Source: Bosea beijingensis
GTDB lineage: Bacteria > Pseudomonadota > Alphaproteobacteria > Rhizobiales > Beijerinckiaceae
NCBI RefSeq assembly: GCF_030758975.1
Contig: NZ_CP132359.1
Span: 3,369,283-3,433,282, forward strand
Direction: 5' to 3'
DNA: 64,000 nt
Both the position numbers and the translations under genes were made by a program. Positions 1 through 64,000 of this stretch are shown one piece after another. The first letter of the stretch is position 1. The number at the start of each line of letters is the position of its first letter. The notes below the pieces were generated by a model. The model had not been told where the DNA came from. It did no database searches and was given only the letters and a program-made list of their open reading frames with translations.

Positions 1-183
1 GTCGACGTCTATGACGCGCTGGTCTCGAAGCGGGTCTACAAGGAGGCGATGACGCATGATGCGGCCGTCGCCGTGGTGACGAGAGAGCGCGGCCGGCAGT
101 TCGACCCACGACTTGTCGACGTCTTCCAGGAGATCGCGCCCCGGTTCGGCGAGATCCACACCCGCTTCGCCGACGGCGGGTGA
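1..183 (+). CDS. HD-GYP domain protein, C-terminal end only
   Basis: Only the last 60 residues are inside the window; the gene starts upstream. The visible piece reads VDVYDALVSKRVYK followed by FDPRLVDVF, the usual end of an HD-GYP domain, where the DAL(T/S)S-R-YK stretch follows the GYP loop. HD-GYP proteins are metal-dependent phosphodiesterases that break down cyclic-di-GMP. Many are response regulators, but no receiver domain can be seen here. The HD and GYP catalytic motifs also lie outside the window, so activity cannot be judged. A PilZ protein is encoded further on (26.5-27.1 kb), so cyclic-di-GMP signalling is plausible in this organism. Confidence 0.8.
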   Translation, partial: VDVYDALVSKRVYKEAMTHDAAVAVVTRERGRQFDPRLVDVFQEIAPRFGEIHTRFADGG

Positions 184-247
184 TCCCGGGCCGCCGCGCA
201 TCCGACGACTGGCGCACGGGCGCGGCGAGGTGTATCAGGCTGGCGCA

Positions 248-1099
248 ATGGCCATCATCGAACAGAATCCGGCGGAAGAGCGGCCTTTCGGCACCTTCGC
301 GCCGAAAGCCTATCTCGCCCGCATCATCGCCCGGACGCGCGGGGCCTCCGACAGCTTCCTCGGGCGCAAGATCGCCTATGCGCTGCGGCGCCTCGGCCTG
401 CGCGCGCTCGACGGTGCGCCGGTCGACATCGAGTCGCTGGGCGCGAAGATGCGCCTCTATCCGGACGGCAATGTCTGCGAGAAGCGCGTGCTGTTCACGC
501 CGCAATATTTCGACGCGGTCGAGCGCGGACTGCTGGCGTCGCGGCTGCGCGAGGGCTTCACCTTCATCGATATCGGCGCGAACATCGGCGCCTATTCGCT
601 CTTCGTCGCGGCCCGGGCCGGGCGGGGCGCGCGCATCCTCGCGGTCGAGCCGCAGCCCGAGATCTTCGCGCGGCTGGCCTTCAATATCGCGCAGAACCCG
701 TTCGGAACCGTCAAGGCGGTGGCTTGCGCGCTTGCCGACAAGCCGGGCGAATTGACCCTGTTCATCGATCCGACCAATCGCGGGGAATCGAGCGTCCGCA
801 TCCTCAATTCGAGCGCCGGGGCCTCGGTCAAGGTGCCGGCCATGACGCTGCTCTCGCTGGTCGAGGGCGAGGGCTACGATCGCATCGATGCGATCAAGCT
901 CGATGTCGAGGGTGCCGAGGACCTGATTCTCGAACCATTCCTGCGCGATGCGCCGCCGTCGCTATGGCCGGGCTTCGTGATCATCGAGGATTCGCGCCAG
1001 CGCTGGCAGACCGACCTGGCCGGCCTGCTCGAGCGCAACGGCTACAAGCTCGTCGCCCAGACACGGCTCAATCTGGTGTTCGAACGCAAGCCGGCCTGA
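248..1099 (+). CDS. FkbM family SAM-dependent methyltransferase
   Basis: A 283-residue class I methyltransferase of the FkbM family. The SAM-binding glycine loop DIGANIGAYS lies near residue 108, followed by an AVEPQPE acidic strand end, and the C-terminal KLDVEGAE motif typical of FkbM lies near residue 217. FkbM-type enzymes methylate hydroxyl groups of sugars, polyketides or other small molecules; the substrate here cannot be inferred. I start at MAIIEQ because the longer reading frame from 113 would overlap the preceding HD-GYP gene by about 70 bases and has a low-complexity, arginine- and proline-rich N-terminus. No glycan-synthesis cluster surrounds it. Confidence 0.85.
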   Translation: MAIIEQNPAEERPFGTFAPKAYLARIIARTRGASDSFLGRKIAYALRRLGLRALDGAPVDIESLGAKMRLYPDGNVCEKRVLFTPQYFDAVERGLLASRLREGFTFIDIGANIGAYSLFVAARAGRGARILAVEPQPEIFARLAFNIAQNPFGTVKAVACALADKPGELTLFIDPTNRGESSVRILNSSAGASVKVPAMTLLSLVEGEGYDRIDAIKLDVEGAEDLILEPFLRDAPPSLWPGFVIIEDSRQRWQTDLAGLLERNGYKLVAQTRLNLVFERKPA

Positions 1100-1192
1100 G
1101 CGCGCCTGCGGCGCATGGCCGGGGCGCCCCTGCGGGTGCTTGAGCGCGTCGCACGGAACGCCTAGCTCTTGTGCGACAGTCAGGAGCGCCGC

Positions 1193-1960
1193 ATGTCCTC
1201 GAACGAAACCGGTTCCGCCACCATCGTCACGGCCGCGATCCTGGTGATTGGCGACGAGATCCTGTCCGGGCGGACCAAGGACAAGAATATCGGCTACATC
1301 GCCGAATACCTCACCAATATCGGCGTCGACCTGCGCGAGGTCCGCGTCGTCCCGGATGTTGCCGAGGAGATCGTTGCTGCGCTCAATGCGCTGCGCGGCC
1401 GCTACACCTATGTCTTCACGACCGGTGGAATCGGGCCGACCCATGACGACATCACGGCCGATGCGGTCGCCGCCGCGTTCGGCGTAACGATCGACCATGA
1501 TCCGCGTGCCGTCGCGATGCTGTCGGAACGGTTCTCGCCTGCGGAGCTCAACGAGGCCCGGATGCGGATGGCGCGCATCCCCGCGGGGGCCGATCTGGTC
1601 GCGAACGCGATCTCGAAGGCGCCGGGCTTTAACATCGGTAACGTTTACGTGATGGCCGGTGTGCCCGCGATCATGCAGGCGATGCTCGACGTCATCGGCC
1701 CGACCTTGCGGACAGGCGCGAAAATGTTGTCGGACACGGTGCAGACCGGGCTGCGCGAGGGCGATATCGGCGGCCCGCTGGCCGAGATCGCCAAGGCCCA
1801 TCCAGCGGTTTCGATCGGCTCCTATCCATTCTGGTCGGAGACCGGGCCTGACACCAATATCGTCGTCAGGTCGCGCGACCCAGAGAAACTGCTCGCGGCA
1901 ATGGCTGCGGTGAAATCCATGGTTGCTTTTGAAAAGCAGAATTCGGCCAATACAAAATAA
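1193..1960 (+). CDS. Competence/damage-inducible protein A-like molybdopterin-binding protein
   Basis: A 255-residue protein with the MoaB/Mog (MPT-binding) fold: ILVIGDEILSGRT near the N-terminus and TTGGIGPTHDD near residue 82. It resembles the N-terminal domain of CinA but is much shorter than full CinA (about 400 residues) and lacks the nicotinamide-nucleotide amidase domain. It may act in molybdopterin handling or as a nucleotide pyrophosphatase of the COG1058 type; the sequence does not decide. I prefer ATG 1193 because an AGGAG lies about 7 bases upstream; a start at 1169 would add only eight residues. Its 3' end contains a GCTTTT/AAAAGC palindrome (1925-1937). Confidence 0.8.
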   Translation: MSSNETGSATIVTAAILVIGDEILSGRTKDKNIGYIAEYLTNIGVDLREVRVVPDVAEEIVAALNALRGRYTYVFTTGGIGPTHDDITADAVAAAFGVTIDHDPRAVAMLSERFSPAELNEARMRMARIPAGADLVANAISKAPGFNIGNVYVMAGVPAIMQAMLDVIGPTLRTGAKMLSDTVQTGLREGDIGGPLAEIAKAHPAVSIGSYPFWSETGPDTNIVVRSRDPEKLLAAMAAVKSMVAFEKQNSANTK

Positions 1961-2278
1961 AAAATACAACTTTTGCGATTTTTATACAACTTTACTGAGA
2001 ATTTTTGTTTCTTATTTCAGAAAATTGATCTTTGGACGGTTCCCTGTCGTATATCTTAACGGCTTTATACCGTCTTTATGTGATTTTTCTACTAAAAGTT
2101 GAGTCGCAATCTAGGCGGCAACCATTCATAAACCGGTTGATGCGATATTTGAGGCGTGGCCGGACAGCATTCGGCTTCTCCTGTCGCGCTTCCGCGTCGC
2201 GGGCGCCCAAAAACGGCTTTCAGGACGGTGCTGGCCCGATGAAACCTCATGGGCGGGCTGCGCCGAGGGGGATCGCAG
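1961..2278. other. AT-rich intergenic region with direct repeats
   Basis: A 318-base gap whose first half is unusually AT-rich against a roughly 65% GC background. TACAACTTT occurs at 1965-1973 and again at 1985-1993, exactly 20 bases apart (two helical turns), and the inverse AAAAGTTG lies at 2094-2101. This looks like the promoter and operator region of the chemoreceptor gene that follows. I could not assign a definite -35/-10 pair or sigma factor. No coding potential is seen. Confidence 0.45.
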
Positions 2279-4078
2279 ATGCCGCTCTTTTCCGGCCTTT
2301 TCTCGAATCGGCACGCCGCGGGTCAACTCGACGCGATCAACCGATCGCAGGCGCGGATCGAGTTCGATCTCGACGGCAAGATAATGGACGCCAACGAAAA
2401 TTTCTTGTCGGCGATGGGCTACACGCTCGCCGAAGTGAAGGGGCAGCATCACAGCCTGTTCGTGACGCCCGAGGAGAAGGCAAGCCCGGCCTACAAGCAG
2501 TTCTGGGCCGACCTCGGCCGCGGCGAGTTCTCGCGCGGGCAATATCTGCGCATCGGCAAGGGCGGCAAGGAGATCTGGATCCAGGCTAGCTACAACCCGA
2601 TCCTGGGAGCTGGCGGCAAGCCGGTCGGGGTCATCAAATACGCTTTCGACGTCACCGAGCAGAAGAACCGCCTGGCCGATCTCGAAGGGCAGCGCGCCGC
2701 GATCGACAAGGCGCAGGCCGTGATCGAGTTCGACCTGACCGGCAAGATCCTGAACGCGAACCAGAATTTCCTCAGCGTGCTCGGCTATTCGCTCTCCGAG
2801 ATCGTCGGGCAGCACCACCGCATGTTCGTCGATCCCGCCGAGCGCGATACGCCGGCTTACCGCGCCTTCTGGGAGCGGCTGGGCAGGGGCGAATACGATG
2901 CCGGCCAGTATCGGCGCATCGGCAAGGGCGGCAAGGAGATCTGGATCCAGGCGAGCTACAACCCGATCCTCGATGCGCAGGGGCGGCCCTACAAGGTTGT
3001 CAAGTTCGCCTCCGACATCACTGCGACCTTCAAGGGCAAGCAGCTCGAAGCGGCCGTGCAGGAGACGAGCGCCGTGATCGACCGGGCCAAGGGCAAGGAC
3101 CTGACCGGCCGCGTGCCGCTCGACGGCAAGAGCGGGGAGGTCGCTACGCTCTGCGCGGGCGTCAACGATCTGCTGGATACACTGGCGGAGGTGGTCGGCA
3201 CGGTGCGCGACATCTCCGTCCGCATCGACAACGCCTCGCTCAAGATCACTTCGGACAGCCAGCAACTGGCCGAGCGGACCGAAGCCAATGCCGCAAGCCT
3301 GCAGCAGACCGCGGCGACGACCGAGGAGCTTGCCGCATCGGTGAAGCACAGCGCCGGCAATTCTAAGATGGCGGTCCAGCTTGGCAACGAGGCGAGCGAG
3401 GTCGCGGCCCGCGGCGGCGCCATCGTCACCGAGGCGGTTGCGGCGATGGGGCGCATCGAGCAGGCCTCGTCGGGGATTTCCGAGATCATCTCGATGATCG
3501 ACGAAATCGCCTTCCAGACCAATCTGCTGGCTCTGAACGCCGCGGTCGAGGCGGCGCGGGCCGGCGATGCCGGGCGCGGCTTCGCCGTGGTGGCGACGGA
3601 GGTGCGTGCGCTGGCTGCCCGCTGCAGCGAATCCGCAAATGGCGTCAAGACGTTGATCGCGAATTCTGCGCAGCAGATTCAAGCCGGCGTCGGGCTGGTC
3701 AAGGATGCCGGGACGACGCTCGGCGAGATCGTCGGCGCGGCTTCCAAGGTCGCTTCGACCGTCAGCGAGATCTCGCAGGCGACGACCGAGCAGGCCAATG
3801 GCATCGACGAGATGGCCCGAACCGTCGCGCATATGGACGAGATCACGCAGCAGAATTCGCTGCTCGCCGAACAGAGCGCCAAGGTCGCCCGCGATCTCCA
3901 GCAGGAGACCGCGGCGCTCAGCACGATGGTCTCGGCCTTCCAGCTCGGCGGCGAAGGGCACAGACCGATGCCGCAGCTCGTCCATTCGGCTCCTGCGGCT
4001 CCACGGGCGACGGCGCCGGTGATGCGGGGCCGGCGCGTTGCCGGCGGCGGCACGGCCGATGGCTGGGCGGAATTCTGA
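2279..4078 (+). CDS. Soluble methyl-accepting chemotaxis protein with two PAS domains
   Basis: A 599-residue chemoreceptor without membrane segments. Two PAS/PAC units (about residues 10-125 and 135-250) precede a long alpha-helical signalling domain whose hairpin tip reads [19 protein letters not shown], the CheA/CheW-contact signature. The protein ends in GWAEF, matching the aromatic xWxxF pentapeptide that tethers CheR/CheB in other receptors. With no transmembrane or periplasmic part it should sense an internal signal such as redox state, oxygen or energy through a PAS ligand, as an Aer-like or cytoplasmic receptor. The start at 2279 follows a strong AGGGGGAT ribosome site; 2249 is less likely. 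The PAS units contain nearly identical 57-base stretches, pointing to internal duplication. No other che genes lie in the window. Confidence 0.93.
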
Positions 4079-4200
4079 GGCGGGTTATCGACGCTCGGTT
4101 GGGGATGTTCGGCGCGTGCCTCTTGTCAGGCGCGCGCCGATAGGCTTTTCGGTCTGAAACCGGCGCCTTCTCGCGTCGGGCCAAGTCCGGAGCGCTGTCC

Positions 4201-4710
4201 ATGGCCGAACCGTCCTCGAACAAGGCTTTCCCGGTTTCCTGGGATCAGTTCCATCGCGATGCCCGCGCGCTGGCGTGGCGTCTTGCCGAGAAGGGCCCCT
4301 TCGAGGCGATGGTCTGCATCACCCGCGGCGGCTTGGTGCCGGCAGCGATCATCTGCCGCGAGCTCGGCCTGCGCATGATCGAGACGGTCTGCGTCGCGAG
4401 CTATCACGACTACAAGAACCAGACCGAGCTCAAGGTGCTCAAGGACGTCGCGCCGAACATCAAGGCGATCGGCGACGGCAAGGGCAAGGGCGTGCTGGTG
4501 GTCGACGATCTCACCGATACCGGCAAGACGGCCCGCGTCGTGCGCGAGATGCTGCCGAACGCCCATTTCGCCACGGTCTATGCCAAGCCGGCCGGCGTGC
4601 CGACGGTCGATACCTTCATCACCGAAGTCAGCCAGGACACCTGGATCTATTTCCCCTGGGATATGGGGCTCTCCTATGTCGAGCCGATCGCCAAGGGGCA
4701 CAAGGGCTGA
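4201..4710 (+). CDS. gpt: Xanthine phosphoribosyltransferase
   Basis: A 169-residue type I phosphoribosyltransferase that salvages xanthine and guanine with PRPP to XMP and GMP. The PRPP-binding motif [13 protein letters not shown] is at about residues 100-112, and the family-specific features [10 protein letters not shown] and a C-terminal IYFPWDMG loop that closes over the purine are present. Length matches proteobacterial Gpt of about 150-170 residues. It is a single gene facing a convergent DMT transporter gene, with only 10 bases between the stop codons. Confidence 0.93.
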
Positions 4711-4720
4711 GAGGCCGCGT

Positions 4721-5614
4721 TCAGCCCACCGAGGGCGAGCGGAAGGCAACCAGCATGCCGGTGACGACGATTGCCATGCCGACGAGCTCGGTGGTGGAGG
4801 GCACTTCCGCCAGCAGAAGGGCGCTGGCGGCGGCGGTTGCGATCGGGACCAGCGGCAGGAACAGCGTCGCCCTGGCTGCACCCAGGGTCTCGACCGAGCG
4901 CGCATAGAGATAGAGCGCGACGACGCCGACCAGCACGCCCTGGTAGAGCGCCTGCAGCAGAAGCTCCGCGAAGGGCGCCCGGGCCATATGGATCGGCAGC
5001 AGCAGCGCCACGATCACGAGCAGCGGCACCGAGAGGATGCATGAGGCCGCGGTGACCTCGAGCGAGCTCACGCCCCAGCGCCGGGCGAGCAGGCCGAAGA
5101 TCGCCCAGAGGAAAGCGATCAGGACGAAGAGCAGGTCGCCGATCCAGGCATCGGGCCGGGACGGTGCCAGCGCGAGCGCATCGCGCGAGAAGATGCCGAT
5201 GCCGAGCACGATGATGCCGAGGCCGATGAGCCGCATCCGCCCGGCGCGCTCGCCGGTGACGAGGAAGATCAGCAAGGCCGTGAAGACCGGAATCAGCCCG
5301 GGCGAGATGATCGAGGAGTGCAGCGCCGGCGCGAACGAAGCTCCGGCGACGAGGATCAGGCTGTAGAGCGGCCCGATCAGCAGCGCCATCACCCAGGCGC
5401 GCGGCCAGCCGAGCGAGCCGACCGGAAAGGGGCGCATGTGCCGGAGTGCCCAGGGCAGCAGCACGGCGGCGGCCGAGACGAAGCGCAGGATCGTGACATC
5501 GGCCGGCGTCAGGTCGATCAGCATAGCGTGCCGCGATACGACCGACTGGACGCCCCAGATCAGCGCGGTCAGCAGGCCGCAGAGAATGCCGAGCCATTGT
5601 GCGCGGGAGGTCAT
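4721..5614 (-). CDS. EamA/DMT family transporter
   Basis: A 297-residue membrane protein with about ten hydrophobic helices arranged as two EamA repeats, the drug/metabolite transporter plan. It starts MTSRAQWLGILCGLL and the first repeat carries the typical ALIWG and LRFVSAAAVLL segments. Members export amino acids, purines or small metabolites at the inner membrane. Its position tail-to-tail with gpt might hint at nucleobase-related export, but that is speculation. The longer in-frame extension to 5824 is arginine/proline-rich, lacks membrane character, and was left out. Confidence 0.88.
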   Translation of the reverse strand: MTSRAQWLGILCGLLTALIWGVQSVVSRHAMLIDLTPADVTILRFVSAAAVLLPWALRHMRPFPVGSLGWPRAWVMALLIGPLYSLILVAGASFAPALHSSIISPGLIPVFTALLIFLVTGERAGRMRLIGLGIIVLGIGIFSRDALALAPSRPDAWIGDLLFVLIAFLWAIFGLLARRWGVSSLEVTAASCILSVPLLVIVALLLPIHMARAPFAELLLQALYQGVLVGVVALYLYARSVETLGAARATLFLPLVPIATAAASALLLAEVPSTTELVGMAIVVTGMLVAFRSPSVG

Positions 5615-5754
5615 GACGGTGCGGCTTTCGGCAGGGCGACGCGGGCGGCGAGGTTTCAAGGCGCTGCTATGCCCGCGCCGTGCCCGGCCAGCAACCCGCT
5701 GCGGGAGCGAGGCCGGGATGCTTTTGGAACAAGCAATGCTGCTTGCGCTGGGCG

Positions 5755-6348
5755 CTATCCGCCGTCCGCGAGATGATCGCCGGTCAGCAGTTTCTCCGTA
5801 TGGGTGCGGATGTCCTGCGGCCATGTCCGGCTGTGTTCGGCGAAACGCTCGTCATCTCCGGCGAAGAGGGCACGCGAGGCTTCCTCGAAGCCTTCGCGGT
5901 CGCCCGCCATGGTTGCGATGAAAGCATAGGCGGCGGCTTGCGCAGCGCGTGTCCGGCTGCGACCTCCATCCGCCTTGCGGGCCTCGTCGACGAGCCGGCG
6001 CAGGGCTTGCGAGGCTCCGCCCGGTTGCAGGGCGAGCCAGCCCCAATGGCGCGGCAGCAAGGTCACCTCGCGGGCGACGACGCCGAGTTTTGGTCGCCCC
6101 CGGCCTCGTGGCGCGTCATCGCTTGCCGCCGCAGCGTTATCGCGAGACGTATAGCGTGCCGCGATCTCGGCTTCGCTCCCGCGCAGGTCGAGGTCGACGA
6201 CCTTTCCCGTCGCATCGTCGAAGACGAGAATCGCGGCGGCTGGGTCGGCTGTCAGTACAGCCCTCACGGCCAGTGCCACGGTCGCAAGCGGGCCGCCGGC
6301 GATGCGTGTTGCGTCATGGAAGGCTGTATGGGGCGTAGGCTCGGACAT
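5755..6348 (-). CDS. DUF2239 family protein
   Basis: A 197-residue soluble protein recognised as the DUF2239 family from its layout: an N-terminal globular part with LVFDDATGKVVDLDLRG, a central GRGRPKLGVVAREVTLLPRHW stretch (an RGRPKLGV-type basic motif followed by a conserved tryptophan region), then a helical C-terminus ending in DHLADGG. Function is unknown. The start at 6348 (MSEPTPHTAF) fits family length; the upstream extension does not look coding. The gene faces away from the acyl-activating enzyme gene, so 6349-6539 probably holds both promoters. Confidence 0.75.
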   Translation of the reverse strand: MSEPTPHTAFHDATRIAGGPLATVALAVRAVLTADPAAAILVFDDATGKVVDLDLRGSEAEIAARYTSRDNAAAASDDAPRGRGRPKLGVVAREVTLLPRHWGWLALQPGGASQALRRLVDEARKADGGRSRTRAAQAAAYAFIATMAGDREGFEEASRALFAGDDERFAEHSRTWPQDIRTHTEKLLTGDHLADGG

Positions 6349-6539
6349 GGGGCTCCTCGAATGCGGGATTATTATCCGGACGAATTCGTTATTGCAATAT
6401 GATCCGGGTAAAATATTTAGCCTGGCGCCGGCCGACGCCTCGTCCGCGAAAGAGGCCGAGTGCCGGCCCGGCTTTGAAACCGGCGCCGATCTCACTAGTT
6501 TAACCGGTAGAGGAAACGCCGACGGGAGACGCGCCAGAC

Positions 6540-8105
6540 ATGGCCGCCACCAGCTTCGACGCCGCGGGCGCGCGGATCACCATCTTCCGCGCCCTGCTTC
6601 AGACCATCGCCCGTCACGGCAAGGGCCGGATCGCGCTCGAAGATCCGGAGCGCCAGCCGATCACCTACGGTCGGCTCGTGCTCGGCGCGCTGGTATTGGG
6701 GCGCAAGCTCGCTGCGCTGACGGCGCCCAAGGAGCAGGTCGGCGTGCTTCTGCCCAACATGCAGGGCATGGCGGTGACGCTGTTTTCGCTCTTTGCCTAT
6801 GGCCGCGTGCCGGCGCTGCTGAACTTCACGGCCGGCGTCCGCAACCTGCGCGCGGCGGCCGAGCTGGCCGAGCTCAAGACCATCGTCACTTCGCGCCGCT
6901 TCGTCGACCAGGGCAAGCTCGACGACGAGATCGCAGCGCTCGGCGAGGGACGTCGCGTCGTCTATCTGGAAGATGTCCGCAAGGAGATCACCAGCTTCGA
7001 CAAGGCGCTCGGTGCCATGCAGAGCCTCGCGCCGGGGCTCGTCCATCGCGCCCATGAGGCGCAGCCCGACGATATCGCGGTCGTCCTCTTCACCTCCGGA
7101 ACCGAGGGCAAGCCCAAGGGCGTGGCGCTGAGCCATGCCAATATCGTCTCTAACGCCAGGCAGGTCTTCGCCCATGCGGCCGGCGCGATCTCCGAGCGGG
7201 ACGTGTTCATGAATCCGCTGCCGGCCTTCCATTCCTTCGGGCTGACGGCCGGGCTGATGGTGCCGCTGCTGCACGGCATGAAAGTCGTGCTCTATCCGAG
7301 CCCGCTGCACTACAAGCAGGTGCCGAAGCTGATCGGCGACATGAAGGCGACCTTCCTGCTCGCCACCGATACGTTCCTTCAGGGTTACGCGCGCGCTGCG
7401 GAAAAGGACGATCTCGACAGCGTGCGCTATGTCGTGGCCGGCGCCGAGCGCGTAAAAGCCGAGACCAAGCGGATGTGGGAGCCCTACGGCACCACCATCC
7501 TCGAAGGCTATGGCTGCACGGAGTGCTCGCCGGTGCTTGCCGTCAACACGCCGGCCGCGACCCGGGAGGGAACGGTCGGCAAGCTCCTGCCCGGCATCGA
7601 GGCCAAGCTGGAGCCGGTCGAGGGCATCCATGAGGGCGGCCGGCTCACCGTGCGCGGGCCGAACGTCATGGCCGGCTATCTCGACCCCGAGCAGCCCGGC
7701 CGGATCATCCCGCCGGAAGGCGGCTGGCATGATACCGGCGATATCGTCGTGATCGAGGACGGCTTCATCGCGATCCGCGGCCGGGCCAAGCGCTTCGCCA
7801 AGCTCGGCGGCGAGATGGTCTCGCTCGCGGCGGTCGAGACCATGGTCGCCAAGGTCTGGCCGGACCAGAACCATGTCGTCGTCTCGCTGCCCGACCCGCG
7901 CAAGGGCGAGCAGCTAGTGCTGGTCACCGAGACGCCGCATGCCGACCGCGCCGCGCTGCAGGAGGCGGCGAAGCAGCAGGGCTTTCCGGAACTTTGGGTT
8001 CCACGCGCGATTCTGGTGACGCAGGCCATCCCGGTGCTGGGAAACGGCAAGATCGACTACGGTTCGACGCGGGAGCTCGCGGCATCGCGGAGGTCGCTGC
8101 TGTGA
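6540..8105 (+). CDS. AMP-binding acyl-activating enzyme (Aas-like acyl-CoA/ACP synthetase)
   Basis: A 521-residue adenylate-forming enzyme. Core motifs in order are FTSGTEGKPKG (phosphate loop, near residue 183), GYGCTECSP, HDTGD, RAKRFAKLGGEMVS (hinge) and GNGKIDYG with the catalytic lysine. The overall pattern, especially NFTAGVRNL and FAKLGGEMVSL, resembles the synthetase half of the Aas acyl-ACP synthetase/acyltransferase, without its acyltransferase half. It should activate fatty acids with ATP, perhaps for phospholipid repair or recycling. The chain-length preference cannot be read from sequence. Its stop codon overlaps a possible GTG start of the DUF1190 gene. Confidence 0.88.
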   Translation: MAATSFDAAGARITIFRALLQTIARHGKGRIALEDPERQPITYGRLVLGALVLGRKLAALTAPKEQVGVLLPNMQGMAVTLFSLFAYGRVPALLNFTAGVRNLRAAAELAELKTIVTSRRFVDQGKLDDEIAALGEGRRVVYLEDVRKEITSFDKALGAMQSLAPGLVHRAHEAQPDDIAVVLFTSGTEGKPKGVALSHANIVSNARQVFAHAAGAISERDVFMNPLPAFHSFGLTAGLMVPLLHGMKVVLYPSPLHYKQVPKLIGDMKATFLLATDTFLQGYARAAEKDDLDSVRYVVAGAERVKAETKRMWEPYGTTILEGYGCTECSPVLAVNTPAATREGTVGKLLPGIEAKLEPVEGIHEGGRLTVRGPNVMAGYLDPEQPGRIIPPEGGWHDTGDIVVIEDGFIAIRGRAKRFAKLGGEMVSLAAVETMVAKVWPDQNHVVVSLPDPRKGEQLVLVTETPHADRAALQEAAKQQGFPELWVPRAILVTQAIPVLGNGKIDYGSTRELAASRRSLL

Positions 8106-8122
8106 GGCCGCTCCGCTGCCTT

Positions 8123-8809
8123 ATGGCCACAATCGTAATCCTATTGCGCCGGATGATGATTCCGGGTTCCGCTCTGGCGCTGCTGCGCGTCGCCACTCTC
8201 GCTCCCGCCCTGTCGCTGACCGGCCCCTCCGATCTGGCGGCACAAGCACAGGCCGCGCTCTATGTGCGCCGCGACGAATGCGTCGAGGCGGGCAAGCTGA
8301 CGGCGGAGCAATGCGAGTTCGCCTATCGCAACGCCCGTGCCGAGTTCGAGCAGGCGGCGCCGCGCTATGGCTCGCGCGCGGCCTGCGAGCGCAACCACAA
8401 GCGCTGCGGCGCGCAGATGATCTCGGCCGGCGGCTGGGAATCCTTCGGCAAGGGCGGTGCGAGCTATGTTCCGCGCTTCGTCGGCTTGCGCGTCACCGGC
8501 GAGGGCGCGGCGCGCCGGGCGGTGCCGGTGGTCGAGGGCACGGCCAAGGTCGCTTTCGCCGGGCGTCCGGTGACGGAATTGCAGGACAAGGTCTCCGGGC
8601 GGCGCGGCATCATCGGGCAGGCCAGCAGCGCCGGGCGCGGCGCGCATGGCCAGACCGGGCAGGGCGCTACGCCCTATATCAAGCGCGGTGACCGCGACGA
8701 TACGGTGCGCGTGCCCATGGAGGAGAAGGTGATCGGCTCGGATGTGAAGCCCGGCCTCTATGTCGATCCCGACGGGGTCGAGTGGTACAAGCCCGCCCGC
8801 CGGCGTTGA
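8123..8809 (+). CDS. DUF1190 family exported protein
   Basis: A 228-residue protein with an N-terminal hydrophobic segment (signal or anchor) followed by the DUF1190 (YgiB-like) pattern: a DECVEAGKLTAEQCEFAY stretch, APRYGSRAACE, then a glycine-rich C-terminal half. The paired cysteines early in the domain suggest an envelope location. Function is unknown. ATG 8123 is taken here; GTG 8102, which overlaps the upstream stop codon and would allow translational coupling, and ATG 8153 are alternatives. The family is usually found with membrane or envelope genes. Confidence 0.75.
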   Translation: MATIVILLRRMMIPGSALALLRVATLAPALSLTGPSDLAAQAQAALYVRRDECVEAGKLTAEQCEFAYRNARAEFEQAAPRYGSRAACERNHKRCGAQMISAGGWESFGKGGASYVPRFVGLRVTGEGAARRAVPVVEGTAKVAFAGRPVTELQDKVSGRRGIIGQASSAGRGAHGQTGQGATPYIKRGDRDDTVRVPMEEKVIGSDVKPGLYVDPDGVEWYKPARRR

Positions 8810-8881
8810 GCGACAGCGCGGCTGGAGCGCGATCCGTGAGGCTTGCGCCGGCTGCGCCTGCCGGCTATCGCTGTGCGGCTC

Positions 8882-8968
8882 GCGGACGTGGCGAAACTGG
8901 TAGACGCACGAGACTTAAAATCTTGCGCCTTCAAAGGCTTGCGGGTTCGAGTCCCGCCGTCCGCACCA
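8882..8968 (+). tRNA. tRNA-Leu (anticodon TAA)
   Basis: A class II tRNA of 87 bases including encoded CCA. The acceptor arm GCGGACG (8882-8888) pairs with CGTCCGC (8958-8964), the anticodon loop CTTAAAA gives TAA, a long variable arm follows, and the T arm contains GGTTCGAGTCC. It reads UUA leucine codons, which are rare in GC-rich genomes. Confidence 0.97.
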
Positions 8969-9016
8969 TCCGGCCCCTGGTGATTCCGACTTGCGGGATC
9001 GTGCGATTCCGATCGG

Positions 9017-9664
9017 TCAGGCCTTCCTGAAGATCACGCTCAGATTGTTTGCGGGCATCTCGATCACCTCCGGCGCGCCGAAGCCATTGATCGTGCCGAG
9101 CGCTGTAACAGCTTCGAGATCGCGCAGGCCCCAGGCCGGGTCGCGCCCGCGCAGGCTATCGTCGAAAGCCGCGTTGCTCGGCTCCAGCGGCCGGTCCGGG
9201 CGCTTATAGGGGCCGTAGAGATAGAGCGGCTGTCCCTGCTTCAACAGCCGGCCGGCATGTTTGAACAATCCCTCGGCCGCGGCCCAGGGCGCGATATGGA
9301 TCATGTTGATGCAGAGGATGGCGTCGGCGGTTTCGATAGGCCAATCCGACGCCCTGGCATCGACGACCAGCGGTGGGAGAATGTTGCCGAGGCCGGATTC
9401 CGCCGTCCAGGCCGCGATGCTGGCGACCGCGTCCGGTGAGGGGTCGCTCGGCTGGAAGCTCAGGCCGGGCAGGGCGCCGGCGAAATGCACGGCATGCTCG
9501 CCCGAGCCGGAGGCGATCTCCAGCACGATCCCGGACGAGGGCAGGATATTGGCCAGGACGGCGAGGATCGCATCGCGATTGCGCTGCGCCGAAGGCGCGC
9601 GCAGGCGAGGGTCGGCACCGGCCTGTGCCTCGGTGGTCGGCTGCCAGAAATTGGGTTTGCTCAT
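9017..9664 (-). CDS. DUF938 family putative SAM-dependent methyltransferase
   Basis: A 215-residue protein with a methyltransferase-like fold. The glycine loop LEIASGSGEHAVHF (near residue 47) and the following LSFQPSDP strand end match DUF938, as do CINMIHIAPW and the LYGPYKR segment. These proteins look like SAM-dependent enzymes, but no substrate is established that I know of. Two adjacent ATGs (9664 and 9667) are possible; 9664 leaves better spacing to a GAGCGG upstream. The gene is transcribed toward tRNA-Leu. Confidence 0.83.
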   Translation of the reverse strand: MSKPNFWQPTTEAQAGADPRLRAPSAQRNRDAILAVLANILPSSGIVLEIASGSGEHAVHFAGALPGLSFQPSDPSPDAVASIAAWTAESGLGNILPPLVVDARASDWPIETADAILCINMIHIAPWAAAEGLFKHAGRLLKQGQPLYLYGPYKRPDRPLEPSNAAFDDSLRGRDPAWGLRDLEAVTALGTINGFGAPEVIEMPANNLSVIFRKA

Positions 9665-9775
9665 CATCCGCTCACAAATCTTTCGTCCGGCCCATCGCGT
9701 TGGGGCCATGATCCGCTATAAGGGGCGAGGAAGCGGGCCGCCATATGTCGTGGCTTCGCAGCAAGCAGGCTGGTT

Positions 9776-11053
9776 TTGTTAACCGAAATCCTGATCGTCG
9801 TGGCGCTGACGATCGTCAATGGACTCCTCGCCATGTCGGAACTCGCCGTGGTTTCGTCGCGCACGGCGCGCCTCAAGGTTCTCAGCGATCAGGGCAGCAA
9901 GGGCGCCGCAACCGCGATGCGCCTCGCGGAAGATCCCGGTCGCTTTCTCTCCACCGTTCAGATCGGAATCACGCTCGTCGGCGTGCTCTCGGGCGCCTTC
10001 TCCGGCGCCACGCTCGGCGCGCGCCTGTCGGAATGGCTGGGCACGCATGGTTTCTCGCCATCGGTATCGGATACGCTCGGCGTCGGCGCCGTCGTCGTCG
10101 CGATCACCTATCTCTCGCTGATCCTCGGCGAACTCGTTCCGAAACAGGTTGCGCTACGCGATCCCGAGCGGGTGGCGGCGCGGGTCGCTCCGGCGATGTC
10201 GCTGCTCTCGAAGGTCGGCGCGCCTGTGGTGTTCCTGCTCGATATCTCCGGCAAGGCGGTGCTGCGCCTGCTCGGTCAGAAGGGCGAATCCGAGGAGAGA
10301 GTCACCGAGGAGGAGGTGCGCACCATCATCGCCGAGGCGGAGACCGCGGGCGTGCTGGAGCGTGACGAGCGCGAGATGATCGCGGGCGTGATGCGCCTCG
10401 CCGACCGCTCGGCCAGGGCGTTGATGACGCCGCGCCGCGAGGTCGAGGTGATCGATCTCGAGGACAGCGCCGAGGAAATCCGCGAGCAATTGCGCGCGAC
10501 GCGCCGCTCGCGCCTGCCGGTGCAGGATGGCGAGGCTGATGCGATTGTCGGCGTTATCCTCGTCAAGGACCTGATCGAGTTCCTTCAGACCGGCGAGGTG
10601 CAGGACCTGCGCGCGTTGGTGCAGGAGGCCCCGATCGTGATGGATACGGCCGACTCGCTGCATGTGCTGCGCGAAATCCGCTCCAGCCGCGTGCATATGG
10701 CGCTGGTCTTCGACGAGTACGGCCATTTCGAGGGCATCATCACGCCGGGCGACGTGCTGGAGGCGATCATCGGCGTCTTCCAGGAGGAAGAGGAGGGCGA
10801 GCCGGCCATCGTGACCCGCGCCGACGGCTCCTATCTCGTCGCCGGCTGGATGCAGGTCGACGAGTTCTCGCACGAGCTCGGCATCCCGATCCCGCGCGAT
10901 GCCGATTTCCAGACGGTCGCCGGCTTCATCCTGGCCGAGATGAACCATCTGCCGAATGTCGGCGAAAGCTTCGACAAGGGGCATTGGCGCTTCGAGGTGG
11001 TCGATCTCGATGGCCGCCGCATCGACAAGATCCTGGTCAGCCGGATCGAGTGA
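9776..11053 (+). CDS. Hemolysin-family CNNM/CorC-like membrane protein with CBS domains
   Basis: A 425-residue inner-membrane protein. An N-terminal CNNM (DUF21) domain has about four helices, including NGLLAMSELAVVSSRTARL and LSLILGELVPKQVAL. It is followed by a CBS pair (about residues 215-335, with RRSRLPV and HMALVFDEYGHFEGIIT) and a C-terminal CorC/HlyC FAD-like domain. Such proteins act in magnesium/cobalt efflux or divalent-ion homeostasis; the hemolysin name is historical. The start is a TTG at 9776, since no ATG or GTG in this frame lies close upstream. It stands alone. Confidence 0.9.
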   Translation: MLTEILIVVALTIVNGLLAMSELAVVSSRTARLKVLSDQGSKGAATAMRLAEDPGRFLSTVQIGITLVGVLSGAFSGATLGARLSEWLGTHGFSPSVSDTLGVGAVVVAITYLSLILGELVPKQVALRDPERVAARVAPAMSLLSKVGAPVVFLLDISGKAVLRLLGQKGESEERVTEEEVRTIIAEAETAGVLERDEREMIAGVMRLADRSARALMTPRREVEVIDLEDSAEEIREQLRATRRSRLPVQDGEADAIVGVILVKDLIEFLQTGEVQDLRALVQEAPIVMDTADSLHVLREIRSSRVHMALVFDEYGHFEGIITPGDVLEAIIGVFQEEEEGEPAIVTRADGSYLVAGWMQVDEFSHELGIPIPRDADFQTVAGFILAEMNHLPNVGESFDKGHWRFEVVDLDGRRIDKILVSRIE

Positions 11054-11185
11054 GCTGCTGCCGGCGTTGACGCCGGCGGAGCCTGCATGGTCTATTGGGT
11101 GCCAAGGGGTTCCATCGCGACGACCCCGTGAGGCTTCGGCCCAATGTTCGCGTCCAACTTCCTCGCTTCAGGATGGACGCAAGCC

Positions 11186-12019
11186 ATGTCTTCCAACGAA
11201 CAGATCACGGTCGCCCAGCTCTTACGGCTGGTCGGCCTTCCCGATGCGCCGGCGATCATCGATGTCCGCATCGACGAGGATGTCGCTGCGGATCCCGTCT
11301 TCCTGCCGGGCTCGGTTCGCCGCGACTATCGTACTGTCGCCGATTGGGGCGCTGATTTCGTCGGACAGCGCCGCGTGGTGGTGGTCTGCCATCGCGGCCT
11401 CAAGCTCAGCGAAGGCGTCGCCGCCTGGCTGCGCCATCTCGGCATCCCCGCGGAAGCCCTTGAGGGTGGGCATCAGGCCTGGCGCCAGGCCGCGGGGATG
11501 CTGTTCTCGCCGGAGCATCTGCCGCGGCCGGGAGCGTCAGGCGGCAGCGTCTGGGTGACACGAGCGCGGCCGAAGGTCGATCGCATCGCCTGTCCCTGGC
11601 TCATCCGGCGCTTCATCGACCGGCGGGCCGTGTTCCTCTTCGTCGCGCCGTCCGAGGTCGAGGCGGTGGCCGATCGCTTCGGCGCCACGCCCTTCGATAT
11701 CGACGGCGTGTTCTGGAGCCATCGCGGGCTGCTCTGCACCTTCGACACGATGATCGCGGAGTTCCGGCTGGCGTCGCCGGCGCTCGACCGATTGGCGCGG
11801 ATCGTGCGAGCGGCGGATACCGCGACGCTGGAGGCCGAGCCGCAAGCCGCCGGCCTGCTCGCGGCTTCGCTCGGGCTGTCGCGCATGTACAAGCACGATC
11901 TCGAGCAGCTCGAGGCCGGCATGCTGCTCTACGACGCCTTCTATCGCTGGTGCCGCGATGCCGGCGAGGAAACCCATAACTGGCCCGTGCCGAAGCCGGC
12001 CGGGGAGGCGCAGCGATGA
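11186..12019 (+). CDS. chrB: Chromate resistance protein, rhodanese-like plus ChrB C-terminal domain
   Basis: A 277-residue two-domain protein. The N-terminal part is rhodanese-like (IIDVRIDEDV and VVVVCHRGLKLSEG, with cysteine at the usual loop position). The second half matches the ChrB C-terminal domain (VDRIACPWLIRRFID, FWSHRGLLCTFD, ETHNWPVP). ChrB proteins regulate or assist chromate resistance. This one has a rhodanese in place of the classical ChrB N-terminus, so a purely enzymatic or sulfur-linked role is possible. Its stop overlaps the chrA start (ATGA), so the two are probably translationally coupled. Start at 11186 is preferred over 11144. Confidence 0.85.
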   Translation: MSSNEQITVAQLLRLVGLPDAPAIIDVRIDEDVAADPVFLPGSVRRDYRTVADWGADFVGQRRVVVVCHRGLKLSEGVAAWLRHLGIPAEALEGGHQAWRQAAGMLFSPEHLPRPGASGGSVWVTRARPKVDRIACPWLIRRFIDRRAVFLFVAPSEVEAVADRFGATPFDIDGVFWSHRGLLCTFDTMIAEFRLASPALDRLARIVRAADTATLEAEPQAAGLLAASLGLSRMYKHDLEQLEAGMLLYDAFYRWCRDAGEETHNWPVPKPAGEAQR

Positions 12020-13413
12020 GCGTCGCGGAAACGGAGGTCGCCATGGCGGTGCAGCCGACGGAGCGATTGCCAACGCTCGGCGAGGCGACACGCATCTGGG
12101 CGAAGATCGGTTTCCTGTCCTTCGGCGGGCCGGCCGGCCAGATCGCGCTGATGCACAAGGAGCTGGTCGAGGAGCGCCGCTGGATCGGCGAAGAGCGGTT
12201 CCTGCATGCGCTGAACTACTGCATGCTCCTGCCGGGGCCGGAGGCACAGCAGCTAGCCGTCTATATCGGCTGGCTGATGCACCGGACGATCGGGGGGCTG
12301 ATCGCGGGGCTGCTCTTCATCCTGCCGGGCGCGCTTGTGATGCTTGGCTTGAGCATCCTCTATGTCACCTGGCGTCATGTCCCGCTGATCGACGGGGTGT
12401 TCTTCGGCGTGAAGGCGGCGGTGCTATCCATCGTCATCGAGGCCGGCCTGAGGATCAGCCGCCGGGCGCTGAAGACCGATGCGATGGTGGGCGTCGCTGT
12501 CGCGGCCTTCGCCGGCATCTTCCTGTTCAAGCTGCCGTTTCCGCTCATCGTGCTGCTGGCGGGGCTCGCGGGCTGGTTCGGCAACCGCATCAGGCCCGGC
12601 TGGTTCGGCAAGGCGAATGCGAATGGCGCTGCGGATACCGCGGACGAGGGGCTTCTAGACGGGCTGCTCGCGCGAGGTGAGCTCGCCCATGTGAAGCCCT
12701 CGGCGAACCGGGCCGTGAAGATACTCGTGGTCTGGCTGCCGCTTTGGCTCGGGCCTGTGGCGCTGCTCTGGCTGGTTGCCGGCTCGGCCAGCGTCTGGAC
12801 GCAGATCGGCGGCTTCTTCAGCGCGATGGCGGTCGTGACCTTCGGCGGCGCCTATGCGGCTCTGGCTTATGTCGCGCAGGCGGCGGTCGACGGCTTCGGC
12901 TGGCTTGCGCCCGGCGAGATGCTCGACGGGCTGGGCCTCGCCGAGACGACGCCGGGGCCGCTCATCCTCGTGCTCGAATTCGTCGGCTTCCTCGCCGCGT
13001 TCCGGACGCCGGGCAGCCTGCCGCCGCTCGTCGCCGGCGGGTTCGGGGCACTGCTGACGGTCTGGGTGACATTCGCGCCCTGCTTCCTCTGGATTTTCCT
13101 CGGAGCGCCCTATGTCGAGGCCTTGCGTGGCAACCGGGCGATTTCGGCGGCGCTCGGTGCGATCACCGCCGCCGTGGTCGGCGTCATCGCCAATCTCGCG
13201 CTCTGGTTCGGGCTGCATGTCCTCTTCCGCGAGGTCTACAGCCTGTCCTTCCTCGGCATGAGCCCGGAAGTGCCCGTCCTAACGTCGCTGGACTGGCGCG
13301 CGGCGCTGTTGGCCGCAGCGGCGGCCGTCGCGCTGCTGCGCTTCAAGCTCGGAATGATGCCGGTCCTGGCGATCTGTGCTGTCGCCGGCATCGTCCTGAA
13401 AGGCGGGTTCTGA
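12016..13413 (+). CDS. chrA: Chromate efflux transporter
   Basis: A 465-residue long-chain CHR-family transporter. Two homologous halves each begin with the family's glycine-rich motif, FLSFGGPAGQIA near residue 35 and VVTFGGAYAAL near residue 274. Each is followed by a PGP-type loop (LLPGPEAQQLAVY and TTPGPLILVLEFVGF). About 10-13 membrane helices are visible. It exports chromate across the inner membrane, and inward sulfate competition explains why such genes often sit near sulfur functions. It is coupled by a 4-base overlap to the ChrB-like gene. A GCATCGGC/GCCGATGC palindrome follows the stop and may end transcription. Confidence 0.93.
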   Translation: MSVAETEVAMAVQPTERLPTLGEATRIWAKIGFLSFGGPAGQIALMHKELVEERRWIGEERFLHALNYCMLLPGPEAQQLAVYIGWLMHRTIGGLIAGLLFILPGALVMLGLSILYVTWRHVPLIDGVFFGVKAAVLSIVIEAGLRISRRALKTDAMVGVAVAAFAGIFLFKLPFPLIVLLAGLAGWFGNRIRPGWFGKANANGAADTADEGLLDGLLARGELAHVKPSANRAVKILVVWLPLWLGPVALLWLVAGSASVWTQIGGFFSAMAVVTFGGAYAALAYVAQAAVDGFGWLAPGEMLDGLGLAETTPGPLILVLEFVGFLAAFRTPGSLPPLVAGGFGALLTVWVTFAPCFLWIFLGAPYVEALRGNRAISAALGAITAAVVGVIANLALWFGLHVLFREVYSLSFLGMSPEVPVLTSLDWRAALLAAAAAVALLRFKLGMMPVLAICAVAGIVLKGGF

Positions 13414-13424
13414 ACTTCAGCTTT

Positions 13425-13469
13425 GCATCGGCCTTTCCGAAAACCGCATTCCACTTTTCGGGCCGATGC
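13425..13469. repeat. Hyphomicrobiales-type palindrome, possible bidirectional terminator
   Basis: Nested inverted repeat: outer arms GCATCGGC (13425-13432) and GCCGATGC (13462-13469), inner arms CCGAAAA and TTTTCGG. The core CCGAAAACCGCATTCCAC followed by TTTTCGG is a pattern I recognise as widespread in intergenic regions of this order. It sits exactly between the convergent chrA gene and the small membrane-protein gene, where it could terminate both. Confidence 0.75.
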
Positions 13470-13470
13470 T

Positions 13471-13785
13471 TCAGCGCCGCGGCTCTTCCGGCTCGATGAT
13501 GCGGTATTCGGCGTCGATGACCTCGACGCGGTCCGGCTGGCGCGGCTGATTGGCGAAAGGATTGGCGGGGTCGATGCCCGCCGCCTTCAGCTTGGCCTTG
13601 AGGCGCCAGACCGCGATCGCGCCGACGACCAGCACGACCGGGATCAGGATGAGTGCCAGGCTCGCGGCCAGCACAAAAAGTGCGACGCCGACGGTGAGGC
13701 TCGCCGCCATGGCGAGCCAGGCCTGCCAGCGCGGCATGGCGCGGGTGCGGCCGCTGAGCTGCTCGTAGAGATTCACGCGGATCAT
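13471..13785 (-). CDS. Small membrane protein of unknown function
   Basis: A 104-residue protein. After a short polar N-terminus (MIRVNLYEQLSGRTRAMPRW) come two adjacent hydrophobic helices (about residues 20-62), then a charged cytoplasmic-looking tail ending EYRIIEPEEPRR. I do not recognise a named family. The start at 13785 is chosen because the longer frame would overlap the flavin monooxygenase gene. It may be co-transcribed downstream of that gene, 58 bases apart. Confidence 0.6.
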   Translation of the reverse strand: MIRVNLYEQLSGRTRAMPRWQAWLAMAASLTVGVALFVLAASLALILIPVVLVVGAIAVWRLKAKLKAAGIDPANPFANQPRQPDRVEVIDAEYRIIEPEEPRR

Positions 13786-13843
13786 AGGATGTCGGTTCCT
13801 TCCCTCGGGACAGAGATAGGAACCGATTGCGGCTTTGACGAGG

Positions 13844-15025
13844 TCAGGCCGCATCCTGCCAGTCATAGAGCCAGCCATAGCGGCTGCGCAGGCCGTCCGG
13901 CCCTAGCCGTTTCAGCGCGAAATCGCGGGCGATGCTGAGCGGCCAGCTCATATGGTAATTGCGGCCGTTACCCCGGCTTTCCTCCTGCACGCGGGCGACG
14001 CGCTGGGCGCGGGCAGCGGCATAGGCGGCGAAGGCCATGGGCACCCCGTCGGCACCCTCGCGGCTGAGGGTCTCGGCGAGCAGGCGGGCGAGCACGGCCG
14101 CGTCCTCGATAGCGAGCGAGGCGCCTTGCGCGAGGAAGGGCAGGATCGGGTGGGCGGCATCGCCGATCAGCGCGACCCGGCCCCTGGCCATGGCGGCGGG
14201 CTTGCGATCGAACAGCGACCAGACCTGCCAGCCCTCGGCGGCGCCGGTGAGCTCGCGCAGGGCCAAGGACGCTCCGGCGAGATGCTCGGTGACGACGTTG
14301 CGGTCACCGTCGCGAGACCAGCCCTCGCGGGCTTCCTTCGCCTGGCGCACGACGACGATGTTGATCTCCTTGCCGCCAGCCACCGGATAATGCACGGCAT
14401 GCCGGCCGGAGCCCATATGCAGCGTCACACGCGGCTTGTCGCCGGCGCGGGCCGGCACGACGGCGCGCCAGGCCTCGTAGCCGGTGAAGACGGGCTGGGA
14501 GGCATCGCCGGTCAGATCGCGGACGCGCGACCACAGGCCGTCGGCACCGATCAGGCCAAGCGCCGAGAGCGTCCCACCGACACCGTCGCGCGCAGCGAGA
14601 CCGACCGTGACGCCGTCGGCACTCTGGCTGACCTCGTCGACGCTGCGGCCGACCATCAGGCGGATATTCGGCATCGCGCGGGCGGCGTCGAGCAGCAGGG
14701 TGTGCAGATCGTTGCGCTTCATCATGCGGAACGGCGTCGGCATGCGCTCGGGACTGGAGGGCATCTCCAGCACCTGTGAACCATCGGCCCAACGCCGGAT
14801 CATCAGGCCGTGCGAGGTCACGCTGATGCGCTTCAGTGGCAGGGCGAGATCGAGCGCATCGAGCACGCGGCCGGAATTGGAGGTGACCTGCAGGCCGGCT
14901 CCGGTCTCGCCGAAGCCGGTGCGCTTCTCGACGACGGTCGCGGCGATGCCGCGCCGCGCCAGCGAGAGGGCCATGGTCAGGCCGCCGATGCCGGCGCCGG
15001 CGATGACGAAATGAGGAGCGGACAC
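13844..15025 (-). CDS. FAD-dependent aromatic-ring monooxygenase (salicylate hydroxylase/UbiH type)
   Basis: A 393-residue class A flavoprotein monooxygenase. The N-terminal FAD dinucleotide motif GAGIGGLTMALSLARRG, the central DG motif (LIGADGLWSRVR, near residue 160) and the second FAD motif LIGDAAHPILPFLAQGAS (near residue 290) are all present. It should hydroxylate an aromatic compound with NAD(P)H and oxygen. It most resembles salicylate or 3-hydroxybenzoate hydroxylases, but no ring-cleavage genes lie nearby, so the substrate is open. Confidence 0.87.
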   Translation of the reverse strand: MSAPHFVIAGAGIGGLTMALSLARRGIAATVVEKRTGFGETGAGLQVTSNSGRVLDALDLALPLKRISVTSHGLMIRRWADGSQVLEMPSSPERMPTPFRMMKRNDLHTLLLDAARAMPNIRLMVGRSVDEVSQSADGVTVGLAARDGVGGTLSALGLIGADGLWSRVRDLTGDASQPVFTGYEAWRAVVPARAGDKPRVTLHMGSGRHAVHYPVAGGKEINIVVVRQAKEAREGWSRDGDRNVVTEHLAGASLALRELTGAAEGWQVWSLFDRKPAAMARGRVALIGDAAHPILPFLAQGASLAIEDAAVLARLLAETLSREGADGVPMAFAAYAAARAQRVARVQEESRGNGRNYHMSWPLSIARDFALKRLGPDGLRSRYGWLYDWQDAA

Positions 15026-15109
15026 GGGATGGACGCCTTCAATGACAGAGCTGGAAGACGAGGCGCGGATGCCCCTCAGAACCCGCGCGCCCAGTGCAAT
15101 TGACGAGCC

Positions 15110-15361
15110 TCAGGCCGCCTTGGCCGAATCCGTGTAGGCGCATTCCGGCGGGATGCAGGCGGCGCCCTTCAGCGACGGCTCGTATTTGAACAGCGTCGAG
15201 CAATAGGGGCAGATGATCTCGTGGTCCGCGCCCATGTCGAGGAAGACATGCGGATGGTCGAAGGGCGGCTTGGCGCCGATGCACATGAACTCGTGCGCGC
15301 CGACCTGGATGACGGGGACGCCGAGGTCGTTGTGGAAATGCGGGATGCCGGTGGCGGCCAT
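15110..15361 (-). CDS. Zinc-finger domain-containing protein (zf-CHCC)
   Basis: An 83-residue protein with a C-terminal zinc-binding pattern: a cysteine in EFMCIG, histidines in DHPHVFLDMG, and CPYCST. This matches the zf-CHCC domain found in mitochondrial complex I accessory subunit NDUFS6 and its small alphaproteobacterial homologues. It probably binds zinc and may help respiratory complex assembly, which is inferred from the family. Start at MAATGIPHF; the upstream extension is not coding-like. Confidence 0.8.
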   Translation of the reverse strand: MAATGIPHFHNDLGVPVIQVGAHEFMCIGAKPPFDHPHVFLDMGADHEIICPYCSTLFKYEPSLKGAACIPPECAYTDSAKAA

Positions 15362-15440
15362 GATCGTCGCTCTTCGAAAGCCTGAAATTCGGCCGCAACC
15401 TATCGCGTGAGCCGATCTAACGCCAGTGCGCGATTTTGCA

Positions 15441-16400
15441 TCAGCGCCCGTCGCGCAGGCAGCTCTGTGCCAGCTCGGCCATCCGCGCGCTTTCCTGCGG
15501 CGAAAGCAGGTTGTCGAGCGTCTTCTGCCAGAGCTTTTCGCGCTTGAGGCCGTCGACGGTGCAGGCGCAGACCATTCGGCAGACCTGTTCGGGAACATTG
15601 GGGCCGGCGCAGCTCCGCTGACATTCGGTCCGGAAGGCGCGCTCCTCCGGCGGCGGCGGGGCGATGACCTGAGTCGCCAGCATCAGCGCGCCGATCAAGA
15701 GCGGCTGGTGGACGAGATAGACCAGCAGGCTGTGGCGCCCGCCCCAGGCGATGGCGCGGGTCGCCTTGTTCCCCGGCCGCCAACCGGCGAGCGCGGAGCC
15801 GGTCAGACGCGGCAGGATGAGGCGGGCCAGCACGATGCCGCTCAAGACGCAACCGAACCACGGAAAGACCGGCACGAAATCCGCGGTCTTGATCGCTGCG
15901 CGGGAGAAGCCGAGCCAGGCCGCCCAGGGCTGGTCGAGGAGCGGATGGGCTAGGAAGGAGGGCAGCGCGAAGGCGATGGCCGCCGCCACTGCCGCCACCA
16001 CGGTCGGCAGGCGCAGGAAGGGCAGGGCGAGCAGGCTCGCGACCGCGATATGGTGGAGGATGCCGAAGAAGATGAAATCGCCAGGCATGGCGAACCAGGT
16101 GCCGAGCGTGACCAGCGCGGCTGCGCCCGCGACCATGGCGAGGCGCTTGAGATAGGTGGTGTGATCGAGTCCCTTGCGCGTCGCGAGGACGAGGCTGAAG
16201 CCGACGATGGTCAGGAAGCTCCCGGCGATGCCGCGCGCGAATAATCGCCAGCCGGGCTCGGTGGCGATATCGGTCTCGATCAGCCTGAACATCGAGAGAT
16301 CATAGGCGAAATGGTATACGATCATCGCCAGCAGCGCGACGCCGCGGGCGATGTCGACGATGGCGAGGCGTGACGATTCGCGTGGCGCGGACTGGGTCAT
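15441..16400 (-). CDS. DUF1624 (heparan-alpha-glucosaminide N-acetyltransferase-like) membrane protein
   Basis: A 319-residue integral membrane protein. The N-terminal LAIVDIARGVALLAMIVYHF with the following DLSMF is typical of DUF1624, related to acyltransferases that use a membrane-embedded histidine. About seven or eight helices are visible, then an unusual cysteine-rich tail of about 70 residues (CQRSCAGPNVPEQVCRMVCAC) probably in one aqueous compartment. The substrate is unknown; transfer of acetyl groups to an envelope sugar is a family-based guess. Start at MTQSAPRESS. It is divergent from the alpha/beta hydrolase gene. Confidence 0.78.
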   Translation of the reverse strand: MTQSAPRESSRLAIVDIARGVALLAMIVYHFAYDLSMFRLIETDIATEPGWRLFARGIAGSFLTIVGFSLVLATRKGLDHTTYLKRLAMVAGAAALVTLGTWFAMPGDFIFFGILHHIAVASLLALPFLRLPTVVAAVAAAIAFALPSFLAHPLLDQPWAAWLGFSRAAIKTADFVPVFPWFGCVLSGIVLARLILPRLTGSALAGWRPGNKATRAIAWGGRHSLLVYLVHQPLLIGALMLATQVIAPPPPEERAFRTECQRSCAGPNVPEQVCRMVCACTVDGLKREKLWQKTLDNLLSPQESARMAELAQSCLRDGR

Positions 16401-16517
16401 GAGCCATCGTTCATCATGGTGGGCGCTCATAAGCAAGTCGCGCCATGGCGGGTACCCAAAGCTCCCCGGTCATGGCAGGGAAAGGTGACTGTTCCGATCT
16501 TGCGATCCGAGACCCGC

Positions 16518-17285
16518 ATGCAGAGCTTTTCTTCCGACGGCGTGAAGATCGCCTTCATCGACATGGCGCCGACCAGCGACGAGCCGAAGCACCGCACCGT
16601 CGTGCTGGTCCACGGCTTCGCCTCGTCGCATGTGATCAACTGGGTCAACACCCAGTGGACGAAGACGCTGACCCATGCCGGCTACCGCGTCGTCGCGCTC
16701 GACGATCGCGGTCATGGTGAGAGCGAGAAGCTCTACGACCCCGCCGCCTATTCCTCGCAGGTCATGGCCGAGGACGTGCGCCGGCTGATGGACCATCTCG
16801 ACATCCCGCGCGCGGCGCTGATGGGCTATTCGATGGGCGCGCGCATCTCCGCCCATCTGGCGCTGGCGCATCCGCGCCGGCTGGAGGCCTTGCTGCTCGG
16901 CGGGCTCGGCATCCATCTGGTCGAGGGCGTCGGGCTGCCGCTCGGCATCGCCGATGCGATGGAGGCGCCGTCGCTCGATGTGCTGACCGATCCGATGCAG
17001 CGGATGTTCCGCGCCTTCGCCGAGCAGACCAAGAGCGATCTCAAGGCGCTGGCCGCCTGCATCCGCGGTTCGCGCCAGACGCTGACCGCAGAGCAGGTCG
17101 GACAGATTTCGGTGCCGACCCTGATCAGCGTTGGTACCAAGGATGATGTGTCCGGCTCCGGCCCGGAGCTGGCGAAGCTCATTCCGGGCGCCGAGGCCTT
17201 CGACATCGTCGGGCGCGACCACAATCTCGCGGTTGGCGACAAGAGCCATAAGCAGGCCGTCCTCGACTTCCTCGCGCGTTTGTGA
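16518..17285 (+). CDS. Alpha/beta hydrolase
   Basis: A 255-residue alpha/beta-fold hydrolase. Visible are the oxyanion region VVLVHGFASS, the nucleophile elbow GYSMGARIS (serine near residue 110), an acidic residue in VGTKDDVSGSG, and the catalytic histidine in GRDHNLAVGD near the C-terminus. The substrate is not predictable; esters or lactones are likely. ATG 16518 (MQSFSSDGVKIAF) gives the family's usual N-terminus; the 34 residues upstream look non-coding. Confidence 0.85.
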   Translation: MQSFSSDGVKIAFIDMAPTSDEPKHRTVVLVHGFASSHVINWVNTQWTKTLTHAGYRVVALDDRGHGESEKLYDPAAYSSQVMAEDVRRLMDHLDIPRAALMGYSMGARISAHLALAHPRRLEALLLGGLGIHLVEGVGLPLGIADAMEAPSLDVLTDPMQRMFRAFAEQTKSDLKALAACIRGSRQTLTAEQVGQISVPTLISVGTKDDVSGSGPELAKLIPGAEAFDIVGRDHNLAVGDKSHKQAVLDFLARL

Positions 17286-17474
17286 GAACCTCGGAGGTGA
17301 ATAGAGGCAATCCGGAAAAGCGGGCGACGCCAATGTGTTGTCGATCTTCCCTGAAATTCTGATTCCGCTGCCTCGCTTTTCGATTCAACTTCGGTTCGGC
17401 CAGAGCTTTTGATGCGGACGCCTGCTTCGGGCTAGGCTGTCCTTTCGCCGAACCACCTTTTTCGGAGAATGACC

Positions 17475-18323
17475 ATGCCGTCAGGGCGCTCCGTCGTGGA
17501 AGCACGCGACTTCGCCACCGGGCTTGACCGGGTCGATCCCGCCTGGTCCCGCCTGCGGACAGAAGCCGAGGCCGCGGTTGCCGCCGAGCCGGCGCTCGGC
17601 ACGCTGATCGTCGCTTCCGTGCTCAACCAGCCGAGCTTCGAGGCCTCAGTCGCGCATCGCGTCGCGGCACGGCTCGGCCATCCCGCCGTGACGGCCGACC
17701 TGATCGAGCAGGGTTTTGCCGAGGCGATGGCCCATGACGAGACGATCGGTGCCGGCATGCGCGCCGACGTGATGGCCGTGCTCGACCGCGACCCCGCCTG
17801 CTACCGCGTGCTGGAGCCGGTGCTGTTCTTCAAGGGCTTCCATGCGCTGCAATGTCATCGTCTGGCGCATTGGCTCTGGGAGCGCGACCGTCGCGATTTC
17901 GCGCTCTACCTGCAGGCGCGCTCCTCCGAGGTCTTCCAGACCGACATCAATCCGGCGGCGCGGATCGGCAAAGGCATCTTCCTGGACCATGCTACGGGCC
18001 TCGTCGTCGGCGAGACCGCCGTCATCGAAGACGATGTCTCGATGCTTCACAGCGTCACGCTGGGCGGCACCGGCAAGCAGGGCGGCGACCGCCATCCGAA
18101 GATCCGCAAGGGCGTGCTGATCGGCGCCGGCGCCAAGATTCTCGGCAATATCGAGGTCGGCCAGTGCAGCCGCATCGCGGCCGGCTCGGTCGTGCTCCAG
18201 CCCGTGCCGCGCAACAAGACCGTGGCGGGCGTGCCGGCCAAGGTGGTCGGGGAGGCCGGCTGTGCCGAGCCCTCGCGCTCGATGGATCAGACGCTCGCCG
18301 GCGATTGCGGCGCCTATATCTGA
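17475..18323 (+). CDS. cysE: Serine O-acetyltransferase
   Basis: A 282-residue enzyme that transfers acetyl from acetyl-CoA to L-serine, the first step of cysteine synthesis. A helical N-terminal domain is followed by left-handed beta-helix hexapeptide repeats (IGKGIFLDHATGLVVGETA, with the catalytic Asp-His pair, then VTLGGTGKQGGDRHPKI). The C-terminal tail ends in isoleucine (GAYI), the residue that inserts into cysteine synthase to form the complex. GGAGA at 17464-17468 is well spaced for ATG 17475 and too close for ATG 17469. It is convergent with a LysR gene. Confidence 0.95.
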   Translation: MPSGRSVVEARDFATGLDRVDPAWSRLRTEAEAAVAAEPALGTLIVASVLNQPSFEASVAHRVAARLGHPAVTADLIEQGFAEAMAHDETIGAGMRADVMAVLDRDPACYRVLEPVLFFKGFHALQCHRLAHWLWERDRRDFALYLQARSSEVFQTDINPAARIGKGIFLDHATGLVVGETAVIEDDVSMLHSVTLGGTGKQGGDRHPKIRKGVLIGAGAKILGNIEVGQCSRIAAGSVVLQPVPRNKTVAGVPAKVVGEAGCAEPSRSMDQTLAGDCGAYI

Positions 18324-18328
18324 CGCAC

Positions 18329-19219
18329 TCAGCCGGCCGAGCCGGCGAGCCAGCCCATGATCTCGGCCCGGCGCGGATGCGCGCCGGTTGCCGTTGCCGG
18401 GGCCAGCGTCAGGAGGTCCGGCATCGGCATGGCCTGCGCGAAGGGCGCAACAAGCCTGCCGGCCGCGAGATGCGCGCCGACCAGGCTCATCCGTCCCATC
18501 AGCACGCCTGATCCCGACAGGCAGGCATCCAGCGCCAGGCTGTAGAGCGAGAAGGCCGGGCCACGATTCGGATCGACCTTGGTGCCGGGCACGGCGAAAG
18601 CGAGCCAGCGCGCCCAGTCACTGCGCCAGACCGCGTCGTGCAGCAAGGTCTGCGCGGCGAGATCGGCTGGCGAAGACAGTTTCGCAGCCAGAGACGGCGC
18701 GCAGACCGGCAGGATCGCGTCGGCTCCGAGCTGGAGCCCACCGCCGGTCGGCGGGCCCTCCCGGTAGAACAGTGAGAGATCACAGGGATCGCGCTGCGGA
18801 TCGGGCGGTTCTTCCATCGCTGCAATCGAAACCTGCAGGTCGGGGAACGCCGCCTGCAATGCCGGCAGGCGCGGCGAGAGCCAGAGCTGGGCGATGCAGG
18901 GCAGGGCGGCGATGGCGAGCGGCCGATGCGGCTGGGCCTCTCGCAGGGCCTGCACCGCCTGTCCCAGCATGTCGAAGCCGCGGGTCAGGCGCGGCAAGGC
19001 TTCGCGCGCGGCCTCAGTCAGGGCGACACCCTGCGGCAGGCGGCGGAAGACCGCGAAACCCAGTGTCGCTTCGAGCTGCCTGATCTGCTGGGTGACGGCG
19101 CCGGCCGTGACACCGATCTCGTCGGCCGCCTTGGCGAAGCTCTCCAGCCGTGCCGCGGCCTCGAAGGCACGCAAGGCATTGAGCGAGGGCAGGCGCGGGC
19201 GCGGCGGCTTGACCGGCAA
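18329..19219 (-). CDS. LysR family regulator (GcvA-like)
   Basis: A 296-residue LysR-type regulator. The winged-helix N-terminus reads LPSLNALRAFEAAARLESF followed by a recognition helix in GVTAGAVTQQIRQLE, the pattern of the GcvA subgroup. An effector-binding domain fills the rest. It is divergently placed from the serine-hydroxymethyltransferase-like gene, with 126 bases between starts. It probably controls that gene, with a glycine- or serine-related effector as a reasonable guess given GcvA biology. Confidence 0.88.
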   Translation of the reverse strand: MPVKPPRPRLPSLNALRAFEAAARLESFAKAADEIGVTAGAVTQQIRQLEATLGFAVFRRLPQGVALTEAAREALPRLTRGFDMLGQAVQALREAQPHRPLAIAALPCIAQLWLSPRLPALQAAFPDLQVSIAAMEEPPDPQRDPCDLSLFYREGPPTGGGLQLGADAILPVCAPSLAAKLSSPADLAAQTLLHDAVWRSDWARWLAFAVPGTKVDPNRGPAFSLYSLALDACLSGSGVLMGRMSLVGAHLAAGRLVAPFAQAMPMPDLLTLAPATATGAHPRRAEIMGWLAGSAG

Positions 19220-19345
19220 GGCGAAACTCCAGATTGAGGCTGAGAATTCCTAAGTCTGCGAGCGATGAATACTCGTTTGCACACGGGCCGGCAAACCGCT
19301 GTTATGACGGCAACGAGGGATTGGTCGGTTCGGGAGACAGGCAAC

Positions 19346-20668
19346 ATGACGGCACTGGGCAGGCGCGACTGGGTTCCGCAAGCTAGCGAGGATTACGTAC
19401 TCAAGATTGCCGGTGAGACGGCGAGCCAGCCGCTCGACGCGATCGCGGCGCGGATCGATGCGCTTGCGAGCGAGAACCGGACGATCCACGAGCGCGACTG
19501 CGTCAATCTCAACCCCGCCACCAATGTCATGAACCCGAAGGCCGAGGCGCTGCTCTCGGCGGGGATCGGGGCGCGGCCCTCGCTCGGCTATCCCGGTGAC
19601 AAATACGAGATGGGGCTGGAGGCGATCGAGCAGATCGAGATCATCGCCGCCGAGCTCGCGGCCGAGGTGTTCGGCGCGAAATATGCCGAAATCCGTGTGC
19701 CCTCCGGCGCGATCGCAAACCTCTACGCCTTCATGATCGCGGCCAAGGCCGGTGACTGCATCATCGCGCCGCCCGGCGAGATCGGCGGCCATGTCACCCA
19801 TCACGGCGCGGGCGCGGCCGGGCTCTACGGCATCGTCACCCATCCGGCGCCGATCGATCCGGTGCGTTACACCGTCGATATCGAGAAGCTGCGGGCCGAT
19901 GCGCTGCGCCTCAAGCCGAAGCTGATCTCGATCGGCGGTAGCCTCAATCTCTTCCCGCACCCGATCCGCGAGATACGCGCCATCGCCGACGAGGTCGGCG
20001 CGATCGTGCTGTTCGATGCGGCACATATGTCCGGCATGATCGCCGGCCATGGCTGGCAGCAGCCTTTGGAGGAGGGTGCCCATCTGATGACGATGAGCAC
20101 CTACAAGAGCCTGGGCGGACCGCCTTCCGGCCTGATCGTGACCAACGATGCCGAGATTGCCAAGAGGCTCGACGCCATCGCTTATCCCGGCCTCACCGCC
20201 AATTTCGACGCGGCGAAATCGGCTTCGCTGGCTGTCTCGCTGCTCGACTGGAAGGCGCATGGCCGCGCCTATGCGCAGGAAATGGCGAAGACGGCCAAGG
20301 CTTTGGCCGAAGCGCTCAGCGAGCGGCAGGTGCCGGTCTTCGCCCGCGACCGGGGCGTGACCACTTCACATCAGTTCGCGATCGAGGCCGCGGCCTATGG
20401 CGGCGGGCAGGCGGCGGCGAAGAAGCTGCGCACTGTCAACATCCTGTCCTGCGGCATCGGCCTGCCGCTGCCGGCGGTGGAAGGCGATGTGAACGGCCTC
20501 AGGCTCGGCACGCCGGAGATCGTGCGCTTCGGCATGACGGCAGCGGATATGCCGGAACTCGCCGGCTATATCGCCGAGGGGCTGAACGGCTCGCGCCCTG
20601 CCGAAGCGGTGGCGAAGGACGTGACGGCCTTCCGCGGCCGGTTCCGGACGCTGCATTTCATGCGCTAG
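19346..20668 (+). CDS. Serine hydroxymethyltransferase-like PLP enzyme
   Basis: A 440-residue fold-type I PLP enzyme of the SHMT family. Family landmarks are SLGYPGDKYEMG, the SGAIANLYAF region, GGHVTHHG, the PLP-binding DAAHMSGMIAG and GLRLGTPEIVRFG with the carboxylate-binding arginine. The PLP-lysine region reads MSTYKSLGGPPSG rather than the usual TTTHKTLRGPRGG, so this is a divergent paralogue, not housekeeping GlyA. It could act on glycine/serine, alpha-methylserine or another beta-hydroxy amino acid. The start at 19346 follows GGGAGACAGG. It overlaps the convergent small secreted protein gene by 4 bases. Confidence 0.82.
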   Translation: MTALGRRDWVPQASEDYVLKIAGETASQPLDAIAARIDALASENRTIHERDCVNLNPATNVMNPKAEALLSAGIGARPSLGYPGDKYEMGLEAIEQIEIIAAELAAEVFGAKYAEIRVPSGAIANLYAFMIAAKAGDCIIAPPGEIGGHVTHHGAGAAGLYGIVTHPAPIDPVRYTVDIEKLRADALRLKPKLISIGGSLNLFPHPIREIRAIADEVGAIVLFDAAHMSGMIAGHGWQQPLEEGAHLMTMSTYKSLGGPPSGLIVTNDAEIAKRLDAIAYPGLTANFDAAKSASLAVSLLDWKAHGRAYAQEMAKTAKALAEALSERQVPVFARDRGVTTSHQFAIEAAAYGGGQAAAKKLRTVNILSCGIGLPLPAVEGDVNGLRLGTPEIVRFGMTAADMPELAGYIAEGLNGSRPAEAVAKDVTAFRGRFRTLHFMR

Positions 20669-21003
20669 GAATCGTTGCCCGGCGCGAAGAAGCAGAGCAA
20701 CTCGCCTGAGTCGTCGATGCAGAGATGCCAGCGGCCGTCCGGCGATTGCTTGGCCTTGTCCTGCGGGATTTCGAGCGTCAGCGGCTTCTTGCGCTCGCTC
20801 GACCACATCGGGTGCTTGCCGGGGGCGATCGTGACGACGAAGCCGCCGGTGACTTCCCGCACGGCTTCCGCCTCGATCGGCGAGCAATCGGAATCGAGGC
20901 AGCAATAAAACGGGTAATCCCAGCCGCTCGGCGCCTGATGGGCGAGCGCGACCGTCGCTCCTGAAGTCAGGACAGCAGCGATCATCGAGGCAAGAACACG
21001 CAT
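20665..21003 (-). CDS. Small secreted cysteine-containing protein, unknown function
   Basis: A 112-residue protein with a cleavable signal peptide (MRVLASMIAAVLTSGATVALAH). The mature part begins APSGWDYPFYCCLDSDC and has a second pair of cysteines in LCIDDSGELLCFF, which could form periplasmic disulfides. I recognise the HQAPSGW-type start as a recurrent Hyphomicrobiales family without assigned function. It shares 4 bases with the end of the convergent SHMT-like gene. Confidence 0.72.
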   Translation of the reverse strand: MRVLASMIAAVLTSGATVALAHQAPSGWDYPFYCCLDSDCSPIEAEAVREVTGGFVVTIAPGKHPMWSSERKKPLTLEIPQDKAKQSPDGRWHLCIDDSGELLCFFAPGNDS

Positions 21004-21084
21004 CGGCCAACCCTCGGAAGAGAGGCTGCGACCGGAAGGCGGCGAATGCGTGGCGAAGCCCCCGGGGCGTTCGAGCGGAACGGG

Positions 21085-22461
21085 CTAAGCGCCCGATCCG
21101 CCGCCGTAGCGCTCCTCCATCTCCGCGCGCATGGCGTCTGCGCCGAGCAGGCGCGAGCCCGCCATCCTGACCGAGCGCACCTTGGCTCCATCCCGCTCCA
21201 GCGCGACCGTTTCGCCGGGGCTGTGGAAGCCGGAAGCGCGGACGATCCGACCGGTGTCGGGCGCTTCGACGGTGATCTCGGCGGCATCGAGGAAGGGCGT
21301 CAGCAGGGCGGGGGCTGCGCAGAGCACGCGGTCGGCGACGGGCACGAGATCGGTCGCGCCCCAGAGCGTCCACCAGCGCCCGCTCCAGTCGCGCGTTTCG
21401 GCGGAGGGGCCGCCGCGCTCGGCGAAGAGCTTCAGGATATGGACGACGCCGTCGAGCCAGGGATGGGCGAGGCCGTCGATGGCATTGGTCAGGACAGAGA
21501 TCGTCAGGCCCTGCTTGGGGATGATGGCGGTGCGGGTGATGAAGCCCTGGAAGCCGCCGGAATGGCCGACCCAGCGCCAGTCGCCCTCGCCACCGGAGAT
21601 GGTGCCGAGCCCGTAATGGCGGCCGAGGCTGGATTCGTCGTCCGGCCAGAGCCGGCGCGTCATCTCGCGGCGGCTCTTGGCCGAGAGGATGCTGCGTTCC
21701 GCATGGGGCGAGAGCTGCGCGAAATAGCGGGCGAGATCGGCGGCCGTGCCGACGAAGCCGGTGGCGGATGCCATCGCATGGCAGTGATTATCGGCCGGGA
21801 TGATTGCGCGCCTGCCGAGCAATTGCCGGCCGGTATGACCCTTAGCCATCGGGCGCTGGCCCCAAAGACCGATATCGGCCGCGGTTTCGGTGAGGCCGAC
21901 CTTTGTGACGACCTCTCTGGTGATCCAGTCGTTGTAGTCCTGCCCGGTCACGGCCTCGATGACGAGGCCGAGCAGGGCAAAGCCGTGATTCGAGTATTTG
22001 AAGCGCTGCGAGCCGGGGAGGACCGGCGGCTTCGCGAGATCGGCGAGCAGTTCCGCCTTGCTGCAGAAGGGCTTGCGGTCGAGGAACTGACCGGCATCGG
22101 GGCCGTCGCGCGTCAGGCCGGCGCTGTTGGAGAGCACCTGGCCGACGGTGACCTTGGCGACCTCCGGATGCAGCCCGTCGATCAGGCTGCCGACCTCGTC
22201 GTCGAGACGCAGGCGGCCCTCGTCGACGAGGCGCATGATGCCGGCCGAGGTGAAGCTCTTGGAATGGGAGGCGATGCGGAAGCCGTGGCGCGGCGTCAGC
22301 GCTTCGCCGGTGGCAAGGTTCGCGCTGCCGAAGGCGGCCTCCAGCACGATCTCGCCGCCATCCGCGATCGCGACCGCGCAGCCCGGCTGGTCATGGTGGC
22401 GGCGCTGGAAATCGAGCCAGGACGCGACATAATCGAGGGCGGGAGCAAGCCACGGCTTCAT
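21085..22461 (-). CDS. Serine hydrolase, beta-lactamase/penicillin-binding-protein-like
   Basis: A 458-residue protein of the class C beta-lactamase-like hydrolase superfamily. The active-site tetrad SHSK (consensus SxxK, in FRIASHSKSFTS), the YSN motif (FKYSNHGFALLG) and the third motif HSGG are present. It lacks a clear signal peptide, so it may be cytoplasmic. Family members include esterases and D-amino-acid peptidases rather than true beta-lactamases. A C-terminal extension of about 120 residues forms a separate beta-rich domain. Start at MKPWLAPALDY. Confidence 0.83.
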   Translation of the reverse strand: MKPWLAPALDYVASWLDFQRRHHDQPGCAVAIADGGEIVLEAAFGSANLATGEALTPRHGFRIASHSKSFTSAGIMRLVDEGRLRLDDEVGSLIDGLHPEVAKVTVGQVLSNSAGLTRDGPDAGQFLDRKPFCSKAELLADLAKPPVLPGSQRFKYSNHGFALLGLVIEAVTGQDYNDWITREVVTKVGLTETAADIGLWGQRPMAKGHTGRQLLGRRAIIPADNHCHAMASATGFVGTAADLARYFAQLSPHAERSILSAKSRREMTRRLWPDDESSLGRHYGLGTISGGEGDWRWVGHSGGFQGFITRTAIIPKQGLTISVLTNAIDGLAHPWLDGVVHILKLFAERGGPSAETRDWSGRWWTLWGATDLVPVADRVLCAAPALLTPFLDAAEITVEAPDTGRIVRASGFHSPGETVALERDGAKVRSVRMAGSRLLGADAMRAEMEERYGGGSGA

Positions 22462-22630
22462 GATCTCAGGTCCGTCACGGTTCCGGAAGATCATGAGCAT
22501 GGCACGATTCCGCCGGGGGCCGACAACCACCGGATGGATGAGGCCTGCCATGTCCGCAGTGGCTGCTTTCGCTTGCCCTTCGTGGCCTGTCGTGGCATCG
22601 CTCCCGGCCAATTCGAAAGGACCCAGGACC

Positions 22631-22843
22631 GTGGACAAGACAGAACTCGCCAAGCTGGAAGGCTATCTTCGCCGTACCTTCAACAACCACGCGATCAGCG
22701 TGCGCGCCCGGATGAAGAAGACCGACTCGGCCGAGGTCTATCTGGGCGAGGAGTTCATCGGCATCATCCATGTCGACGACGAGGATGGCGACCGCTCGTT
22801 CAATTTCACCATGGCGATCCTCGACGTCGATCTCGAGGATTGA
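22631..22843 (+). CDS. DUF3126 family protein
   Basis: A 70-residue soluble protein starting with GTG at 22631 (MDKTELAKLEGYLRRTF), preceded by an AGGA ribosome site. The pattern YLRRTF, RMKKTDSAEVYLGEEFIG and the acidic end AILDVDLED match DUF3126, a small family of unknown function largely restricted to alphaproteobacteria. The longer frame back to 22460 would reach into the divergent promoter region and is unlikely. It is divergent from the serine-hydrolase gene. Confidence 0.85.
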   Translation: MDKTELAKLEGYLRRTFNNHAISVRARMKKTDSAEVYLGEEFIGIIHVDDEDGDRSFNFTMAILDVDLED

Positions 22844-22895
22844 GGCGCTTCGCGCCAGCGTTTGGGAGGAAGCCTTTTCCGGCTTCCTCGACGCG

Positions 22896-23615
22896 TCAGC
22901 GGATCAGCCCGTCGAGCGTCCGCCTGACGCCACCGAGCATCACCGCCCAGTCGGCGATGATGGCGCGCGGGAAGCGGATGTTCACGTCCATGCCGCGATG
23001 CTGGAAGGTGATGCGGCAGGGCTCTTCGAGGCCGGCGCCGGTCTCGATCGGACAGCGCGCGGCGAAGCCCTTTCCGTCGGGGACGGAGACGTAGAACTCG
23101 TCCTGCTCGAAGGGCGAGCCCTTGCGGAAGCCGCGCACCACGAGGCCGCCGGGATTCGACCAGACGGTCGGCGTCAGGAAGCGGGCATAGGTCGCGAGCT
23201 GCCTGGCCGGTTCGTTGACCCGGTCGGGCGGGCTCAGCGTGATCAGCAGTCGCTTGCGGTTCTCCGCCACGGCCGGGCCGAGGCTCGGCCAATCCAGGCG
23301 AAGGCGGACCATGCCGACGAGCCGGCTCGTATCGCCATCGTCATCGATGCCGGTCAGATCCTTCGGAATCATCAGCGCGACATCGCCGACGCGGGCCGGC
23401 TGCGGAGCTGCCACGGGTTCATCGCGGCGATGAGTGAGATAGACGGCCAGCGCCGTCGCCAGCGCGCCCGCCGTCAGGATCAGCAGCATCGCTTTCAGCA
23501 AGGCCCCGTCGGCGCGCGGCAGCGGGGCGGCCTGCTGCTGCAGGCGCATGCGCACCATCGAGGTCAGATGGGCGGCCTGGTGGCCGGGCCGGTGATAGGG
23601 CAGCGATGCGGTCAT
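22896..23615 (-). CDS. Membrane-anchored protein of unknown function
   Basis: A 239-residue protein with a polar N-terminal tail of about 40 residues, one transmembrane helix (ALLKAMLLILTAGALATALA), and a C-terminal domain of about 170 residues probably in the periplasm, with VGDVALMIPKDL, RLLITLSPPD and two cysteines. No family is recognised. A divergent gap of about 160 bases holding CtrA-type sites separates it from the next gene. Confidence 0.65.
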   Translation of the reverse strand: MTASLPYHRPGHQAAHLTSMVRMRLQQQAAPLPRADGALLKAMLLILTAGALATALAVYLTHRRDEPVAAPQPARVGDVALMIPKDLTGIDDDGDTSRLVGMVRLRLDWPSLGPAVAENRKRLLITLSPPDRVNEPARQLATYARFLTPTVWSNPGGLVVRGFRKGSPFEQDEFYVSVPDGKGFAARCPIETGAGLEEPCRITFQHRGMDVNIRFPRAIIADWAVMLGGVRRTLDGLIR

Positions 23616-23660
23616 TCCAGTGCCTTGCGATCAAGTCGCATCCACTGAATCACCGATGGC

Positions 23661-23675
23661 TTAATGCGGCGTAAA
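23661..23675. promoter_or_regulatory. Near-match to CtrA-type site
   Basis: TTAA, seven bases, then TAAA (followed by CC), one mismatch from the TTAA-N7-TTAA CtrA consensus. It lies 21 bases to the left of the full-match site and in the same divergent gap. GTAAACCAT at 23671-23679 recurs at 23729-23737. Confidence 0.4.
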
Positions 23676-23695
23676 CCATAACCGCGCCGGTACGG

Positions 23696-23710
23696 TTAAC
23701 CATCGGTTAA
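23696..23710. promoter_or_regulatory. CtrA-type binding site TTAA-N7-TTAA
   Basis: Perfect TTAA at 23696-23699, spacer CCATCGG, and TTAA at 23707-23710, the full consensus of the alphaproteobacterial cell-cycle regulator CtrA. It sits between the divergent genes ending at 23615 and starting near 23778, so it could control either. The match is visible directly; CtrA binding is inferred. Confidence 0.6.
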
Positions 23711-23777
23711 ATCTGTCCTTCACAGTTCGTAAACCATGCGGCAGGCTCCGGTGTCGCTCTGTCGAGAGTTTGCGTCC

Positions 23778-24104
23778 GTGACCATCGAGCCTTCGGCCGT
23801 CGAGGCCCTGCAATCCCTATTGATGGGCTTTGCCTTCGCCGGGCTGCTGGCGAGCGCATTCGAGCTGTTCACGGAGCGGCGCGCCGATTTCAAGCTGCTG
23901 CAAGCGGGTGGTCTCACCGCGGTCGCCAGCGTGCCGGTGGTGATCTTCAGTGCTCCCGTTCTGATCCTGCGCAACACGATGCAGGGCCGGGAAAGCGACG
24001 GTCGGCCGTTCTCCTTCCTGATGCTCGCGAGCCTGACCGCCGGTATCTGGAGTCTGGTCTCGGGTCGAGTCGTGCTCGACCTGCTGTATCTGCTCGGCGC
24101 TTGA
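23778..24104 (+). CDS. Small integral membrane protein, unknown function
   Basis: A 108-residue protein with three predicted membrane helices (SLLMGFAFAGLLASAFELF; a GLTAVASVPVVIF segment; FLMLASLTAGIWSLVSG). No family name can be given with confidence. GTG 23778 (MTIEPSAVEAL) is preferred; ATG 23736 would add 14 residues but overlaps the third copy of the GTAAACCAT motif. The upstream gap carries CtrA-type sites, so cell-cycle control is possible. Confidence 0.6.
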   Translation: MTIEPSAVEALQSLLMGFAFAGLLASAFELFTERRADFKLLQAGGLTAVASVPVVIFSAPVLILRNTMQGRESDGRPFSFLMLASLTAGIWSLVSGRVVLDLLYLLGA

Positions 24105-24158
24105 CGACAGGCGTGGCCCGCCTGCAATCCTGAGGGCTCGAACCGTCAGGACAAGCCG

Positions 24159-24689
24159 ATGCCCCTTTATGCGCTCGATGGAACAAGGCCGGACACCGCG
24201 AAGGCCGGAGACTGGTGGCTGGCGCCCGATGCGCATGTCATCGGCCGGGTCCGGCTCGCGGCCGGAGTCGGGATCTGGTTCGGCGCCGTGCTGCGCGGCG
24301 ACAACGAGTGGATCAAGATCGGCGCGGGCAGCAATATCCAAGAAGGTTGCGTGCTCCATACCGATATGGGCTTTCCGCTGACGGTCGGGGCGAATTGCAC
24401 GATCGGCCACCGGGCTATCCTGCATGGCTGCACGATCGGCGAGAACAGCCTCGTCGGGATGGGCGCGACGGTGCTCAACGGCGCCAAGATCGGCCGCAAC
24501 TGCCTCGTCGGCGCCAATGCGCTGGTGACCGAAGGCAAGGAATTCCCCGACAATTCGCTGATCGTCGGCTCGCCGGCCCGCGCGGTGCGGACCCTGGACG
24601 AGAAGGCGGCTGAAGGGATCACCGCCTCGGCGAAGGCTTATGTCCAGCGCTGGCGGCAGTTTGCAGCCGGGCTCGAACGGCTCGACTGA
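24159..24689 (+). CDS. Gamma-class carbonic anhydrase family protein
   Basis: A 176-residue left-handed beta-helix protein built of hexapeptide repeats (IGAGSNIQEG, VGANCTIGH, IGENSLVGMGATV, IGRNCLVGANALV). Zinc-ligand histidines of the gamma carbonic anhydrase family are seen in VLHTD and in GHRAILHG. The C-terminal helical part (AYVQRWRQFAAGL) is usual for this group (YrdA/PaaY-like). It may interconvert carbon dioxide and bicarbonate or act as a related acyl hydrolase. A strong hairpin follows the stop. Confidence 0.88.
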   Translation: MPLYALDGTRPDTAKAGDWWLAPDAHVIGRVRLAAGVGIWFGAVLRGDNEWIKIGAGSNIQEGCVLHTDMGFPLTVGANCTIGHRAILHGCTIGENSLVGMGATVLNGAKIGRNCLVGANALVTEGKEFPDNSLIVGSPARAVRTLDEKAAEGITASAKAYVQRWRQFAAGLERLD

Positions 24690-24704
24690 AGCCGGAAACG
24701 AAGC

Positions 24705-24735
24705 GGGCCGGCTGCCCGCGAAGGCAAGCCGGCCC
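24705..24735. terminator. GC-rich hairpin downstream of the carbonic-anhydrase gene
   Basis: GGGCCGGCT (24705-24713) pairs with AGCCGGCCC (24727-24735), and the inner TGCC/GGCA extends the stem. No clear U-run follows, so it may be a weak terminator or an mRNA 3'-end stabiliser between two convergent genes. Confidence 0.5.
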
Positions 24736-24833
24736 TTGGCGAAACCCGATCCCTTGGGGACGGGTGGGTGGGGACGTGACCGAGCCTCGCCGTCCTCCTT
24801 ACCGCAGCCCGAATACGGCAGCGGCAGTCTTCA

Positions 24834-25469
24834 TCAACGCTGTACCGAGGCGACCGTCGGGGTCTGCGCGCCGCCGAGCGAGGTCCAGCCCGTGCGATAT
24901 TGCGACTCGCGCTTGACGTAGACGTAGCCGGTCTGGCTCCAGGGCAGGATCGCGTTGCGCTTGTTGTCGAGGGCGAAATCGCCACGATCGGTGCGGATCA
25001 TCAGCACGGCGTGGCCGGCATTCTCCTCGTCGATCACGACGGTGACCAGCATGGCGCGGCGCGGCAGGCCGGCTTCGGCCAGGCGCTTGCGCTTCAGCAG
25101 GACATAGTCCTCGCAATCGCCCTTGCCGTCCGTCGGGATATCCCAGCGGTCGACGACGCCCCAATGGTCCTCGTCGGTGATCGCTTCGATCTCGCGATTG
25201 GCGTTGTTATTGACCGCGACGATCGTCTTCCAGATCTTCGAGTTCAGTTCGATCCGCTCGGGCTCGCGAGTGTCGACGCGGCATTCAGACGGCATGCGCT
25301 TGCAGAAATCGACCCAAGCATAAGGCGCGCGGGCGTCGCCCGACGCTTCGGCCGGAAGGCTCGCGACCGGAATGCCGGCCGAACCCTGCGCCTGAGCCGT
25401 GCCTGCGCCGGTCATCATGACCATGGCGGCGAGAGCGGTACCAATCAGATTGCGATGAAGTGAAAACAT
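24834..25469 (-). CDS. Transglutaminase-like cysteine peptidase (BTLCP family)
   Basis: A 211-residue exported protein. The signal peptide runs to about TAQAQ (residue 28). The catalytic triad of the bacterial transglutaminase-like cysteine proteinase family is visible: cysteine in GKGDCEDYVLLK, histidine in NAGHAVLM and aspartate in FALDNKRN. Related periplasmic LapG proteins cleave adhesins under cyclic-di-GMP control; here no LapD or adhesin is adjacent, so that role is only possible. The upstream gap is AT-rich. Confidence 0.88.
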   Translation of the reverse strand: MFSLHRNLIGTALAAMVMMTGAGTAQAQGSAGIPVASLPAEASGDARAPYAWVDFCKRMPSECRVDTREPERIELNSKIWKTIVAVNNNANREIEAITDEDHWGVVDRWDIPTDGKGDCEDYVLLKRKRLAEAGLPRRAMLVTVVIDEENAGHAVLMIRTDRGDFALDNKRNAILPWSQTGYVYVKRESQYRTGWTSLGGAQTPTVASVQR

Positions 25470-25820
25470 GTCGTCCCCTTTCTGTCCCGGGGATGACGAT
25501 GTGCGGCAGCGGATGGATTCGAGCTGAAATGGAAACGTACAAATTTATGTATTCGGCCTTTGGAGCGACCAAGTAAATGTCAGCCTCAATCTTGTTGGAA
25601 AGCGGAAGTAACGATTTGCATCGATGGTAAAACCAATCGTTAACCGTTAATTGTTCGTTGTACGGCAAGGGCTGATTAACCTACGCATTCCTTACTGCGT
25701 GGAGGTGGCCGGAGGGGAGGCTGTGGGCAGCGGAAACGCTGCGGCGGCGTGGGCGATTGGAACGTTGGCGGGCGATGGGCGATTGTTCCCGATCGAACCA
25801 AGCAGGAGGCCGCCTTCGCG
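25470..25820. other. Divergent, AT-rich intergenic region
   Basis: This 351-base gap lies between two divergent genes (peptidase leftward, glutathione transferase rightward) and must hold both promoters. AACGATT (25610-25616) and AATCGTT (25635-25641) form an inverted repeat, followed by GTTAACCGTTAATTG, with TTAA twice but at the wrong spacing for CtrA. No gene is seen; the overlapping short frames are low-complexity. Confidence 0.45.
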
Positions 25821-26465
25821 ATGAGCACACTGACCATCTGGACTTATGACTGGGTTCCCGAAGGCCCACGCGGCTTCGTGCGTGATCTGCGGTTGCGCTG
25901 GGCCTGCGAGGAGGCGGGGCTCGCTTATGACGTCCGCACGATTCCGTTTGACGGCCGCGAGACAAACCATCTCGCCCGCCAGCCCTTCGGTCAGGTTCCG
26001 TTCCTGGACGATGGCGCGCTGAAGCTGTTCGAGAGCGGGGCAGGGCTTTTGCACCTGGCGCGGAAGAGCGAGGCGCTGATGCCGCTCGATCCGGCTGGAG
26101 AAGCGGAAACGCTGCAATGGACGCTGGCCGCGCTCAACTCGATCGAGATGGTCAGCGTGCCCTGGTGGTTCCTGACCGTGACCGGCGCCGCCGAGAATCC
26201 ATTGACAGGGTGGCTGGGCATGCGCCTCGGCCAGCTTGAACAGGTGCTGAGCGAGCGCGAATGGCTCGCGGCCGGCCGCTTCACCGTCGCGGATCTGCTG
26301 ATGGCGGATGTGCTGCGGGTCGAGAAGGTGCGTGCCTTCGGTGATCGCCCGGCAAGCGAGGCCTATGTCGCCCGCATCACCGATCGCCCGGCCTTCAGCA
26401 AGGCGCAGGCCGATCAGATCGCCTTGTTCAAGACGGCGGACGGGAAGCGGAGCGCTGCGATGTGA
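25821..26465 (+). CDS. Glutathione S-transferase family protein
   Basis: A 214-residue protein with a thioredoxin-like N-terminal domain (LTIWTYDWVPEGPRGFVRDL, LARQPFGQVPFLDDG with the cis-proline, LFESGAGLLHLAR with the glutathione-gamma-glutamyl site) and an all-helical C-terminal domain (WLAAGRFTVADLLMADVLR, the conserved N-capping box). It may detoxify electrophiles or serve a specific pathway; the neighbours do not say. AGGAGG lies 11 bases before ATG 25821. Confidence 0.88.
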   Translation: MSTLTIWTYDWVPEGPRGFVRDLRLRWACEEAGLAYDVRTIPFDGRETNHLARQPFGQVPFLDDGALKLFESGAGLLHLARKSEALMPLDPAGEAETLQWTLAALNSIEMVSVPWWFLTVTGAAENPLTGWLGMRLGQLEQVLSEREWLAAGRFTVADLLMADVLRVEKVRAFGDRPASEAYVARITDRPAFSKAQADQIALFKTADGKRSAAM

Positions 26466-26498
26466 TGTCGAGAAGGATGAGGCCCGCGATGGCGGGCG

Positions 26499-27113
26499 TC
26501 AGAGCTCCAGGTTCTCGTCGAGCAGGTCGGCCGAGAGCGGGAAGCGGAATTCGGCGGCATAGCCGCCGTCGAAGCGACGCACGACACGGGCCGGGGTCGT
26601 GCCCAAGCGAACCGGCGTGTTGATCGGCAGGTCGAGATCGCTGGAGAAGGCGGTGCCCGACAGCGAGATATCGATGATGCGCACGATATGCTCGACGCCG
26701 TCATCCATCACCAGGGTCGAGCGCGGATTGCGCGGCACGATGCGCTCGTGGCGCCGGTCCTCGGGCAGGCCGAGCTCCTCGCGATTGGCGAGCCAGGTCA
26801 GTTGCGCCGTGAATTTCTCGCGCTTGCGGCTGGTCGCGGTGATCGTCATCGCGAAGCCTTCGGCCGTGGTGCGGACGCAGGTACCCTCGATGCGGCCGAG
26901 ATGCTCGAGATAGACGATGACGCGCTCGCCGGGCCTGGCCTTGGCCGGCGCTGCGAGATGAACGCCGCCGGGCGAGATATCGATCGACTGGCAGGGGTAT
27001 TCCATGCGGTTCGGCAGCATGTAGCGGCCCAACAACACCACTTTCATACGGTAATGCCGCCTGCGCTCGGCAGGGTAGGCAGCCGCACGGGGCGTTTTGA
27101 GCGCGCTCAACAT
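26499..27113 (-). CDS. Tandem PilZ domain protein
   Basis: A 204-residue protein with two PilZ-like units. The first has the RxxxR loop in ERRRHYRMKVV and the SIDISPGGVHL motif; the second has RRHERIVPRNPR and IIDISLSGTAFS. PilZ domains bind cyclic-di-GMP through such motifs and change motility, adhesion or polysaccharide output. The second unit keeps the arginines but has an altered (LSG) motif. The start at 27113 follows an AGGTCGG. A PAS_5 gene lies just upstream on the same strand, so both may form one signalling unit. Confidence 0.85.
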   Translation of the reverse strand: MLSALKTPRAAAYPAERRRHYRMKVVLLGRYMLPNRMEYPCQSIDISPGGVHLAAPAKARPGERVIVYLEHLGRIEGTCVRTTAEGFAMTITATSRKREKFTAQLTWLANREELGLPEDRRHERIVPRNPRSTLVMDDGVEHIVRIIDISLSGTAFSSDLDLPINTPVRLGTTPARVVRRFDGGYAAEFRFPLSADLLDENLEL

Positions 27114-27118
27114 CAATA

Positions 27119-27151
27119 ACCGACCTAGATTCCTTGATAATCCTAGGCCGG
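27119..27151. promoter_or_regulatory. Imperfect inverted repeat before the PilZ gene
   Basis: CCGACCTAG and CCTAGGCCGG form an imperfect palindrome centred near 27135, six bases before the PilZ start codon and after the stop of the PAS_5 gene. It has no U-run, so an operator or mRNA structure covering the ribosome site is more likely than a terminator. Confidence 0.35.
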
Positions 27152-27174
27152 TTTCGGTTAACGTATCGTTCCGA

Positions 27175-27744
27175 TCAAGCCCGCCCGCCCGGTAATACCA
27201 CGAGACGGGGCGGTTCAACACGGCGCTGCGCGGCGGGTGGGCGTGCGGCTGCCGCGGGCCAGAGCATCCTGAGCGAGATCATCCGCATCGATTCGATCGT
27301 GTCGAGGCCGAGCCAGTCCGGCGACAACGCGGGCGAGAGCGCGCCCAGGACGCGGGCATGGGTGCGGCCCCGATAGCGCAGCGGCAGCAGCAGCAATTCG
27401 AGATAGATCGGCGTGCCGGTCACCGATTTGCCGGAGAGACCGGCGACCGCGCCTGCGCTCTCGTCCATGACGGTCTGGACGAGGCGGCGCATGTCGCCCT
27501 GGGCCTCGACATCGGCCCAGAGCGCGGAGAAGGCGCGCCCGCGGAGTTCCTGGCCGATCAGGGCGCAGAGCCGCGTCCCCGCGAGCCGGAAGACCGGGCC
27601 GATCGGCTCGTTCTCCAGCACGAAGGTATCGGCAAGGGCATGCCGCAAGGCGCCGGGCTCGATCTCGCCGCGCTCCGGCGCAGCCCGGTCGCCGCGCAAC
27701 CCGTCCCAATATTCGAAAACCAGACGTGTGCTCGCGTTCTTCAT
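27175..27744 (-). CDS. PAS_5 domain protein
   Basis: A 189-residue single-domain sensor-like protein. The run FEYWDGLRGDRAAPERGEI followed by ALADTFVLE and FRLAGTRLCALIGQELRGR is the signature of PAS_5, a PAS-like family common in Hyphomicrobiales. No output domain is attached, so it would act by binding a partner; the PilZ gene next downstream is a candidate. The C-terminal 30 residues are proline- and arginine-rich. Confidence 0.82.
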   Translation of the reverse strand: MKNASTRLVFEYWDGLRGDRAAPERGEIEPGALRHALADTFVLENEPIGPVFRLAGTRLCALIGQELRGRAFSALWADVEAQGDMRRLVQTVMDESAGAVAGLSGKSVTGTPIYLELLLLPLRYRGRTHARVLGALSPALSPDWLGLDTIESMRMISLRMLWPAAAARPPAAQRRVEPPRLVVLPGGRA

Positions 27745-27914
27745 CCTGTGCCCATATCGCCCGTCTGTCTCTCCCTGGAGCGGTCCGGCGTCCGAAGACG
27801 GTGCGGATCCGTTCGAAAGGAGGACGAATCAATCTCTTGGAAGACCGCTGACGCATTCGCCGTGCCGTCTTGCCACCCCGTGCTGAGTCGGGGGAGGCGG
27901 CAGGGGCGTTAGGG

Positions 27915-27929
27915 TTAATCAAGTCTTAC
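27915..27929. promoter_or_regulatory. CtrA-like site TTAA-N7-TTAC
   Basis: TTAA (27915-27918), spacer TCAAGTC, then TTAC: one mismatch from the CtrA consensus, about 170 bases before the PAS_5 start and 230 bases before the rhomboid start. Confidence 0.35.
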
Positions 27930-28059
27930 GATTGTGGATGATCGTTAAAATGCGCATGAATCGCTCCGGAATTCGCGGATGGCGACGGCCTTTCGCAGAA
28001 CGAGGTGGAGGGGGGCGTGAGCCAGCCGTCCGGCATGACCGGGCGGCCTCACAGCCGGC

Positions 28060-28094
28060 GAAAAAGGGGACGGCGCGAGCTGCTCCCCTTTTTC
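28060..28094. terminator. Strong hairpin with A and T tracts, bidirectional terminator-like
   Basis: GAAAAAGGGGA (28060-28070) and TCCCCTTTTTC (28084-28094) pair perfectly over 11 bases with a 13-base loop. The T tract on each strand makes it a possible intrinsic terminator in both directions. It stands inside a divergent promoter region, so it may end a small RNA or act as an attenuator ahead of the rhomboid gene. Confidence 0.55.
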
Positions 28095-28156
28095 GTTGAA
28101 TCCCGGAGCGCCGGCCGCTTGCGCCGCGCCGGCGCTTCGGCAAGTGTGACGGCCGC

Positions 28157-28969
28157 ATGGCTTCCCAATATTCTCCCCCGCCGGGGCGCGAGCCCGTCTT
28201 CAACCTGCCTTCCGTCGTGGTCTGGCTGCTGGCGGTCCTGGTCCTGATCCAGGCTGGCCGCGCGCTGCTGTCCGACTATGGCGACTACGAGCTGATGTCC
28301 TGGTTCGCCTTCGTGCCGGCGCGCCTGACGCTCTGGCTCTCGCCGGGCCGCATCGACGATGTTGTGGGCGCGATGGCGCAGGCCACGGCCGGACAGGACG
28401 TGGCCGAGCGTCTGCAGCTCGTCAGGATCCTGCTCGCGGATGGCGGCGTCCGGCTCTGGACCGTCCTGACCTACGGCTTCCTGCACGGCTCCTGGCTGCA
28501 TCTCGTCTCCAACGCTGTCTGGCTCGCGGCTTTCGGCAGCCCGGTCGCGCGGCGGCTCGGGCCGGGGCGCTTCCTCAATCTGATGGCTCTGGCCACCATC
28601 GGCGGCGCGTTGCTGCACTGGTGGTCGCGCGATCTGGACGTGCTGCCGCTGGTCGGCGCCTCCGCCGGCATCTCGGGCGCGACGGCGGCGGCGGTCCGCT
28701 TCGTCTTCGCGCCGGGCCTGCGCTTCGGCGAGCTCGGCGACGATGCGGTGGTGCGGGCTATCCCCGCCGAGCCGCTCGGCCAGCTCTGGCGCAACTCGCG
28801 CGCGCTGCTGTTCATCGCGATCTGGTTCGTGACGAACATCCTGTTCGGTGCGGGGCTTGTGCCGATCTTCGGCGAAGAGACCAGCATCGCCTGGGAGGCT
28901 CATATCGGCGGCTTCGTCGTCGGGCTTCTGCTGTTTCCGCTGCTCGATCGCGGGCAAAAGGCACGCTGA
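28157..28969 (+). CDS. Rhomboid family intramembrane serine protease
   Basis: A 270-residue protein with six or seven membrane helices. The catalytic serine is in GASAGISGA (near residue 175), the catalytic histidine in AHIGGFVVGLLLF near the C-terminus, and the helix-2 signature HGSWLHLVSNAVWL is present. Rhomboids cleave membrane-anchored substrates within the bilayer. A loop of about 50 residues between the first helix and the HGS motif is longer than in GlpG-type enzymes. The substrate is unknown. Confidence 0.9.
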   Translation: MASQYSPPPGREPVFNLPSVVVWLLAVLVLIQAGRALLSDYGDYELMSWFAFVPARLTLWLSPGRIDDVVGAMAQATAGQDVAERLQLVRILLADGGVRLWTVLTYGFLHGSWLHLVSNAVWLAAFGSPVARRLGPGRFLNLMALATIGGALLHWWSRDLDVLPLVGASAGISGATAAAVRFVFAPGLRFGELGDDAVVRAIPAEPLGQLWRNSRALLFIAIWFVTNILFGAGLVPIFGEETSIAWEAHIGGFVVGLLLFPLLDRGQKAR

Positions 28970-29125
28970 CGCCGGCGGTCGGCCCGTATCCAACGCTCTT
29001 TAGAACCGTTTCGGAAACCTTGCCTGCGCCAAGGTCTTCGCCCACACTCGCCTCATTGCGAAGCACTTCCCGAGCCGGCCCGGCATGAAGAGTTTTGCCG
29101 GCCCTCGCGAAGTTCCAGCGAAACC

Positions 29126-29145
29126 GCGCGCCGGCGACGGCGCGC
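29126..29145 (+). promoter_or_regulatory. Hairpin just upstream of the CBS-gene ribosome site
   Basis: GCGCGCCG and CGGCGCGC form an 8-bp stem with a GCGA tetraloop of the stable GNRA type, ending a few bases before the AGGAGG ribosome site at 29150. It could tune translation of the CBS-domain gene. Confidence 0.4.
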
Positions 29146-29164
29146 CTGCGAGGAGGAACGGTCC

Positions 29165-29596
29165 ATGAATGTCGAGCAGTTGCTGAGCGGCAAGGGGCAC
29201 GATGTGATCTCGGTGCAGCCGCATCGGACGCTGGCCGAGGCGATCCGGACTCTCAGCGAGAAGCGCATCGGCGCCGTGGTGGTCATGGGAGCGGACGGAG
29301 CGCTGGTCGGCATTCTGTCCGAGCGCGACATCATCCGGGCTCTGGGCGAACTGGGTGCCGGCGCGCTTGAGAGCGCGGTCTCGCGCTCAATGACCTCGAA
29401 GGTCGTGACCTGCCGGCCGCAGACCAGCGTCGACGAGCTGATGGAGATCATGACGACCGGCCGTTTCCGTCACGTGCCTGTGGTCGAGAACGGCCGCGTC
29501 ACCGGCCTCGTCTCGATCGGCGACGTGGTGAAGCACCGGGTCGCAGCGATCGAGGCCGAGAGCCAGGCGATGCGCGACTACATCGCGATGGCCTGA
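29165..29596 (+). CDS. CBS domain-containing protein
   Basis: A 143-residue protein consisting of one CBS pair: repeat one around IGAVVVMGADGALVGILSERDIIR and repeat two around FRHVPVVENGRVTGLVSIGDVVK. Stand-alone CBS pairs bind adenine nucleotides and report energy status to partner proteins. It has a strong AGGAGG ribosome site with a hairpin before it. It faces the patatin gene tail-to-tail. Confidence 0.9.
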   Translation: MNVEQLLSGKGHDVISVQPHRTLAEAIRTLSEKRIGAVVVMGADGALVGILSERDIIRALGELGAGALESAVSRSMTSKVVTCRPQTSVDELMEIMTTGRFRHVPVVENGRVTGLVSIGDVVKHRVAAIEAESQAMRDYIAMA

Positions 29597-29621
29597 CGGG
29601 ATGCAAAAGCCCTGGAGGGCG

Positions 29622-30599
29622 TCAGCTCTCCGGCGCGATATGATTGGCGGCGACGAGCGCGGCGATGTCGTCGAGCGACCGCCGCGCCGCCTGCCGCCCG
29701 AGTTCGATGGTCTCGCCGGCGCGGTGGAAATCGAACAGGCCGATGCGGCCAAGCTTGGGGCCGATCATCACGTCGGGCGGATCGCCAGCCAATCGCGAGC
29801 GCGAGATGCGGTCCTGCGTGATGTTGAAGGCATCGATCATCACGCCAGCGAGGCCGGGGCGGTTCTCGGCCGGGCGGCCGACGATGTTGCGGACGCGCTT
29901 GGCCGCGCCGCTGATCCCGTCATACCAGCGTGGCTCCGGCTCGATCCGTAATTCCGGCACGAGCGGGTCGGGATCGGAGCTCTGGTCCTGGATGGTGGTG
30001 CCGCGGCCGGTGAGGTCGCTGTTGAGGTTGACGCAGATCACGACATCGGCGCCGAGCGCGCGCGCCGCCGTGACCGGAACCGGATTGACCAGCGCACCAT
30101 CCATCAGCCAGCGCCCCCCGAGCTTCACGGGGTCGAAGATGCCGGGCAGGGCATAGGAAGCGGTCAGCGCCTCGACCAGCGGGCCATGGGTCAGCCAGAT
30201 CTCATGGCCGAAGCCGAGCTCGGTCGCGACGGCGACGAAGCGGTGGTTCAGATCCTCGATCCGGAGGCCGTTCAGGTGCTGTTCGAGCAGGCGCTTCAGG
30301 CGTCCGCCGGAGATAAGGCCGGCGCCGCCGATATGGAAATCCATCAAGCCGACGATGCGGCGCTTGGTCATGCTGGTGGCGAACTCGCTGAGCTCGGGTA
30401 ATTTGCCGGCGGCGAGGCAGCCGCCGACCACGGCGCCGATCGAGGTTCCGGCGATGACATCGGGCGCGAAGCCGGCTTCGATCAGCACTTCCAGCGCGCC
30501 GATATGGGCCCAGCCGCGGGCCGCGCCGCCGCCGAGCGCGAGGCCGATCTTCGGCCTGACCAGGGCAGGCTGCCCCTCGATCGGGCGCATATCGTTCAT
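29622..30599 (-). CDS. Patatin-like phospholipase (RssA-like)
   Basis: A 325-residue patatin-fold lipid hydrolase. The oxyanion loop GLALGGGAARGWAHIG is near residue 20, the nucleophile elbow GTSIGAVVGG near residue 50, and the catalytic aspartate in WLMDGALVNPVP near residue 185. It should use a Ser-Asp dyad to hydrolyse phospholipid or other acyl esters, probably in the cytoplasm since no signal peptide is seen. Start at MNDMRPIEG; the upstream extension is low-complexity. Confidence 0.9.
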   Translation of the reverse strand: MNDMRPIEGQPALVRPKIGLALGGGAARGWAHIGALEVLIEAGFAPDVIAGTSIGAVVGGCLAAGKLPELSEFATSMTKRRIVGLMDFHIGGAGLISGGRLKRLLEQHLNGLRIEDLNHRFVAVATELGFGHEIWLTHGPLVEALTASYALPGIFDPVKLGGRWLMDGALVNPVPVTAARALGADVVICVNLNSDLTGRGTTIQDQSSDPDPLVPELRIEPEPRWYDGISGAAKRVRNIVGRPAENRPGLAGVMIDAFNITQDRISRSRLAGDPPDVMIGPKLGRIGLFDFHRAGETIELGRQAARRSLDDIAALVAANHIAPES

Positions 30600-30801
30600 T
30601 ACGGCACCACCTCCGCCGAGACCAAAGGCTCGCCGCGCGACACCATCCCACCGCATGGGCTCGTCCCTCCGTGGATCAAGAGGGTGTCAGAAGCCGATGA
30701 GCGAAAGATGAACGGCCAGCCTTTGGCGATTATCGCCTGTATTTGACGGATCCGTGAAGGCCTGCCGGCGGCATCGCCGATGCGTGCCGGGTTCAGCCCC
30801 G

Positions 30802-31209
30802 TCAGTCGCAAACGATCAGCGGCTTGCCCGCCTCGCCTCGCAGCGGCTGCACCCGGTAGAAGCAGGAACAGCGCCCGGTATGGCAGCAGCCGCCGTCCCC
30901 GGCGACCTTCACCTTGATCCAGAGCGCGTCCTGGTCGCAATCGACCCGCATCTCGACGATGGTCTGGATCTGGCCGGAGGTCGCGCCCTTGTGCCAGAGT
31001 TCCTTGCGGGAGCGCGACCAGTACCAGGCCTCACCCGTCTCGATCGAGCGCTTGAGCGCCTCGGCATTCATGTGGGCGACCATCAGCACCGCGCCGCTAT
31101 CGGCCTCGGTCGCGACGACGGTGACGAGGCCGTTCGCGTCGAAGCGGGGGCTGAGCACCGTGCCCTCCTCGAGGACGTGCTTGTCAGGCGCGGTGGGGAA
31201 AAGGCTCAT
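30802..31209 (-). CDS. hisI: Phosphoribosyl-AMP cyclohydrolase
   Basis: A 135-residue histidine-biosynthesis enzyme that opens the adenine ring of phosphoribosyl-AMP. Its metal sites are visible: the [11 protein letters not shown] magnesium motif and the zinc-binding cysteines in [16 protein letters not shown]. It lacks a fused HisE domain, as usual in alphaproteobacteria, and is separate from any other his genes. It lies in the folE neighbourhood on the same strand, but 290 bases and a palindromic repeat separate it from folE. Confidence 0.95.
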
Positions 31210-31328
31210 CTCGGCTCCGGTTAAAGGCGGTCACTATGACGCGCCTTGTAATGAGAGTGCCAGGAGCGGCTAACGGAGCCGCCAAGTGGTGCAGACAGCT
31301 ATCGCAGACCCGTGGTCGGAACCACCCT

Positions 31329-31460
31329 TGTCATTCCGGGGCTTCGCGCAGCGAAGAGCCCGGAACCCACGACCGGGCGAGCGGCTGACAACCCGGCATA
31401 AAATGTCTCACCCGGTCGTGGGTTCCGGGTTCGCGCCTGCGGCGCACCCCGGAATGACAA
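31329..31460. repeat. Long nested palindromic repeat, copy 1
   Basis: About 130 bases with outer arms TTGTCATTCCGGGG and CCCCGGAATGACAA and inner arms CCCGGAACCCACGACCGGG and CCCGGTCGTGGGTTCCGGG. A second copy with the same arms lies at 36061-36190. It falls between hisI and folE. It resembles an intergenic mosaic element of the REP/BIME kind. No coding capacity is supported. Confidence 0.85.
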
Positions 31461-31499
31461 GAGCGGAGCGAAACCCGCGTGACCAAGCGTCAACAGCGC

Positions 31500-32144
31500 C
31501 TAAAGCCCCGGCGACTTCACCATCGTGAAGAAGCGGACCTGCTCGGCCGGGTCGTCGCGAAACACGCCGCGATATTGCGTGGTCATCGTCGAGGAGCCCT
31601 GCTTCTGCACGCCGCGCATCGACATGCACATATGCTCGGCCTCGACGAGGATGGCGATGCCGCGCGGCTCCAGCGCTTCCTCGATCACATCGGCGATCTG
31701 GGCCGTCATCGTCTCCTGCGTCTGGAGACGACGGGCATAGACATCGACGATGCGGGCGAGCTTCGACAGGCCGACCACACCCTTCGACGGGTAGTAGCCG
31801 ATATGCGCCTTGCCGACGAAGGGCACCATGTGATGCTCGCAATGCGAATAGAACGGGATGTCGCGGACGAGGACCATGTCGCGATAGCCTTCGACCTCCT
31901 CGAACACGCGGTCGAGGATATGGTGCGGGTCCTCGGCATAGCCCTTATAGAATTCCTTGTAGGCCTTCGCGACGCGACGCGGCGTGTCCGTCAGGCCTTC
32001 GCGGGAGGGATCGTCGCCCGCCCAGAGCAGGAGCGTGCGGACAGCAGCCTCGGCCTCTTCCTGCGTGGGCTTGCGGACCAGAAACTTGTCAGCGGAGGGG
32101 CCAACGGCCCCCTCGACGGACAAGGACTTAACCACAGGGATCAT
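31500..32144 (-). CDS. folE: GTP cyclohydrolase I
   Basis: A 214-residue enzyme converting GTP to dihydroneopterin triphosphate, the first step of tetrahydrofolate synthesis. The zinc ligands are seen as cysteine and histidine in [11 protein letters not shown] and a cysteine in [10 protein letters not shown]; substrate-binding regions [11 protein letters not shown] and [13 protein letters not shown] are typical of FolE1. The start at [12 protein letters not shown] is preferred. It is divergent from the NifU-like scaffold gene, a pairing recurrent in this order. Confidence 0.95.
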
Positions 32145-32329
32145 GTGGTGCCTCCCGTTGGGACGATGAAGGCCTCGCAAGCCGCCCTTTCGGGGCCGCG
32201 GCAGCGAAGCCGGTGCGACAAGTTTGATGCCTCGCGGCGGAAGAGGTTCCCATGCCCTCCCGTTTTGCGACGATCAACCCTATATTGGATCTGCGTGCCG
32301 GTCATTCCAGACCGGCGAGAGATCGAGCC

Positions 32330-32776
32330 ATGCTGGACGACGTCTACAACAAGCGCATCCTCTCGCTTGCCGCCAACATCCCCCTGCTGCAGCGCCTGCC
32401 GTCGCCCGATGCGACGGCGCGCGCGCATTCGAAGCTATGCGGCTCGACCGTGACAGTCGATGTCACCATGGTGGGGGATGTCGTCACCGGCTTCGGCCAT
32501 GAGGTGAAGGCTTGCGCGCTGGGGCAGGCCTCGTCCTCGATCATGGCGCGCCATGTCGTCGGCTCGACGGCTGCGGAATTGCGCGCGGTGCGCGAGCAGG
32601 CCCACGCCATCCTGAAGGACAATGCCGCGCCGCCGGAGGGGAAGTGGGACGACCTTGCCGTGCTGGTGCCGGTGCGCGACTTCAAGGCGCGCCATGCCTC
32701 GACGATGCTGACCTTCGACGCGGTGGTCGATGCGATCGACCAGATCGAAGCCAAGCGGCGCGAGGCGGCAGCCTAG
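32330..32776 (+). CDS. NifU/IscU-like iron-sulfur cluster scaffold protein
   Basis: A 148-residue IscU-fold protein. Two of the cluster-ligand cysteines are recognisable (SKLCGSTVTV and VKACALGQASSS), but the region that carries the third cysteine in IscU/SufU reads ARHASTMLTFD, with alanine there. It is therefore an IscU-like paralogue that may bind a cluster differently, bind zinc, or accept sulfur. The start at 32330 (MLDDVYNKRILSL) fits the family; the upstream frame is not coding-like. Confidence 0.85.
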   Translation: MLDDVYNKRILSLAANIPLLQRLPSPDATARAHSKLCGSTVTVDVTMVGDVVTGFGHEVKACALGQASSSIMARHVVGSTAAELRAVREQAHAILKDNAAPPEGKWDDLAVLVPVRDFKARHASTMLTFDAVVDAIDQIEAKRREAAA

Positions 32777-32783
32777 AGCCCGC

Positions 32784-33530
32784 TCACTTCACGCCGAAGG
32801 CGGTGCGGATTTCCGGGACGGTCTCGTCGTAACGCACCTTGAAGGCCCGGTCCGCGAGCAGGGCCTTGGCGACGGCGCGCCCGACCTTGTCGCCGGCGAC
32901 GAGGTCGCTGGGGTAGTGGAAGCCGCAGATGAGACGGCTCTCGCCATAGCTCTTCACCCGCTCTTCCAGCTTGTCCGAGAGCTCGGGGGCCGCCGCTTTC
33001 AGGAGTTCGGCATAGAGCGCCGCCGTGGCGGCATGGCCGGACGGGAAGGAGGTGCCCTCCGGGCGGGCACCGGGGCAGGGCTTGATGCGGACCTTGGCCC
33101 AGACGGAGAAGGGCCGCTGGCGGCTGGTGAGGCGGTGGACGCTCTTCAGGAGGATGCCGAGCTCGACCTGCGCCTCGCGGAAGAGCAGCCGGACCTCGCG
33201 ATGCGTGCCATCGATATAGCCGGTGTCCATGCCGTTCAGGAAGTTGACCAGCGCGACGCGCTGGTCGGCGATGGCGGCCTGCTCACGCTCTGGCGTGCGG
33301 TTCAGCGCGATCTGCTGCACCTGCTCGAACTCGGCCTTGCCCTCGGGGCTGTTCTGCGCCGGCGGCAGGCCGATGATCTTGGCGATGTCGAGCTTGGCAC
33401 CGTCGAGCCAGAGCAGGTAAGGCCGTTGCTGGGCCGAGGCTGGCATGGCGAGGCCGAGGCCCACGGCCAGCCCGGCACCGAGCAGGGCCTTGCGAATGAG
33501 GGCTTGGCGAAAGCGAGCGGCGCGCATCAT
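32784..33530 (-). CDS. PAP2-family acid phosphatase (class A-like), exported
   Basis: A 248-residue protein with a signal peptide ending near MPASAQQ. The PAP2 motifs FPSGHAATAALYAE and SRLICGFHYPSDLVAGD carry the catalytic histidines, with an arginine-rich first motif around SRQRPF. It fits class A non-specific acid phosphatases of the periplasm. Two adjacent ATGs (33530 and 33527) are equally possible. It is divergent from yidD, only about 35 bases away, and its stop is 7 bases from that of the scaffold gene. Confidence 0.88.
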   Translation of the reverse strand: MMRAARFRQALIRKALLGAGLAVGLGLAMPASAQQRPYLLWLDGAKLDIAKIIGLPPAQNSPEGKAEFEQVQQIALNRTPEREQAAIADQRVALVNFLNGMDTGYIDGTHREVRLLFREAQVELGILLKSVHRLTSRQRPFSVWAKVRIKPCPGARPEGTSFPSGHAATAALYAELLKAAAPELSDKLEERVKSYGESRLICGFHYPSDLVAGDKVGRAVAKALLADRAFKVRYDETVPEIRTAFGVK

Positions 33531-33565
33531 GTGTCCGGTATCGAGCAAGGGAAGCGGTTCTGGTT

Positions 33566-33979
33566 GTGGCTGAACGAAACGAAGCAGACGATCTATTCCA
33601 GCGTCTCTTTGTTAAGCAAAGATTTTCGCTGCTGCGAAGCGTCGCGCTTTTCCCCAGAAAGACCGCACATTTTGCCATCCGCGGCTATCAACTGAGCCTT
33701 TCCATGCTGGTCGGGCGGCATTGCCGGCACTGGCCGAGCTGCTCGGCCTATACCGACGAGGCGATCCTGCGCTACGGGCTGTGGCGCGGCGGCTGGGTCG
33801 GTTTCGCCCGTATCTGCCGCTGCAATCCATGGGGCACGAGCGGCGTCGACATCGTCTGCGAGGCATTGCCGCCCGCGGCGAGGTGGTATAGGCCATGGTC
33901 CTATGGCCGCTGGCGCGGGACAAACGTGCCGGCGGCTTTCGATTCCGACGCCGAACCGACTGCGGGCGACGGGACGTAA
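33566..33979 (+). CDS. yidD: Membrane protein insertion efficiency factor YidD
   Basis: A 137-residue protein with the YidD core: AIRGYQLSLSMLVGRHCRHWPSCS, then YTDEAILRYG and CNPWG. YidD binds the inner membrane through an amphipathic N-terminus and helps YidC insert proteins. Compared with the usual 70-90 residues, this copy has N-terminal and C-terminal additions, the latter acidic and disordered-looking. It is not next to rnpA/yidC as in many bacteria. Confidence 0.9.
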   Translation: MAERNEADDLFQRLFVKQRFSLLRSVALFPRKTAHFAIRGYQLSLSMLVGRHCRHWPSCSAYTDEAILRYGLWRGGWVGFARICRCNPWGTSGVDIVCEALPPAARWYRPWSYGRWRGTNVPAAFDSDAEPTAGDGT

Positions 33980-34044
33980 ACCTCACATTCGCAGCCGGTC
34001 TGACTTACGGGGTCCGTATCCCCGAGTGAGCAGGAGCACGATCG

Positions 34045-36042
34045 ATGACGATCTCCCTGACATTTCCCGATGGCGCCAAGCGCGAATTCCCCTCCGGCAT
34101 CACCGGAGTCGAGATCGCCAAGGGCATCTCTCCCTCCCTCCTGAAGCGCACCGTCGCGATGGCGCTCGACGGCACTGTCGTCGACCTCGCCGACCCGATC
34201 ACTGCTGACGCGAAGATCGAGCTTCTGAACCGGGAAGACCCGCGTTCGCTGGAGCTGATCCGGCACGACACCGCCCACGTCCTCGCCGAGGCCGTGCAGG
34301 AGCTGTTTCCCGGCACGCAGGTGACGATCGGCCCGGTGATCGAGAACGGGTTCTTCTACGATTTCGCCCGCAACGAGCCCTTCACTCCGGAGGACTTTCC
34401 GGCGATCGAGAAGAAGATGCGCGAGATTATCGCGCGCGACAAATCCTTCACCAAGGAGGTCTGGAGCCGCGACAAGGCCAAGGATTTCTTTGCCGCCAAG
34501 GGCGAGGCCTACAAGGTCGAGCTGGTCGATGCGATCCCCGCCGACCAGACGCTGAAGATGTATGCTCAAGGAGCGTGGATCGACCTCTGCCGCGGCCCGC
34601 ACATGACTTCGGTCGGCAAGGTCGGCAACGCCTTCAAGCTGATGAAGACGGCCGGCGCCTATTGGCGCGGTGACTCCAACAACGCGATGCTGACCCGCAT
34701 CTACGGTACGGCCTTCGCCAAGCAGGAAGAGCTCGACGCCTATCTCAAGCAGCTCGAGGAGGCGGAGAAGCGCGACCACCGCAAGCTCGGCCGGGAGATG
34801 GACCTGTTCCATTTCCAGGAGGAGGGGCCGGGCGTCGTGTTCTGGCACTCCAAGGGCTGGCGCCTGTTCCAGGAGATCATCGCCTATATGCGCCGGCGCC
34901 TCGCCGCCGACTACGAGGAGGTGAATGCGCCGCAGATCCTCGACAAGTCGCTCTGGGAGACCTCGGGCCACTGGGGCTGGTACCAGGACAACATGTTCGC
35001 GGTGAAGTCGGCCTCGGCCTTCGAGAACCCGGCCGATGCCGAGCGCGACCATCGCGTCTTCGCGCTGAAGCCCATGAACTGCCCGGGCCATGTCCAGATC
35101 TTCAAGCATGGTCTGAAGAGCTATCGCGATCTGCCGATCCGGCTTGCCGAATTCGGCAATGTCCATCGCTACGAGCCGTCCGGCGCGCTGCATGGGCTGA
35201 TGCGCGTGCGCGGCTTCACGCAGGATGATGCGCATATCTTCTGCACGGAAGAGCAGCTCGCGGCCGAGTGCCTGAAGATCAACGACCTGATCCTGTCGGT
35301 CTACGAGGATTTCGGCTTCACCGAGGAGCTCGTGATCAAGCTCTCGACGCGGCCCGAGAAGCGCGTCGGCTCCGATGCGGTCTGGGACCATGCCGAGCAG
35401 GTGATGACCGGCGTGCTGGAGCGGATCGCCAAGCAGTCCGGCAACCGGATCAAGACCGAGATCAATCCGGGCGAGGGTGCCTTCTACGGGCCGAAGTTCG
35501 AGTATGTCCTGCGCGACGCCATCGGCCGCGATTGGCAATGCGGCACGACGCAGGTCGACTTCAACCTGCCGGAGCGGTTCGGGGCCTTCTATATCGGCGC
35601 CGACGGCGAGAAGAAGCAGCCGGTCATGGTCCACCGCGCCATCTGCGGCTCGCTGGAGCGCTTCACCGGCATCCTGATCGAGCACCATGCCGGGCATTTC
35701 CCGCTCTGGCTGGCGCCGGAGCAGATCGTGGTCTGCCCGATCACCTCGGAGGCTGACGCCTATGCCGAGGACGTGACGATGGCCCTGATGGGTGCGGGTC
35801 TGCGCGCTCGCGCCGATCTGCGCAACGAGAAGATCTCGTACAAGGTGCGCGAGCATTCTCTGGCCAAGGTTCCGGTCATCCTCGCCGTCGGCAAGCGCGA
35901 GGCCGAGGAGAGGACGGTGACGGTCCGCCGCCTCGGCAGCCAGGCGCAGACGGTGATGACCCTCGACGAGGCTCTCGCGGCGCTGGGCCAGGAGGCGCTT
36001 GCGCCTGATCTGGCGCGCAAGAAGGCTGTGAAGGCGGGCTGA
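34045..36042 (+). CDS. thrS: Threonyl-tRNA synthetase
   Basis: A 665-residue class II synthetase that charges tRNA-Thr. Domains in order: TGS (about residues 1-60), the editing domain with [16 protein letters not shown], the catalytic core with the zinc-ligand cysteine in [10 protein letters not shown] and motif 2 around [17 protein letters not shown], motif 3 in [13 protein letters not shown], and the C-terminal anticodon-binding domain. A GAGCAGGAG ribosome site precedes ATG 34045. It is followed at once by a long palindromic repeat with a T6 run, a likely terminator. Confidence 0.97.
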
Positions 36043-36060
36043 CGACCTGGCGCCCAACGG

Positions 36061-36190
36061 TTGTCATTCCGGGGCGCGCGTCAGCGCGAACCCGGAACCC
36101 ACGACCGGGTGAACTGCTCGTGACGGGTATCGGATGTTTCACCCAGCCGTGGGTTCCGGGTTCTTCGCTTCGCGAAGCCCCGGAATGACA
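36061..36190. repeat. Long nested palindromic repeat, copy 2
   Basis: Same family as 31329-31460: outer arms TTGTCATTCCGGGG and CCCCGGAATGACA, inner arms around CCGGAACCCACGACCGGGT and CCGTGGGTTCCGGG. It begins 18 bases after the thrS stop and is followed by GCCGTTTTTTG, so here the element probably serves as a transcription terminator. Confidence 0.85.
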
Positions 36191-36246
36191 GCCGTTTTTT
36201 GCTCGCCCCTAGCGAATCCCGGCCCTGCCGTGGCAGATTGCCGGCA

Positions 36247-37536
36247 ATGCTGACAGGCTCCTATCGCAAGCGGCTCGAAGCCGATCTTCCCCGCTGGGTC
36301 GCAGAGGGCTGGCTCAGCGCCGAAAATGCCGGCGCGATCCGGCGCTCGGTCGCGCGCGAGCAGGGCGGCATCCGCCTGCCGGCCGTAATCGGCCTGCTCG
36401 GCGGTCTGCTGATTGCGGCGAGTGTCGCCGCCTTCGTGGCGGCGGGCTGGGAGGCCATCCCGCGCCTCGTCAAGCTCGGCATGATCCTCGCGGCGATCGC
36501 TATCTTTATCGCCTATGCCTTCCGGCTGGAGCGGCAAGGTTCGCCGCGCGGCGCCGATGCCGCCGTGACCTGCGGCGTGCTGATCTTCGGTGCAGGCTTG
36601 GCACTGGTCGGGCAGATGTACCATCTCCCCGCGGACTGGCCGGGCGGGGCCCTGCTGGTCGCGCTCGGCGGCCTGATCGCCGCCGTCCTGATGCGCTCGA
36701 ACGGCGCGCTGGCGATCGCGCTGATCGCGATCTGCGCCTGGAGCGGCGGGCGCTGGGAGGAGGCGCGCAGCGGCGCCCATCTCGGCTTCTTCATCCTCTA
36801 TCTGCCGGCGCTGTGGCTCTCGCTGTCGCGCGACAACCGGCTGGTCCATCATCTCGTCGTGCTGGCGGCTGCGGCCTGGCTCGCGATGGCGCCGGGCTAC
36901 GGCCTGTTCGACCGTTTCGACTACGGACTCCTGGCCTATGGGCTGGCGCTCGCCGTGTTCTATGTGGCGCTGGGCGCGCTGGCGCTCGACCGGGGGCTGC
37001 CGTCGGTGCTGACCGCCTGCCTGCCATGGGGGCTGCTCGGGCTGGTTCTCGTGCTGAACACGGAGTTGATCCGCATCCTCGATCGCGATGAGGCGCGGGC
37101 AGGTCACGCCTTCCGCTTCGTCTTCCTGGCCTATGCCATCGCGCTTCCGGTCGTCGCCTGCCTGGCGGGCTTCGCGAAGGAGCGGCGCTTCGCCTGGCCG
37201 CTGGCCGCCGGGCTCGCCTTCGCATTGCTGGTGCCTGCCGTGTTCTGGACCGGCATCGTCACGGCCATGGCCGGCAAGATCATCGTCGCGAGCCTCGTTC
37301 TGCTGGCTGCGACGGCGCTGTTGGTGGCCGGTTCTGTCGGCGGTATCCGGCGGCTGGTACTGGCGGGCTCTGTCCTGTTCGGCGTGGCGATCCTGATCCT
37401 GCTCTGGCAGACGATCGGTACATTGCTCGACCAGTCGCTGTTTTTCCTGGTCGCGGGCGCGACCCTGCTGGCGATCGCGTCCGGCGCCCGGCGCCTCTTC
37501 GCCCGTCTCAACCCGCCTGAGAAGGAAGCCGCCTGA
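36247..37536 (+). CDS. DUF2157 membrane protein
   Basis: A 429-residue protein. A soluble N-terminal stretch (LTGSYRKRLEADLPRWVAEGWLS) is followed by about twelve membrane helices; this N-terminal helix pair plus many hydrophobic segments is the DUF2157 pattern. Function unknown. Its stop codon shares a base with the start of the GDYXXLXY gene, a pairing I recognise from other genomes, so the two products probably work together in the membrane. Confidence 0.85.
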   Translation: MLTGSYRKRLEADLPRWVAEGWLSAENAGAIRRSVAREQGGIRLPAVIGLLGGLLIAASVAAFVAAGWEAIPRLVKLGMILAAIAIFIAYAFRLERQGSPRGADAAVTCGVLIFGAGLALVGQMYHLPADWPGGALLVALGGLIAAVLMRSNGALAIALIAICAWSGGRWEEARSGAHLGFFILYLPALWLSLSRDNRLVHHLVVLAAAAWLAMAPGYGLFDRFDYGLLAYGLALAVFYVALGALALDRGLPSVLTACLPWGLLGLVLVLNTELIRILDRDEARAGHAFRFVFLAYAIALPVVACLAGFAKERRFAWPLAAGLAFALLVPAVFWTGIVTAMAGKIIVASLVLLAATALLVAGSVGGIRRLVLAGSVLFGVAILILLWQTIGTLLDQSLFFLVAGATLLAIASGARRLFARLNPPEKEAA

Positions 37537-38153
37537 TGCGCGCGCTTTCGGCCGATAGCCTCGTTGCGAAGGTGCCGTTGCCCTGGCGCGCGCTCGCAAC
37601 CGCGCTGCTGCTGGGGCTCGTCCTGCTCGCGCTGGTCGAGCAGCGGGCGCGCATCCTGCGGGGCGGCACCGAGATCCGGCTGCGGAGTGTGCCGGTCGAT
37701 CCGCGCGATCTCTTCCGTGGCGATTACGTCGTGCTGAGCTATCCGATCAGCACGGTGGAGACCGATGCCGCCGGCAAGGCCGAGTTCGAGCGCGGCGAGC
37801 GGGTCTATGTCAGCCTCGGCCGCGACGAGCAGGGCTTCGCCAAGGCGACCGGCGTCACGCGCGACTGGCCGAAGGCCGGCGACGGCACTGTCGTGATCGC
37901 CGGGCGCGTCACCGCGACCTCGGCCTGCGCCACCAATGCGAACGGTGATGTCGATTGCAGCGGCCGGCGCAACCGCCTGCGCATCGCCTATGGGCTGGAG
38001 AGCTATTTCGTGCCGCAGGGCGAGGGCAAGGCGATCGAGACGACCGACAAGGCCCGGATCGAGGTCGTGGCCGCCGTTTCGCCCTCCGGAGAGGCCGCGA
38101 TCAAGCGCTTACTGATCGACGGCAAGCCGGTCTACGCCGAACCGCCCTATTGA
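37536..38153 (+). CDS. GDYXXLXY family protein
   Basis: A 205-residue protein with one N-terminal membrane helix (LATALLLGLVLLALVEQ) and a beta-rich domain containing the name-giving motif RGDYVVLSYPIS, preceded by VPVDPRDLF. Two cysteines (SACATNANGDVDC) lie in the exported part. Function unknown; it is translationally coupled to DUF2157. Confidence 0.87.
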   Translation: MRALSADSLVAKVPLPWRALATALLLGLVLLALVEQRARILRGGTEIRLRSVPVDPRDLFRGDYVVLSYPISTVETDAAGKAEFERGERVYVSLGRDEQGFAKATGVTRDWPKAGDGTVVIAGRVTATSACATNANGDVDCSGRRNRLRIAYGLESYFVPQGEGKAIETTDKARIEVVAAVSPSGEAAIKRLLIDGKPVYAEPPY

Positions 38154-38197
38154 GGCACGCCGGCCGCTGGCGCCGCCGCGCTGCGACCTCTTGAAAG

Positions 38198-38303
38198 CGC
38201 GAGCCATCCCGGACGCAGCGAAGCGGAGATCCGGGATCCATGCCTGAACCTTCATCAGAAGCGCTCCGGCATGAATCCCGGTTCAAGCCCGGGATGACTC
38301 GCG
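38198..38303. repeat. Palindromic intergenic repeat (CGCGAG/CATCCCGG type)
   Basis: Outer arms CGCGAGCCATCCCGG and CCCGGGATGACTCGCG; inner arms GATCCGGGATCCATGCC and GGCATGAATCCCGGTTC. The CAGCGAAGCGGAGATCCGGG core is typical of a REP-like family in GC-rich alphaproteobacteria. It is different from the two GTCATTCCGGGG-type copies elsewhere in this window. Confidence 0.7.
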
Positions 38304-38464
38304 TGTTTTCCTTGAGCCTCATTGGGCCCGGGAGGCACTCGGCATCACATTGCCGTGTCGGCGCCGCTTCGTCTCAACCCTGCCGCAAAGCCGCTGATGA
38401 TCCGCCACACGCGCTTGTGACAACACGCCGCGTGACGCGAATCCTCAGGAGTTATATGAACGGC

Positions 38465-38496
38465 AGATGAACAGGTTCGACAACGAACGTTCATCT
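38465..38496. promoter_or_regulatory. Nested inverted repeat immediately upstream of opgC
   Basis: AGATGAAC (38465-38472) pairs with GTTCATCT (38489-38496), and inside them GTTCG pairs with CGAAC around an ACAA loop, leaving a two-base bulge. GAACGTTC is itself an 8-base palindrome. The element ends 21 bases before the opgC ATG, so it could be a repressor operator or a 5'-UTR stem-loop. Confidence 0.55.
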
Positions 38497-38517
38497 TGAG
38501 AGCGGCGAGCCGGGAAC

Positions 38518-39801
38518 ATGCATCGGCCCACCAGCGTTTCGACCCTGAATTCCGGCCTGCTGAAGGACTTGCGTCCCGTGTCCTCCCATTCTTCCTTCAG
38601 GCGCTTCCTGCTTCTCGGCCGACCGGCCGTGGACGCGGTGCTGGCCGCGCCGGGGCGGGATGCGCGGATCGACGTGATCCGTGGGATCGCCCTGCTGATC
38701 ATCTTCATCAACCACATGCCGGGGAACGTGGTCTCGGCCTATATGCCGCATAATTTCGGTTTCTCGGATGCAGCCGACATCTTCGTGCTGCTGGCCGGCG
38801 TCTCGGCGACGCTGGCCTATGGCGGGCTGATCGAGCAGCGCGGCTTCGCGGTCGCAGGGTTGAAGCTCGGCGCGCGGCTCTGGACGCTCTACATCGCCCA
38901 TCTCGCGGTGTTCATCATCGTCTGCGGCGTCGTCGCCACGGCGGTGACCCGGACGCAGAACCCGCTCTATATCGAGGCCATCAATATCCAGCCCTTCTTC
39001 CGCGACACGGTCGAGGCGCTGATCGGCGCGCTGACGCTGACCTACCAGCCGTCCTATCTCGATATCCTGCCGCTCTATATCGTGCTGCTCGCGCTGTTTC
39101 CGGTGATCTACTACGCGGCGCGCCTGAGCCCGCTGCTGACGCTGGCTTGTTCGCTGGCGATCTGGCAGGCGGCGCTCGCCTTCGAGCTCAACCTGCCCAA
39201 CGGCAGCGCGGGCGTCTGGTTCTTCAATCCGTTCGCCTGGCAGGTGGTCTTCACGCTCGGCGTCGTTATCGGCCGGGCGACGCAGTTCGGCATCCGCGCG
39301 CCGCGCCTGATCTGGCTCGATCTCGCGGCCGTCGCCTTCATCATCTTCGCCTGGGTGGTGAAGACCTCGAGCGGCAATCCGACCGGTATCGTCTCGCTGA
39401 ACGACTGGTTCGATTCCGTTCAGCTTGGCTCGGACAAGACCAATCTGGCCTGGACCCGCATCCTGCATATCGCCGCGCTGGCCTGGCTGGCGATCCGCTG
39501 GCTGCCGGCCGGCACCGCGCTGGCGAAGGCCGCGCCTGGCCGCATGCTCGCCCATGCCGGGCAGAATTCGCTCCATGTCTTCTGCGTGGGCATCGTGCTG
39601 TCGATCATCGGACAGATACTGCTCGCGGAAACATCCTTCGATCTGGGCGTTCAGTTGCTGATATGCGCTGGTGGCGCTACAATTCTGACAGGGTTAGGGA
39701 TTTTCCTGTCGTGGTACCGTTCGATCACGAAACGCGGCGCAAGCGCCGAGTCTGCCCCGGCCCGTGGCGCGCCGCCGCGGCCGTCCTTCTCCTCGCGCTG
39801 A
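38518..39801 (+). CDS. opgC: OpgC family membrane acyltransferase
   Basis: A 427-residue integral membrane protein with about ten helices. After a soluble N-terminus, RIDVIRGIALLIIFINHMPG contains the histidine typical of OpgC/acyltransferase-3-like proteins. OpgC proteins add succinyl or other acyl groups to osmoregulated periplasmic glucans in proteobacteria. The overlapping downstream gene encodes an SGNH hydrolase-like protein, a combination suited to O-acyl modification of a glycan. Confidence 0.85.
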   Translation: MHRPTSVSTLNSGLLKDLRPVSSHSSFRRFLLLGRPAVDAVLAAPGRDARIDVIRGIALLIIFINHMPGNVVSAYMPHNFGFSDAADIFVLLAGVSATLAYGGLIEQRGFAVAGLKLGARLWTLYIAHLAVFIIVCGVVATAVTRTQNPLYIEAINIQPFFRDTVEALIGALTLTYQPSYLDILPLYIVLLALFPVIYYAARLSPLLTLACSLAIWQAALAFELNLPNGSAGVWFFNPFAWQVVFTLGVVIGRATQFGIRAPRLIWLDLAAVAFIIFAWVVKTSSGNPTGIVSLNDWFDSVQLGSDKTNLAWTRILHIAALAWLAIRWLPAGTALAKAAPGRMLAHAGQNSLHVFCVGIVLSIIGQILLAETSFDLGVQLLICAGGATILTGLGIFLSWYRSITKRGASAESAPARGAPPRPSFSSR

Positions 39802-40550
39802 ATTCGGAAGCGAGCGGGGCGCCGATGCCGCCGCCGCCCGATACCCGCTGCCGCGCAGAAGCGGCCAAGGCTGCCTTCCAGCCGAGTTTGCCGGCCGCGC
39901 GCAAGGCGCTCCAGGAAACCGGCCGCCTGACCGTCGTGGCGTTGGGCTCCTCGGCCACGGCCGGCTCAGGCGCCAGCGCCGACGACAAGAGCTATCCGTC
40001 CGTCCTGCAGGCCGAACTGCGCCGGCGCCTGCCGGGTGCCGAGGTCAGGGTCGTCAACAAGGGTGTCGGTGGCCAGTCGGCCTATGACATGCTGCTGCGC
40101 ATGCAGGCCGATGTCATCGACGAGAAGCCGGCGATCGTGATCTGGCAGACCGTCATCAACGACGCCATCCGCGATATCGGGGAGGACAAGCTCGGCAAGA
40201 TCCTGCGCAAGGGGGTCGGCAAGGCCCGCGGGGCGGGGATCGAGATGATTCTGATGGACCTGCCCTGGCTGCCGCGCGAAGGGCGCTATCCGCATTACGA
40301 CGATTACCGCGCCGTGCTGACGAAGACGGCGCAGGACCAGGGCATCTCGCTGTTCCCGCGCTATGCGATGATGAAGGGCTGGTCGAATTCGCGCCAGTTC
40401 ACGCCGGAGGAGCTTGTGGGCATGGATGGTCTGCATCTCGTCGATGCCGGCTATCGCTGCCTGGCGCTGCGGCTGGCTGACGGGATCGTCGCCGGGATCG
40501 GGCCCGTCAGGATCGAGACGGCCGGTAAGGGTGCAAGGCCGACGAACTGA
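39711..40550 (+). CDS. SGNH/GDSL hydrolase-like exported protein
   Basis: About 279 residues if translation starts at GTG 39711. A signal peptide (RRVCPGPWRAAAAVLLLALNS) leads to an SGNH domain: block I VALGSSATAGSGASADDKSY with the serine nucleophile, block II GVGGQSA, block III IVIWQTVINDAIRD, and the final catalytic pair DGLHLVDAGY. It should be a periplasmic esterase or acyltransferase. The start is uncertain: ATG 39663 or GTG 39711 would overlap opgC by about 140 or 90 bases in a different frame, while ATG 39825 would remove the signal peptide. Confidence 0.8.
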   Translation: MVPFDHETRRKRRVCPGPWRAAAAVLLLALNSEASGAPMPPPPDTRCRAEAAKAAFQPSLPAARKALQETGRLTVVALGSSATAGSGASADDKSYPSVLQAELRRRLPGAEVRVVNKGVGGQSAYDMLLRMQADVIDEKPAIVIWQTVINDAIRDIGEDKLGKILRKGVGKARGAGIEMILMDLPWLPREGRYPHYDDYRAVLTKTAQDQGISLFPRYAMMKGWSNSRQFTPEELVGMDGLHLVDAGYRCLALRLADGIVAGIGPVRIETAGKGARPTN

Positions 40551-40567
40551 GGGCGGTCAACCCGCCG

Positions 40568-41485
40568 CTACTTCGCCAAAACCTCGATATCGCGGTCGCT
40601 GCCTGACTCGACCTTGAAGTCGCGGGAATAGACCTGTCCCTCCTGCCGGGCGATCAGGACATAGTCGCCTTCCGCCAGGATGACTTGCGGGAAGGCGCCG
40701 ATCGCCTCGCGGATGACGTCGCCGCCTGGCGTCAGCACGCTGAAGGCGGTGCCGGCGAAGGCTTCGCCGCCGGTATTGGCGACGAGCTTCAGGGTCACCT
40801 TGGCAGCGCGGTGATGCAGCGTCGCATCCGTGACCTTGCCGGTCTCGACCTTCACGTCGGCGCGCTGGATCGCGTTGGAATCGCCGTAGGTCGAGACGAC
40901 GTGATACGTGCCCTCCGGCAGGCGGATGACCTCGCCCGCCTTGGCGCCACTGGTGATCAGGCGGCCTTCGGAGTTGCCCTGCAGGGGCACGAAGACCGAG
41001 AAGGAGAGCAGCGGAGCCGGGATCGGCGCATCGCCGATCGAGCCCGCCAGCGAGAGCGCCCCGGCGCTGATCTGGACCTGATCCCGCAAACCTTGCTGGC
41101 CGAGGCTGACGCGCTTGGTGCCGCTGGCGAAGCCATAGCCGGCATGGATGATGTAGTTGCCCGCCGGCAGCGAGAAGGCCGGCTCCGGCTCCGAGGAACG
41201 CGCGACGATCCGCGGCGAGGCGCCGTCGGCGGTTTCGCTGAGGACGCGCCAGTTCAACCCGGAGCGGATCGGCTTGCGGTCGGCGGCGAACTGGGCGGAG
41301 ACGGAGAGCCGCGCCAATCCGTTCGGCGCGACCGGCTGGCCCTGCATGGGGGCAGGGGGTGGAGCGTCCGCTCCCGGGCCGGGATCGACAGCCTGGGCAC
41401 CGGCGAGGTCCGGCGCAAGCAGGACGGCCATGGCGAATGCCACTGCGACAAAGCCGCGAGCTTTAAACCCCTCCAATTCAAGCAT
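40568..41485 (-). CDS. Exported protein with beta-sandwich repeats, unknown function
   Basis: A 305-residue protein with a signal peptide (residues 1 to about 31, ending DLAGAQA), a proline-rich linker, and then what look like three or four related beta-rich units: LPAGNYIIHAGYG, LPEGTYHVVSTYG and LAEGDYVLIARQEG. These carboxypeptidase-regulatory-like or PEGA-like repeats suggest an envelope binding or structural role. No enzyme motif is seen. The long in-frame extension to 41956 is antisense to the nitroreductase gene and not used. Confidence 0.7.
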   Translation of the reverse strand: MLELEGFKARGFVAVAFAMAVLLAPDLAGAQAVDPGPGADAPPPAPMQGQPVAPNGLARLSVSAQFAADRKPIRSGLNWRVLSETADGASPRIVARSSEPEPAFSLPAGNYIIHAGYGFASGTKRVSLGQQGLRDQVQISAGALSLAGSIGDAPIPAPLLSFSVFVPLQGNSEGRLITSGAKAGEVIRLPEGTYHVVSTYGDSNAIQRADVKVETGKVTDATLHHRAAKVTLKLVANTGGEAFAGTAFSVLTPGGDVIREAIGAFPQVILAEGDYVLIARQEGQVYSRDFKVESGSDRDIEVLAK

Positions 41486-41588
41486 GCTTTTCGTCCTCGG
41501 CGGCTCTGCGGCGATGTATGAGCAGCTCCGCTTGTCCTCATCATGGCGAAGGAATAGGTCAATTCCAAAGCCACTGTCCGGATGTTTC

Positions 41589-42158
41589 ATGACCGATACG
41601 CTCTCTCTGCTCAAGCTGCGTCGCTCCGTGCCGCCGCAGTTCCTCACCGCGCCCGGTCCCGATGGCGCCCAGCTCGACGAACTCCTCGCCATCGCCGCGC
41701 GCGTGCCCGACCACGGCAAGCTCGCGCCCTGGCGCTTCATCGTCTTCAAGGGCGCGGCCCGCGAGGAGGCGGCCGAGATCGTTGCACGCATCTTCCGCGA
41801 GAAGAATCCGCAGGCGAGCGAGGACCAGGTCGAATTCGAGCGCAAGCGCCTGCTGCATGCCCCCGTCATCGTCGCCGTGGTCTCGCGGGCGCGGGAGCAT
41901 GCCAAGATCCCGCTCTGGGAGCAGGAGCTTTCGGCCGGCGCGGTCTGCATGAACATGCTCGTCGCCGCCTATGCCATGGGCTATGCCGGCTCCTGGCTGA
42001 CCAACTGGTTCTCGTTCGACCGGCAGGTGCTGAGCGCCTTCGGCTTGGCGGATGACGAGAGGATGGCCGGCTTCGTCCATCTGGGCACCCCGACCGCGCC
42101 AATCACCGATCGCGACCGGCCGGTGATGACCGATATCGTCAGCTATTACGGGACCTGA
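41589..42158 (+). CDS. Nitroreductase family protein (YdjA-like)
   Basis: A 189-residue FMN-dependent NAD(P)H oxidoreductase. RRSVPPQFL provides the FMN phosphate-binding arginines, then ARVPDHGKLAPWRFIVF and MNMLVAAYAMGYAGSWLTNW, as in YdjA-type single-domain nitroreductases, which dimerise around FMN. The true substrate is uncertain. The next gene, a flavin reductase-like protein, starts four bases later, so they probably form an operon. Confidence 0.9.
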   Translation: MTDTLSLLKLRRSVPPQFLTAPGPDGAQLDELLAIAARVPDHGKLAPWRFIVFKGAAREEAAEIVARIFREKNPQASEDQVEFERKRLLHAPVIVAVVSRAREHAKIPLWEQELSAGAVCMNMLVAAYAMGYAGSWLTNWFSFDRQVLSAFGLADDERMAGFVHLGTPTAPITDRDRPVMTDIVSYYGT

Positions 42159-42162
42159 CGCG

Positions 42163-42768
42163 ATGATCTATTCGGCTACGAAGGACGATCTCGGCTTCGC
42201 GCATGATCCGTTCAAGGCGATCGTCGCGCCGCGGCCGATCGGCTGGATCACGGCGCTGAGCGCCAGGGGCGAGGTCAATCTCTCGCCCTACAGCTTCTTC
42301 AACGCGATCTCGTCGCGGCCGAACATCGTGATGTTCTCCTCGGAGAACAAGAAGGACGCCGTCGCCTTCATCGAGGAGACCGGCGAGTTCACCTGCTCGC
42401 TGGTGACCAAGGCGCTGGCGCATCCGATGAACCTGACCTCCGCGCCATTGCCGCGTGGCGAGAGCGAGTACGCCCATGCCGGGCTGGAGATGGCGGCGTC
42501 GCGTTTCGTCAAGCCGCCGCGCGTCGCGGGCACGCCGGCCGCGCTCGAATGCAAGCTGCTCTCGATCCAGCAATTGCAGGACCTCGACGGCAACGCCGTG
42601 CCACGCTGGATGGTACTGGGGCAGGTCGTCGGAACCTTCGTCGACGACGCCTATGTCAAGGACGGGCGCTTCGACACGGCCGGCGCCAACCCGATCGCGC
42701 GCTGCGGCTATGCCGATTATGCCGAGGTGACGAGTCTGTTCTCGATCACGCGCCCGCCGGGCGGGTAG
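42163..42768 (+). CDS. Flavin reductase-like FMN-binding protein
   Basis: A 201-residue protein with the flavin-reductase split-barrel fold: RPIGWITALSARGEVNLSPYSFFNAIS is the family signature, followed by FTCSLVTKALA. Members bind FMN and reduce flavin or an unknown substrate. It follows the nitroreductase with a 4-base gap, suggesting a shared redox function. Confidence 0.9.
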   Translation: MIYSATKDDLGFAHDPFKAIVAPRPIGWITALSARGEVNLSPYSFFNAISSRPNIVMFSSENKKDAVAFIEETGEFTCSLVTKALAHPMNLTSAPLPRGESEYAHAGLEMAASRFVKPPRVAGTPAALECKLLSIQQLQDLDGNAVPRWMVLGQVVGTFVDDAYVKDGRFDTAGANPIARCGYADYAEVTSLFSITRPPGG

Positions 42769-42774
42769 GGGTTC

Positions 42775-42990
42775 TCAACCCTGCGGCAAGGGGCCCACGG
42801 CGCTGTAATCGCCGAATTCCGCCAGCGCCTTGTCGATCGCCTCGGCATCGAGGCTCACGCCGGCCGGCAGGATGAGGCGCGGCGGATCGAGCGTCACCGT
42901 AGTGCCGGGCGCGAGCGCCGTCGCGGCGCGCTGGACGCGCGAGGCGCAGCCGCCGCAATGCATGCCTGAAACCTCGAAAACCTGAGTCAT
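42775..42990 (-). CDS. Heavy-metal-associated (HMA) domain protein, CopZ-like
   Basis: A 71-residue single HMA domain. The metal-binding loop GMHCGGC near the N-terminus matches the GMxCxxC motif that binds copper(I) or other soft metals. Stand-alone HMA proteins act as copper chaperones to P-type ATPases; none lies within the window. It is tail-to-tail with the flavin-reductase gene. Confidence 0.88.
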   Translation of the reverse strand: MTQVFEVSGMHCGGCASRVQRAATALAPGTTVTLDPPRLILPAGVSLDAEAIDKALAEFGDYSAVGPLPQG

Positions 42991-43009
42991 TCGAATCGCC
43001 TCCGGCCGT

Positions 43010-43888
43010 TCATTCAGCCAGTTTGCGAGCTCGCGCGACGAGCCGCTGTGCCTTGATCATATGGGGACGATCCAGCATTTCGCCATCGAGCCCGATCACG
43101 CCGGCACCGGGATTGGCCTCGAACAGGGCGATGATCTGCCGGGCCTTGGCGAGCGCCGCCGGCGAGGGCGCGAAAATCTCGTTGATCGGAGCGACCTGCG
43201 CCGGGTGGATCGCCATCTTGCCGGTGAAGCCGTCGCGGCGTGAGGCGAGGCACTCGGCGCGGAAAGCGGCATCGTCGCGGAAATTGGTGAAGACCGTGTC
43301 GATCGCGTCGACCTGCGCCGTCGTCGCGCCGAACAGGGTGAGCGCGCGGGCGAGGCGGTAGGGATCGGCATAGGAGCCGTCCTCCAGCCGGTTGGTCTCG
43401 GCGCCGAGATCGGCCGAGAGGTCTTCCGCGCCCCAGGTCAGCGCCATCAGGCGATGCGAGGAGCGGCTGTAGCTGCCGAGCCCGAAGATGCCCTTGGCGT
43501 TCTCGGTGGTGATCGGCAGGATTCGCGTCATGCCATCGGGCAGGTCGGCCTCGGCCTCACGCACCGCGATCTTGGCGGCGAGATGGCCGACATCGGTGCC
43601 GCCCTCGGATTTGGGCAGCATGATCGCGTCGGGCGCGCCCGGCATGACCGCGTCGAGATCGGCATCGCTCATCCCGGTTGTCAGGCCGTTGATGCGCACG
43701 ATCAGCAGCGGGCGTTTCGGCAGGGCGCGGGCGGATTCGATGAAGGCGCGGGTGATCTCGCGCGCCTGCGGCTTGGCATCGAGCGCGACGGAATCCTCAA
43801 GGTCGAGGATCAGCGCATCAGCGCCGCACTCCAGGCCCTTCTGCTGCTTCTTCGGGCTGTCGCCCGGCACGAACAGGAGCGAACGCAT
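43010..43888 (-). CDS. CitE-like CoA ester lyase (HpcH/HpaI family)
   Basis: A 292-residue TIM-barrel protein. MRSLLFVPGDSPKK, LILDLEDSVA, the arginine in VRINGLTTG and the glutamate-containing region near LPKSEGG are typical of citrate/malyl-CoA lyase beta-like proteins. It probably cleaves a hydroxyacyl-CoA such as citramalyl- or malyl-CoA. The MaoC-like dehydratase gene is three bases upstream on the same strand, so the pair could hydrate and then cleave an unsaturated acyl-CoA. Confidence 0.87.
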   Translation of the reverse strand: MRSLLFVPGDSPKKQQKGLECGADALILDLEDSVALDAKPQAREITRAFIESARALPKRPLLIVRINGLTTGMSDADLDAVMPGAPDAIMLPKSEGGTDVGHLAAKIAVREAEADLPDGMTRILPITTENAKGIFGLGSYSRSSHRLMALTWGAEDLSADLGAETNRLEDGSYADPYRLARALTLFGATTAQVDAIDTVFTNFRDDAAFRAECLASRRDGFTGKMAIHPAQVAPINEIFAPSPAALAKARQIIALFEANPGAGVIGLDGEMLDRPHMIKAQRLVARARKLAE

Positions 43889-43891
43889 GGA

Positions 43892-44407
43892 TCAGACCGC
43901 GACGGTGTCGGGAGCCGGGCGCTTGCGCATGAACGCCTGGCGGCGGCACTGGGCGACCAGCGTGCCATCCTGCTTGTAGGCCTTGTGTACGAACTCGACG
44001 ATGCCGGCATCGGGCCGTGAGCGCGACTCGCGCTTGGCGGCGATCTCGCTGGTGCAGTTGACCGTGTCGCCCTCGAAGAGCGGGGCGGGGAAGAGCACGT
44101 CGGTCATGCCGAGATTGCCGATGGTGGTGCCGACCGTGGTGTCGTTGACGGAGATGCCGATCATCAGGCCGAGCGTGAACAGCGAGTTCATCAGCGGCTT
44201 GCCCCACTCGGTCTCGGTCGCACAGAAATGCGCATCGATATGAAGGGGTTGCGGGTTCAGCGTCATGTTGGAGAACAGCATGTTGTCCATCTGCGTGACG
44301 GTGCGGGTCAGGCCGTGCTCGATGACCGCGCCGACCTGGAAATCCTCGAAATAGATTCCGCCACGCTTGTGACGCACCAGTTCCGCCATCGACGCCTCCG
44401 TCTTCAT
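43892..44407 (-). CDS. MaoC family dehydratase
   Basis: A 171-residue hot-dog-fold protein. The hydratase region FSNMTLNPQPLHIDAHFC contains the aspartate/histidine pattern of the MaoC (R)-specific enoyl-CoA hydratases. It is followed by the CitE-like gene three bases later. It is about half the size of known mesaconyl-C1-CoA hydratases, so that specific role is not claimed. Confidence 0.87.
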   Translation of the reverse strand: MKTEASMAELVRHKRGGIYFEDFQVGAVIEHGLTRTVTQMDNMLFSNMTLNPQPLHIDAHFCATETEWGKPLMNSLFTLGLMIGISVNDTTVGTTIGNLGMTDVLFPAPLFEGDTVNCTSEIAAKRESRSRPDAGIVEFVHKAYKQDGTLVAQCRRQAFMRKRPAPDTVAV

Positions 44408-44520
44408 CAGGCCGGCTGCCGAGCCGGAACCAGAAGTCGTAAAGGGCCGCCTCTTGGGAGGGAAGCGGAAAGCGCGGGCGGCCTTCGGCGTGAGCCGGTC
44501 TTAACGGTTCGCTTACCATA

Positions 44521-45666
44521 ATGGAGGCAATTTCGGACAAGGCCCTCGCAATGCGCGTGGGGCCGTCGCCGAAGGTCTCGATGTTCCTCTTCACCACGCC
44601 GCAGAGCCAGAGCCGCGAAACGCAGCCAGCGAACCCGGTCGTCAGCGCCATCCGCCAGGGCGCAGAGCGGACGGGGGCGGGGTTCGACTATCTGCTCAAG
44701 ACGGCGCAGCGCGAATCCTCGCTGGAGCCGACGGCCAAGGCGAGCACATCGAGCGCCACGGGGCTGTTCCAGTTCATCGAGCAGACCTGGCTCGCCATGG
44801 TCAAGCAGGAGGGGCCGAAGCAAGGCCTCTCGCAATATGCCGACGCGATCACCGAGAATGGCGGGCGCCTCAGCGTCGCCGATCCGGCGGCGCGCGAGAA
44901 GATCCTGCAATTGCGCAACGATCCGCAGGTCGCGGCCGTGATGGCCGGCGCGCTCACCCAGAAGAATCGCGACCAGCTCGCTGGCAGCCTCGGCCGCCAG
45001 CCGCAGGCCGGCGAGCTCTATATGGCACATGTGCTCGGGGCGCGCGGCGCTTCCGACCTGATCCGCGCGGCTGCGAGCGATCCAAGCCGTGTCGCGGCGC
45101 GGGATTTCCCGGAGGCGGCTGCCGCCAACCGCGGCATCTTCTACGACAAGGCCGGCCGCGCGCGCAGCGTGCAGGAGGTCTATGGCGTGCTGGCGGCGAG
45201 CCATGCCAGCACGCAGGTCGCAGCCAATGTGGCGCAGAACGCGCAATCCGGGCAAGCCGGGCAGGGCGATATCCCGGTCGCGGAGATCGCTGCGGCGCTG
45301 CGGCCGGAGCGCGCCAAGGGGCTTGTCGGCCTGTTCTCGACCGGCGGCTCGCGCGATCCGGTCTCGAAGGCCGTCGCCAATCTCTGGACGACACCGCCGC
45401 GCGGCGGCACGCGCATGGCCTCGCTCGAGGGCGGCGAACGCTATTTCCCGCGCTCCGGACAAACCGAAACCACGATGTCGGATGCCAATCAGGTCGCAGG
45501 CGCGGCATCCGTCGGGGCCGCGGCCAAGGCGGTCAATGCGCCGCTGCCGCCATCGCGGCCGAGCGATCTGTCGGTGCCTGATGTTGCGACCTCGCAGCCA
45601 GCGGCCAAGCGCCGCAGCGGGCCGCTCGACCTGTCTTCCTTCATGATCCAGCGGAGCGGGGCATGA
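44521..45666 (+). CDS. Lytic transglycosylase SLT domain protein
   Basis: A 381-residue protein. The SLT catalytic region near residue 60 reads FDYLLKTAQRESSLEP, with the glutamate in the ESS motif, followed by SSATGLFQFIEQTW. The C-terminal 150 residues are low-complexity and probably disordered. It cuts peptidoglycan glycan strands. No cleavable signal peptide is apparent, unusual for a periplasmic enzyme; it may use the flagellar or another export route. Its stop overlaps the DUF2336 start. Confidence 0.83.
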   Translation: MEAISDKALAMRVGPSPKVSMFLFTTPQSQSRETQPANPVVSAIRQGAERTGAGFDYLLKTAQRESSLEPTAKASTSSATGLFQFIEQTWLAMVKQEGPKQGLSQYADAITENGGRLSVADPAAREKILQLRNDPQVAAVMAGALTQKNRDQLAGSLGRQPQAGELYMAHVLGARGASDLIRAAASDPSRVAARDFPEAAAANRGIFYDKAGRARSVQEVYGVLAASHASTQVAANVAQNAQSGQAGQGDIPVAEIAAALRPERAKGLVGLFSTGGSRDPVSKAVANLWTTPPRGGTRMASLEGGERYFPRSGQTETTMSDANQVAGAASVGAAAKAVNAPLPPSRPSDLSVPDVATSQPAAKRRSGPLDLSSFMIQRSGA

Positions 45667-46877
45667 TCGTTCGGCGCTTTCTGCTCTGGGCCCGGACCGC
45701 ACCGGCGGAGGCCCGCGCGAGCGGTGCCGCCAGTCTGGCGGCGTCCTATCTCGGCTCCGGCATGTCCGATGAGGACCGGCACGAGGCCGAGACGGCCCTG
45801 ATGGCCTTGATCGATGACCCCTCGCCATTGGTGCGCCGGGCGATCGCCGAGGAGATGGCGCCGTCGATGCGCACGCCGCGCAATCTCGCTCTCAGCCTGA
45901 TCGCCGACCAGAGCGAGGTCGCCGCGCTCGTCCTGGCGCATTCGCCGGTCCTGACCGAGGCCGATCTGGTCGATGCCGCCGCGATCGGCGATACGCTCGC
46001 CCAGAAGGCCATCGCCATGCGCCGCTGCCTGCCGCTCGGCGTCTGTGCCGCGCTCGCCGAAGTCGGCTGCGCGGAGGCGCTCGTTACGCTCGCCGGCAAC
46101 CGCACGGCCGAGATCCCCGATTTCTCGCTCGAACGCATGATCGAGCGCCATGGCGACAGCGGCGCCCTGCGCGAGGCCCTGCTCGAGCGCGCCGACCTGC
46201 CGGGCGGTCTGAGGCAAGCCATCGCGGCCAAGGTCTCCGACACGTTGGCGAATTTCGTCGCGGGTTGCGGCTGGCTGACGCCGGAGCGCAGCGCGCGGCT
46301 CGCGCGTGAATCGACCGAGCGGGTCGCGGTTGCGCTTGCCGCCGGCGGCGAAGCCAGCGATGCGCCGGCGATCGTCGAGGTGCTCAGGGTGACCGGGCGC
46401 CTGACCTCGGGGTTGATGCTGCGTTCGCTGCTCAGCGGCGAGCCGGCCCTGGCCGAGGCTGCCTTCGTCGCGCTGTCCGGCCTGCCGGAAGAGCGCGTCG
46501 CGGCCCTGTTGCGCGACAAGCGCGGCGCGGGGCTCAAGGCGCTCTGTCGCAAGGCCGGGCTGCCGGCTTCGCTGGAGCCGGCCTTCTCCGCCGCCATCCT
46601 CGCCCTCAATGCGCGCGGCTTCGACCGCGGTGGAACCGACACCGGCCTCGACCGCGGCCTGTTGCGTGCCGTGCTGATCGCTTGCGAGCGATCGGAAGGG
46701 CCTGAGGCTGACGGTTTGATGGGCATGCTGCGCCGGATGGATGCGGAAGCCGCCCGCGAGGAAGCGCGCAGCCTGGCGGATTCGCTGGCGGACGATGCCG
46801 CGCTCGCGCTGCTGGTCGAGGCCGATCCGTCCTTCCTGATCGAGCTCGCCGAGAGCGATCTGCGCGACGCGGCCTAG
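45663..46877 (+). CDS. DUF2336 domain protein
   Basis: A 404-residue all-helical protein with HEAT-like repeats: DEDRHEAETALMALIDDPSPLVRRAIAEEM type segments recur. This matches DUF2336, an alphaproteobacterial family of unknown function. The ATGA overlap with the transglycosylase gene indicates translational coupling. Confidence 0.85.
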   Translation: MIVRRFLLWARTAPAEARASGAASLAASYLGSGMSDEDRHEAETALMALIDDPSPLVRRAIAEEMAPSMRTPRNLALSLIADQSEVAALVLAHSPVLTEADLVDAAAIGDTLAQKAIAMRRCLPLGVCAALAEVGCAEALVTLAGNRTAEIPDFSLERMIERHGDSGALREALLERADLPGGLRQAIAAKVSDTLANFVAGCGWLTPERSARLARESTERVAVALAAGGEASDAPAIVEVLRVTGRLTSGLMLRSLLSGEPALAEAAFVALSGLPEERVAALLRDKRGAGLKALCRKAGLPASLEPAFSAAILALNARGFDRGGTDTGLDRGLLRAVLIACERSEGPEADGLMGMLRRMDAEAAREEARSLADSLADDAALALLVEADPSFLIELAESDLRDAA

Positions 46878-46884
46878 TCGGTTC

Positions 46885-47658
46885 TTAATACCCGAACTGC
46901 TCGCGCAGGATGCGCTCGTCGAGGCTGTGGCCGGGATCATGCAGCATGACGAGATCGACATCGCGGTCGATCTCGATCGCGACGGAGCTGACCTCGTCGA
47001 TCTGCGTGTGATCGGCAACGGCGCTGACCGGACGCTTCTCGGCTTCCAGGACCTCGATGAAGACCTTGGCATGGTCCGGCAGCAGCGCGCCGCGCCAGCG
47101 TCGCGGCCGGAAGGCCGAGATCGGCGTCAGCGCCAGCAGCGGCGCGTCGAGCGGCAGGATCGGGCCGTTGGCCGAAAGATTATAGGCGGTGGAACCGGCC
47201 GGCGTCGCCAGCAGCAGGCCGTCGGCGATCAATTCGGACAGGCGCACCTGGCCGTCGACGGAGATGCGCAGCTTCGCCGCCTGGTAGGAGCGGCGCAGCA
47301 ATGAGACCTCGTTGATCGCCTTGGCCTGCACTGTGGCTCCGTTGCGGTCGGTCGCCTGCATCGAGAGCGGATGCACGATGCTGCGCTGGGCCGCATCGAG
47401 CCGCTTCGTCAGGCCGCGCTCCTTGAACTCGTTCATCAGGAAGCCGACCGAGCCGCGATTCATGCCGTAGATCGGCTTGCCGGTGCCCAGGAAGCGGTGG
47501 AGCGTCTGCAGCATCAGACCGTCGCCGCCGAGCGCGACCACGACATCGGCCTCGGCCGGAACGGCATTGCCATAGCGCTCGACCAGCTTGTCGAGCGCCG
47601 CCTGCGCTTCAGGAGTGTCGCTGGCGACGAAGGAGATCGCGCCGAATCGTTCGGTCAT
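46885..47658 (-). CDS. nadK: NAD kinase
   Basis: A 257-residue enzyme that phosphorylates NAD to NADP with ATP. The GGDG motif ([15 protein letters not shown], near residue 45), the [16 protein letters not shown] region and the [20 protein letters not shown] nucleotide-binding segment are all present. Length fits the alphaproteobacterial NadK family. It faces the DUF2336 gene with 7 bases between stops. Confidence 0.96.
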
Positions 47659-47756
47659 AGCGTGTCCTGGACGGCAGGCCCTACGGTATCCGGGGCAGGC
47701 TTAACACGATCGAATGGCGGGCGGCGACCCTGCGGCCACGATAAAGCCCGGTCGAC

Positions 47757-47782
47757 GAAAAGGCCGGGCTTTCGCCCGGCCT
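47757..47782 (-). terminator. Intrinsic terminator of the metallo-hydrolase gene
   Basis: AGGCCGGGC and GCCCGGCCT pair around a four-base loop, with TTTT following on the minus strand. It lies just past the stop of the minus-strand metallo-beta-lactamase gene. Confidence 0.7.
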
Positions 47783-47809
47783 CGATGCGAGCCGACGGGG
47801 AGATGGCGC

Positions 47810-48793
47810 TCAGAGCGCCGTGCTCCACTGCACCGGCACCATCTCGAAGCCGTTGCCGCTCTTGGCGATGTGCCCGGTCGCGGGGAACGGGGCGTGATAG
47901 AAAGCAACCTGCATGCGCTCGGCCGAGACCATGTCGAGCAGCTTGCGCCGCGTCGCCGCCGCCTGGGGGCCGTCCATGTCGAAGACCGCCGACCAGTCGG
48001 GATTGCGCACGAACAGGGCGGGATGATTGGTCGTGTCGGACATGATCATCAACTTGCCGTTGCCGGAGCTGAGCGCGAAGACCGTATGGCCGGGCGTATG
48101 GCCGGGGGCGGCGATCGGCGTCAGGCCGGGCAGGAGCTCCTTGCCCGGCTCGAACTGCTTCACATCCTTGGCCACGGGGCCGAAGACGCGGCGCACGCCG
48201 GCGAAGGCGCCCTTCATGCCATCGGGCGCGGCGTTCATCTTGGCGTCGTCCATCCAGAAGGCCCATTCGGCCGCCGGCACCATCACCTCGGCATTGGGGA
48301 ACACGGCGGTGCCGTCCTTTAGCCGGAAGCCGTTGATATGGTCGCCGTGGAAATGGCTGAAGACGACGCTGGAGACATCCTTCGGGTCGAGGCCGGCCGC
48401 TTTGAAATTCGCCATCCAGGTGCCGGAGGTCGGGGCGCCCGAATCGCCGTTGCCGGTGTCGATCAGGGTGAGCTTGCCGCCCTGCTGGATTGCCAGCGTG
48501 GTGAAGGTGATGTTGAGCGCATCCTGCGGCAGGAAGGCCTGCTCCATCGCTTTCTTGACGTCGGCGAGCTCGGCATTGCGGACGAAGCCTTCGAGCGGGC
48601 GCTTGCCGAAGCCGTCGTTGATCGCGGTCAGCGTGATGTCGCCGACCTTGTAGCGGTAAAAACCGGGAGCCTGGTTCACGGGAACTCCTTGTGCCTGGGC
48701 CTTGCTGATGTCGGGCAGATCGAATGTCGCAGCGGCAACGAGCGCGCCGGCGCCGACAAGGGCCGCACGGCGCGAGAATTCTGTGTCCTGCAT
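47810..48793 (-). CDS. Tat-exported MBL-fold metallo-hydrolase
   Basis: A 327-residue protein. The N-terminus contains the twin-arginine signal FSRRAALVGAGALVAAATF. Metal-binding motifs of the metallo-beta-lactamase fold follow: SHFHGDHINGF, GHTPGHTVF and the aspartate in MSDTTNHP, in the quorum-quenching/alkyl-sulfatase-like branch. It acts in the periplasm on an unknown ester or lactone. Confidence 0.88.
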   Translation of the reverse strand: MQDTEFSRRAALVGAGALVAAATFDLPDISKAQAQGVPVNQAPGFYRYKVGDITLTAINDGFGKRPLEGFVRNAELADVKKAMEQAFLPQDALNITFTTLAIQQGGKLTLIDTGNGDSGAPTSGTWMANFKAAGLDPKDVSSVVFSHFHGDHINGFRLKDGTAVFPNAEVMVPAAEWAFWMDDAKMNAAPDGMKGAFAGVRRVFGPVAKDVKQFEPGKELLPGLTPIAAPGHTPGHTVFALSSGNGKLMIMSDTTNHPALFVRNPDWSAVFDMDGPQAAATRRKLLDMVSAERMQVAFYHAPFPATGHIAKSGNGFEMVPVQWSTAL

Positions 48794-48869
48794 GGTCTGG
48801 TCTCCCCTCGGGTGATTGGCAGACTAGCGACGGCCATCCTGCTTTCAACCGCAAGGGCTTGCCGGAAGG

Positions 48870-49292
48870 TCAAGTTTCCGTGAGGCCCGATTCCGGTGCG
48901 GCCGGCTCGCGCCGCGCCAGCGCGCGCAGCATCGCGGCGCAGAGGGCGAGCGAACCCATGACGCCCTGGCCGGAGCAGTCGGCGACGAGCGCCTGGAAGG
49001 CCAGGCTCTCCTCGTTCGCGAGACATTGCAGGCTCCAGTTCCAGCCGGGGGCCTTCTGCCGCAGCAGCGACACGGCGATATCGATATCCGCGCTGACGGT
49101 GCCGAGCGTCTTCCAGAAGGAGCCATGCTGGTAGATGCCGCCGGCCGGCGTGCGGCGGTTGACCAGCTGAGCCGGCTTGCGCCGGACGACGAAGCCCAAA
49201 GCCTCGTAGATATCGGCATCGAGCTCGCGATTGGGCTTGCTGGAAGCCTCGCATCGGGCTGCGAGCGTCAGAAGGTGAGACCGGTCGTCCAT
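48870..49292 (-). CDS. Protein related to phage ABA-sandwich domain family
   Basis: A 140-residue protein resembling a family seen in alphaproteobacterial phages and chromosomes: an RELDADIYEALGF start, a SADIDIAVSLL segment, then WNWSLQCLA and a helical LALCAAMLRALARR tail. This order matches the phage ABA-sandwich domain as I recall it; function unknown. Here the neighbours are not phage genes. Start at MDDRSHLLTLAARCE. Confidence 0.55.
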   Translation of the reverse strand: MDDRSHLLTLAARCEASSKPNRELDADIYEALGFVVRRKPAQLVNRRTPAGGIYQHGSFWKTLGTVSADIDIAVSLLRQKAPGWNWSLQCLANEESLAFQALVADCSGQGVMGSLALCAAMLRALARREPAAPESGLTET

Positions 49293-49412
49293 TCGGGTCC
49301 GTAAAAAGAGAGAGATCCGTGCGAGGCGATGCCGGCATCGCAAGCTGCGACTTCTACCGATGATCGCGGCTGCCGGCCAGTCATGGAATGACGAGACCGG
49401 CCGGCGCTTGCC

Positions 49413-49934
49413 TCAAGGGCCGACGACCACCCCGCGGGCATGGCCGCCCGGCACGCGGCAGGAGCAGCCTATCCCCAGCGGCGCTGGCTCATAGAGCGTG
49501 CAGGTCTTCACCGGCGTGCTGCATTGCCCGCCTTCGGCGGCCGGCACAGCCTCATAGGCCGGATAGACCGGGTAGGTGGGATAGACGGGGTAGGCCGGAT
49601 AGGTCGCGATCGCTCCGAGTGTCGCTGCCGCAGCCAGACCCGTGCCCCAGTAGGGATAACCGCCGCGATATCCGCGATAGGGATAATGGCCGGCGCGGCG
49701 CCAGCCCCAGCCGCTGCCATGCCATCCGGCACGGATATTCTGGCGATAGGCTGGGAATGCCGGCCGCATTCCGTGCGGCCTCATGCCGATGCCGCGGGCA
49801 GGGAAGCCGCCATGCCTGAAGCCGGCGCCCCCAAAATGGGGTTGGGCCGATGCCGCAAGACCGCTGGGCAAAACGAGACCGCTGGCCAAAAGCAGCGGCG
49901 CGACGGAAGCCGTGACGAGAAGAAAGCGACGCAC
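49413..49934 (-). CDS. Secreted Gly/Tyr/Pro-rich protein with YPxYP repeats
   Basis: A 173-residue protein starting at GTG 49934 with GGGAGG five bases upstream. A signal peptide (FLLVTASVAPLLLASGL) precedes a histidine/glycine-rich part and then YRGYRGGYPYWG and repeated YPAYPVYPTYPVYP. The end has five cysteines (QCSTPVKTCTLYEP, GIGCSCRVPGG). Possibly a surface or matrix-associated protein; no family named. Confidence 0.65.
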   Translation of the reverse strand: MRRFLLVTASVAPLLLASGLVLPSGLAASAQPHFGGAGFRHGGFPARGIGMRPHGMRPAFPAYRQNIRAGWHGSGWGWRRAGHYPYRGYRGGYPYWGTGLAAAATLGAIATYPAYPVYPTYPVYPAYEAVPAAEGGQCSTPVKTCTLYEPAPLGIGCSCRVPGGHARGVVVGP

Positions 49935-50014
49935 GCGAACCTCCCTGGATGAACCGGGGTTTCGCCCCACGAAGAAACGTGGCGCAGGGCGCGAGGTTCC
50001 GCCCGGCGGCTATC

Positions 50015-50302
50015 TCAATCGTCGAACCGCATCTTGCTCTTGCAGCGATAGCCGACGAAGCACGCTTGGGTGTCGGCGCTTGGCGCGAAGGCCGGGTCGG
50101 TTACTTCATTCACCAGACAGAAGCTGCGATCGCGCACGAAGCGGTCATAGGTGTAGCCGCCGGTTCCGAGAACAATGGCACCGTTGACCTGGACATCGCG
50201 CTGGCTTGCTGCGCAGGGGCGCGAAACGGTCGAGGGGCGTGTTTGCGCGGCTGCGATTCCCGCCGGGAGCAGAAGGGCAAGTGCGATGACAATGGCTTTC
50301 AT
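50015..50302 (-). CDS. Small secreted cysteine-containing protein
   Basis: A 95-residue protein with a clear signal peptide (MKAIVIALALLLPAGIAAAQ). The mature part has four cysteines (SRPCAAS, SFCLVNE, QACFVGYRC) that may form two disulfides. Function unknown. It is divergent from the DUF3617 gene. Confidence 0.65.
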   Translation of the reverse strand: MKAIVIALALLLPAGIAAAQTRPSTVSRPCAASQRDVQVNGAIVLGTGGYTYDRFVRDRSFCLVNEVTDPAFAPSADTQACFVGYRCKSKMRFDD

Positions 50303-50485
50303 GGAAGCCTCCGGAGCTTGGCAAAACAGGTAACTGTTCGGCTCGTCAAACGTTCCCGGAGAGGCCCGTCTGTCAAGGCGGTTTCGGTGTGATCCCGCCA
50401 CTGGGTGTGCATGGCGCCGCCTCATTCTGGCCTTGGCGCCCGTCTTGTTTTGGCCCGCGCCGATTCACCCTGGAGAGATCCGTCC

Positions 50486-50974
50486 ATGAAATTCGCGTTG
50501 ATCGCCGTGCTCGGCACCCTCGTCGCGCTGCCTGTGGCGGCACAGCAGCAAATGCCCCAGCGCAAGCCAGGACTATGGGAAACCAAATCGACGGGTAACG
50601 AGGGCGAAACCACCGCCAAGCAATGCGTCGGTCCCGGTACCGATCAGTCGATCGTCGGTGGCCTGGCCGCCGGCGCCTGCTCGAAGATGCTGGTGACCAA
50701 GACCGCCACGGGCTACGCGGTGGAGACGGAATGCACGATCGGCCAGATCAAGGCTTCCGGCAACAGCGTCATCACCGGCGATTTCCAGACCTCCGTCCGC
50801 ACCGAGGGCACGACCAAGATCAGCGGCATGCCCGGTCAGCCCGCGCCGGTGGAGCGCAAGCTCGTGGTCGAGGCGAAGCGCCTCGGCGACTGCGCGCCCG
50901 GCCAGAAGCCGGGCGACATCATCATGCCGGACGGAAAGGTGATCTCGATGCCTCCGGCGAAGCCTGCGCCGTAA
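50486..50974 (+). CDS. DUF3617 family exported protein
   Basis: A 162-residue protein with a signal peptide ending at VAAQQ. KPGLWETKSTG and a two-cysteine region (KQCVGPGTDQ, GACSKMLVT) match DUF3617, whose members are periplasmic and of unknown function. A GGAGAGA ribosome site precedes ATG 50486. Confidence 0.82.
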   Translation: MKFALIAVLGTLVALPVAAQQQMPQRKPGLWETKSTGNEGETTAKQCVGPGTDQSIVGGLAAGACSKMLVTKTATGYAVETECTIGQIKASGNSVITGDFQTSVRTEGTTKISGMPGQPAPVERKLVVEAKRLGDCAPGQKPGDIIMPDGKVISMPPAKPAP

Positions 50975-51045
50975 GCGCGGCCAGGGACGGATAGGACGAT
51001 ATCGGGAAGAGCCGGTCGCGCGGGCGTGGAGGCTCCCGATGGACG

Positions 51046-51120
51046 TGGTGCCGGCGGAGAGGATCGAACTCCCGACCTTCGGTTTACAAAACCGCTGCAC
51101 TACCGCTGTGCTACGCCGGC
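51046..51120 (-). tRNA. tRNA-Thr (anticodon TGT)
   Basis: 75 bases on the minus strand including CCA. The acceptor arms GCCGGCG and CGCCGGC pair fully; the D arm is GCAC/GTGC; the loop TTTGTAA gives anticodon TGT; the T arm contains GTTCGATCC. It reads ACA threonine codons. Confidence 0.95.
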
Positions 51121-51256
51121 GCCATCGCACCCGGCCTCGCGGCCGGGGGCAGTCGTCGGGCGGAAGGTCCTCCGACGATGCGGTTAGCGGTTACCAGCCG
51201 ATGGCGGCGAGGGCAAGCATCTCGGCTGCATGAAATAGACATGTCTCCGTTCCATG

Positions 51257-51284
51257 AAAAAGCCCCGGCCGTGAGGCCGGGGCT
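51257..51284 (-). terminator. Intrinsic terminator of the MHS transporter gene
   Basis: AGCCCCGGCC and GGCCGGGGCT pair around GTGA, followed on the minus strand by a TTTTT run. It lies 26 bases beyond the transporter stop codon. Confidence 0.85.
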
Positions 51285-51309
51285 CGTTCGTCAGACTGGC
51301 TGCTTCAGC

Positions 51310-52983
51310 TCAGTTCTCGTAGGTCATGATGTCGCGATCCTTGGTCTCGGGCACCAGCAGCAAGCCGATCACGAAGGTCGCGAGGGCAAAGACGATCGGG
51401 TACCAGAGACCGTAGAAGATGTCGCCCGTGCCGGCCACCATGGCGAAGGAGGTGGCGGGCAGCAGGCCACCGAACCAGCCGTTGCCGATATGGTAGGGCA
51501 GCGACATGCCGGTGTAGCGGATGCGGGTCGGGAAGAGCTCGACCAGCGCCGCCGCGATCGGTCCGTAGACCATCGTGACGTAGATGATCAGCACCGTCAG
51601 GATCGCGATCACCGTCAGCGACTGGCCGCCGAAGAGCGCGCCGAAGAAGCCGGTCTTGACGATGCGAGCGTCGCCGGCAGCCGGGTAGCCGGCGGCGATG
51701 GCTTCCTTGGCGATGTTCGCAGCGAAGCTGGCGTCGATGGCGACGTCCTTGCCGTTGACCACGACCTTGGCGGCGGTGCCCGCCGGGGCCGGAGTCTGGG
51801 TGTAGACGATGGCCTGCGTCGCCAACGTGCGGCGGGCGATGTCGCAAGGCTGGGTGAAGGTGCGCACGCCGACCGGATCGAAGACCGAGCCGCAGGTGGC
51901 GGGATCGGCGACGACCTGCACCTTGACGTTGTCATGGGCAGCAGCGAGGCCGGGGTTTGCCGCCTTGGTCAGCGCGCCGAACAGCGGGAAGTAGGTCAGC
52001 GCGGCGATCAGGCAGCCGGCCAGGATGATCGGCTTGCGGCCGATCCTGTCCGAGAGCGAGCCGAAGAAGATGAAGCCGCCCGTGCCGATGATCAGCGCCC
52101 AGGCGATCAGCACGTTCGCCGAGTAGAGATCGACCTTGAGGATGCTCTGGATGAAGAACAACGCGTAGAACTGGCCGGTATACCAGACGACCGCCTGGCC
52201 CATGGTCAGGCCGAACAGGGCGATCAGAGCGATCTTGGCGTTCTTCCACTGGCCAAAGGCCTCGGAGAGCGGCGCCTTCGAGCCGGTGCCCTCTTCCTTC
52301 ATCTTCTTGAAGGCCGGCGATTCCTGCATCTGGAGACGAATCCAGACCGAGATGCCGAGCAGGAAGATCGAGAGCAGGAAGGGAATGCGCCAGCCCCAGG
52401 CTGCGAACTCGGCCTCGCCCATGTTGACGCGGATGACCAGGATGACGATGAGCGACAGCAAGAGGCCGAGCGTCGCCGTGGTCTGGATCCACGAGGTGTA
52501 GAAGCCGCGACGGCCGACGGGAGCGTGCTCGGCGACATAGACCGCCGCGCCGCCGTACTCGCCGCCGAGCGCGAGGCCCTGGAGCATGCGCAGCACGATC
52601 AGGATGACCGGGGCGATCCAGCCGATGGAGTTGTAGCTGGGCAGCAGGCCGACCAGGAAGGTCGAGGCGCCCATGATCACGATCGTGACCAGGAAGGTGT
52701 ATTTGCGGCCGATGAGGTCACCGAGCCGGCCGAAGAAGAGCGCGCCGAACGGGCGGACGAGGAAGCCTGCGGCGAAGGCCAGCAGCGCGAAGATCGCGCG
52801 GGTGTTGGCGTCGAACGCTGAGAAGAAGTGCGCGCCGATCATGACGGCGAGTGAACCGTAGAGATAGAAGTCGTACCACTCGAACACCGTGCCGAGCGAC
52901 GAGGCCAGAATGACCTTCCGTTCCTCCTTGGTCATCGGGCGGGGCGCGGCCCTCGTCCCCGATGCTTGCGATGCCATGCTCAT
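51310..52983 (-). CDS. MHS-type major facilitator transporter with inserted domain
   Basis: A 557-residue member of the metabolite:H+ symporter branch (ShiA/ProP-like), with FEWYDFYLYGS in helix 1 and GRLGDLIGRK between helices 2 and 3. LALGGEYGGAAVY marks helix 4. About 100 extra residues (around 340-450) lie between helices 8 and 9, containing two cysteines, so the protein is longer than the usual 430-450 residues. It likely takes up a carboxylate or similar solute. Start at 52983 after AGGGGAG. Confidence 0.9.
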   Translation of the reverse strand: MSMASQASGTRAAPRPMTKEERKVILASSLGTVFEWYDFYLYGSLAVMIGAHFFSAFDANTRAIFALLAFAAGFLVRPFGALFFGRLGDLIGRKYTFLVTIVIMGASTFLVGLLPSYNSIGWIAPVILIVLRMLQGLALGGEYGGAAVYVAEHAPVGRRGFYTSWIQTTATLGLLLSLIVILVIRVNMGEAEFAAWGWRIPFLLSIFLLGISVWIRLQMQESPAFKKMKEEGTGSKAPLSEAFGQWKNAKIALIALFGLTMGQAVVWYTGQFYALFFIQSILKVDLYSANVLIAWALIIGTGGFIFFGSLSDRIGRKPIILAGCLIAALTYFPLFGALTKAANPGLAAAHDNVKVQVVADPATCGSVFDPVGVRTFTQPCDIARRTLATQAIVYTQTPAPAGTAAKVVVNGKDVAIDASFAANIAKEAIAAGYPAAGDARIVKTGFFGALFGGQSLTVIAILTVLIIYVTMVYGPIAAALVELFPTRIRYTGMSLPYHIGNGWFGGLLPATSFAMVAGTGDIFYGLWYPIVFALATFVIGLLLVPETKDRDIMTYEN

Positions 52984-53429
52984 GGCGCTTATCTCCCCTG
53001 TAGAAGCCCTGAAGCCGGGGTGGCCCGGCAACCTCGTTTCGCGCGGTTCGCGTTCTGAATGACGGTGGCCGCGCGGCCGGATGGCGGGTGAGTCCCGTCA
53101 TTCCAGCTCGCTTCAAAGGATTGCGCGCGGATTGTCGCAGGGGCAATCAGGCACTTGGTCTTGCACCGTTCGTCTATGAGACTATCGGTGAAGAGCCGCT
53201 ACGCGGGTGGTGGCGTACTGGCAGCGTGTCGGCAGAGGGTGTCATCCCGCACGTGCTGCGGCACGTCGTGCTGCTGCGCAGATGCGGGATCGTCCGCAGG
53301 AAAAGGCGCCTTCTCGTTGCACGATCACGTGTCTGCGGCGCATCGCTGCGCGCTGCACCGAGACGGGATGAGACCGCGCTCGGGGAGGGCGAATGATCGT
53401 CTATCTCCGCCGCTCCGTGGCGGATACGC
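52984..53429. other. Intergenic region between the MHS transporter and rlmB
   Basis: A 446-base gap that includes the transporter's promoter on the minus strand and a short palindromic repeat (53241-53295). Short plus-strand frames cross the repeat and look like arginine-rich shadow translation, so no gene is called. Confidence 0.5.
53241..53295. repeat. Short palindromic repeat (CATCCCGCA/TGCGGGATC)
   Basis: TCATCCCGCACGTGCTGCG and CTGCGCAGATGCGGGATC form imperfect inverted arms, with GCACGTCGTGCTGC forming a further internal palindrome. Resembles a degenerate REP-like unit, distinct from the other families in this window. Confidence 0.5.
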
Positions 53430-54227
53430 TCAGCGGCGGCTGGCCGCGTAGAGCGCGATCGCGGTGGCGTTCGAGACGTTGAGGCTGGTGATCGTGCCGG
53501 GCACCTCGAGCCGCGCGACATGGTCGCAGAGCTCGCGCGAGCGCTGGCGCAGGCCCTTGCCCTCGGCGCCCATCACCATCACCAGCGGGCGGCGCAACGC
53601 GACGTCATCGAGGGCGACATCGCCATCCGAATCGAAGCCGACGCGCAGGAAGCCGCGCTTGCCCAGCGTCTCCAGGGCGTCGCCGAGATTGCGCACGGCG
53701 ATCAGCGGCACATGCTCCAGCGCGCCCGAGGCGGATTTGGCGAGCACCCCGGTCGCGGCCGGGGAATGGCGGATCGTGACGATCACCGCTGCCGCGGCAA
53801 AGGCGGCGGCCGAACGCAGGATGGCGCCGACATTGTGCGGATCGGTGATCTGGTCGAGCGCGAGCACGACGGCGTCGTCCGGCAGGCTGTCGAGATCGGG
53901 CGAGGGCAGGGGATCGCAGACGAGGTAGAGGCCCTGATGCACCGAATCAGGTGTCAGCAGGCGGTCGATCTCGGAGGGGCGTACGATCTCGGCCTGGAGC
54001 GGCAAAGGATCGATTTGCTCCTGCAGGCGGCGCAGGCCATTCTCGGTGGCGAGCAGGCGCCTGTGGCGGCGCTGCGGATTCTTCAGCGCCTCGACGACCG
54101 GATGCACGCCGTAGAGCACGGCCTCGTCGATATCGCCCGGCCGGTGCGGTGGCGGACCGTCGCTACGGCGGGCGCCCTGTCTGCCCCCAGCGGGCCTGGC
54201 ATGTTTCGGGCGGAACGGCGGAGCCAT
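53430..54227 (-). CDS. rlmB: TrmH/SpoU family 23S rRNA 2'-O-methyltransferase
   Basis: A 265-residue SPOUT methyltransferase. After a basic N-terminal tail and the YGVHPVVEAL substrate-binding domain, the three SPOUT motifs appear: LDQITDPHNVGAILRSA, VMGAEGKGLRQ and VPGTITSLNVSNATAIALY. This matches RlmB, which methylates G2251 of 23S rRNA. Start at 54227 (MAPPFRPKHARPA). Confidence 0.92.
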   Translation of the reverse strand: MAPPFRPKHARPAGGRQGARRSDGPPPHRPGDIDEAVLYGVHPVVEALKNPQRRHRRLLATENGLRRLQEQIDPLPLQAEIVRPSEIDRLLTPDSVHQGLYLVCDPLPSPDLDSLPDDAVVLALDQITDPHNVGAILRSAAAFAAAAVIVTIRHSPAATGVLAKSASGALEHVPLIAVRNLGDALETLGKRGFLRVGFDSDGDVALDDVALRRPLVMVMGAEGKGLRQRSRELCDHVARLEVPGTITSLNVSNATAIALYAASRR

Positions 54228-54328
54228 CGCTCTCTCCAGTGATTGCCGGATTGCCGTGCCACGGCGCGACGCGCTTGGCCAGCGCGAACCGGCCTTTAGC
54301 CAACACATCCACGCGGAAAGGACGCATG

Positions 54329-54883
54329 ATGCCAGACGAGACCGACCGATTGATCGTGATCACCGGGGGGCCGGGAGCGGGCAAGACGAGCCTGATCGAG
54401 GCGCTGGCGGCGGGCGGCCATGCAGTGCGGCCCGAGGCCGGGCGCGCGATCATCCGCGACCAGCAGGCGATCGGCGGCAGGGGACTGCCCTGGGTCGATC
54501 CCGCCCTGTTCGCCGGGCTGATGCTGGCGGCCGACATGCACGGCCATGCCGAGGCCGCTGCGGCGGGGGAACGCGTCTTTTTCGACCGCGGCATTCCTGA
54601 TATCGCGGGATATCTGGCGCTCTGCGGCTTGCCGATTCCCGAACATGTCGAGCGGGCGGCCCAGTCGTTGCGCTACAACCGCATGGTCTTCATCGCGCCG
54701 CCCTGGCGCGAGATCTTCAGCCAGGACGCCGAGCGCAAGCAGGATTTCGCCGAGGCGGGGCGCACCTATGCGGCGATGGCTGCAACCTATCCCCGCTACG
54801 GCTATGCGCTCGTCGAACTGCCCCGTGCGAGCGTCGCCGAGCGGGTCAGCTTTTTGCTCGACCGGTTGCGCGCCTCGAAGTGA
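54329..54883 (+). CDS. AAA family ATPase/kinase-like protein
   Basis: A 184-residue P-loop protein. The Walker A motif ITGGPGAGKTSL is near residue 10; FFDRGIPDIAGYL supplies the Walker B-like acidic residue; DAERKQDFAEA and the C-terminal LPRASVAERVSFLLDRL are typical of a small family of AAA/zeta-toxin-like or nucleoside-kinase-like proteins. Its substrate is unknown. ATG 54329 has better spacing to AAGGA than 54326. Confidence 0.83.
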   Translation: MPDETDRLIVITGGPGAGKTSLIEALAAGGHAVRPEAGRAIIRDQQAIGGRGLPWVDPALFAGLMLAADMHGHAEAAAAGERVFFDRGIPDIAGYLALCGLPIPEHVERAAQSLRYNRMVFIAPPWREIFSQDAERKQDFAEAGRTYAAMAATYPRYGYALVELPRASVAERVSFLLDRLRASK

Positions 54884-55054
54884 GCGGTTTTCCGGGATGG
54901 CTCGTGGCGCCTTCACAACGAATTCGCATCATCGGTCTTTTTGCCGTTGACAGGGCGCGGCCCGGTCACCATAAGTCCGGCCGCGCCTACCGGTCGTCGC
55001 GAAAGTGACATATCGGTGGCCCTGGGCTCACAGAGCCGATCAAGGGCGCAGGCG

Positions 55055-55138
55055 GGGGAATGTCCCGAGCGGCAAAGGGGGCGGACTGTAAATCCGCTGG
55101 CTATGCCTTCGCAGGTTCGAGTCCTGCTTCCCCCACCA
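55055..55138 (+). tRNA. tRNA-Tyr (anticodon GTA)
   Basis: A class II tRNA of 84 bases including CCA. Acceptor arms GGGGGAA (55055-55061) and TTCCCCC (55128-55134) pair; the anticodon loop CTGTAAA gives GTA; a long variable arm follows; the T arm is GCAGGTTCGAGTCCTGC. Its 3' end abuts the recombinase remnant. Confidence 0.96.
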
Positions 55139-55149
55139 CTTCCGATCAG

Positions 55150-55775
55150 AACTGCGAACCGGGACGCGACCGGCGGCTTGGCTTCGCAAGTTACTTTCAA
55201 AATTGCCGTTTTTGCCGATAACGCGGATTTTCCGGGTTCGACGATGATGGCGCCGACGATTGCACTGAGCCAGACTTTGCGGCCCTCGACCGATCCATTG
55301 GAGAGCCGCTCGATCAGAGCCTGCTGAAACTTTTCCACGACCTGCGCATCGAACATGGACTGGTCGACGAAATTGACCCGGGCGCGCTTAAACGCGTCCT
55401 GAGCGTTATCCCGCTTCTTCCGGATGTCCTTCACGCGGCCTTGGAGCGGGGGCTCGGCGGCATCGAGAATGCCGGATTCGATTGCAAGGTAGAGATTCTG
55501 GAGCGCCTTCTCCGCTTCGACGGCCTCGTGCTGCAGTTGGGCGATGCGGCGATGGACCGTTCCTGTTTCGAAGCTCTACGTTGGTGCAGGGCGGCCAGAA
55601 TTCCGGCAATCCCATCAGGAGTCATGAACCATGCGACGAGTTCGCTCATCACCCGGTTTTCGGCGGCGTCGCGAGAGATAGCCTTAAGCTTGCACGTACC
55701 GGCGCCATTGTTGATGGCTGAGGCGCACTTGTAATAGCGGTAGACCGTGCCGTTCGAAGACAGGCATGCTGTTCA
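55150..55775 (-). pseudogene. Frameshifted, truncated large serine recombinase (C-terminal part)
   Basis: Read on the minus strand, the recombinase zinc-ribbon CLSSNGTVYRYYKCASAI comes first, followed by a second cysteine in GAGTCKLKAIS and a helical VMSELVAWFMTPDGIAGIL segment. The frame shifts near 55565-55590 and continues as TVHRRIAQLQHEAVEAEKAL and KDIRKKRDNAQDAF (coiled coil), then VVEKFQQALIERLSNGS and AIVGAIIVEP. This order is the C-terminal half of large serine recombinases. The N-terminal catalytic domain is gone, and an in-frame stop lies at 55773-55775. It ends beside the tRNA-Tyr 3' end, pointing to old integration there. Confidence 0.72.
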
Positions 55776-55836
55776 GCGAGCCGTTCGGCCGTGCTTTTAT
55801 GGTATCGGAAGCGCTCCTCGGATCTCGCCAGACCCG

Positions 55837-56736
55837 CTACTTGAAAAGCTGGTGATGAACAATCAGCTCCCTGGTCAGATCGACGATCGCCTGTAGATTC
55901 GGCCCCAGTTGTGCGATCTGGTAGCAGAGCGAGACCTCGTGCGCTCCTATGGTCGGCGTGACGGGGATGGTCACCATCCTGCCCTGTGCAAGTTCGTCGG
56001 CCACCACGCGGACCGGGACGAGGCCGATCGCGAAGCCGCTCCGGATCATCAATATCGTGACCGATAAGCTGTCGCAGGTGCTGACCCGCTCGGGAACGAC
56101 GCCAGCGCGCGCGAACCAGTTTGTCATGGTGGTGTGGAGGCGCGCGGTCTGTGGGCTGACGATGAGGTGGTGCGCCGCGATCTGGGCCGGCGTCAACGGC
56201 CCGGACGGGAGTTCTATATCGCCGCTTGCCATCCAGGCGAGCTCGTTCCGGCCGACCGGCACGCGATGGACATGGCTCGCGACGCCAGCCTCCGAGATGA
56301 CGGCGAGGTCGAGCTGGTGATCGTTCAGCAGGCCGCTGACCTTGCTGGTGTCGCCGACGATGACGGATGTCTTCAGTTTCGGGTAATGCCGTTCGAGCCT
56401 GCGCATCAGGTCGGTCAGGCACACCAGGCCGAAGCTCTCGTTGACTCCGATGCGCAGGAGCCCGAGCAACGGGTCACGGCGCTTGAAGCGCATGATCATA
56501 TCGTCCGCATTCTCTAGCAGCCGGTCGGCGTGTTCCAGCAGCGCATGGCCGTCTGAGCTCAGTGAAACGCGCGGCCCGTTGCGGATGAAGAGCTCGACGC
56601 CGAGGGTGTGCTCCAGATCCTTTATGCGTTGGGAGATGCTCGGTTGCGTGATGCCGACATGTTTCGCAGCGGCGTGGAAGCTGCCGAGACGGGCGACGCG
56701 CTCGAACGCGCGGACCTGCGAAAGGGTAATGCTCAT
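55837..56736 (-). CDS. LysR family regulator of the catabolic island
   Basis: A 299-residue LysR-type regulator. The winged-helix N-terminus MSITLSQVRAFERVARLGSF and recognition helix in GITQPSISQRIKDLE are clear, with an effector domain of normal length. It is divergent from the alpha/beta hydrolase gene and the transporter operon, which it probably controls. A TGATA-N9-TATCA palindrome overlaps its start codon. Confidence 0.9.
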   Translation of the reverse strand: MSITLSQVRAFERVARLGSFHAAAKHVGITQPSISQRIKDLEHTLGVELFIRNGPRVSLSSDGHALLEHADRLLENADDMIMRFKRRDPLLGLLRIGVNESFGLVCLTDLMRRLERHYPKLKTSVIVGDTSKVSGLLNDHQLDLAVISEAGVASHVHRVPVGRNELAWMASGDIELPSGPLTPAQIAAHHLIVSPQTARLHTTMTNWFARAGVVPERVSTCDSLSVTILMIRSGFAIGLVPVRVVADELAQGRMVTIPVTPTIGAHEVSLCYQIAQLGPNLQAIVDLTRELIVHHQLFK

Positions 56737-56755
56737 GATAGTCTCAGGTTATCAT
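56735..56755. promoter_or_regulatory. LysR-type palindromic operator candidate
   Basis: ATGATA (56735-56740), nine bases, then TATCAT (56750-56755) form a perfect inverted repeat of the T-N11-A type bound by LysR regulators. It overlaps the LysR start codon and faces the divergent catabolic operon, as expected for an autoregulatory site. Confidence 0.55.
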
Positions 56756-56957
56756 AAGTCCCATAAACAATCGATTTTTTAAGCGGCTTTCAAGCTGTTA
56801 TCGATGGTCCCAACGGCGAAGCACGGTTCTCGGTCATAGACATCCGGGCTCCGTGAACGATGCGCCTGTAGCGGGATCGGACTTCTCACGGCCGATGCCC
56901 GCGCGTGGAGGATCGACGCAAGGCGCGCGAGCGCCGGTGTCGGGGAGTGCAGGCACG

Positions 56958-57707
56958 ATGGCCAGGATACCGATCGATGAGGGGGAGCTCCATTACGAGC
57001 TTTCCGGTAGGGAAGACGGTTATCCCGTCCTACTGTTCGCGCCGGGCTTCCTGAGCTCCCGGATCGAACGCTGGCGATCCAATCCCGCCAAGCCCGGCGT
57101 GCCGCAAGCCTGGCGCGACCCCATCCCGGTGCTCGAGCCGCATTTCCGAGTTATTGCCCTCGATGTTCGCAATGCCGGGGCGTCCTGGGCCGAGGTCGGT
57201 CCCGACTATGGGTGGGCATCCTATACGGCCGATCATCTCCGCTTGCTGAAGCATCTCGGCGTCGACCGTTGTCACGTCATGGGGGGCTGTATCGGCGTCT
57301 CGTTTGCGCTGGCGCTCGAACAAGCCGCCCCTGGAACGGTATCGGCGCAGGTCCTGCAAAATCCCATCGGTCTGTCCGACACCAACCGCGACGCGGTCGA
57401 TGACGAGGTCCGGCAATGGATGGAGAAGCTGGTACAGCGGCCGGGAGTCGAGCCGGCGCTGCTGCAAGCCGCAGCCCGGAACATGTTCGCGACCGACTTC
57501 ATCTTCAGCGTGACGCGCGAGTTCACGGGGCGCTGCGGCGTGCCGTCTCTTCTCATGCCAGGCGACGACACCATGCACCCGGCTTCCGTGTCGGCCGATC
57601 TCGAACGGCTGACGAAGGCGGAGGTCATCGCTCCCTGGAAAGGCGAGGGGTATCGGGACGCCGCCATGAATCGCACGCGCGACTTTCTGCTCGCGCATGC
57701 GCCGTGA
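56958..57707 (+). CDS. Alpha/beta hydrolase with cysteine at the nucleophile elbow
   Basis: A 249-residue alpha/beta-fold protein. The oxyanion region is LLFAPGFLSSR; the elbow reads HVMGGCIGVSFALAL, with cysteine where serine is usual (as in dienelactone hydrolases). The acid may be in MPGDDTMHP, whose histidine follows at once; a later catalytic histidine is not obvious, as that region reads APWKGEGYRDA. Start at MARIPIDEGELHY is preferred over 56853. It is first in the rightward cluster and may act on the transported compound. Confidence 0.75.
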   Translation: MARIPIDEGELHYELSGREDGYPVLLFAPGFLSSRIERWRSNPAKPGVPQAWRDPIPVLEPHFRVIALDVRNAGASWAEVGPDYGWASYTADHLRLLKHLGVDRCHVMGGCIGVSFALALEQAAPGTVSAQVLQNPIGLSDTNRDAVDDEVRQWMEKLVQRPGVEPALLQAAARNMFATDFIFSVTREFTGRCGVPSLLMPGDDTMHPASVSADLERLTKAEVIAPWKGEGYRDAAMNRTRDFLLAHAP

Positions 57708-57805
57708 GGGGCGAAGTGGTGGACCTCTTGGCCGGATAAGGCGCTGCGGCGGGTCATCGAGGGTCGAAGTAACGAAAAGAAGGCCGGCGATCGCCGGGAG
57801 AGGGC

Positions 57806-58390
57806 ATGGGGGATAACAGCCAGGACGGCACCGCAGAGGCATGGGGAGCTGAAGAGCGGACCTGGAACATGCAGGTTCAGGAGCAGCTCGCGCTTTTGCC
57901 TGCCGCGCTGCGCAGCATGGATCGCGCGCTCATCAAGGCGACGGAGGTGGTGCTCGTAGGGGCTGGCGTGCTGTTCACCCTCTTGATCGCCTATGACGTG
58001 GTCGCGCGCTACGCCTTTGGCGCCTCATCGCTTTTCGTCAGTGCTGCCGCCAAGTTCCTGCTCTTGTGGTTCTTCCTGCTCGGCGCCGGGCTCGCCCTGC
58101 GGCAAGGCAGCCATGTCGGTTTCGAACTGGTCGCGAAGAGCCTGCCATTCCGGACCTATCGCGTCGTTCGAGTCGTCGCCCAACTCGTCGCGCTCGGCTT
58201 TTTCGCCCAGATGCTGTGGAGCGGCGTCGTCTCGCTCGGGCCAGCGGCCCGTCAGAACGACCCGGCGCTGAATCTCAGCCTGTTCTGGGCCTTCCTCGCC
58301 ATGCCGGTGGGCTTCACGCTGCTGATCTACCATCAGCTCGTCCTGATGCTGCTGGACCGTTTCGCACCATCGGAGCGCGCCGCTCCATGA
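57806..58390 (+). CDS. dctQ: TRAP transporter small permease (DctQ)
   Basis: A 194-residue protein with four membrane helices, the DctQ pattern: YDVVARYAFGASSLF, then LLWFFLLGAGLALRQGSHVGFELV with the conserved histidine, and a C-terminal pair. The N-terminus has a soluble extension of about 40 residues; a shorter start is possible. It stabilises the large permease of the TRAP system and overlaps its gene by 4 bases. Confidence 0.9.
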   Translation: MGDNSQDGTAEAWGAEERTWNMQVQEQLALLPAALRSMDRALIKATEVVLVGAGVLFTLLIAYDVVARYAFGASSLFVSAAAKFLLLWFFLLGAGLALRQGSHVGFELVAKSLPFRTYRVVRVVAQLVALGFFAQMLWSGVVSLGPAARQNDPALNLSLFWAFLAMPVGFTLLIYHQLVLMLLDRFAPSERAAP

Positions 58391-59673
58391 TGCTGCCAGT
58401 CGTCGGAATTCTTTTCCTGCTGACCCTGCTGATCGGCATGCCGGTCGCCTTCGGCATGGGTTTCGCCACCTCCACCTTCATGCTCTTCTGGGAGGGGATG
58501 GAGCCGACCATCCTGACGCGAAGATTCTACTCCTCGCTGGGCTCCTTTCCACTTCTCGCAATTCCTCTGTTCACAATGCTCGGCATACTCGCCGATCGCG
58601 CAGGCATGCTGCCGCGCATGGTCGTGTGGCTCCAGATGCTGCTGGGGCGCTGGCGGGGAGGCATGGCGTATCTCAACGTCCTGCAGTCGCTGGTCTTCGC
58701 CGGTGCCGGCGGCACCGCGGTCTCGGACATCGCCAGCACGGGGCGGGTACAGATCCAGCTGATGGTGCGTGCCGGCTATCCGGTGATGTACAGCGCGGCG
58801 CTCACGGCGGCGACTGCGGTCATCGGGCCGATCATTCCGCCGAGCCTGGCGATGATCATCTATGCGATGTCGGTCGGCAACGTCTCGGTGGGCTCGCTCT
58901 TTATCGCGGCGATCATCCCCGGCCTGCTGTTCACGGCCGGCTTCATGGTGATGACCTGGTACACGACGCGCCGCCATGGATACGGAACGGTCACGGAGCG
59001 CCCGCCGTTTCGCGAATTGGTACGTCAAACCATCGCGGTCGTTCCGTTGCTGCTCCTGCCCGTGATCATCGTGGGCGGCATCGTGCTGGGTATTTTCACC
59101 GTCACGGAGTCGGCGGGGGTAGGCGTGGTCTACACGCTGCTCATCGGCTTCCTGTCCAAGCCGCGTCTTCGATTTCGCGACATCTACGATGCCGTCGTCT
59201 ACAGCGCGATGATCAGCTCGGTCGTAGGGATGCTGCTTGCGACGGGCGCACTGATCTCGTGGCTTTTCACCTTCGAGGGCGTCACGCAAACGCTCGCGGA
59301 CCTGCTTACCGCGTTCACTGACAGCCCGACGGTCTTCCTGCTGCTGGTCGTCGCCGCGTTGCTGGTGCTCGGCATGGTGATGGATGCCGTGCCGATCATG
59401 GTGGCGGTTGCGCCGCTCCTGGCGCCGATCGCCGCGCAGTACGGCGTTCCCGACGTTCAGTTCGGACTGATCTTCGTGGTCGCCTCGATGGTCGGCATCG
59501 TCCATCCGCCCGCCGGCGTGATCCTGTTCATGACGGCGAGCCTCATGAACATCTCGGTCGAGCGGCTGTCGCTGGCGATCCTGCCATTCGTCTTCTGGCT
59601 CGTGCTCGTCGTCCTGCTGATGGTGTTCGTCCCTGGCCTGACGACGTGGCTGCCGGAGGTCGTCCGGTCCTGA
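58387..59673 (+). CDS. dctM: TRAP transporter large permease (DctM)
   Basis: A 428-residue permease with about twelve helices. GAGGTAVSDIASTGRVQIQL and the second-half GVILFMTASLMNI region are typical of DctM, which carries the sodium-coupled substrate path. ATG 58387 overlaps the dctQ stop (ATGA), so I reject the longer frame from 58066. The solute is set by the DctP protein encoded next. Confidence 0.95.
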   Translation: MMLPVVGILFLLTLLIGMPVAFGMGFATSTFMLFWEGMEPTILTRRFYSSLGSFPLLAIPLFTMLGILADRAGMLPRMVVWLQMLLGRWRGGMAYLNVLQSLVFAGAGGTAVSDIASTGRVQIQLMVRAGYPVMYSAALTAATAVIGPIIPPSLAMIIYAMSVGNVSVGSLFIAAIIPGLLFTAGFMVMTWYTTRRHGYGTVTERPPFRELVRQTIAVVPLLLLPVIIVGGIVLGIFTVTESAGVGVVYTLLIGFLSKPRLRFRDIYDAVVYSAMISSVVGMLLATGALISWLFTFEGVTQTLADLLTAFTDSPTVFLLLVVAALLVLGMVMDAVPIMVAVAPLLAPIAAQYGVPDVQFGLIFVVASMVGIVHPPAGVILFMTASLMNISVERLSLAILPFVFWLVLVVLLMVFVPGLTTWLPEVVRS

Positions 59674-59709
59674 CCGTTCCAATCAAACAAGGCGCAGCGG
59701 GAGGAAGAT

Positions 59710-60747
59710 ATGGTGGATAGAAAGATGCCGAAGGGGGCGGGCGGGATCGGCCGCCGCGACGCCCTGAAACTCGGCGCCGCCGCAGGCGCGGGCCTGCTCG
59801 GCCTGTCGATGCCAGCGATCGGTCAGTCGCCGAGGCGGCTGCGCTTCGGACACACGGCTCCGCCGAATGCCGTCTACAGCGAGGCGATCAAGCGGTTCGG
59901 CGACGAGCTTGCGCGGCTGTCCTCCAACAAGCTGCGCCTGCAGGGCTTCCCGAGCTCGCAGCTCGGGCCGATCTCGGAGATGCTTCAGTCCGTGCAGGCA
60001 GGCTCGCTCGATTTCAGCATGGCTGTGCCGGCCTGGTACTCCAGCTTCGTCAAGGAGATGAACGTCTTCGCGCTGCCCTATCTCGTGGGTTCGCAGGAGA
60101 AGCTGCGCACCGCGCTCGACGGTGAGATCGGCGCCGAGATCGCGCGGATGACCGAGGCGGCCGGCCTCAGGGTCTTCGGCTACTGGTTCATGGGCCAGCG
60201 CCACATCGTCAACCGCGTGAGGGCGGTTCACAAGCCGGCGGACACGACCGGGCTCAAGCTGCGCGTCATCAACAACGAGGTTCACATGGCGACCTTCAAG
60301 GCGCTCGGTGCGAGCCCCGTCGCGATGGACCCATCCGAACTCTACCTCGCGTTGCAGCAAGGCGTCGTCGACGGGTTCGAGTTCCCGCTGCCGGACCTCA
60401 TCGACCAGAAGCTGCACGAGGTCGCGCCCTTCGTCTCGCTCGACGCACACACCACCGACTTCTTCCTCGTCGCGATGAGCCCGGCGACCTGGAAATCCTT
60501 CTCGCCCGAGGAACAGGCCATGGTCGGCCAGGCGATGAAGAGCGCCATGGACTGGCAATGGGAGGCGCAGCCGAAAGATATCGCGCGGGCGCGCGCAGCG
60601 CTCGAGAAGGCGGTGAAGGTGAACGACATCTCGCCGGACAACCTCGCGCTGTTCGTCAAGGCGACGGAGCCGGTCTACGCGCAGTTCGCGCCGAAGATCG
60701 GCCAAGCCTGGCTCGACAAGTGTACGGCTGCCCTCAGAGGGGCGTAG
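59710..60747 (+). CDS. dctP: TRAP transporter solute-binding protein (DctP family)
   Basis: A 345-residue periplasmic binding protein. The N-terminus has a twin-arginine-like signal (GRRDALKLGAAAGAGLLGL). RLRFGHTAPPNAVYSEAIKRF and the arginine-containing LKLRVINNEVH, where the solute carboxylate is bound in this family, are present. DctP proteins bind organic acids and deliver them to DctQM. It follows dctM by 36 bases. Confidence 0.92.
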   Translation: MVDRKMPKGAGGIGRRDALKLGAAAGAGLLGLSMPAIGQSPRRLRFGHTAPPNAVYSEAIKRFGDELARLSSNKLRLQGFPSSQLGPISEMLQSVQAGSLDFSMAVPAWYSSFVKEMNVFALPYLVGSQEKLRTALDGEIGAEIARMTEAAGLRVFGYWFMGQRHIVNRVRAVHKPADTTGLKLRVINNEVHMATFKALGASPVAMDPSELYLALQQGVVDGFEFPLPDLIDQKLHEVAPFVSLDAHTTDFFLVAMSPATWKSFSPEEQAMVGQAMKSAMDWQWEAQPKDIARARAALEKAVKVNDISPDNLALFVKATEPVYAQFAPKIGQAWLDKCTAALRGA

Positions 60748-60794
60748 CCGCGAAGCGGGCGCTCGCTCGGCCGATCAGGATTGAAAGGAACCAC

Positions 60795-61766
60795 ATGACG
60801 ATCAGGGCCGCCGTCATCGACGACTGGCAGGGCGCGGCGAGGTCGAGCGCCGACTGGAGCACGCTCGCCGGGCGCGCCGAGATAACCTTCTTCGAGGATG
60901 CGCTGCCGGACGAGGACACCGCCGCCGCGAGGCTGGCCGACTTCGATATCGTGCTGTCGATGCGCGAGCGTACGCCGTTTCCCGCCAGCCTGATCGCGCG
61001 CCTGCCGAAGTTGCGTATGCTGAGCGTGACCGGCGCACGCAACAAGTCTGTCGATCTTTCGGCGCTTGCCGAACGCGGGATCGTCGTGACGCGGACCGAG
61101 GCCGGCGAGGATGGCTCGGCCACGGCCGAACTCGCGCTGCTGCTGATGCTGGAAGGCGCTCGCCGGGTCGCCGCCGGCGATGCCGCCATCCGAGCCGGGC
61201 GCTTCCAGGCCGGCATAGCGCCGGGCTTCGTCCTGCGCGGCAAGACGCTGGGTCTGGTCGGCCTCGGGAAGCTCGGCTCGCGGGTGGCAGGCTATGGCAA
61301 GGCGCTCGGGATGACGGTCCTGGCCTGGAGCCCGAACCTAACGCAGGAACGGGCGGAGGCAGGCGGTGCGATCTTCGCCGAAAAGGACGAGCTGCTGCGG
61401 CGTGCCGACATCGTCAGCCTGCACATGGTGCTGGCGCCGGCGACGCGGGGTATCATCGGCGCGCGCGAGATCGCACTGCTCAAGCCGGGCGCGGTCATCG
61501 TCAATACATCGCGCGGGCCACTCATCGAAGAGGCGGCTCTGCTCGAGGCGCTGGGCGCCGGCCGGATCGTTGCAGCGCTCGACGTCTACGATCAAGAGCC
61601 GCTGCCGCGAGGCCACCCGCTACTCGACGCGCCCAACACCATCCTGTCGCCGCATCTCGGCTACTGCGTGCGCGAGAATTTCTCGGTGTTCTACCGGCAA
61701 TCGATCGAGAACGTCCTCGCCTTTCTAGACGGCACACCGATCCGCCCACTGACCGACGGCGCTTGA
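60795..61766 (+). CDS. D-2-hydroxyacid dehydrogenase
   Basis: A 323-residue NAD(P)-dependent dehydrogenase. The Rossmann loop GLVGLGKLGSRVAGYGKALG is near residue 155; the catalytic set is arginine in NTSRGPLIEE, glutamate in DVYDQEPLPR and histidine in LSPHLGYC, as in D-lactate/glycerate/phosphoglycerate dehydrogenases. It would oxidise a 2-hydroxyacid brought in by the TRAP system or reduce the matching 2-oxoacid. ATG 60795 follows AAAGGAA. Confidence 0.92.
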   Translation: MTIRAAVIDDWQGAARSSADWSTLAGRAEITFFEDALPDEDTAAARLADFDIVLSMRERTPFPASLIARLPKLRMLSVTGARNKSVDLSALAERGIVVTRTEAGEDGSATAELALLLMLEGARRVAAGDAAIRAGRFQAGIAPGFVLRGKTLGLVGLGKLGSRVAGYGKALGMTVLAWSPNLTQERAEAGGAIFAEKDELLRRADIVSLHMVLAPATRGIIGAREIALLKPGAVIVNTSRGPLIEEAALLEALGAGRIVAALDVYDQEPLPRGHPLLDAPNTILSPHLGYCVRENFSVFYRQSIENVLAFLDGTPIRPLTDGA

Positions 61767-61805
61767 GCCCTTCCCAGCATTCCTTCCGTCCCCGGGGATC
61801 CCGAG

Positions 61806-62558
61806 ATGAACGATATGAACCATGGCAGATTGCGGTTGCGCCCCAATGCGGTGAAGCGGGCGGCGGCATCCGGCACCACGATCCGAGGCTGTCATATGAC
61901 CTTCGCCGCGCCGCCGGTGATCGAGATCCTCGCCTCGCTCGACCTCGACTTCATCTATATCGACGGCGAGCACGGTGCGTTCGATCTCAAGGATGTCGAG
62001 ATCGCCTGCCTCGCCGCCGAGCGCCACGACCTCGTGCCCATCGCCCGCGTGCCGGACCGAACGGCTGCCACGATCACCCGCTTCCTCGATCGGGGCGTGC
62101 GCGGCATCGTGGTGCCGCATGTCGACTCTGTCGCCGACGCGCAGGAGGCGCTGGACGCCATCTATTTCTCGCCGCGCGGCAGCCGCTCCTTCGGCGGCGG
62201 CAGGCCCTATTACCTCGCCATCGATGATCTGCCGCGACATCTTGCCGACGTCAACGAAGACATCTCGGTGGGCATCATGATCGAGAGCGTGGCCGGGCTC
62301 GAGGCGGCCCACGAGATCGCGGCGCTGCCCGGCGTCGACTATCTCAGCTTCGGCCTCAACGATCTCGCGCAGGCCCTCGGCTATCCCGGCGAGCCCGCCC
62401 ATGCGGAGGTCCAGCGACAGGTGGCGCAGGCCTCGGAGCGAATCCGGGGGGCCGGCAAGCGCATTCGCGAGGACTTCATGAAGGTCGCCTGGATCAATCA
62501 GGTGCTGCTGACGGGCATGCGCGAGCTGATGGCCCGCCCGATCACGCTTCCCTATTGA
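61806..62558 (+). CDS. HpcH/HpaI family aldolase
   Basis: A 250-residue TIM-barrel aldolase. DFIYIDGEHGAFDLKDV is the family signature with a metal-ligand/catalytic histidine, followed by VPHVDSVADAQEAL, GIMIESVAGLEA with the metal-binding glutamate, and SFGLNDLAQALG. Such enzymes split 2-oxo-hydroxyacids (2-keto-3-deoxy type) into pyruvate and an aldehyde. With the dehydrogenase it could form an oxidise-then-cleave route for hydroxyacids. Confidence 0.92.
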   Translation: MNDMNHGRLRLRPNAVKRAAASGTTIRGCHMTFAAPPVIEILASLDLDFIYIDGEHGAFDLKDVEIACLAAERHDLVPIARVPDRTAATITRFLDRGVRGIVVPHVDSVADAQEALDAIYFSPRGSRSFGGGRPYYLAIDDLPRHLADVNEDISVGIMIESVAGLEAAHEIAALPGVDYLSFGLNDLAQALGYPGEPAHAEVQRQVAQASERIRGAGKRIREDFMKVAWINQVLLTGMRELMARPITLPY

Positions 62559-62569
62559 GGGGCGGGGAC

Positions 62570-63037
62570 ATGCGGGCATCGACCTTGCCGAAGGTCAAAT
62601 GCGGGACCGACCTCGCATTCGGGCTGTTCCTGCTCGCCGCGGGGCTGACGGCGCTCTGGCTGACCAGTGAACTGCGGCCGGGCATCGCCATGCGGATGGG
62701 GCCGGGATATGTGCCGCGTCTGCTGGGCTGGCTGTCGGTCGGCTTCGGCGCTGTCATCGCGACCCGCGGCCTGCTGGTCGAGGGGCCGGGCCTGACGGCC
62801 TGGGCTATGCGGCCGCTGATCGCGGTCTCGGTCGCGGTCTTCGTCTTCATGGGCGTCGAGCGCATCGGGTTGGTCGCAGCGGTGGTTGCGGTCACGCTCG
62901 TCGCCTGCCTCGGCGACAGGACGACGAACTGGAAGCATGCGCTGGTCCTCGCCATCGGGCTCGCCGCCTTCACCGGGCTGACCTTCGTCAAGGCCCTCGG
63001 ATTGCCGATGCCGCTCTGGCCGGCGCTTGGCTTCTAG
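62570..63037 (+). CDS. tctB: TctB family tripartite tricarboxylate transporter subunit
   Basis: A 155-residue protein with four or five membrane helices; the LAFGLFLLAAGLTALWLTSEL start and GPGYVPRLLGWLSVGFG match the TctB family (small membrane subunit of TTT transporters). ATG 62570 follows GAGGGGCGGGG. It starts 11 bases after the aldolase stop, so it is in the same operon. Confidence 0.9.
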   Translation: MRASTLPKVKCGTDLAFGLFLLAAGLTALWLTSELRPGIAMRMGPGYVPRLLGWLSVGFGAVIATRGLLVEGPGLTAWAMRPLIAVSVAVFVFMGVERIGLVAAVVAVTLVACLGDRTTNWKHALVLAIGLAAFTGLTFVKALGLPMPLWPALGF

Positions 63038-63046
63038 AGGCAGGAC

Positions 63047-64000
63047 ATGCTCGACGTCTTCCCACAGTTTCTAGGTGGCCTCGGCATCGCGATGATGCCG
63101 ACCAATCTGCTCTACTGCTTCATCGGCGCGCTGATCGGTACGCTGATCGGCGTGCTGCCCGGGCTCGGGCCTGTCGCAACCGTGGCGATGCTGCTGCCTG
63201 TGACCTTCTACCTGCCGCCGGTCTCGGCGCTGATCATGCTCGCAGGCATCTATTACGGCGCGCAGTATGGTGGTTCGACCACGGCGATCCTGGTCAATCT
63301 GCCGGGCGAGAACTCGGCGGTCGTGACCTGCCTCGACGGCTACCAGATGGCGCGCCGGGGCAGGGCTGGGCCGGCGCTCGCCGTCGCGGCGCTGGTCTCG
63401 CTGACTGCCGGCGTGTTTGCGACCTTCTTCATCGCGCTGTTCGCCCCGCCGCTGGCGAAGGTCGCGCTGATGTTCGGACCGGCAGAGTATTTCTCGCTGA
63501 TGGTACTCGGGCTGATCGCGGCAATCGTGTTGGCGCAAGGCTCGATCATCTCGGCACTGGGCATGATCGTCTTCGGTCTTCTGCTTTCGATGGTCGGCAC
63601 CGACGTGAATTCGGGTGTGCCGCGCATGACTCTCGGGATTCCTGAACTCAACGACGGAATCGGCTTCGTTCCGCTGGCGATGGGCCTCTTTGCCGTCGGC
63701 GAGATCGTCAAGAATCTCGAGAACCCCGAGAATCGGGTGCTCGTCAGCGAGAAGATCGGCAGGCTCTGGCCGTCGCGCGACGATTTCCGGCGCTCGGCCC
63801 CTGCAGCGCTGCGCGGCACGGCGCTCGGCTCACTGCTCGGCCTCCTGCCGGGCGGCGGCGCGATGCTGTCGGCCTTTGCCGCCTACACGCTCGAGAAGAA
63901 GCTGTCCAAAGAGCCGCAGCGTTTCGGCAAGGGCGCAGTCGAAGGCGTGGCCGCTCCCGAAAGCGCCAATAATGCCGGAGCGCAGACTTCATTCATCCCA
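63047..64000 (+). CDS. tctA: TctA family tripartite tricarboxylate transporter large permease, partial
   Basis: 318 codons are present and the gene continues beyond the window. It reads GALIGTLIGVLPGLGPVATV, YYGAQYGGSTTAILVNLPGE and LLPGGGAMLSAFAAYTLEK, the duplicated signatures of TctA, which forms the transport path of TTT systems for citrate, tartrate or aromatic acids. It starts 9 bases after tctB. The TctC solute-binding protein, if present, lies beyond the window. Confidence 0.95.
   Translation, partial: MLDVFPQFLGGLGIAMMPTNLLYCFIGALIGTLIGVLPGLGPVATVAMLLPVTFYLPPVSALIMLAGIYYGAQYGGSTTAILVNLPGENSAVVTCLDGYQMARRGRAGPALAVAALVSLTAGVFATFFIALFAPPLAKVALMFGPAEYFSLMVLGLIAAIVLAQGSIISALGMIVFGLLLSMVGTDVNSGVPRMTLGIPELNDGIGFVPLAMGLFAVGEIVKNLENPENRVLVSEKIGRLWPSRDDFRRSAPAALRGTALGSLLGLLPGGGAMLSAFAAYTLEKKLSKEPQRFGKGAVEGVAAPESANNAGAQTSFIP

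Follow-up and report, generated by a model that had tools for sequence, protein, structure and literature searches.

The window analysed here, a stretch of 64,000 nucleotides of Bosea beijingensis (G000:C1:3,369,283-3,433,282, in a single-contig genome of 5.56 Mb), contains an intact tRNA-Tyr gene, the 85 bases of which are 97.6-100% identical in 14 relatives, and directly beside it the minus-strand remnant of a large serine recombinase (LSR). The features of this boundary, together with the far end of the element that we propose, are as follows.

55,054-55,138, plus strand: tRNA-Tyr(gta), intact, the proposed integration target (ARAGORN)
55,133-55,754, minus strand: LSR remnant, residues 339-546 of 546 (tblastn with the intact LSR of G066; PF13408 below cut-off; PHROG 95)
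55,132-55,160: attL of the element, made up of the tRNA-Tyr 3' end and the P' arm
55,132-55,138, plus strand: CCCACCA, putative crossover zone, the sole stretch common to attL (tRNA-Tyr) and attR (tRNA-Met core) when the two are compared
55,140-55,160, plus strand: P' arm of the attachment site, TTCCGATCAGAACTGCGAACC, recognised by the arm lying 2 nt past the tRNA CCA at other loci
G000:C1:3,444,741-3,444,758, outside the window (would be window 75,459-75,476): attR of the element, P arm and 18-bp tRNA-Met 3' end, then CTATCCTTCCACGATC

The recombinase remnant and the genes behind it

An intact Bosea LSR of 546 residues from G066, trimmed after its WW, served as the reference for the remnant; resolvase (PF00239, E 2.6e-24), Recombinase (PF07508) and zinc-ribbon domains are all present in it. 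Its residues 339-406, 408-514 and 515-546 were aligned by tblastn to window positions 55,754-55,133 at 62, 63 and 84% identity, respectively, and PHROG 95, an integrase family, matches both remnant pieces (E 6.4e-4 and 3e-5), which bears out the minus-strand recombinase remnant that a preliminary description of this DNA had read beside the tRNA-Tyr 3' end. That description let the remnant extend to 55,836 and placed one frameshift near 55,570; the remnant itself starts at about 55,754, and the frameshift exists but lies near 55,550, with a second one near 55,228. The catalytic domain, the recombinase domain and the start of the zinc ribbon are absent: no N-terminal resolvase catalytic domain was found in the remnant, which begins at residue 339 of the G066 protein, in agreement with the catalytic half having been called missing, and a genome search for PF07508 gave matches at two other loci only, none of them in the remnant. 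Of the zinc ribbon that had also been read, the later half probably remains and the first part is missing: Zn_ribbon_recom (PF13408) matches the first remnant piece at E 5.3e-5 over profile positions 24-57 of 58, although at 24 bits the score falls just under the cut-off of 25.3; the matching stretch aligns with the ribbon region of the G066 LSR. The second piece matched no Pfam recombinase family. The final codons of the remnant overlap tRNA-Tyr in the register in which intact relatives adjoin other tRNAs. The window gene is a broken LSR copy, not a working LSR.

Two further intact LSR frames are found at G000:C1:2,850,137 and 2,876,372 (L003, L002), 26 kb apart and on opposite strands. As candidate sources of the remnant both were rejected, being located at 2.85-2.88 Mb with no tRNA within 1.5 kb. 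The tRNA-Tyr/secE neighbourhood was considered as well and proved uninformative, with secE 2 Mb away.

The accessory catabolic genes begin right after the remnant, as had been noticed earlier, with a LysR gene from 55,837 followed by TRAP and TTT cargo.

55,837-56,736, minus strand: LysR regulator, first cargo gene (PF03466, PF00126)
56,853-57,707, plus strand: alpha/beta hydrolase (PF00561)
57,806-58,390, plus strand: TRAP transporter DctQ (PF04290)
58,066-59,673, plus strand: TRAP transporter DctM, frame as scanned, domain from about 58,411 (PF06808 at residues 116-525)
59,710-60,747, plus strand: TRAP solute-binding protein DctP (PF03480)
60,558-61,766, plus strand: D-2-hydroxyacid dehydrogenase, start uncertain (PF02826, PF00389)
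61,806-62,558, plus strand: HpcH/HpaI aldolase (PF03328)
62,555-63,037, plus strand: TctB (PF07331)
63,047-64,000, plus strand: TctA, extending beyond the window end, the element going on to attR (PF01970)

Pfam matches were obtained for 18 of the 20 element frames scanned (two had none), and the families comprise LysR, hydrolase, TRAP DctQ/M/P, 2-hydroxyacid dehydrogenase, HpcH aldolase, two TctABC sets, SDR, NHL, IclR, Fe-ADH and Dak1. Neither a relaxase nor a phage family was among the matches of these 20 frames. The intact element of a relative, G003, does carry a MobA/VirD2-type relaxase, and intact kin of the element may therefore be mobilizable.

The two ends of the proposed element, in a layered hot spot

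In the 119 kb downstream of tRNA-Tyr, a single site combines the P arm with a tRNA-Met core, at 3 mismatches in 32, and a tolerance of up to 9 mismatches in 32 brought up no second P-arm site in this stretch. On the kb scale of G000 ('own') this attR lies at 20.7 kb and the right flank starts at own 20,759; the element between the ends measures 20,338 bp (G000 3,424,421-3,444,758). Its GC content is even, at 0.63-0.68, with no shift inside. The 18-mer of the core occurs twice in the G000 genome, at attR and in tRNA-Met. The preliminary description had suggested looking downstream for a direct repeat of the 3' end of tRNA-Tyr, but there is none: the last 42 bases of tRNA-Tyr have no further copy in the genome at up to 3 mismatches, and short-word BLAST of the window and the 119 kb downstream gave weak matches only, of which the longest to cover the 3' end is a tRNA-Gly T-arm. 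Among the usual marks of a tRNA island, one end at a tRNA 3' end and a defined other end are thus present, whereas the target's 3' end is not repeated, CCCACCA alone being common to both ends. When the core stems from another tRNA, looking for a repeat of the target's own end would miss the element. The attP arms of three elements are symmetrical about a common centre in 14, 15 and 16 of 30 pairs, a degree of symmetry that shuffled arms reach as well (best centre on average 13.1, at most 18), and clear inverted arms are limited to the 8-bp GTTCGCAG/CTGCGAAC of relatives, the G000 P arm itself reading GTTCTCGG.

The same attachment system is found in relatives. In G066 and G003 an intact LSR frame enters tRNA-Met, after which the P' arm follows, and the last 18 bases of this tRNA recur 67.4 and 48.5 kb away, respectively, behind a conserved P arm. 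At up to 3 mismatches the P' arm occurs in 39 of 200 genomes, against 2 for the reversed control. Among 44 places listed, 30 were opened, and in 17 of these the arm lies 2 nt past a tRNA CCA (Met 8, Tyr 4, Arg 4, Leu 1); in one it lies at 8 nt (Tyr), and 12 do not adjoin a complete tRNA, including those of G061 and G076, where the arm comes after a piece of tRNA-Met end. In G061 (C9:433,406 and 439,367; L357) a further P' arm, accompanied by part of the tRNA-Met core, is situated 5.9 kb past tRNA-Met, perhaps a tandem insertion. The tRNA-Met 18-mer was found in 48 of 101 genomes searched, and the eight genomes that contain it twice all have one tRNA-Met gene and one copy after a P arm, i.e. 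an attR. This attR is on the same contig as tRNA-Met, 3.4 to 67 kb away, in G001, G003, G007 and G066; it was placed at the tRNA-Tyr locus in G000, G020 and G080, in all three of which tRNA-Met lacks the P' arm; and in G015 it is on another contig than tRNA-Met.

Based on these ends, we consider it very likely that an element of 20,338 bp with a tRNA-Met-type attP took tRNA-Tyr as an alternative target, leaving the attL remnant, and that its LSR has since decayed. An LSR would have recombined the attP of the element with the 3' end of tRNA-Tyr without damage to the tRNA gene, such that the chromosome would keep tRNA-Tyr up to CCCACCA, followed by the P' arm and the recombinase gene, while the P arm with the 18-bp tRNA-Met 3' end would come to stand at attR. 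It is this P arm with its tRNA-Met end that identifies the attP as of the tRNA-Met type. tRNA-Tyr was probably accepted because a GTTCGA T-loop and a CCA end are common to tRNAs, which would then be the bases recognised; the cargo would have arrived with the element, which is presumably now fixed owing to the later decay of the LSR. The second tRNA (Met) piece at the far end suggests that such an enzyme can move between tRNA genes. The earlier view that the remnant marks the attachment side of an integrated element accordingly stands, with attL beside a degraded LSR and attR 20.3 kb away. Several findings count against our explanation, among them the even GC content, the weak symmetry of the arms and, in G007, a tRNA-Met that has no P' arm although an attR is found 41 kb on.

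The tRNA-Tyr loci of 14 relatives, out of 55 genomes with a match (own included), were compared over at most about 15 kb downstream of each (E at most 1e-8, over 80 bp). Own 0.53-42.5 kb of G000 matched none of them within this range, and none of the relatives examined has the G000 gene order past tRNA-Tyr, which leaves the island boundary proposed in the preliminary description standing. G017, G021 and G029 share DNA with G000 from own 42.5 kb on, and G002, G006 and G012, which have a tRNA-Gly 131-169 bp past tRNA-Tyr, otherwise share only the flank from own 111-115 kb. No relative examined has a truly empty site, in which own 20,759 would follow immediately on tRNA-Tyr, and this counts against our explanation; G020 shares the flank but is occupied. 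As own 20.8-42.5 kb is missing from the 14 loci too, more than one insertion must have happened, and the staggered sharing of the flank, from 42.5 kb or from 111-115 kb, marks the tRNA-Tyr locus as a layered hot spot. The variable stretch past tRNA-Tyr also includes, at about G000 3,508,000-3,535,000 (own 84-111 kb), what we take by eye to be a type VI secretion-like cluster.

An alternative is that the island comprises the entire 42.1-kb segment that G017 lacks, or roughly 110 kb up to the conserved flank, of which the 20.3 kb would be a part or a chance sub-boundary. In G017, colinearity returns no earlier than own 42,533, at a point 384 bp past its tRNA-Tyr, and for the larger island the flank shared by G002, G006 and G012 begins no earlier than own 111 kb; nevertheless, we hold this alternative to be unlikely, because the full P arm and core at 20.7 kb, and the same junction with a homologous flank in G020, indicate that the 20.3 kb are a real unit inside a larger hot spot. 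G020, a second Bosea species, has the same two ends as G000, but on separate contigs, linked to each other by flank homology only: the attR flanks of both genomes are 89% identical over 4,930 bp, and the G020 flank goes on into DNA that in G021 lies 2.75-5.57 kb past tRNA-Tyr (84%).

The attR might instead derive from another element than the LSR remnant, both ends having been united by deletion or nesting. The differing cores, tRNA-Tyr against tRNA-Met, would fit this, and the LSR is broken, so that its cognate pairing is unreadable from the protein. On the other hand, the absence of a second P-arm site in the 119 kb argues against it, as do the next P'-arm-like matches in that stretch, which show 4 (own 104,254) or 6 (four sites) mismatches of 21 and never stand beside a tRNA call, and the recurrence of the same pairing in G020, all of which makes a second element improbable. 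That the recombinase fragment is stray debris beside a tRNA, marking no boundary, we regard as hardly credible: the remnant is indeed truncated and frameshifted, and 12 of the 30 opened P'-arm-like loci are not at a tRNA, but its P' arm and 2-nt spacing to CCA equal those of intact elements at other tRNAs, an attR exists, and an exact P' arm (0-1 mismatch) stands at the tRNA end in nearly every case, which is unexpected of debris.

Returning to the element with two tRNA types at its ends, we find the third Bosea species, G080, to have an attR only, 15.1 kb past tRNA-Tyr on the same strand and assigned to this tRNA by distance. Its attL is gone, and the arm after its tRNA-Tyr resembles that of G022 and G024 and looks like a tyrosine-integrase arm. 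A tyrosine integrase of G024 (PF00589; L045 13,042-14,169) ends 12 bp from the same tRNA-Tyr, with similar arms in G022 and G080. Two integrase types thus appear to use one tRNA-Tyr. A tree of attL arms was built from 12 of 17 collected, cut to 115-145 nt (146 columns), leaving out G020, G017, G018, G009 and G010 for an arm deletion or little recombinase sequence. Met-type and Tyr-type arms are mixed in it (4 changes vs a shuffled mean of 3.5; no starred branch), and a single Tyr clade is rejected (p-AU 0.021).

The recombinase family at tRNA genes and its C-terminus

Relatives of the second remnant piece were found in 39 of 200 genomes, and at 23 of 30 flanked loci (the window's own included) a tRNA for Tyr, Met, Arg, Ser or Asn stands within about 100 bp of the match end, the other seven having none. 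Sixteen relatives were aligned (A1) and share an invariant Trp near the end. When the named genomes were scanned with A1, 59 of the best 80 loci from a longer list had a complete tRNA at the end of the match; 16 had none, four were at a contig end and in one the match stopped early. As these 80 loci were chosen by likeness to A1, the rows of which were mostly tRNA-adjacent, the counts describe this LSR family and not LSRs at large; the earlier remark that LSRs at tRNA sites are less common understates the use of tRNAs by this family. The 59 tRNAs are Arg (34), Glu (16), Phe (3), Met, Leu and Ser (2 each), and from the tRNA 3' end to the end of the KW[RW] codons the distance is exactly 5 nt in 58 of them and 2 nt in the remaining one. 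With the early-stopping locus included, the invariant Trp is encoded in all 60 tRNA loci by a TGG that is complementary to the tRNA CCA, and 52 of these loci have the recombinase stop codon within the tRNA, among them most tRNA-Arg members.

Where a complete tRNA is missing, the Trp codon is followed in 13 of 16 cases by a T-loop in antisense (TTCGAA or TCGAAC), and by eye these are tRNA 3' halves cut near the anticodon. LSRs beside a tRNA 3' half only (L197, L208, L227, L243, L250 and others) might represent free attP forms, insertions in tandem or sites of another kind. For tRNA-Arg-type elements no attR was found within 100 kb in G023, G104 and G089, a weak 19-bp match in G089 (E 0.026) being taken as chance. 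In phage and plasmid records the best relatives are 34 and 38% identical. Four plasmid loci were opened: one, a 34% identical relative on pSymB of Sinorhizobium meliloti ml21, a large replicon, ends in tRNA-Arg(ccg) (L182 3,106-3,182), and three are without a tRNA. On plasmids of Enterobacter and Brevundimonas (L181, L183), relatives with 34-35% identity are preceded by a pair of HTH and DUF6516 genes and have no tRNA in their vicinity. Among 80 viral contigs, the match ends at a tRNA in 10 and not in 35, ends early in 27 and reaches the contig end in eight.

When the recombinase frame is read outward through the tRNA-Met-type attR, it continues as WWAGPD and 12 residues of the type KSANTYVIEIAT up to a stop at the same codon in all eight cases, whereas in the integrated state the LSR tail is the antisense of tRNA-Met or tRNA-Tyr. 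Since the frame continues past attR into a conserved tail, integration seems to replace the C-terminus of the LSR. Identity between genomes is 62-85% over the final 40 bases of the P arm and 15-45% over the 40 preceding ones; differences in the tail frame favour third positions (15 vs 7 and 8), and pN/pS is 0.41 in the recombinase frame vs 1.27 and 0.59 in the other two. These values are suggestive of coding constraint on the tail, as judged from few codons to which constraint on the attachment site itself could add. We tentatively put forward the joint reading that a widespread, largely alphaproteobacterial LSR family might take as its attB half-site the T-loop universal to tRNAs (GTTCGA) together with the CCA end and therefore hop between tRNA genes, and that in its tRNA-Met-type branch, where the gene runs through attP, integration might swap the native 12-residue tail (K-S-x-N-x-Y-x-I-E-I-x-x) for tRNA-antisense residues, a possible built-in switch between integrated and free enzyme. 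A functional role of the exchanged tail is what we infer here; if the exchange matters, it would offer a testable way for a serine integrase to sense its own integration.

Comparison with known systems

LSRs of the phiC31/Bxb1/TP901-1 type have the Resolvase, Recombinase and zinc-ribbon domains of the intact G066 protein, and the TP901-1 integrase is among its PDB matches. The present family differs in that its site falls in a tRNA 3' end and, at the same time, within the 3' part of the recombinase frame, an arrangement that typical LSR attachment sites are not known to have. Among the literature matches listed, in which subscription titles are thinly covered, no title was found on this LSR family or on a serine integrase with an exchanged tail. 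According to the accessible part of the Islander database paper, only tyrosine-family integrases were known at tRNA genes, and serine recombinases were left out (PMC4383910). The tRNA-adjacent majority of our best loci suggests that island catalogues limited to tyrosine integrases miss many elements.

Use of tRNA genes by serine recombinases is called rare in the available text of a 2011 survey, which describes Mycobacterium AICEs in tRNA-Leu and phage phiRSM1 in tRNA-Ser (PMC3218068). These are like the window element in having a serine recombinase at a tRNA, in other hosts, the likeness being one of target; the same portion of the survey does not mention a single core serving two tRNAs. Five serine-recombinase IMEs of Mesorhizobium (PMC8627217) combine, as far as the available text goes, a serine integrase with cargo as does the window element, in which no relaxase was found and whose relative in G003 has one. 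A further comparable system is the Paracoccus phage vB_PamS_Pami6, an active siphovirus that in the accessible part of its report is the only serine-recombinase phage with a predicted site, namely tRNA-Met(CAT) (PMC6536676). Like the present family, it has an alphaproteobacterial serine recombinase, and the likeness in target refers to this predicted tRNA-Met site.
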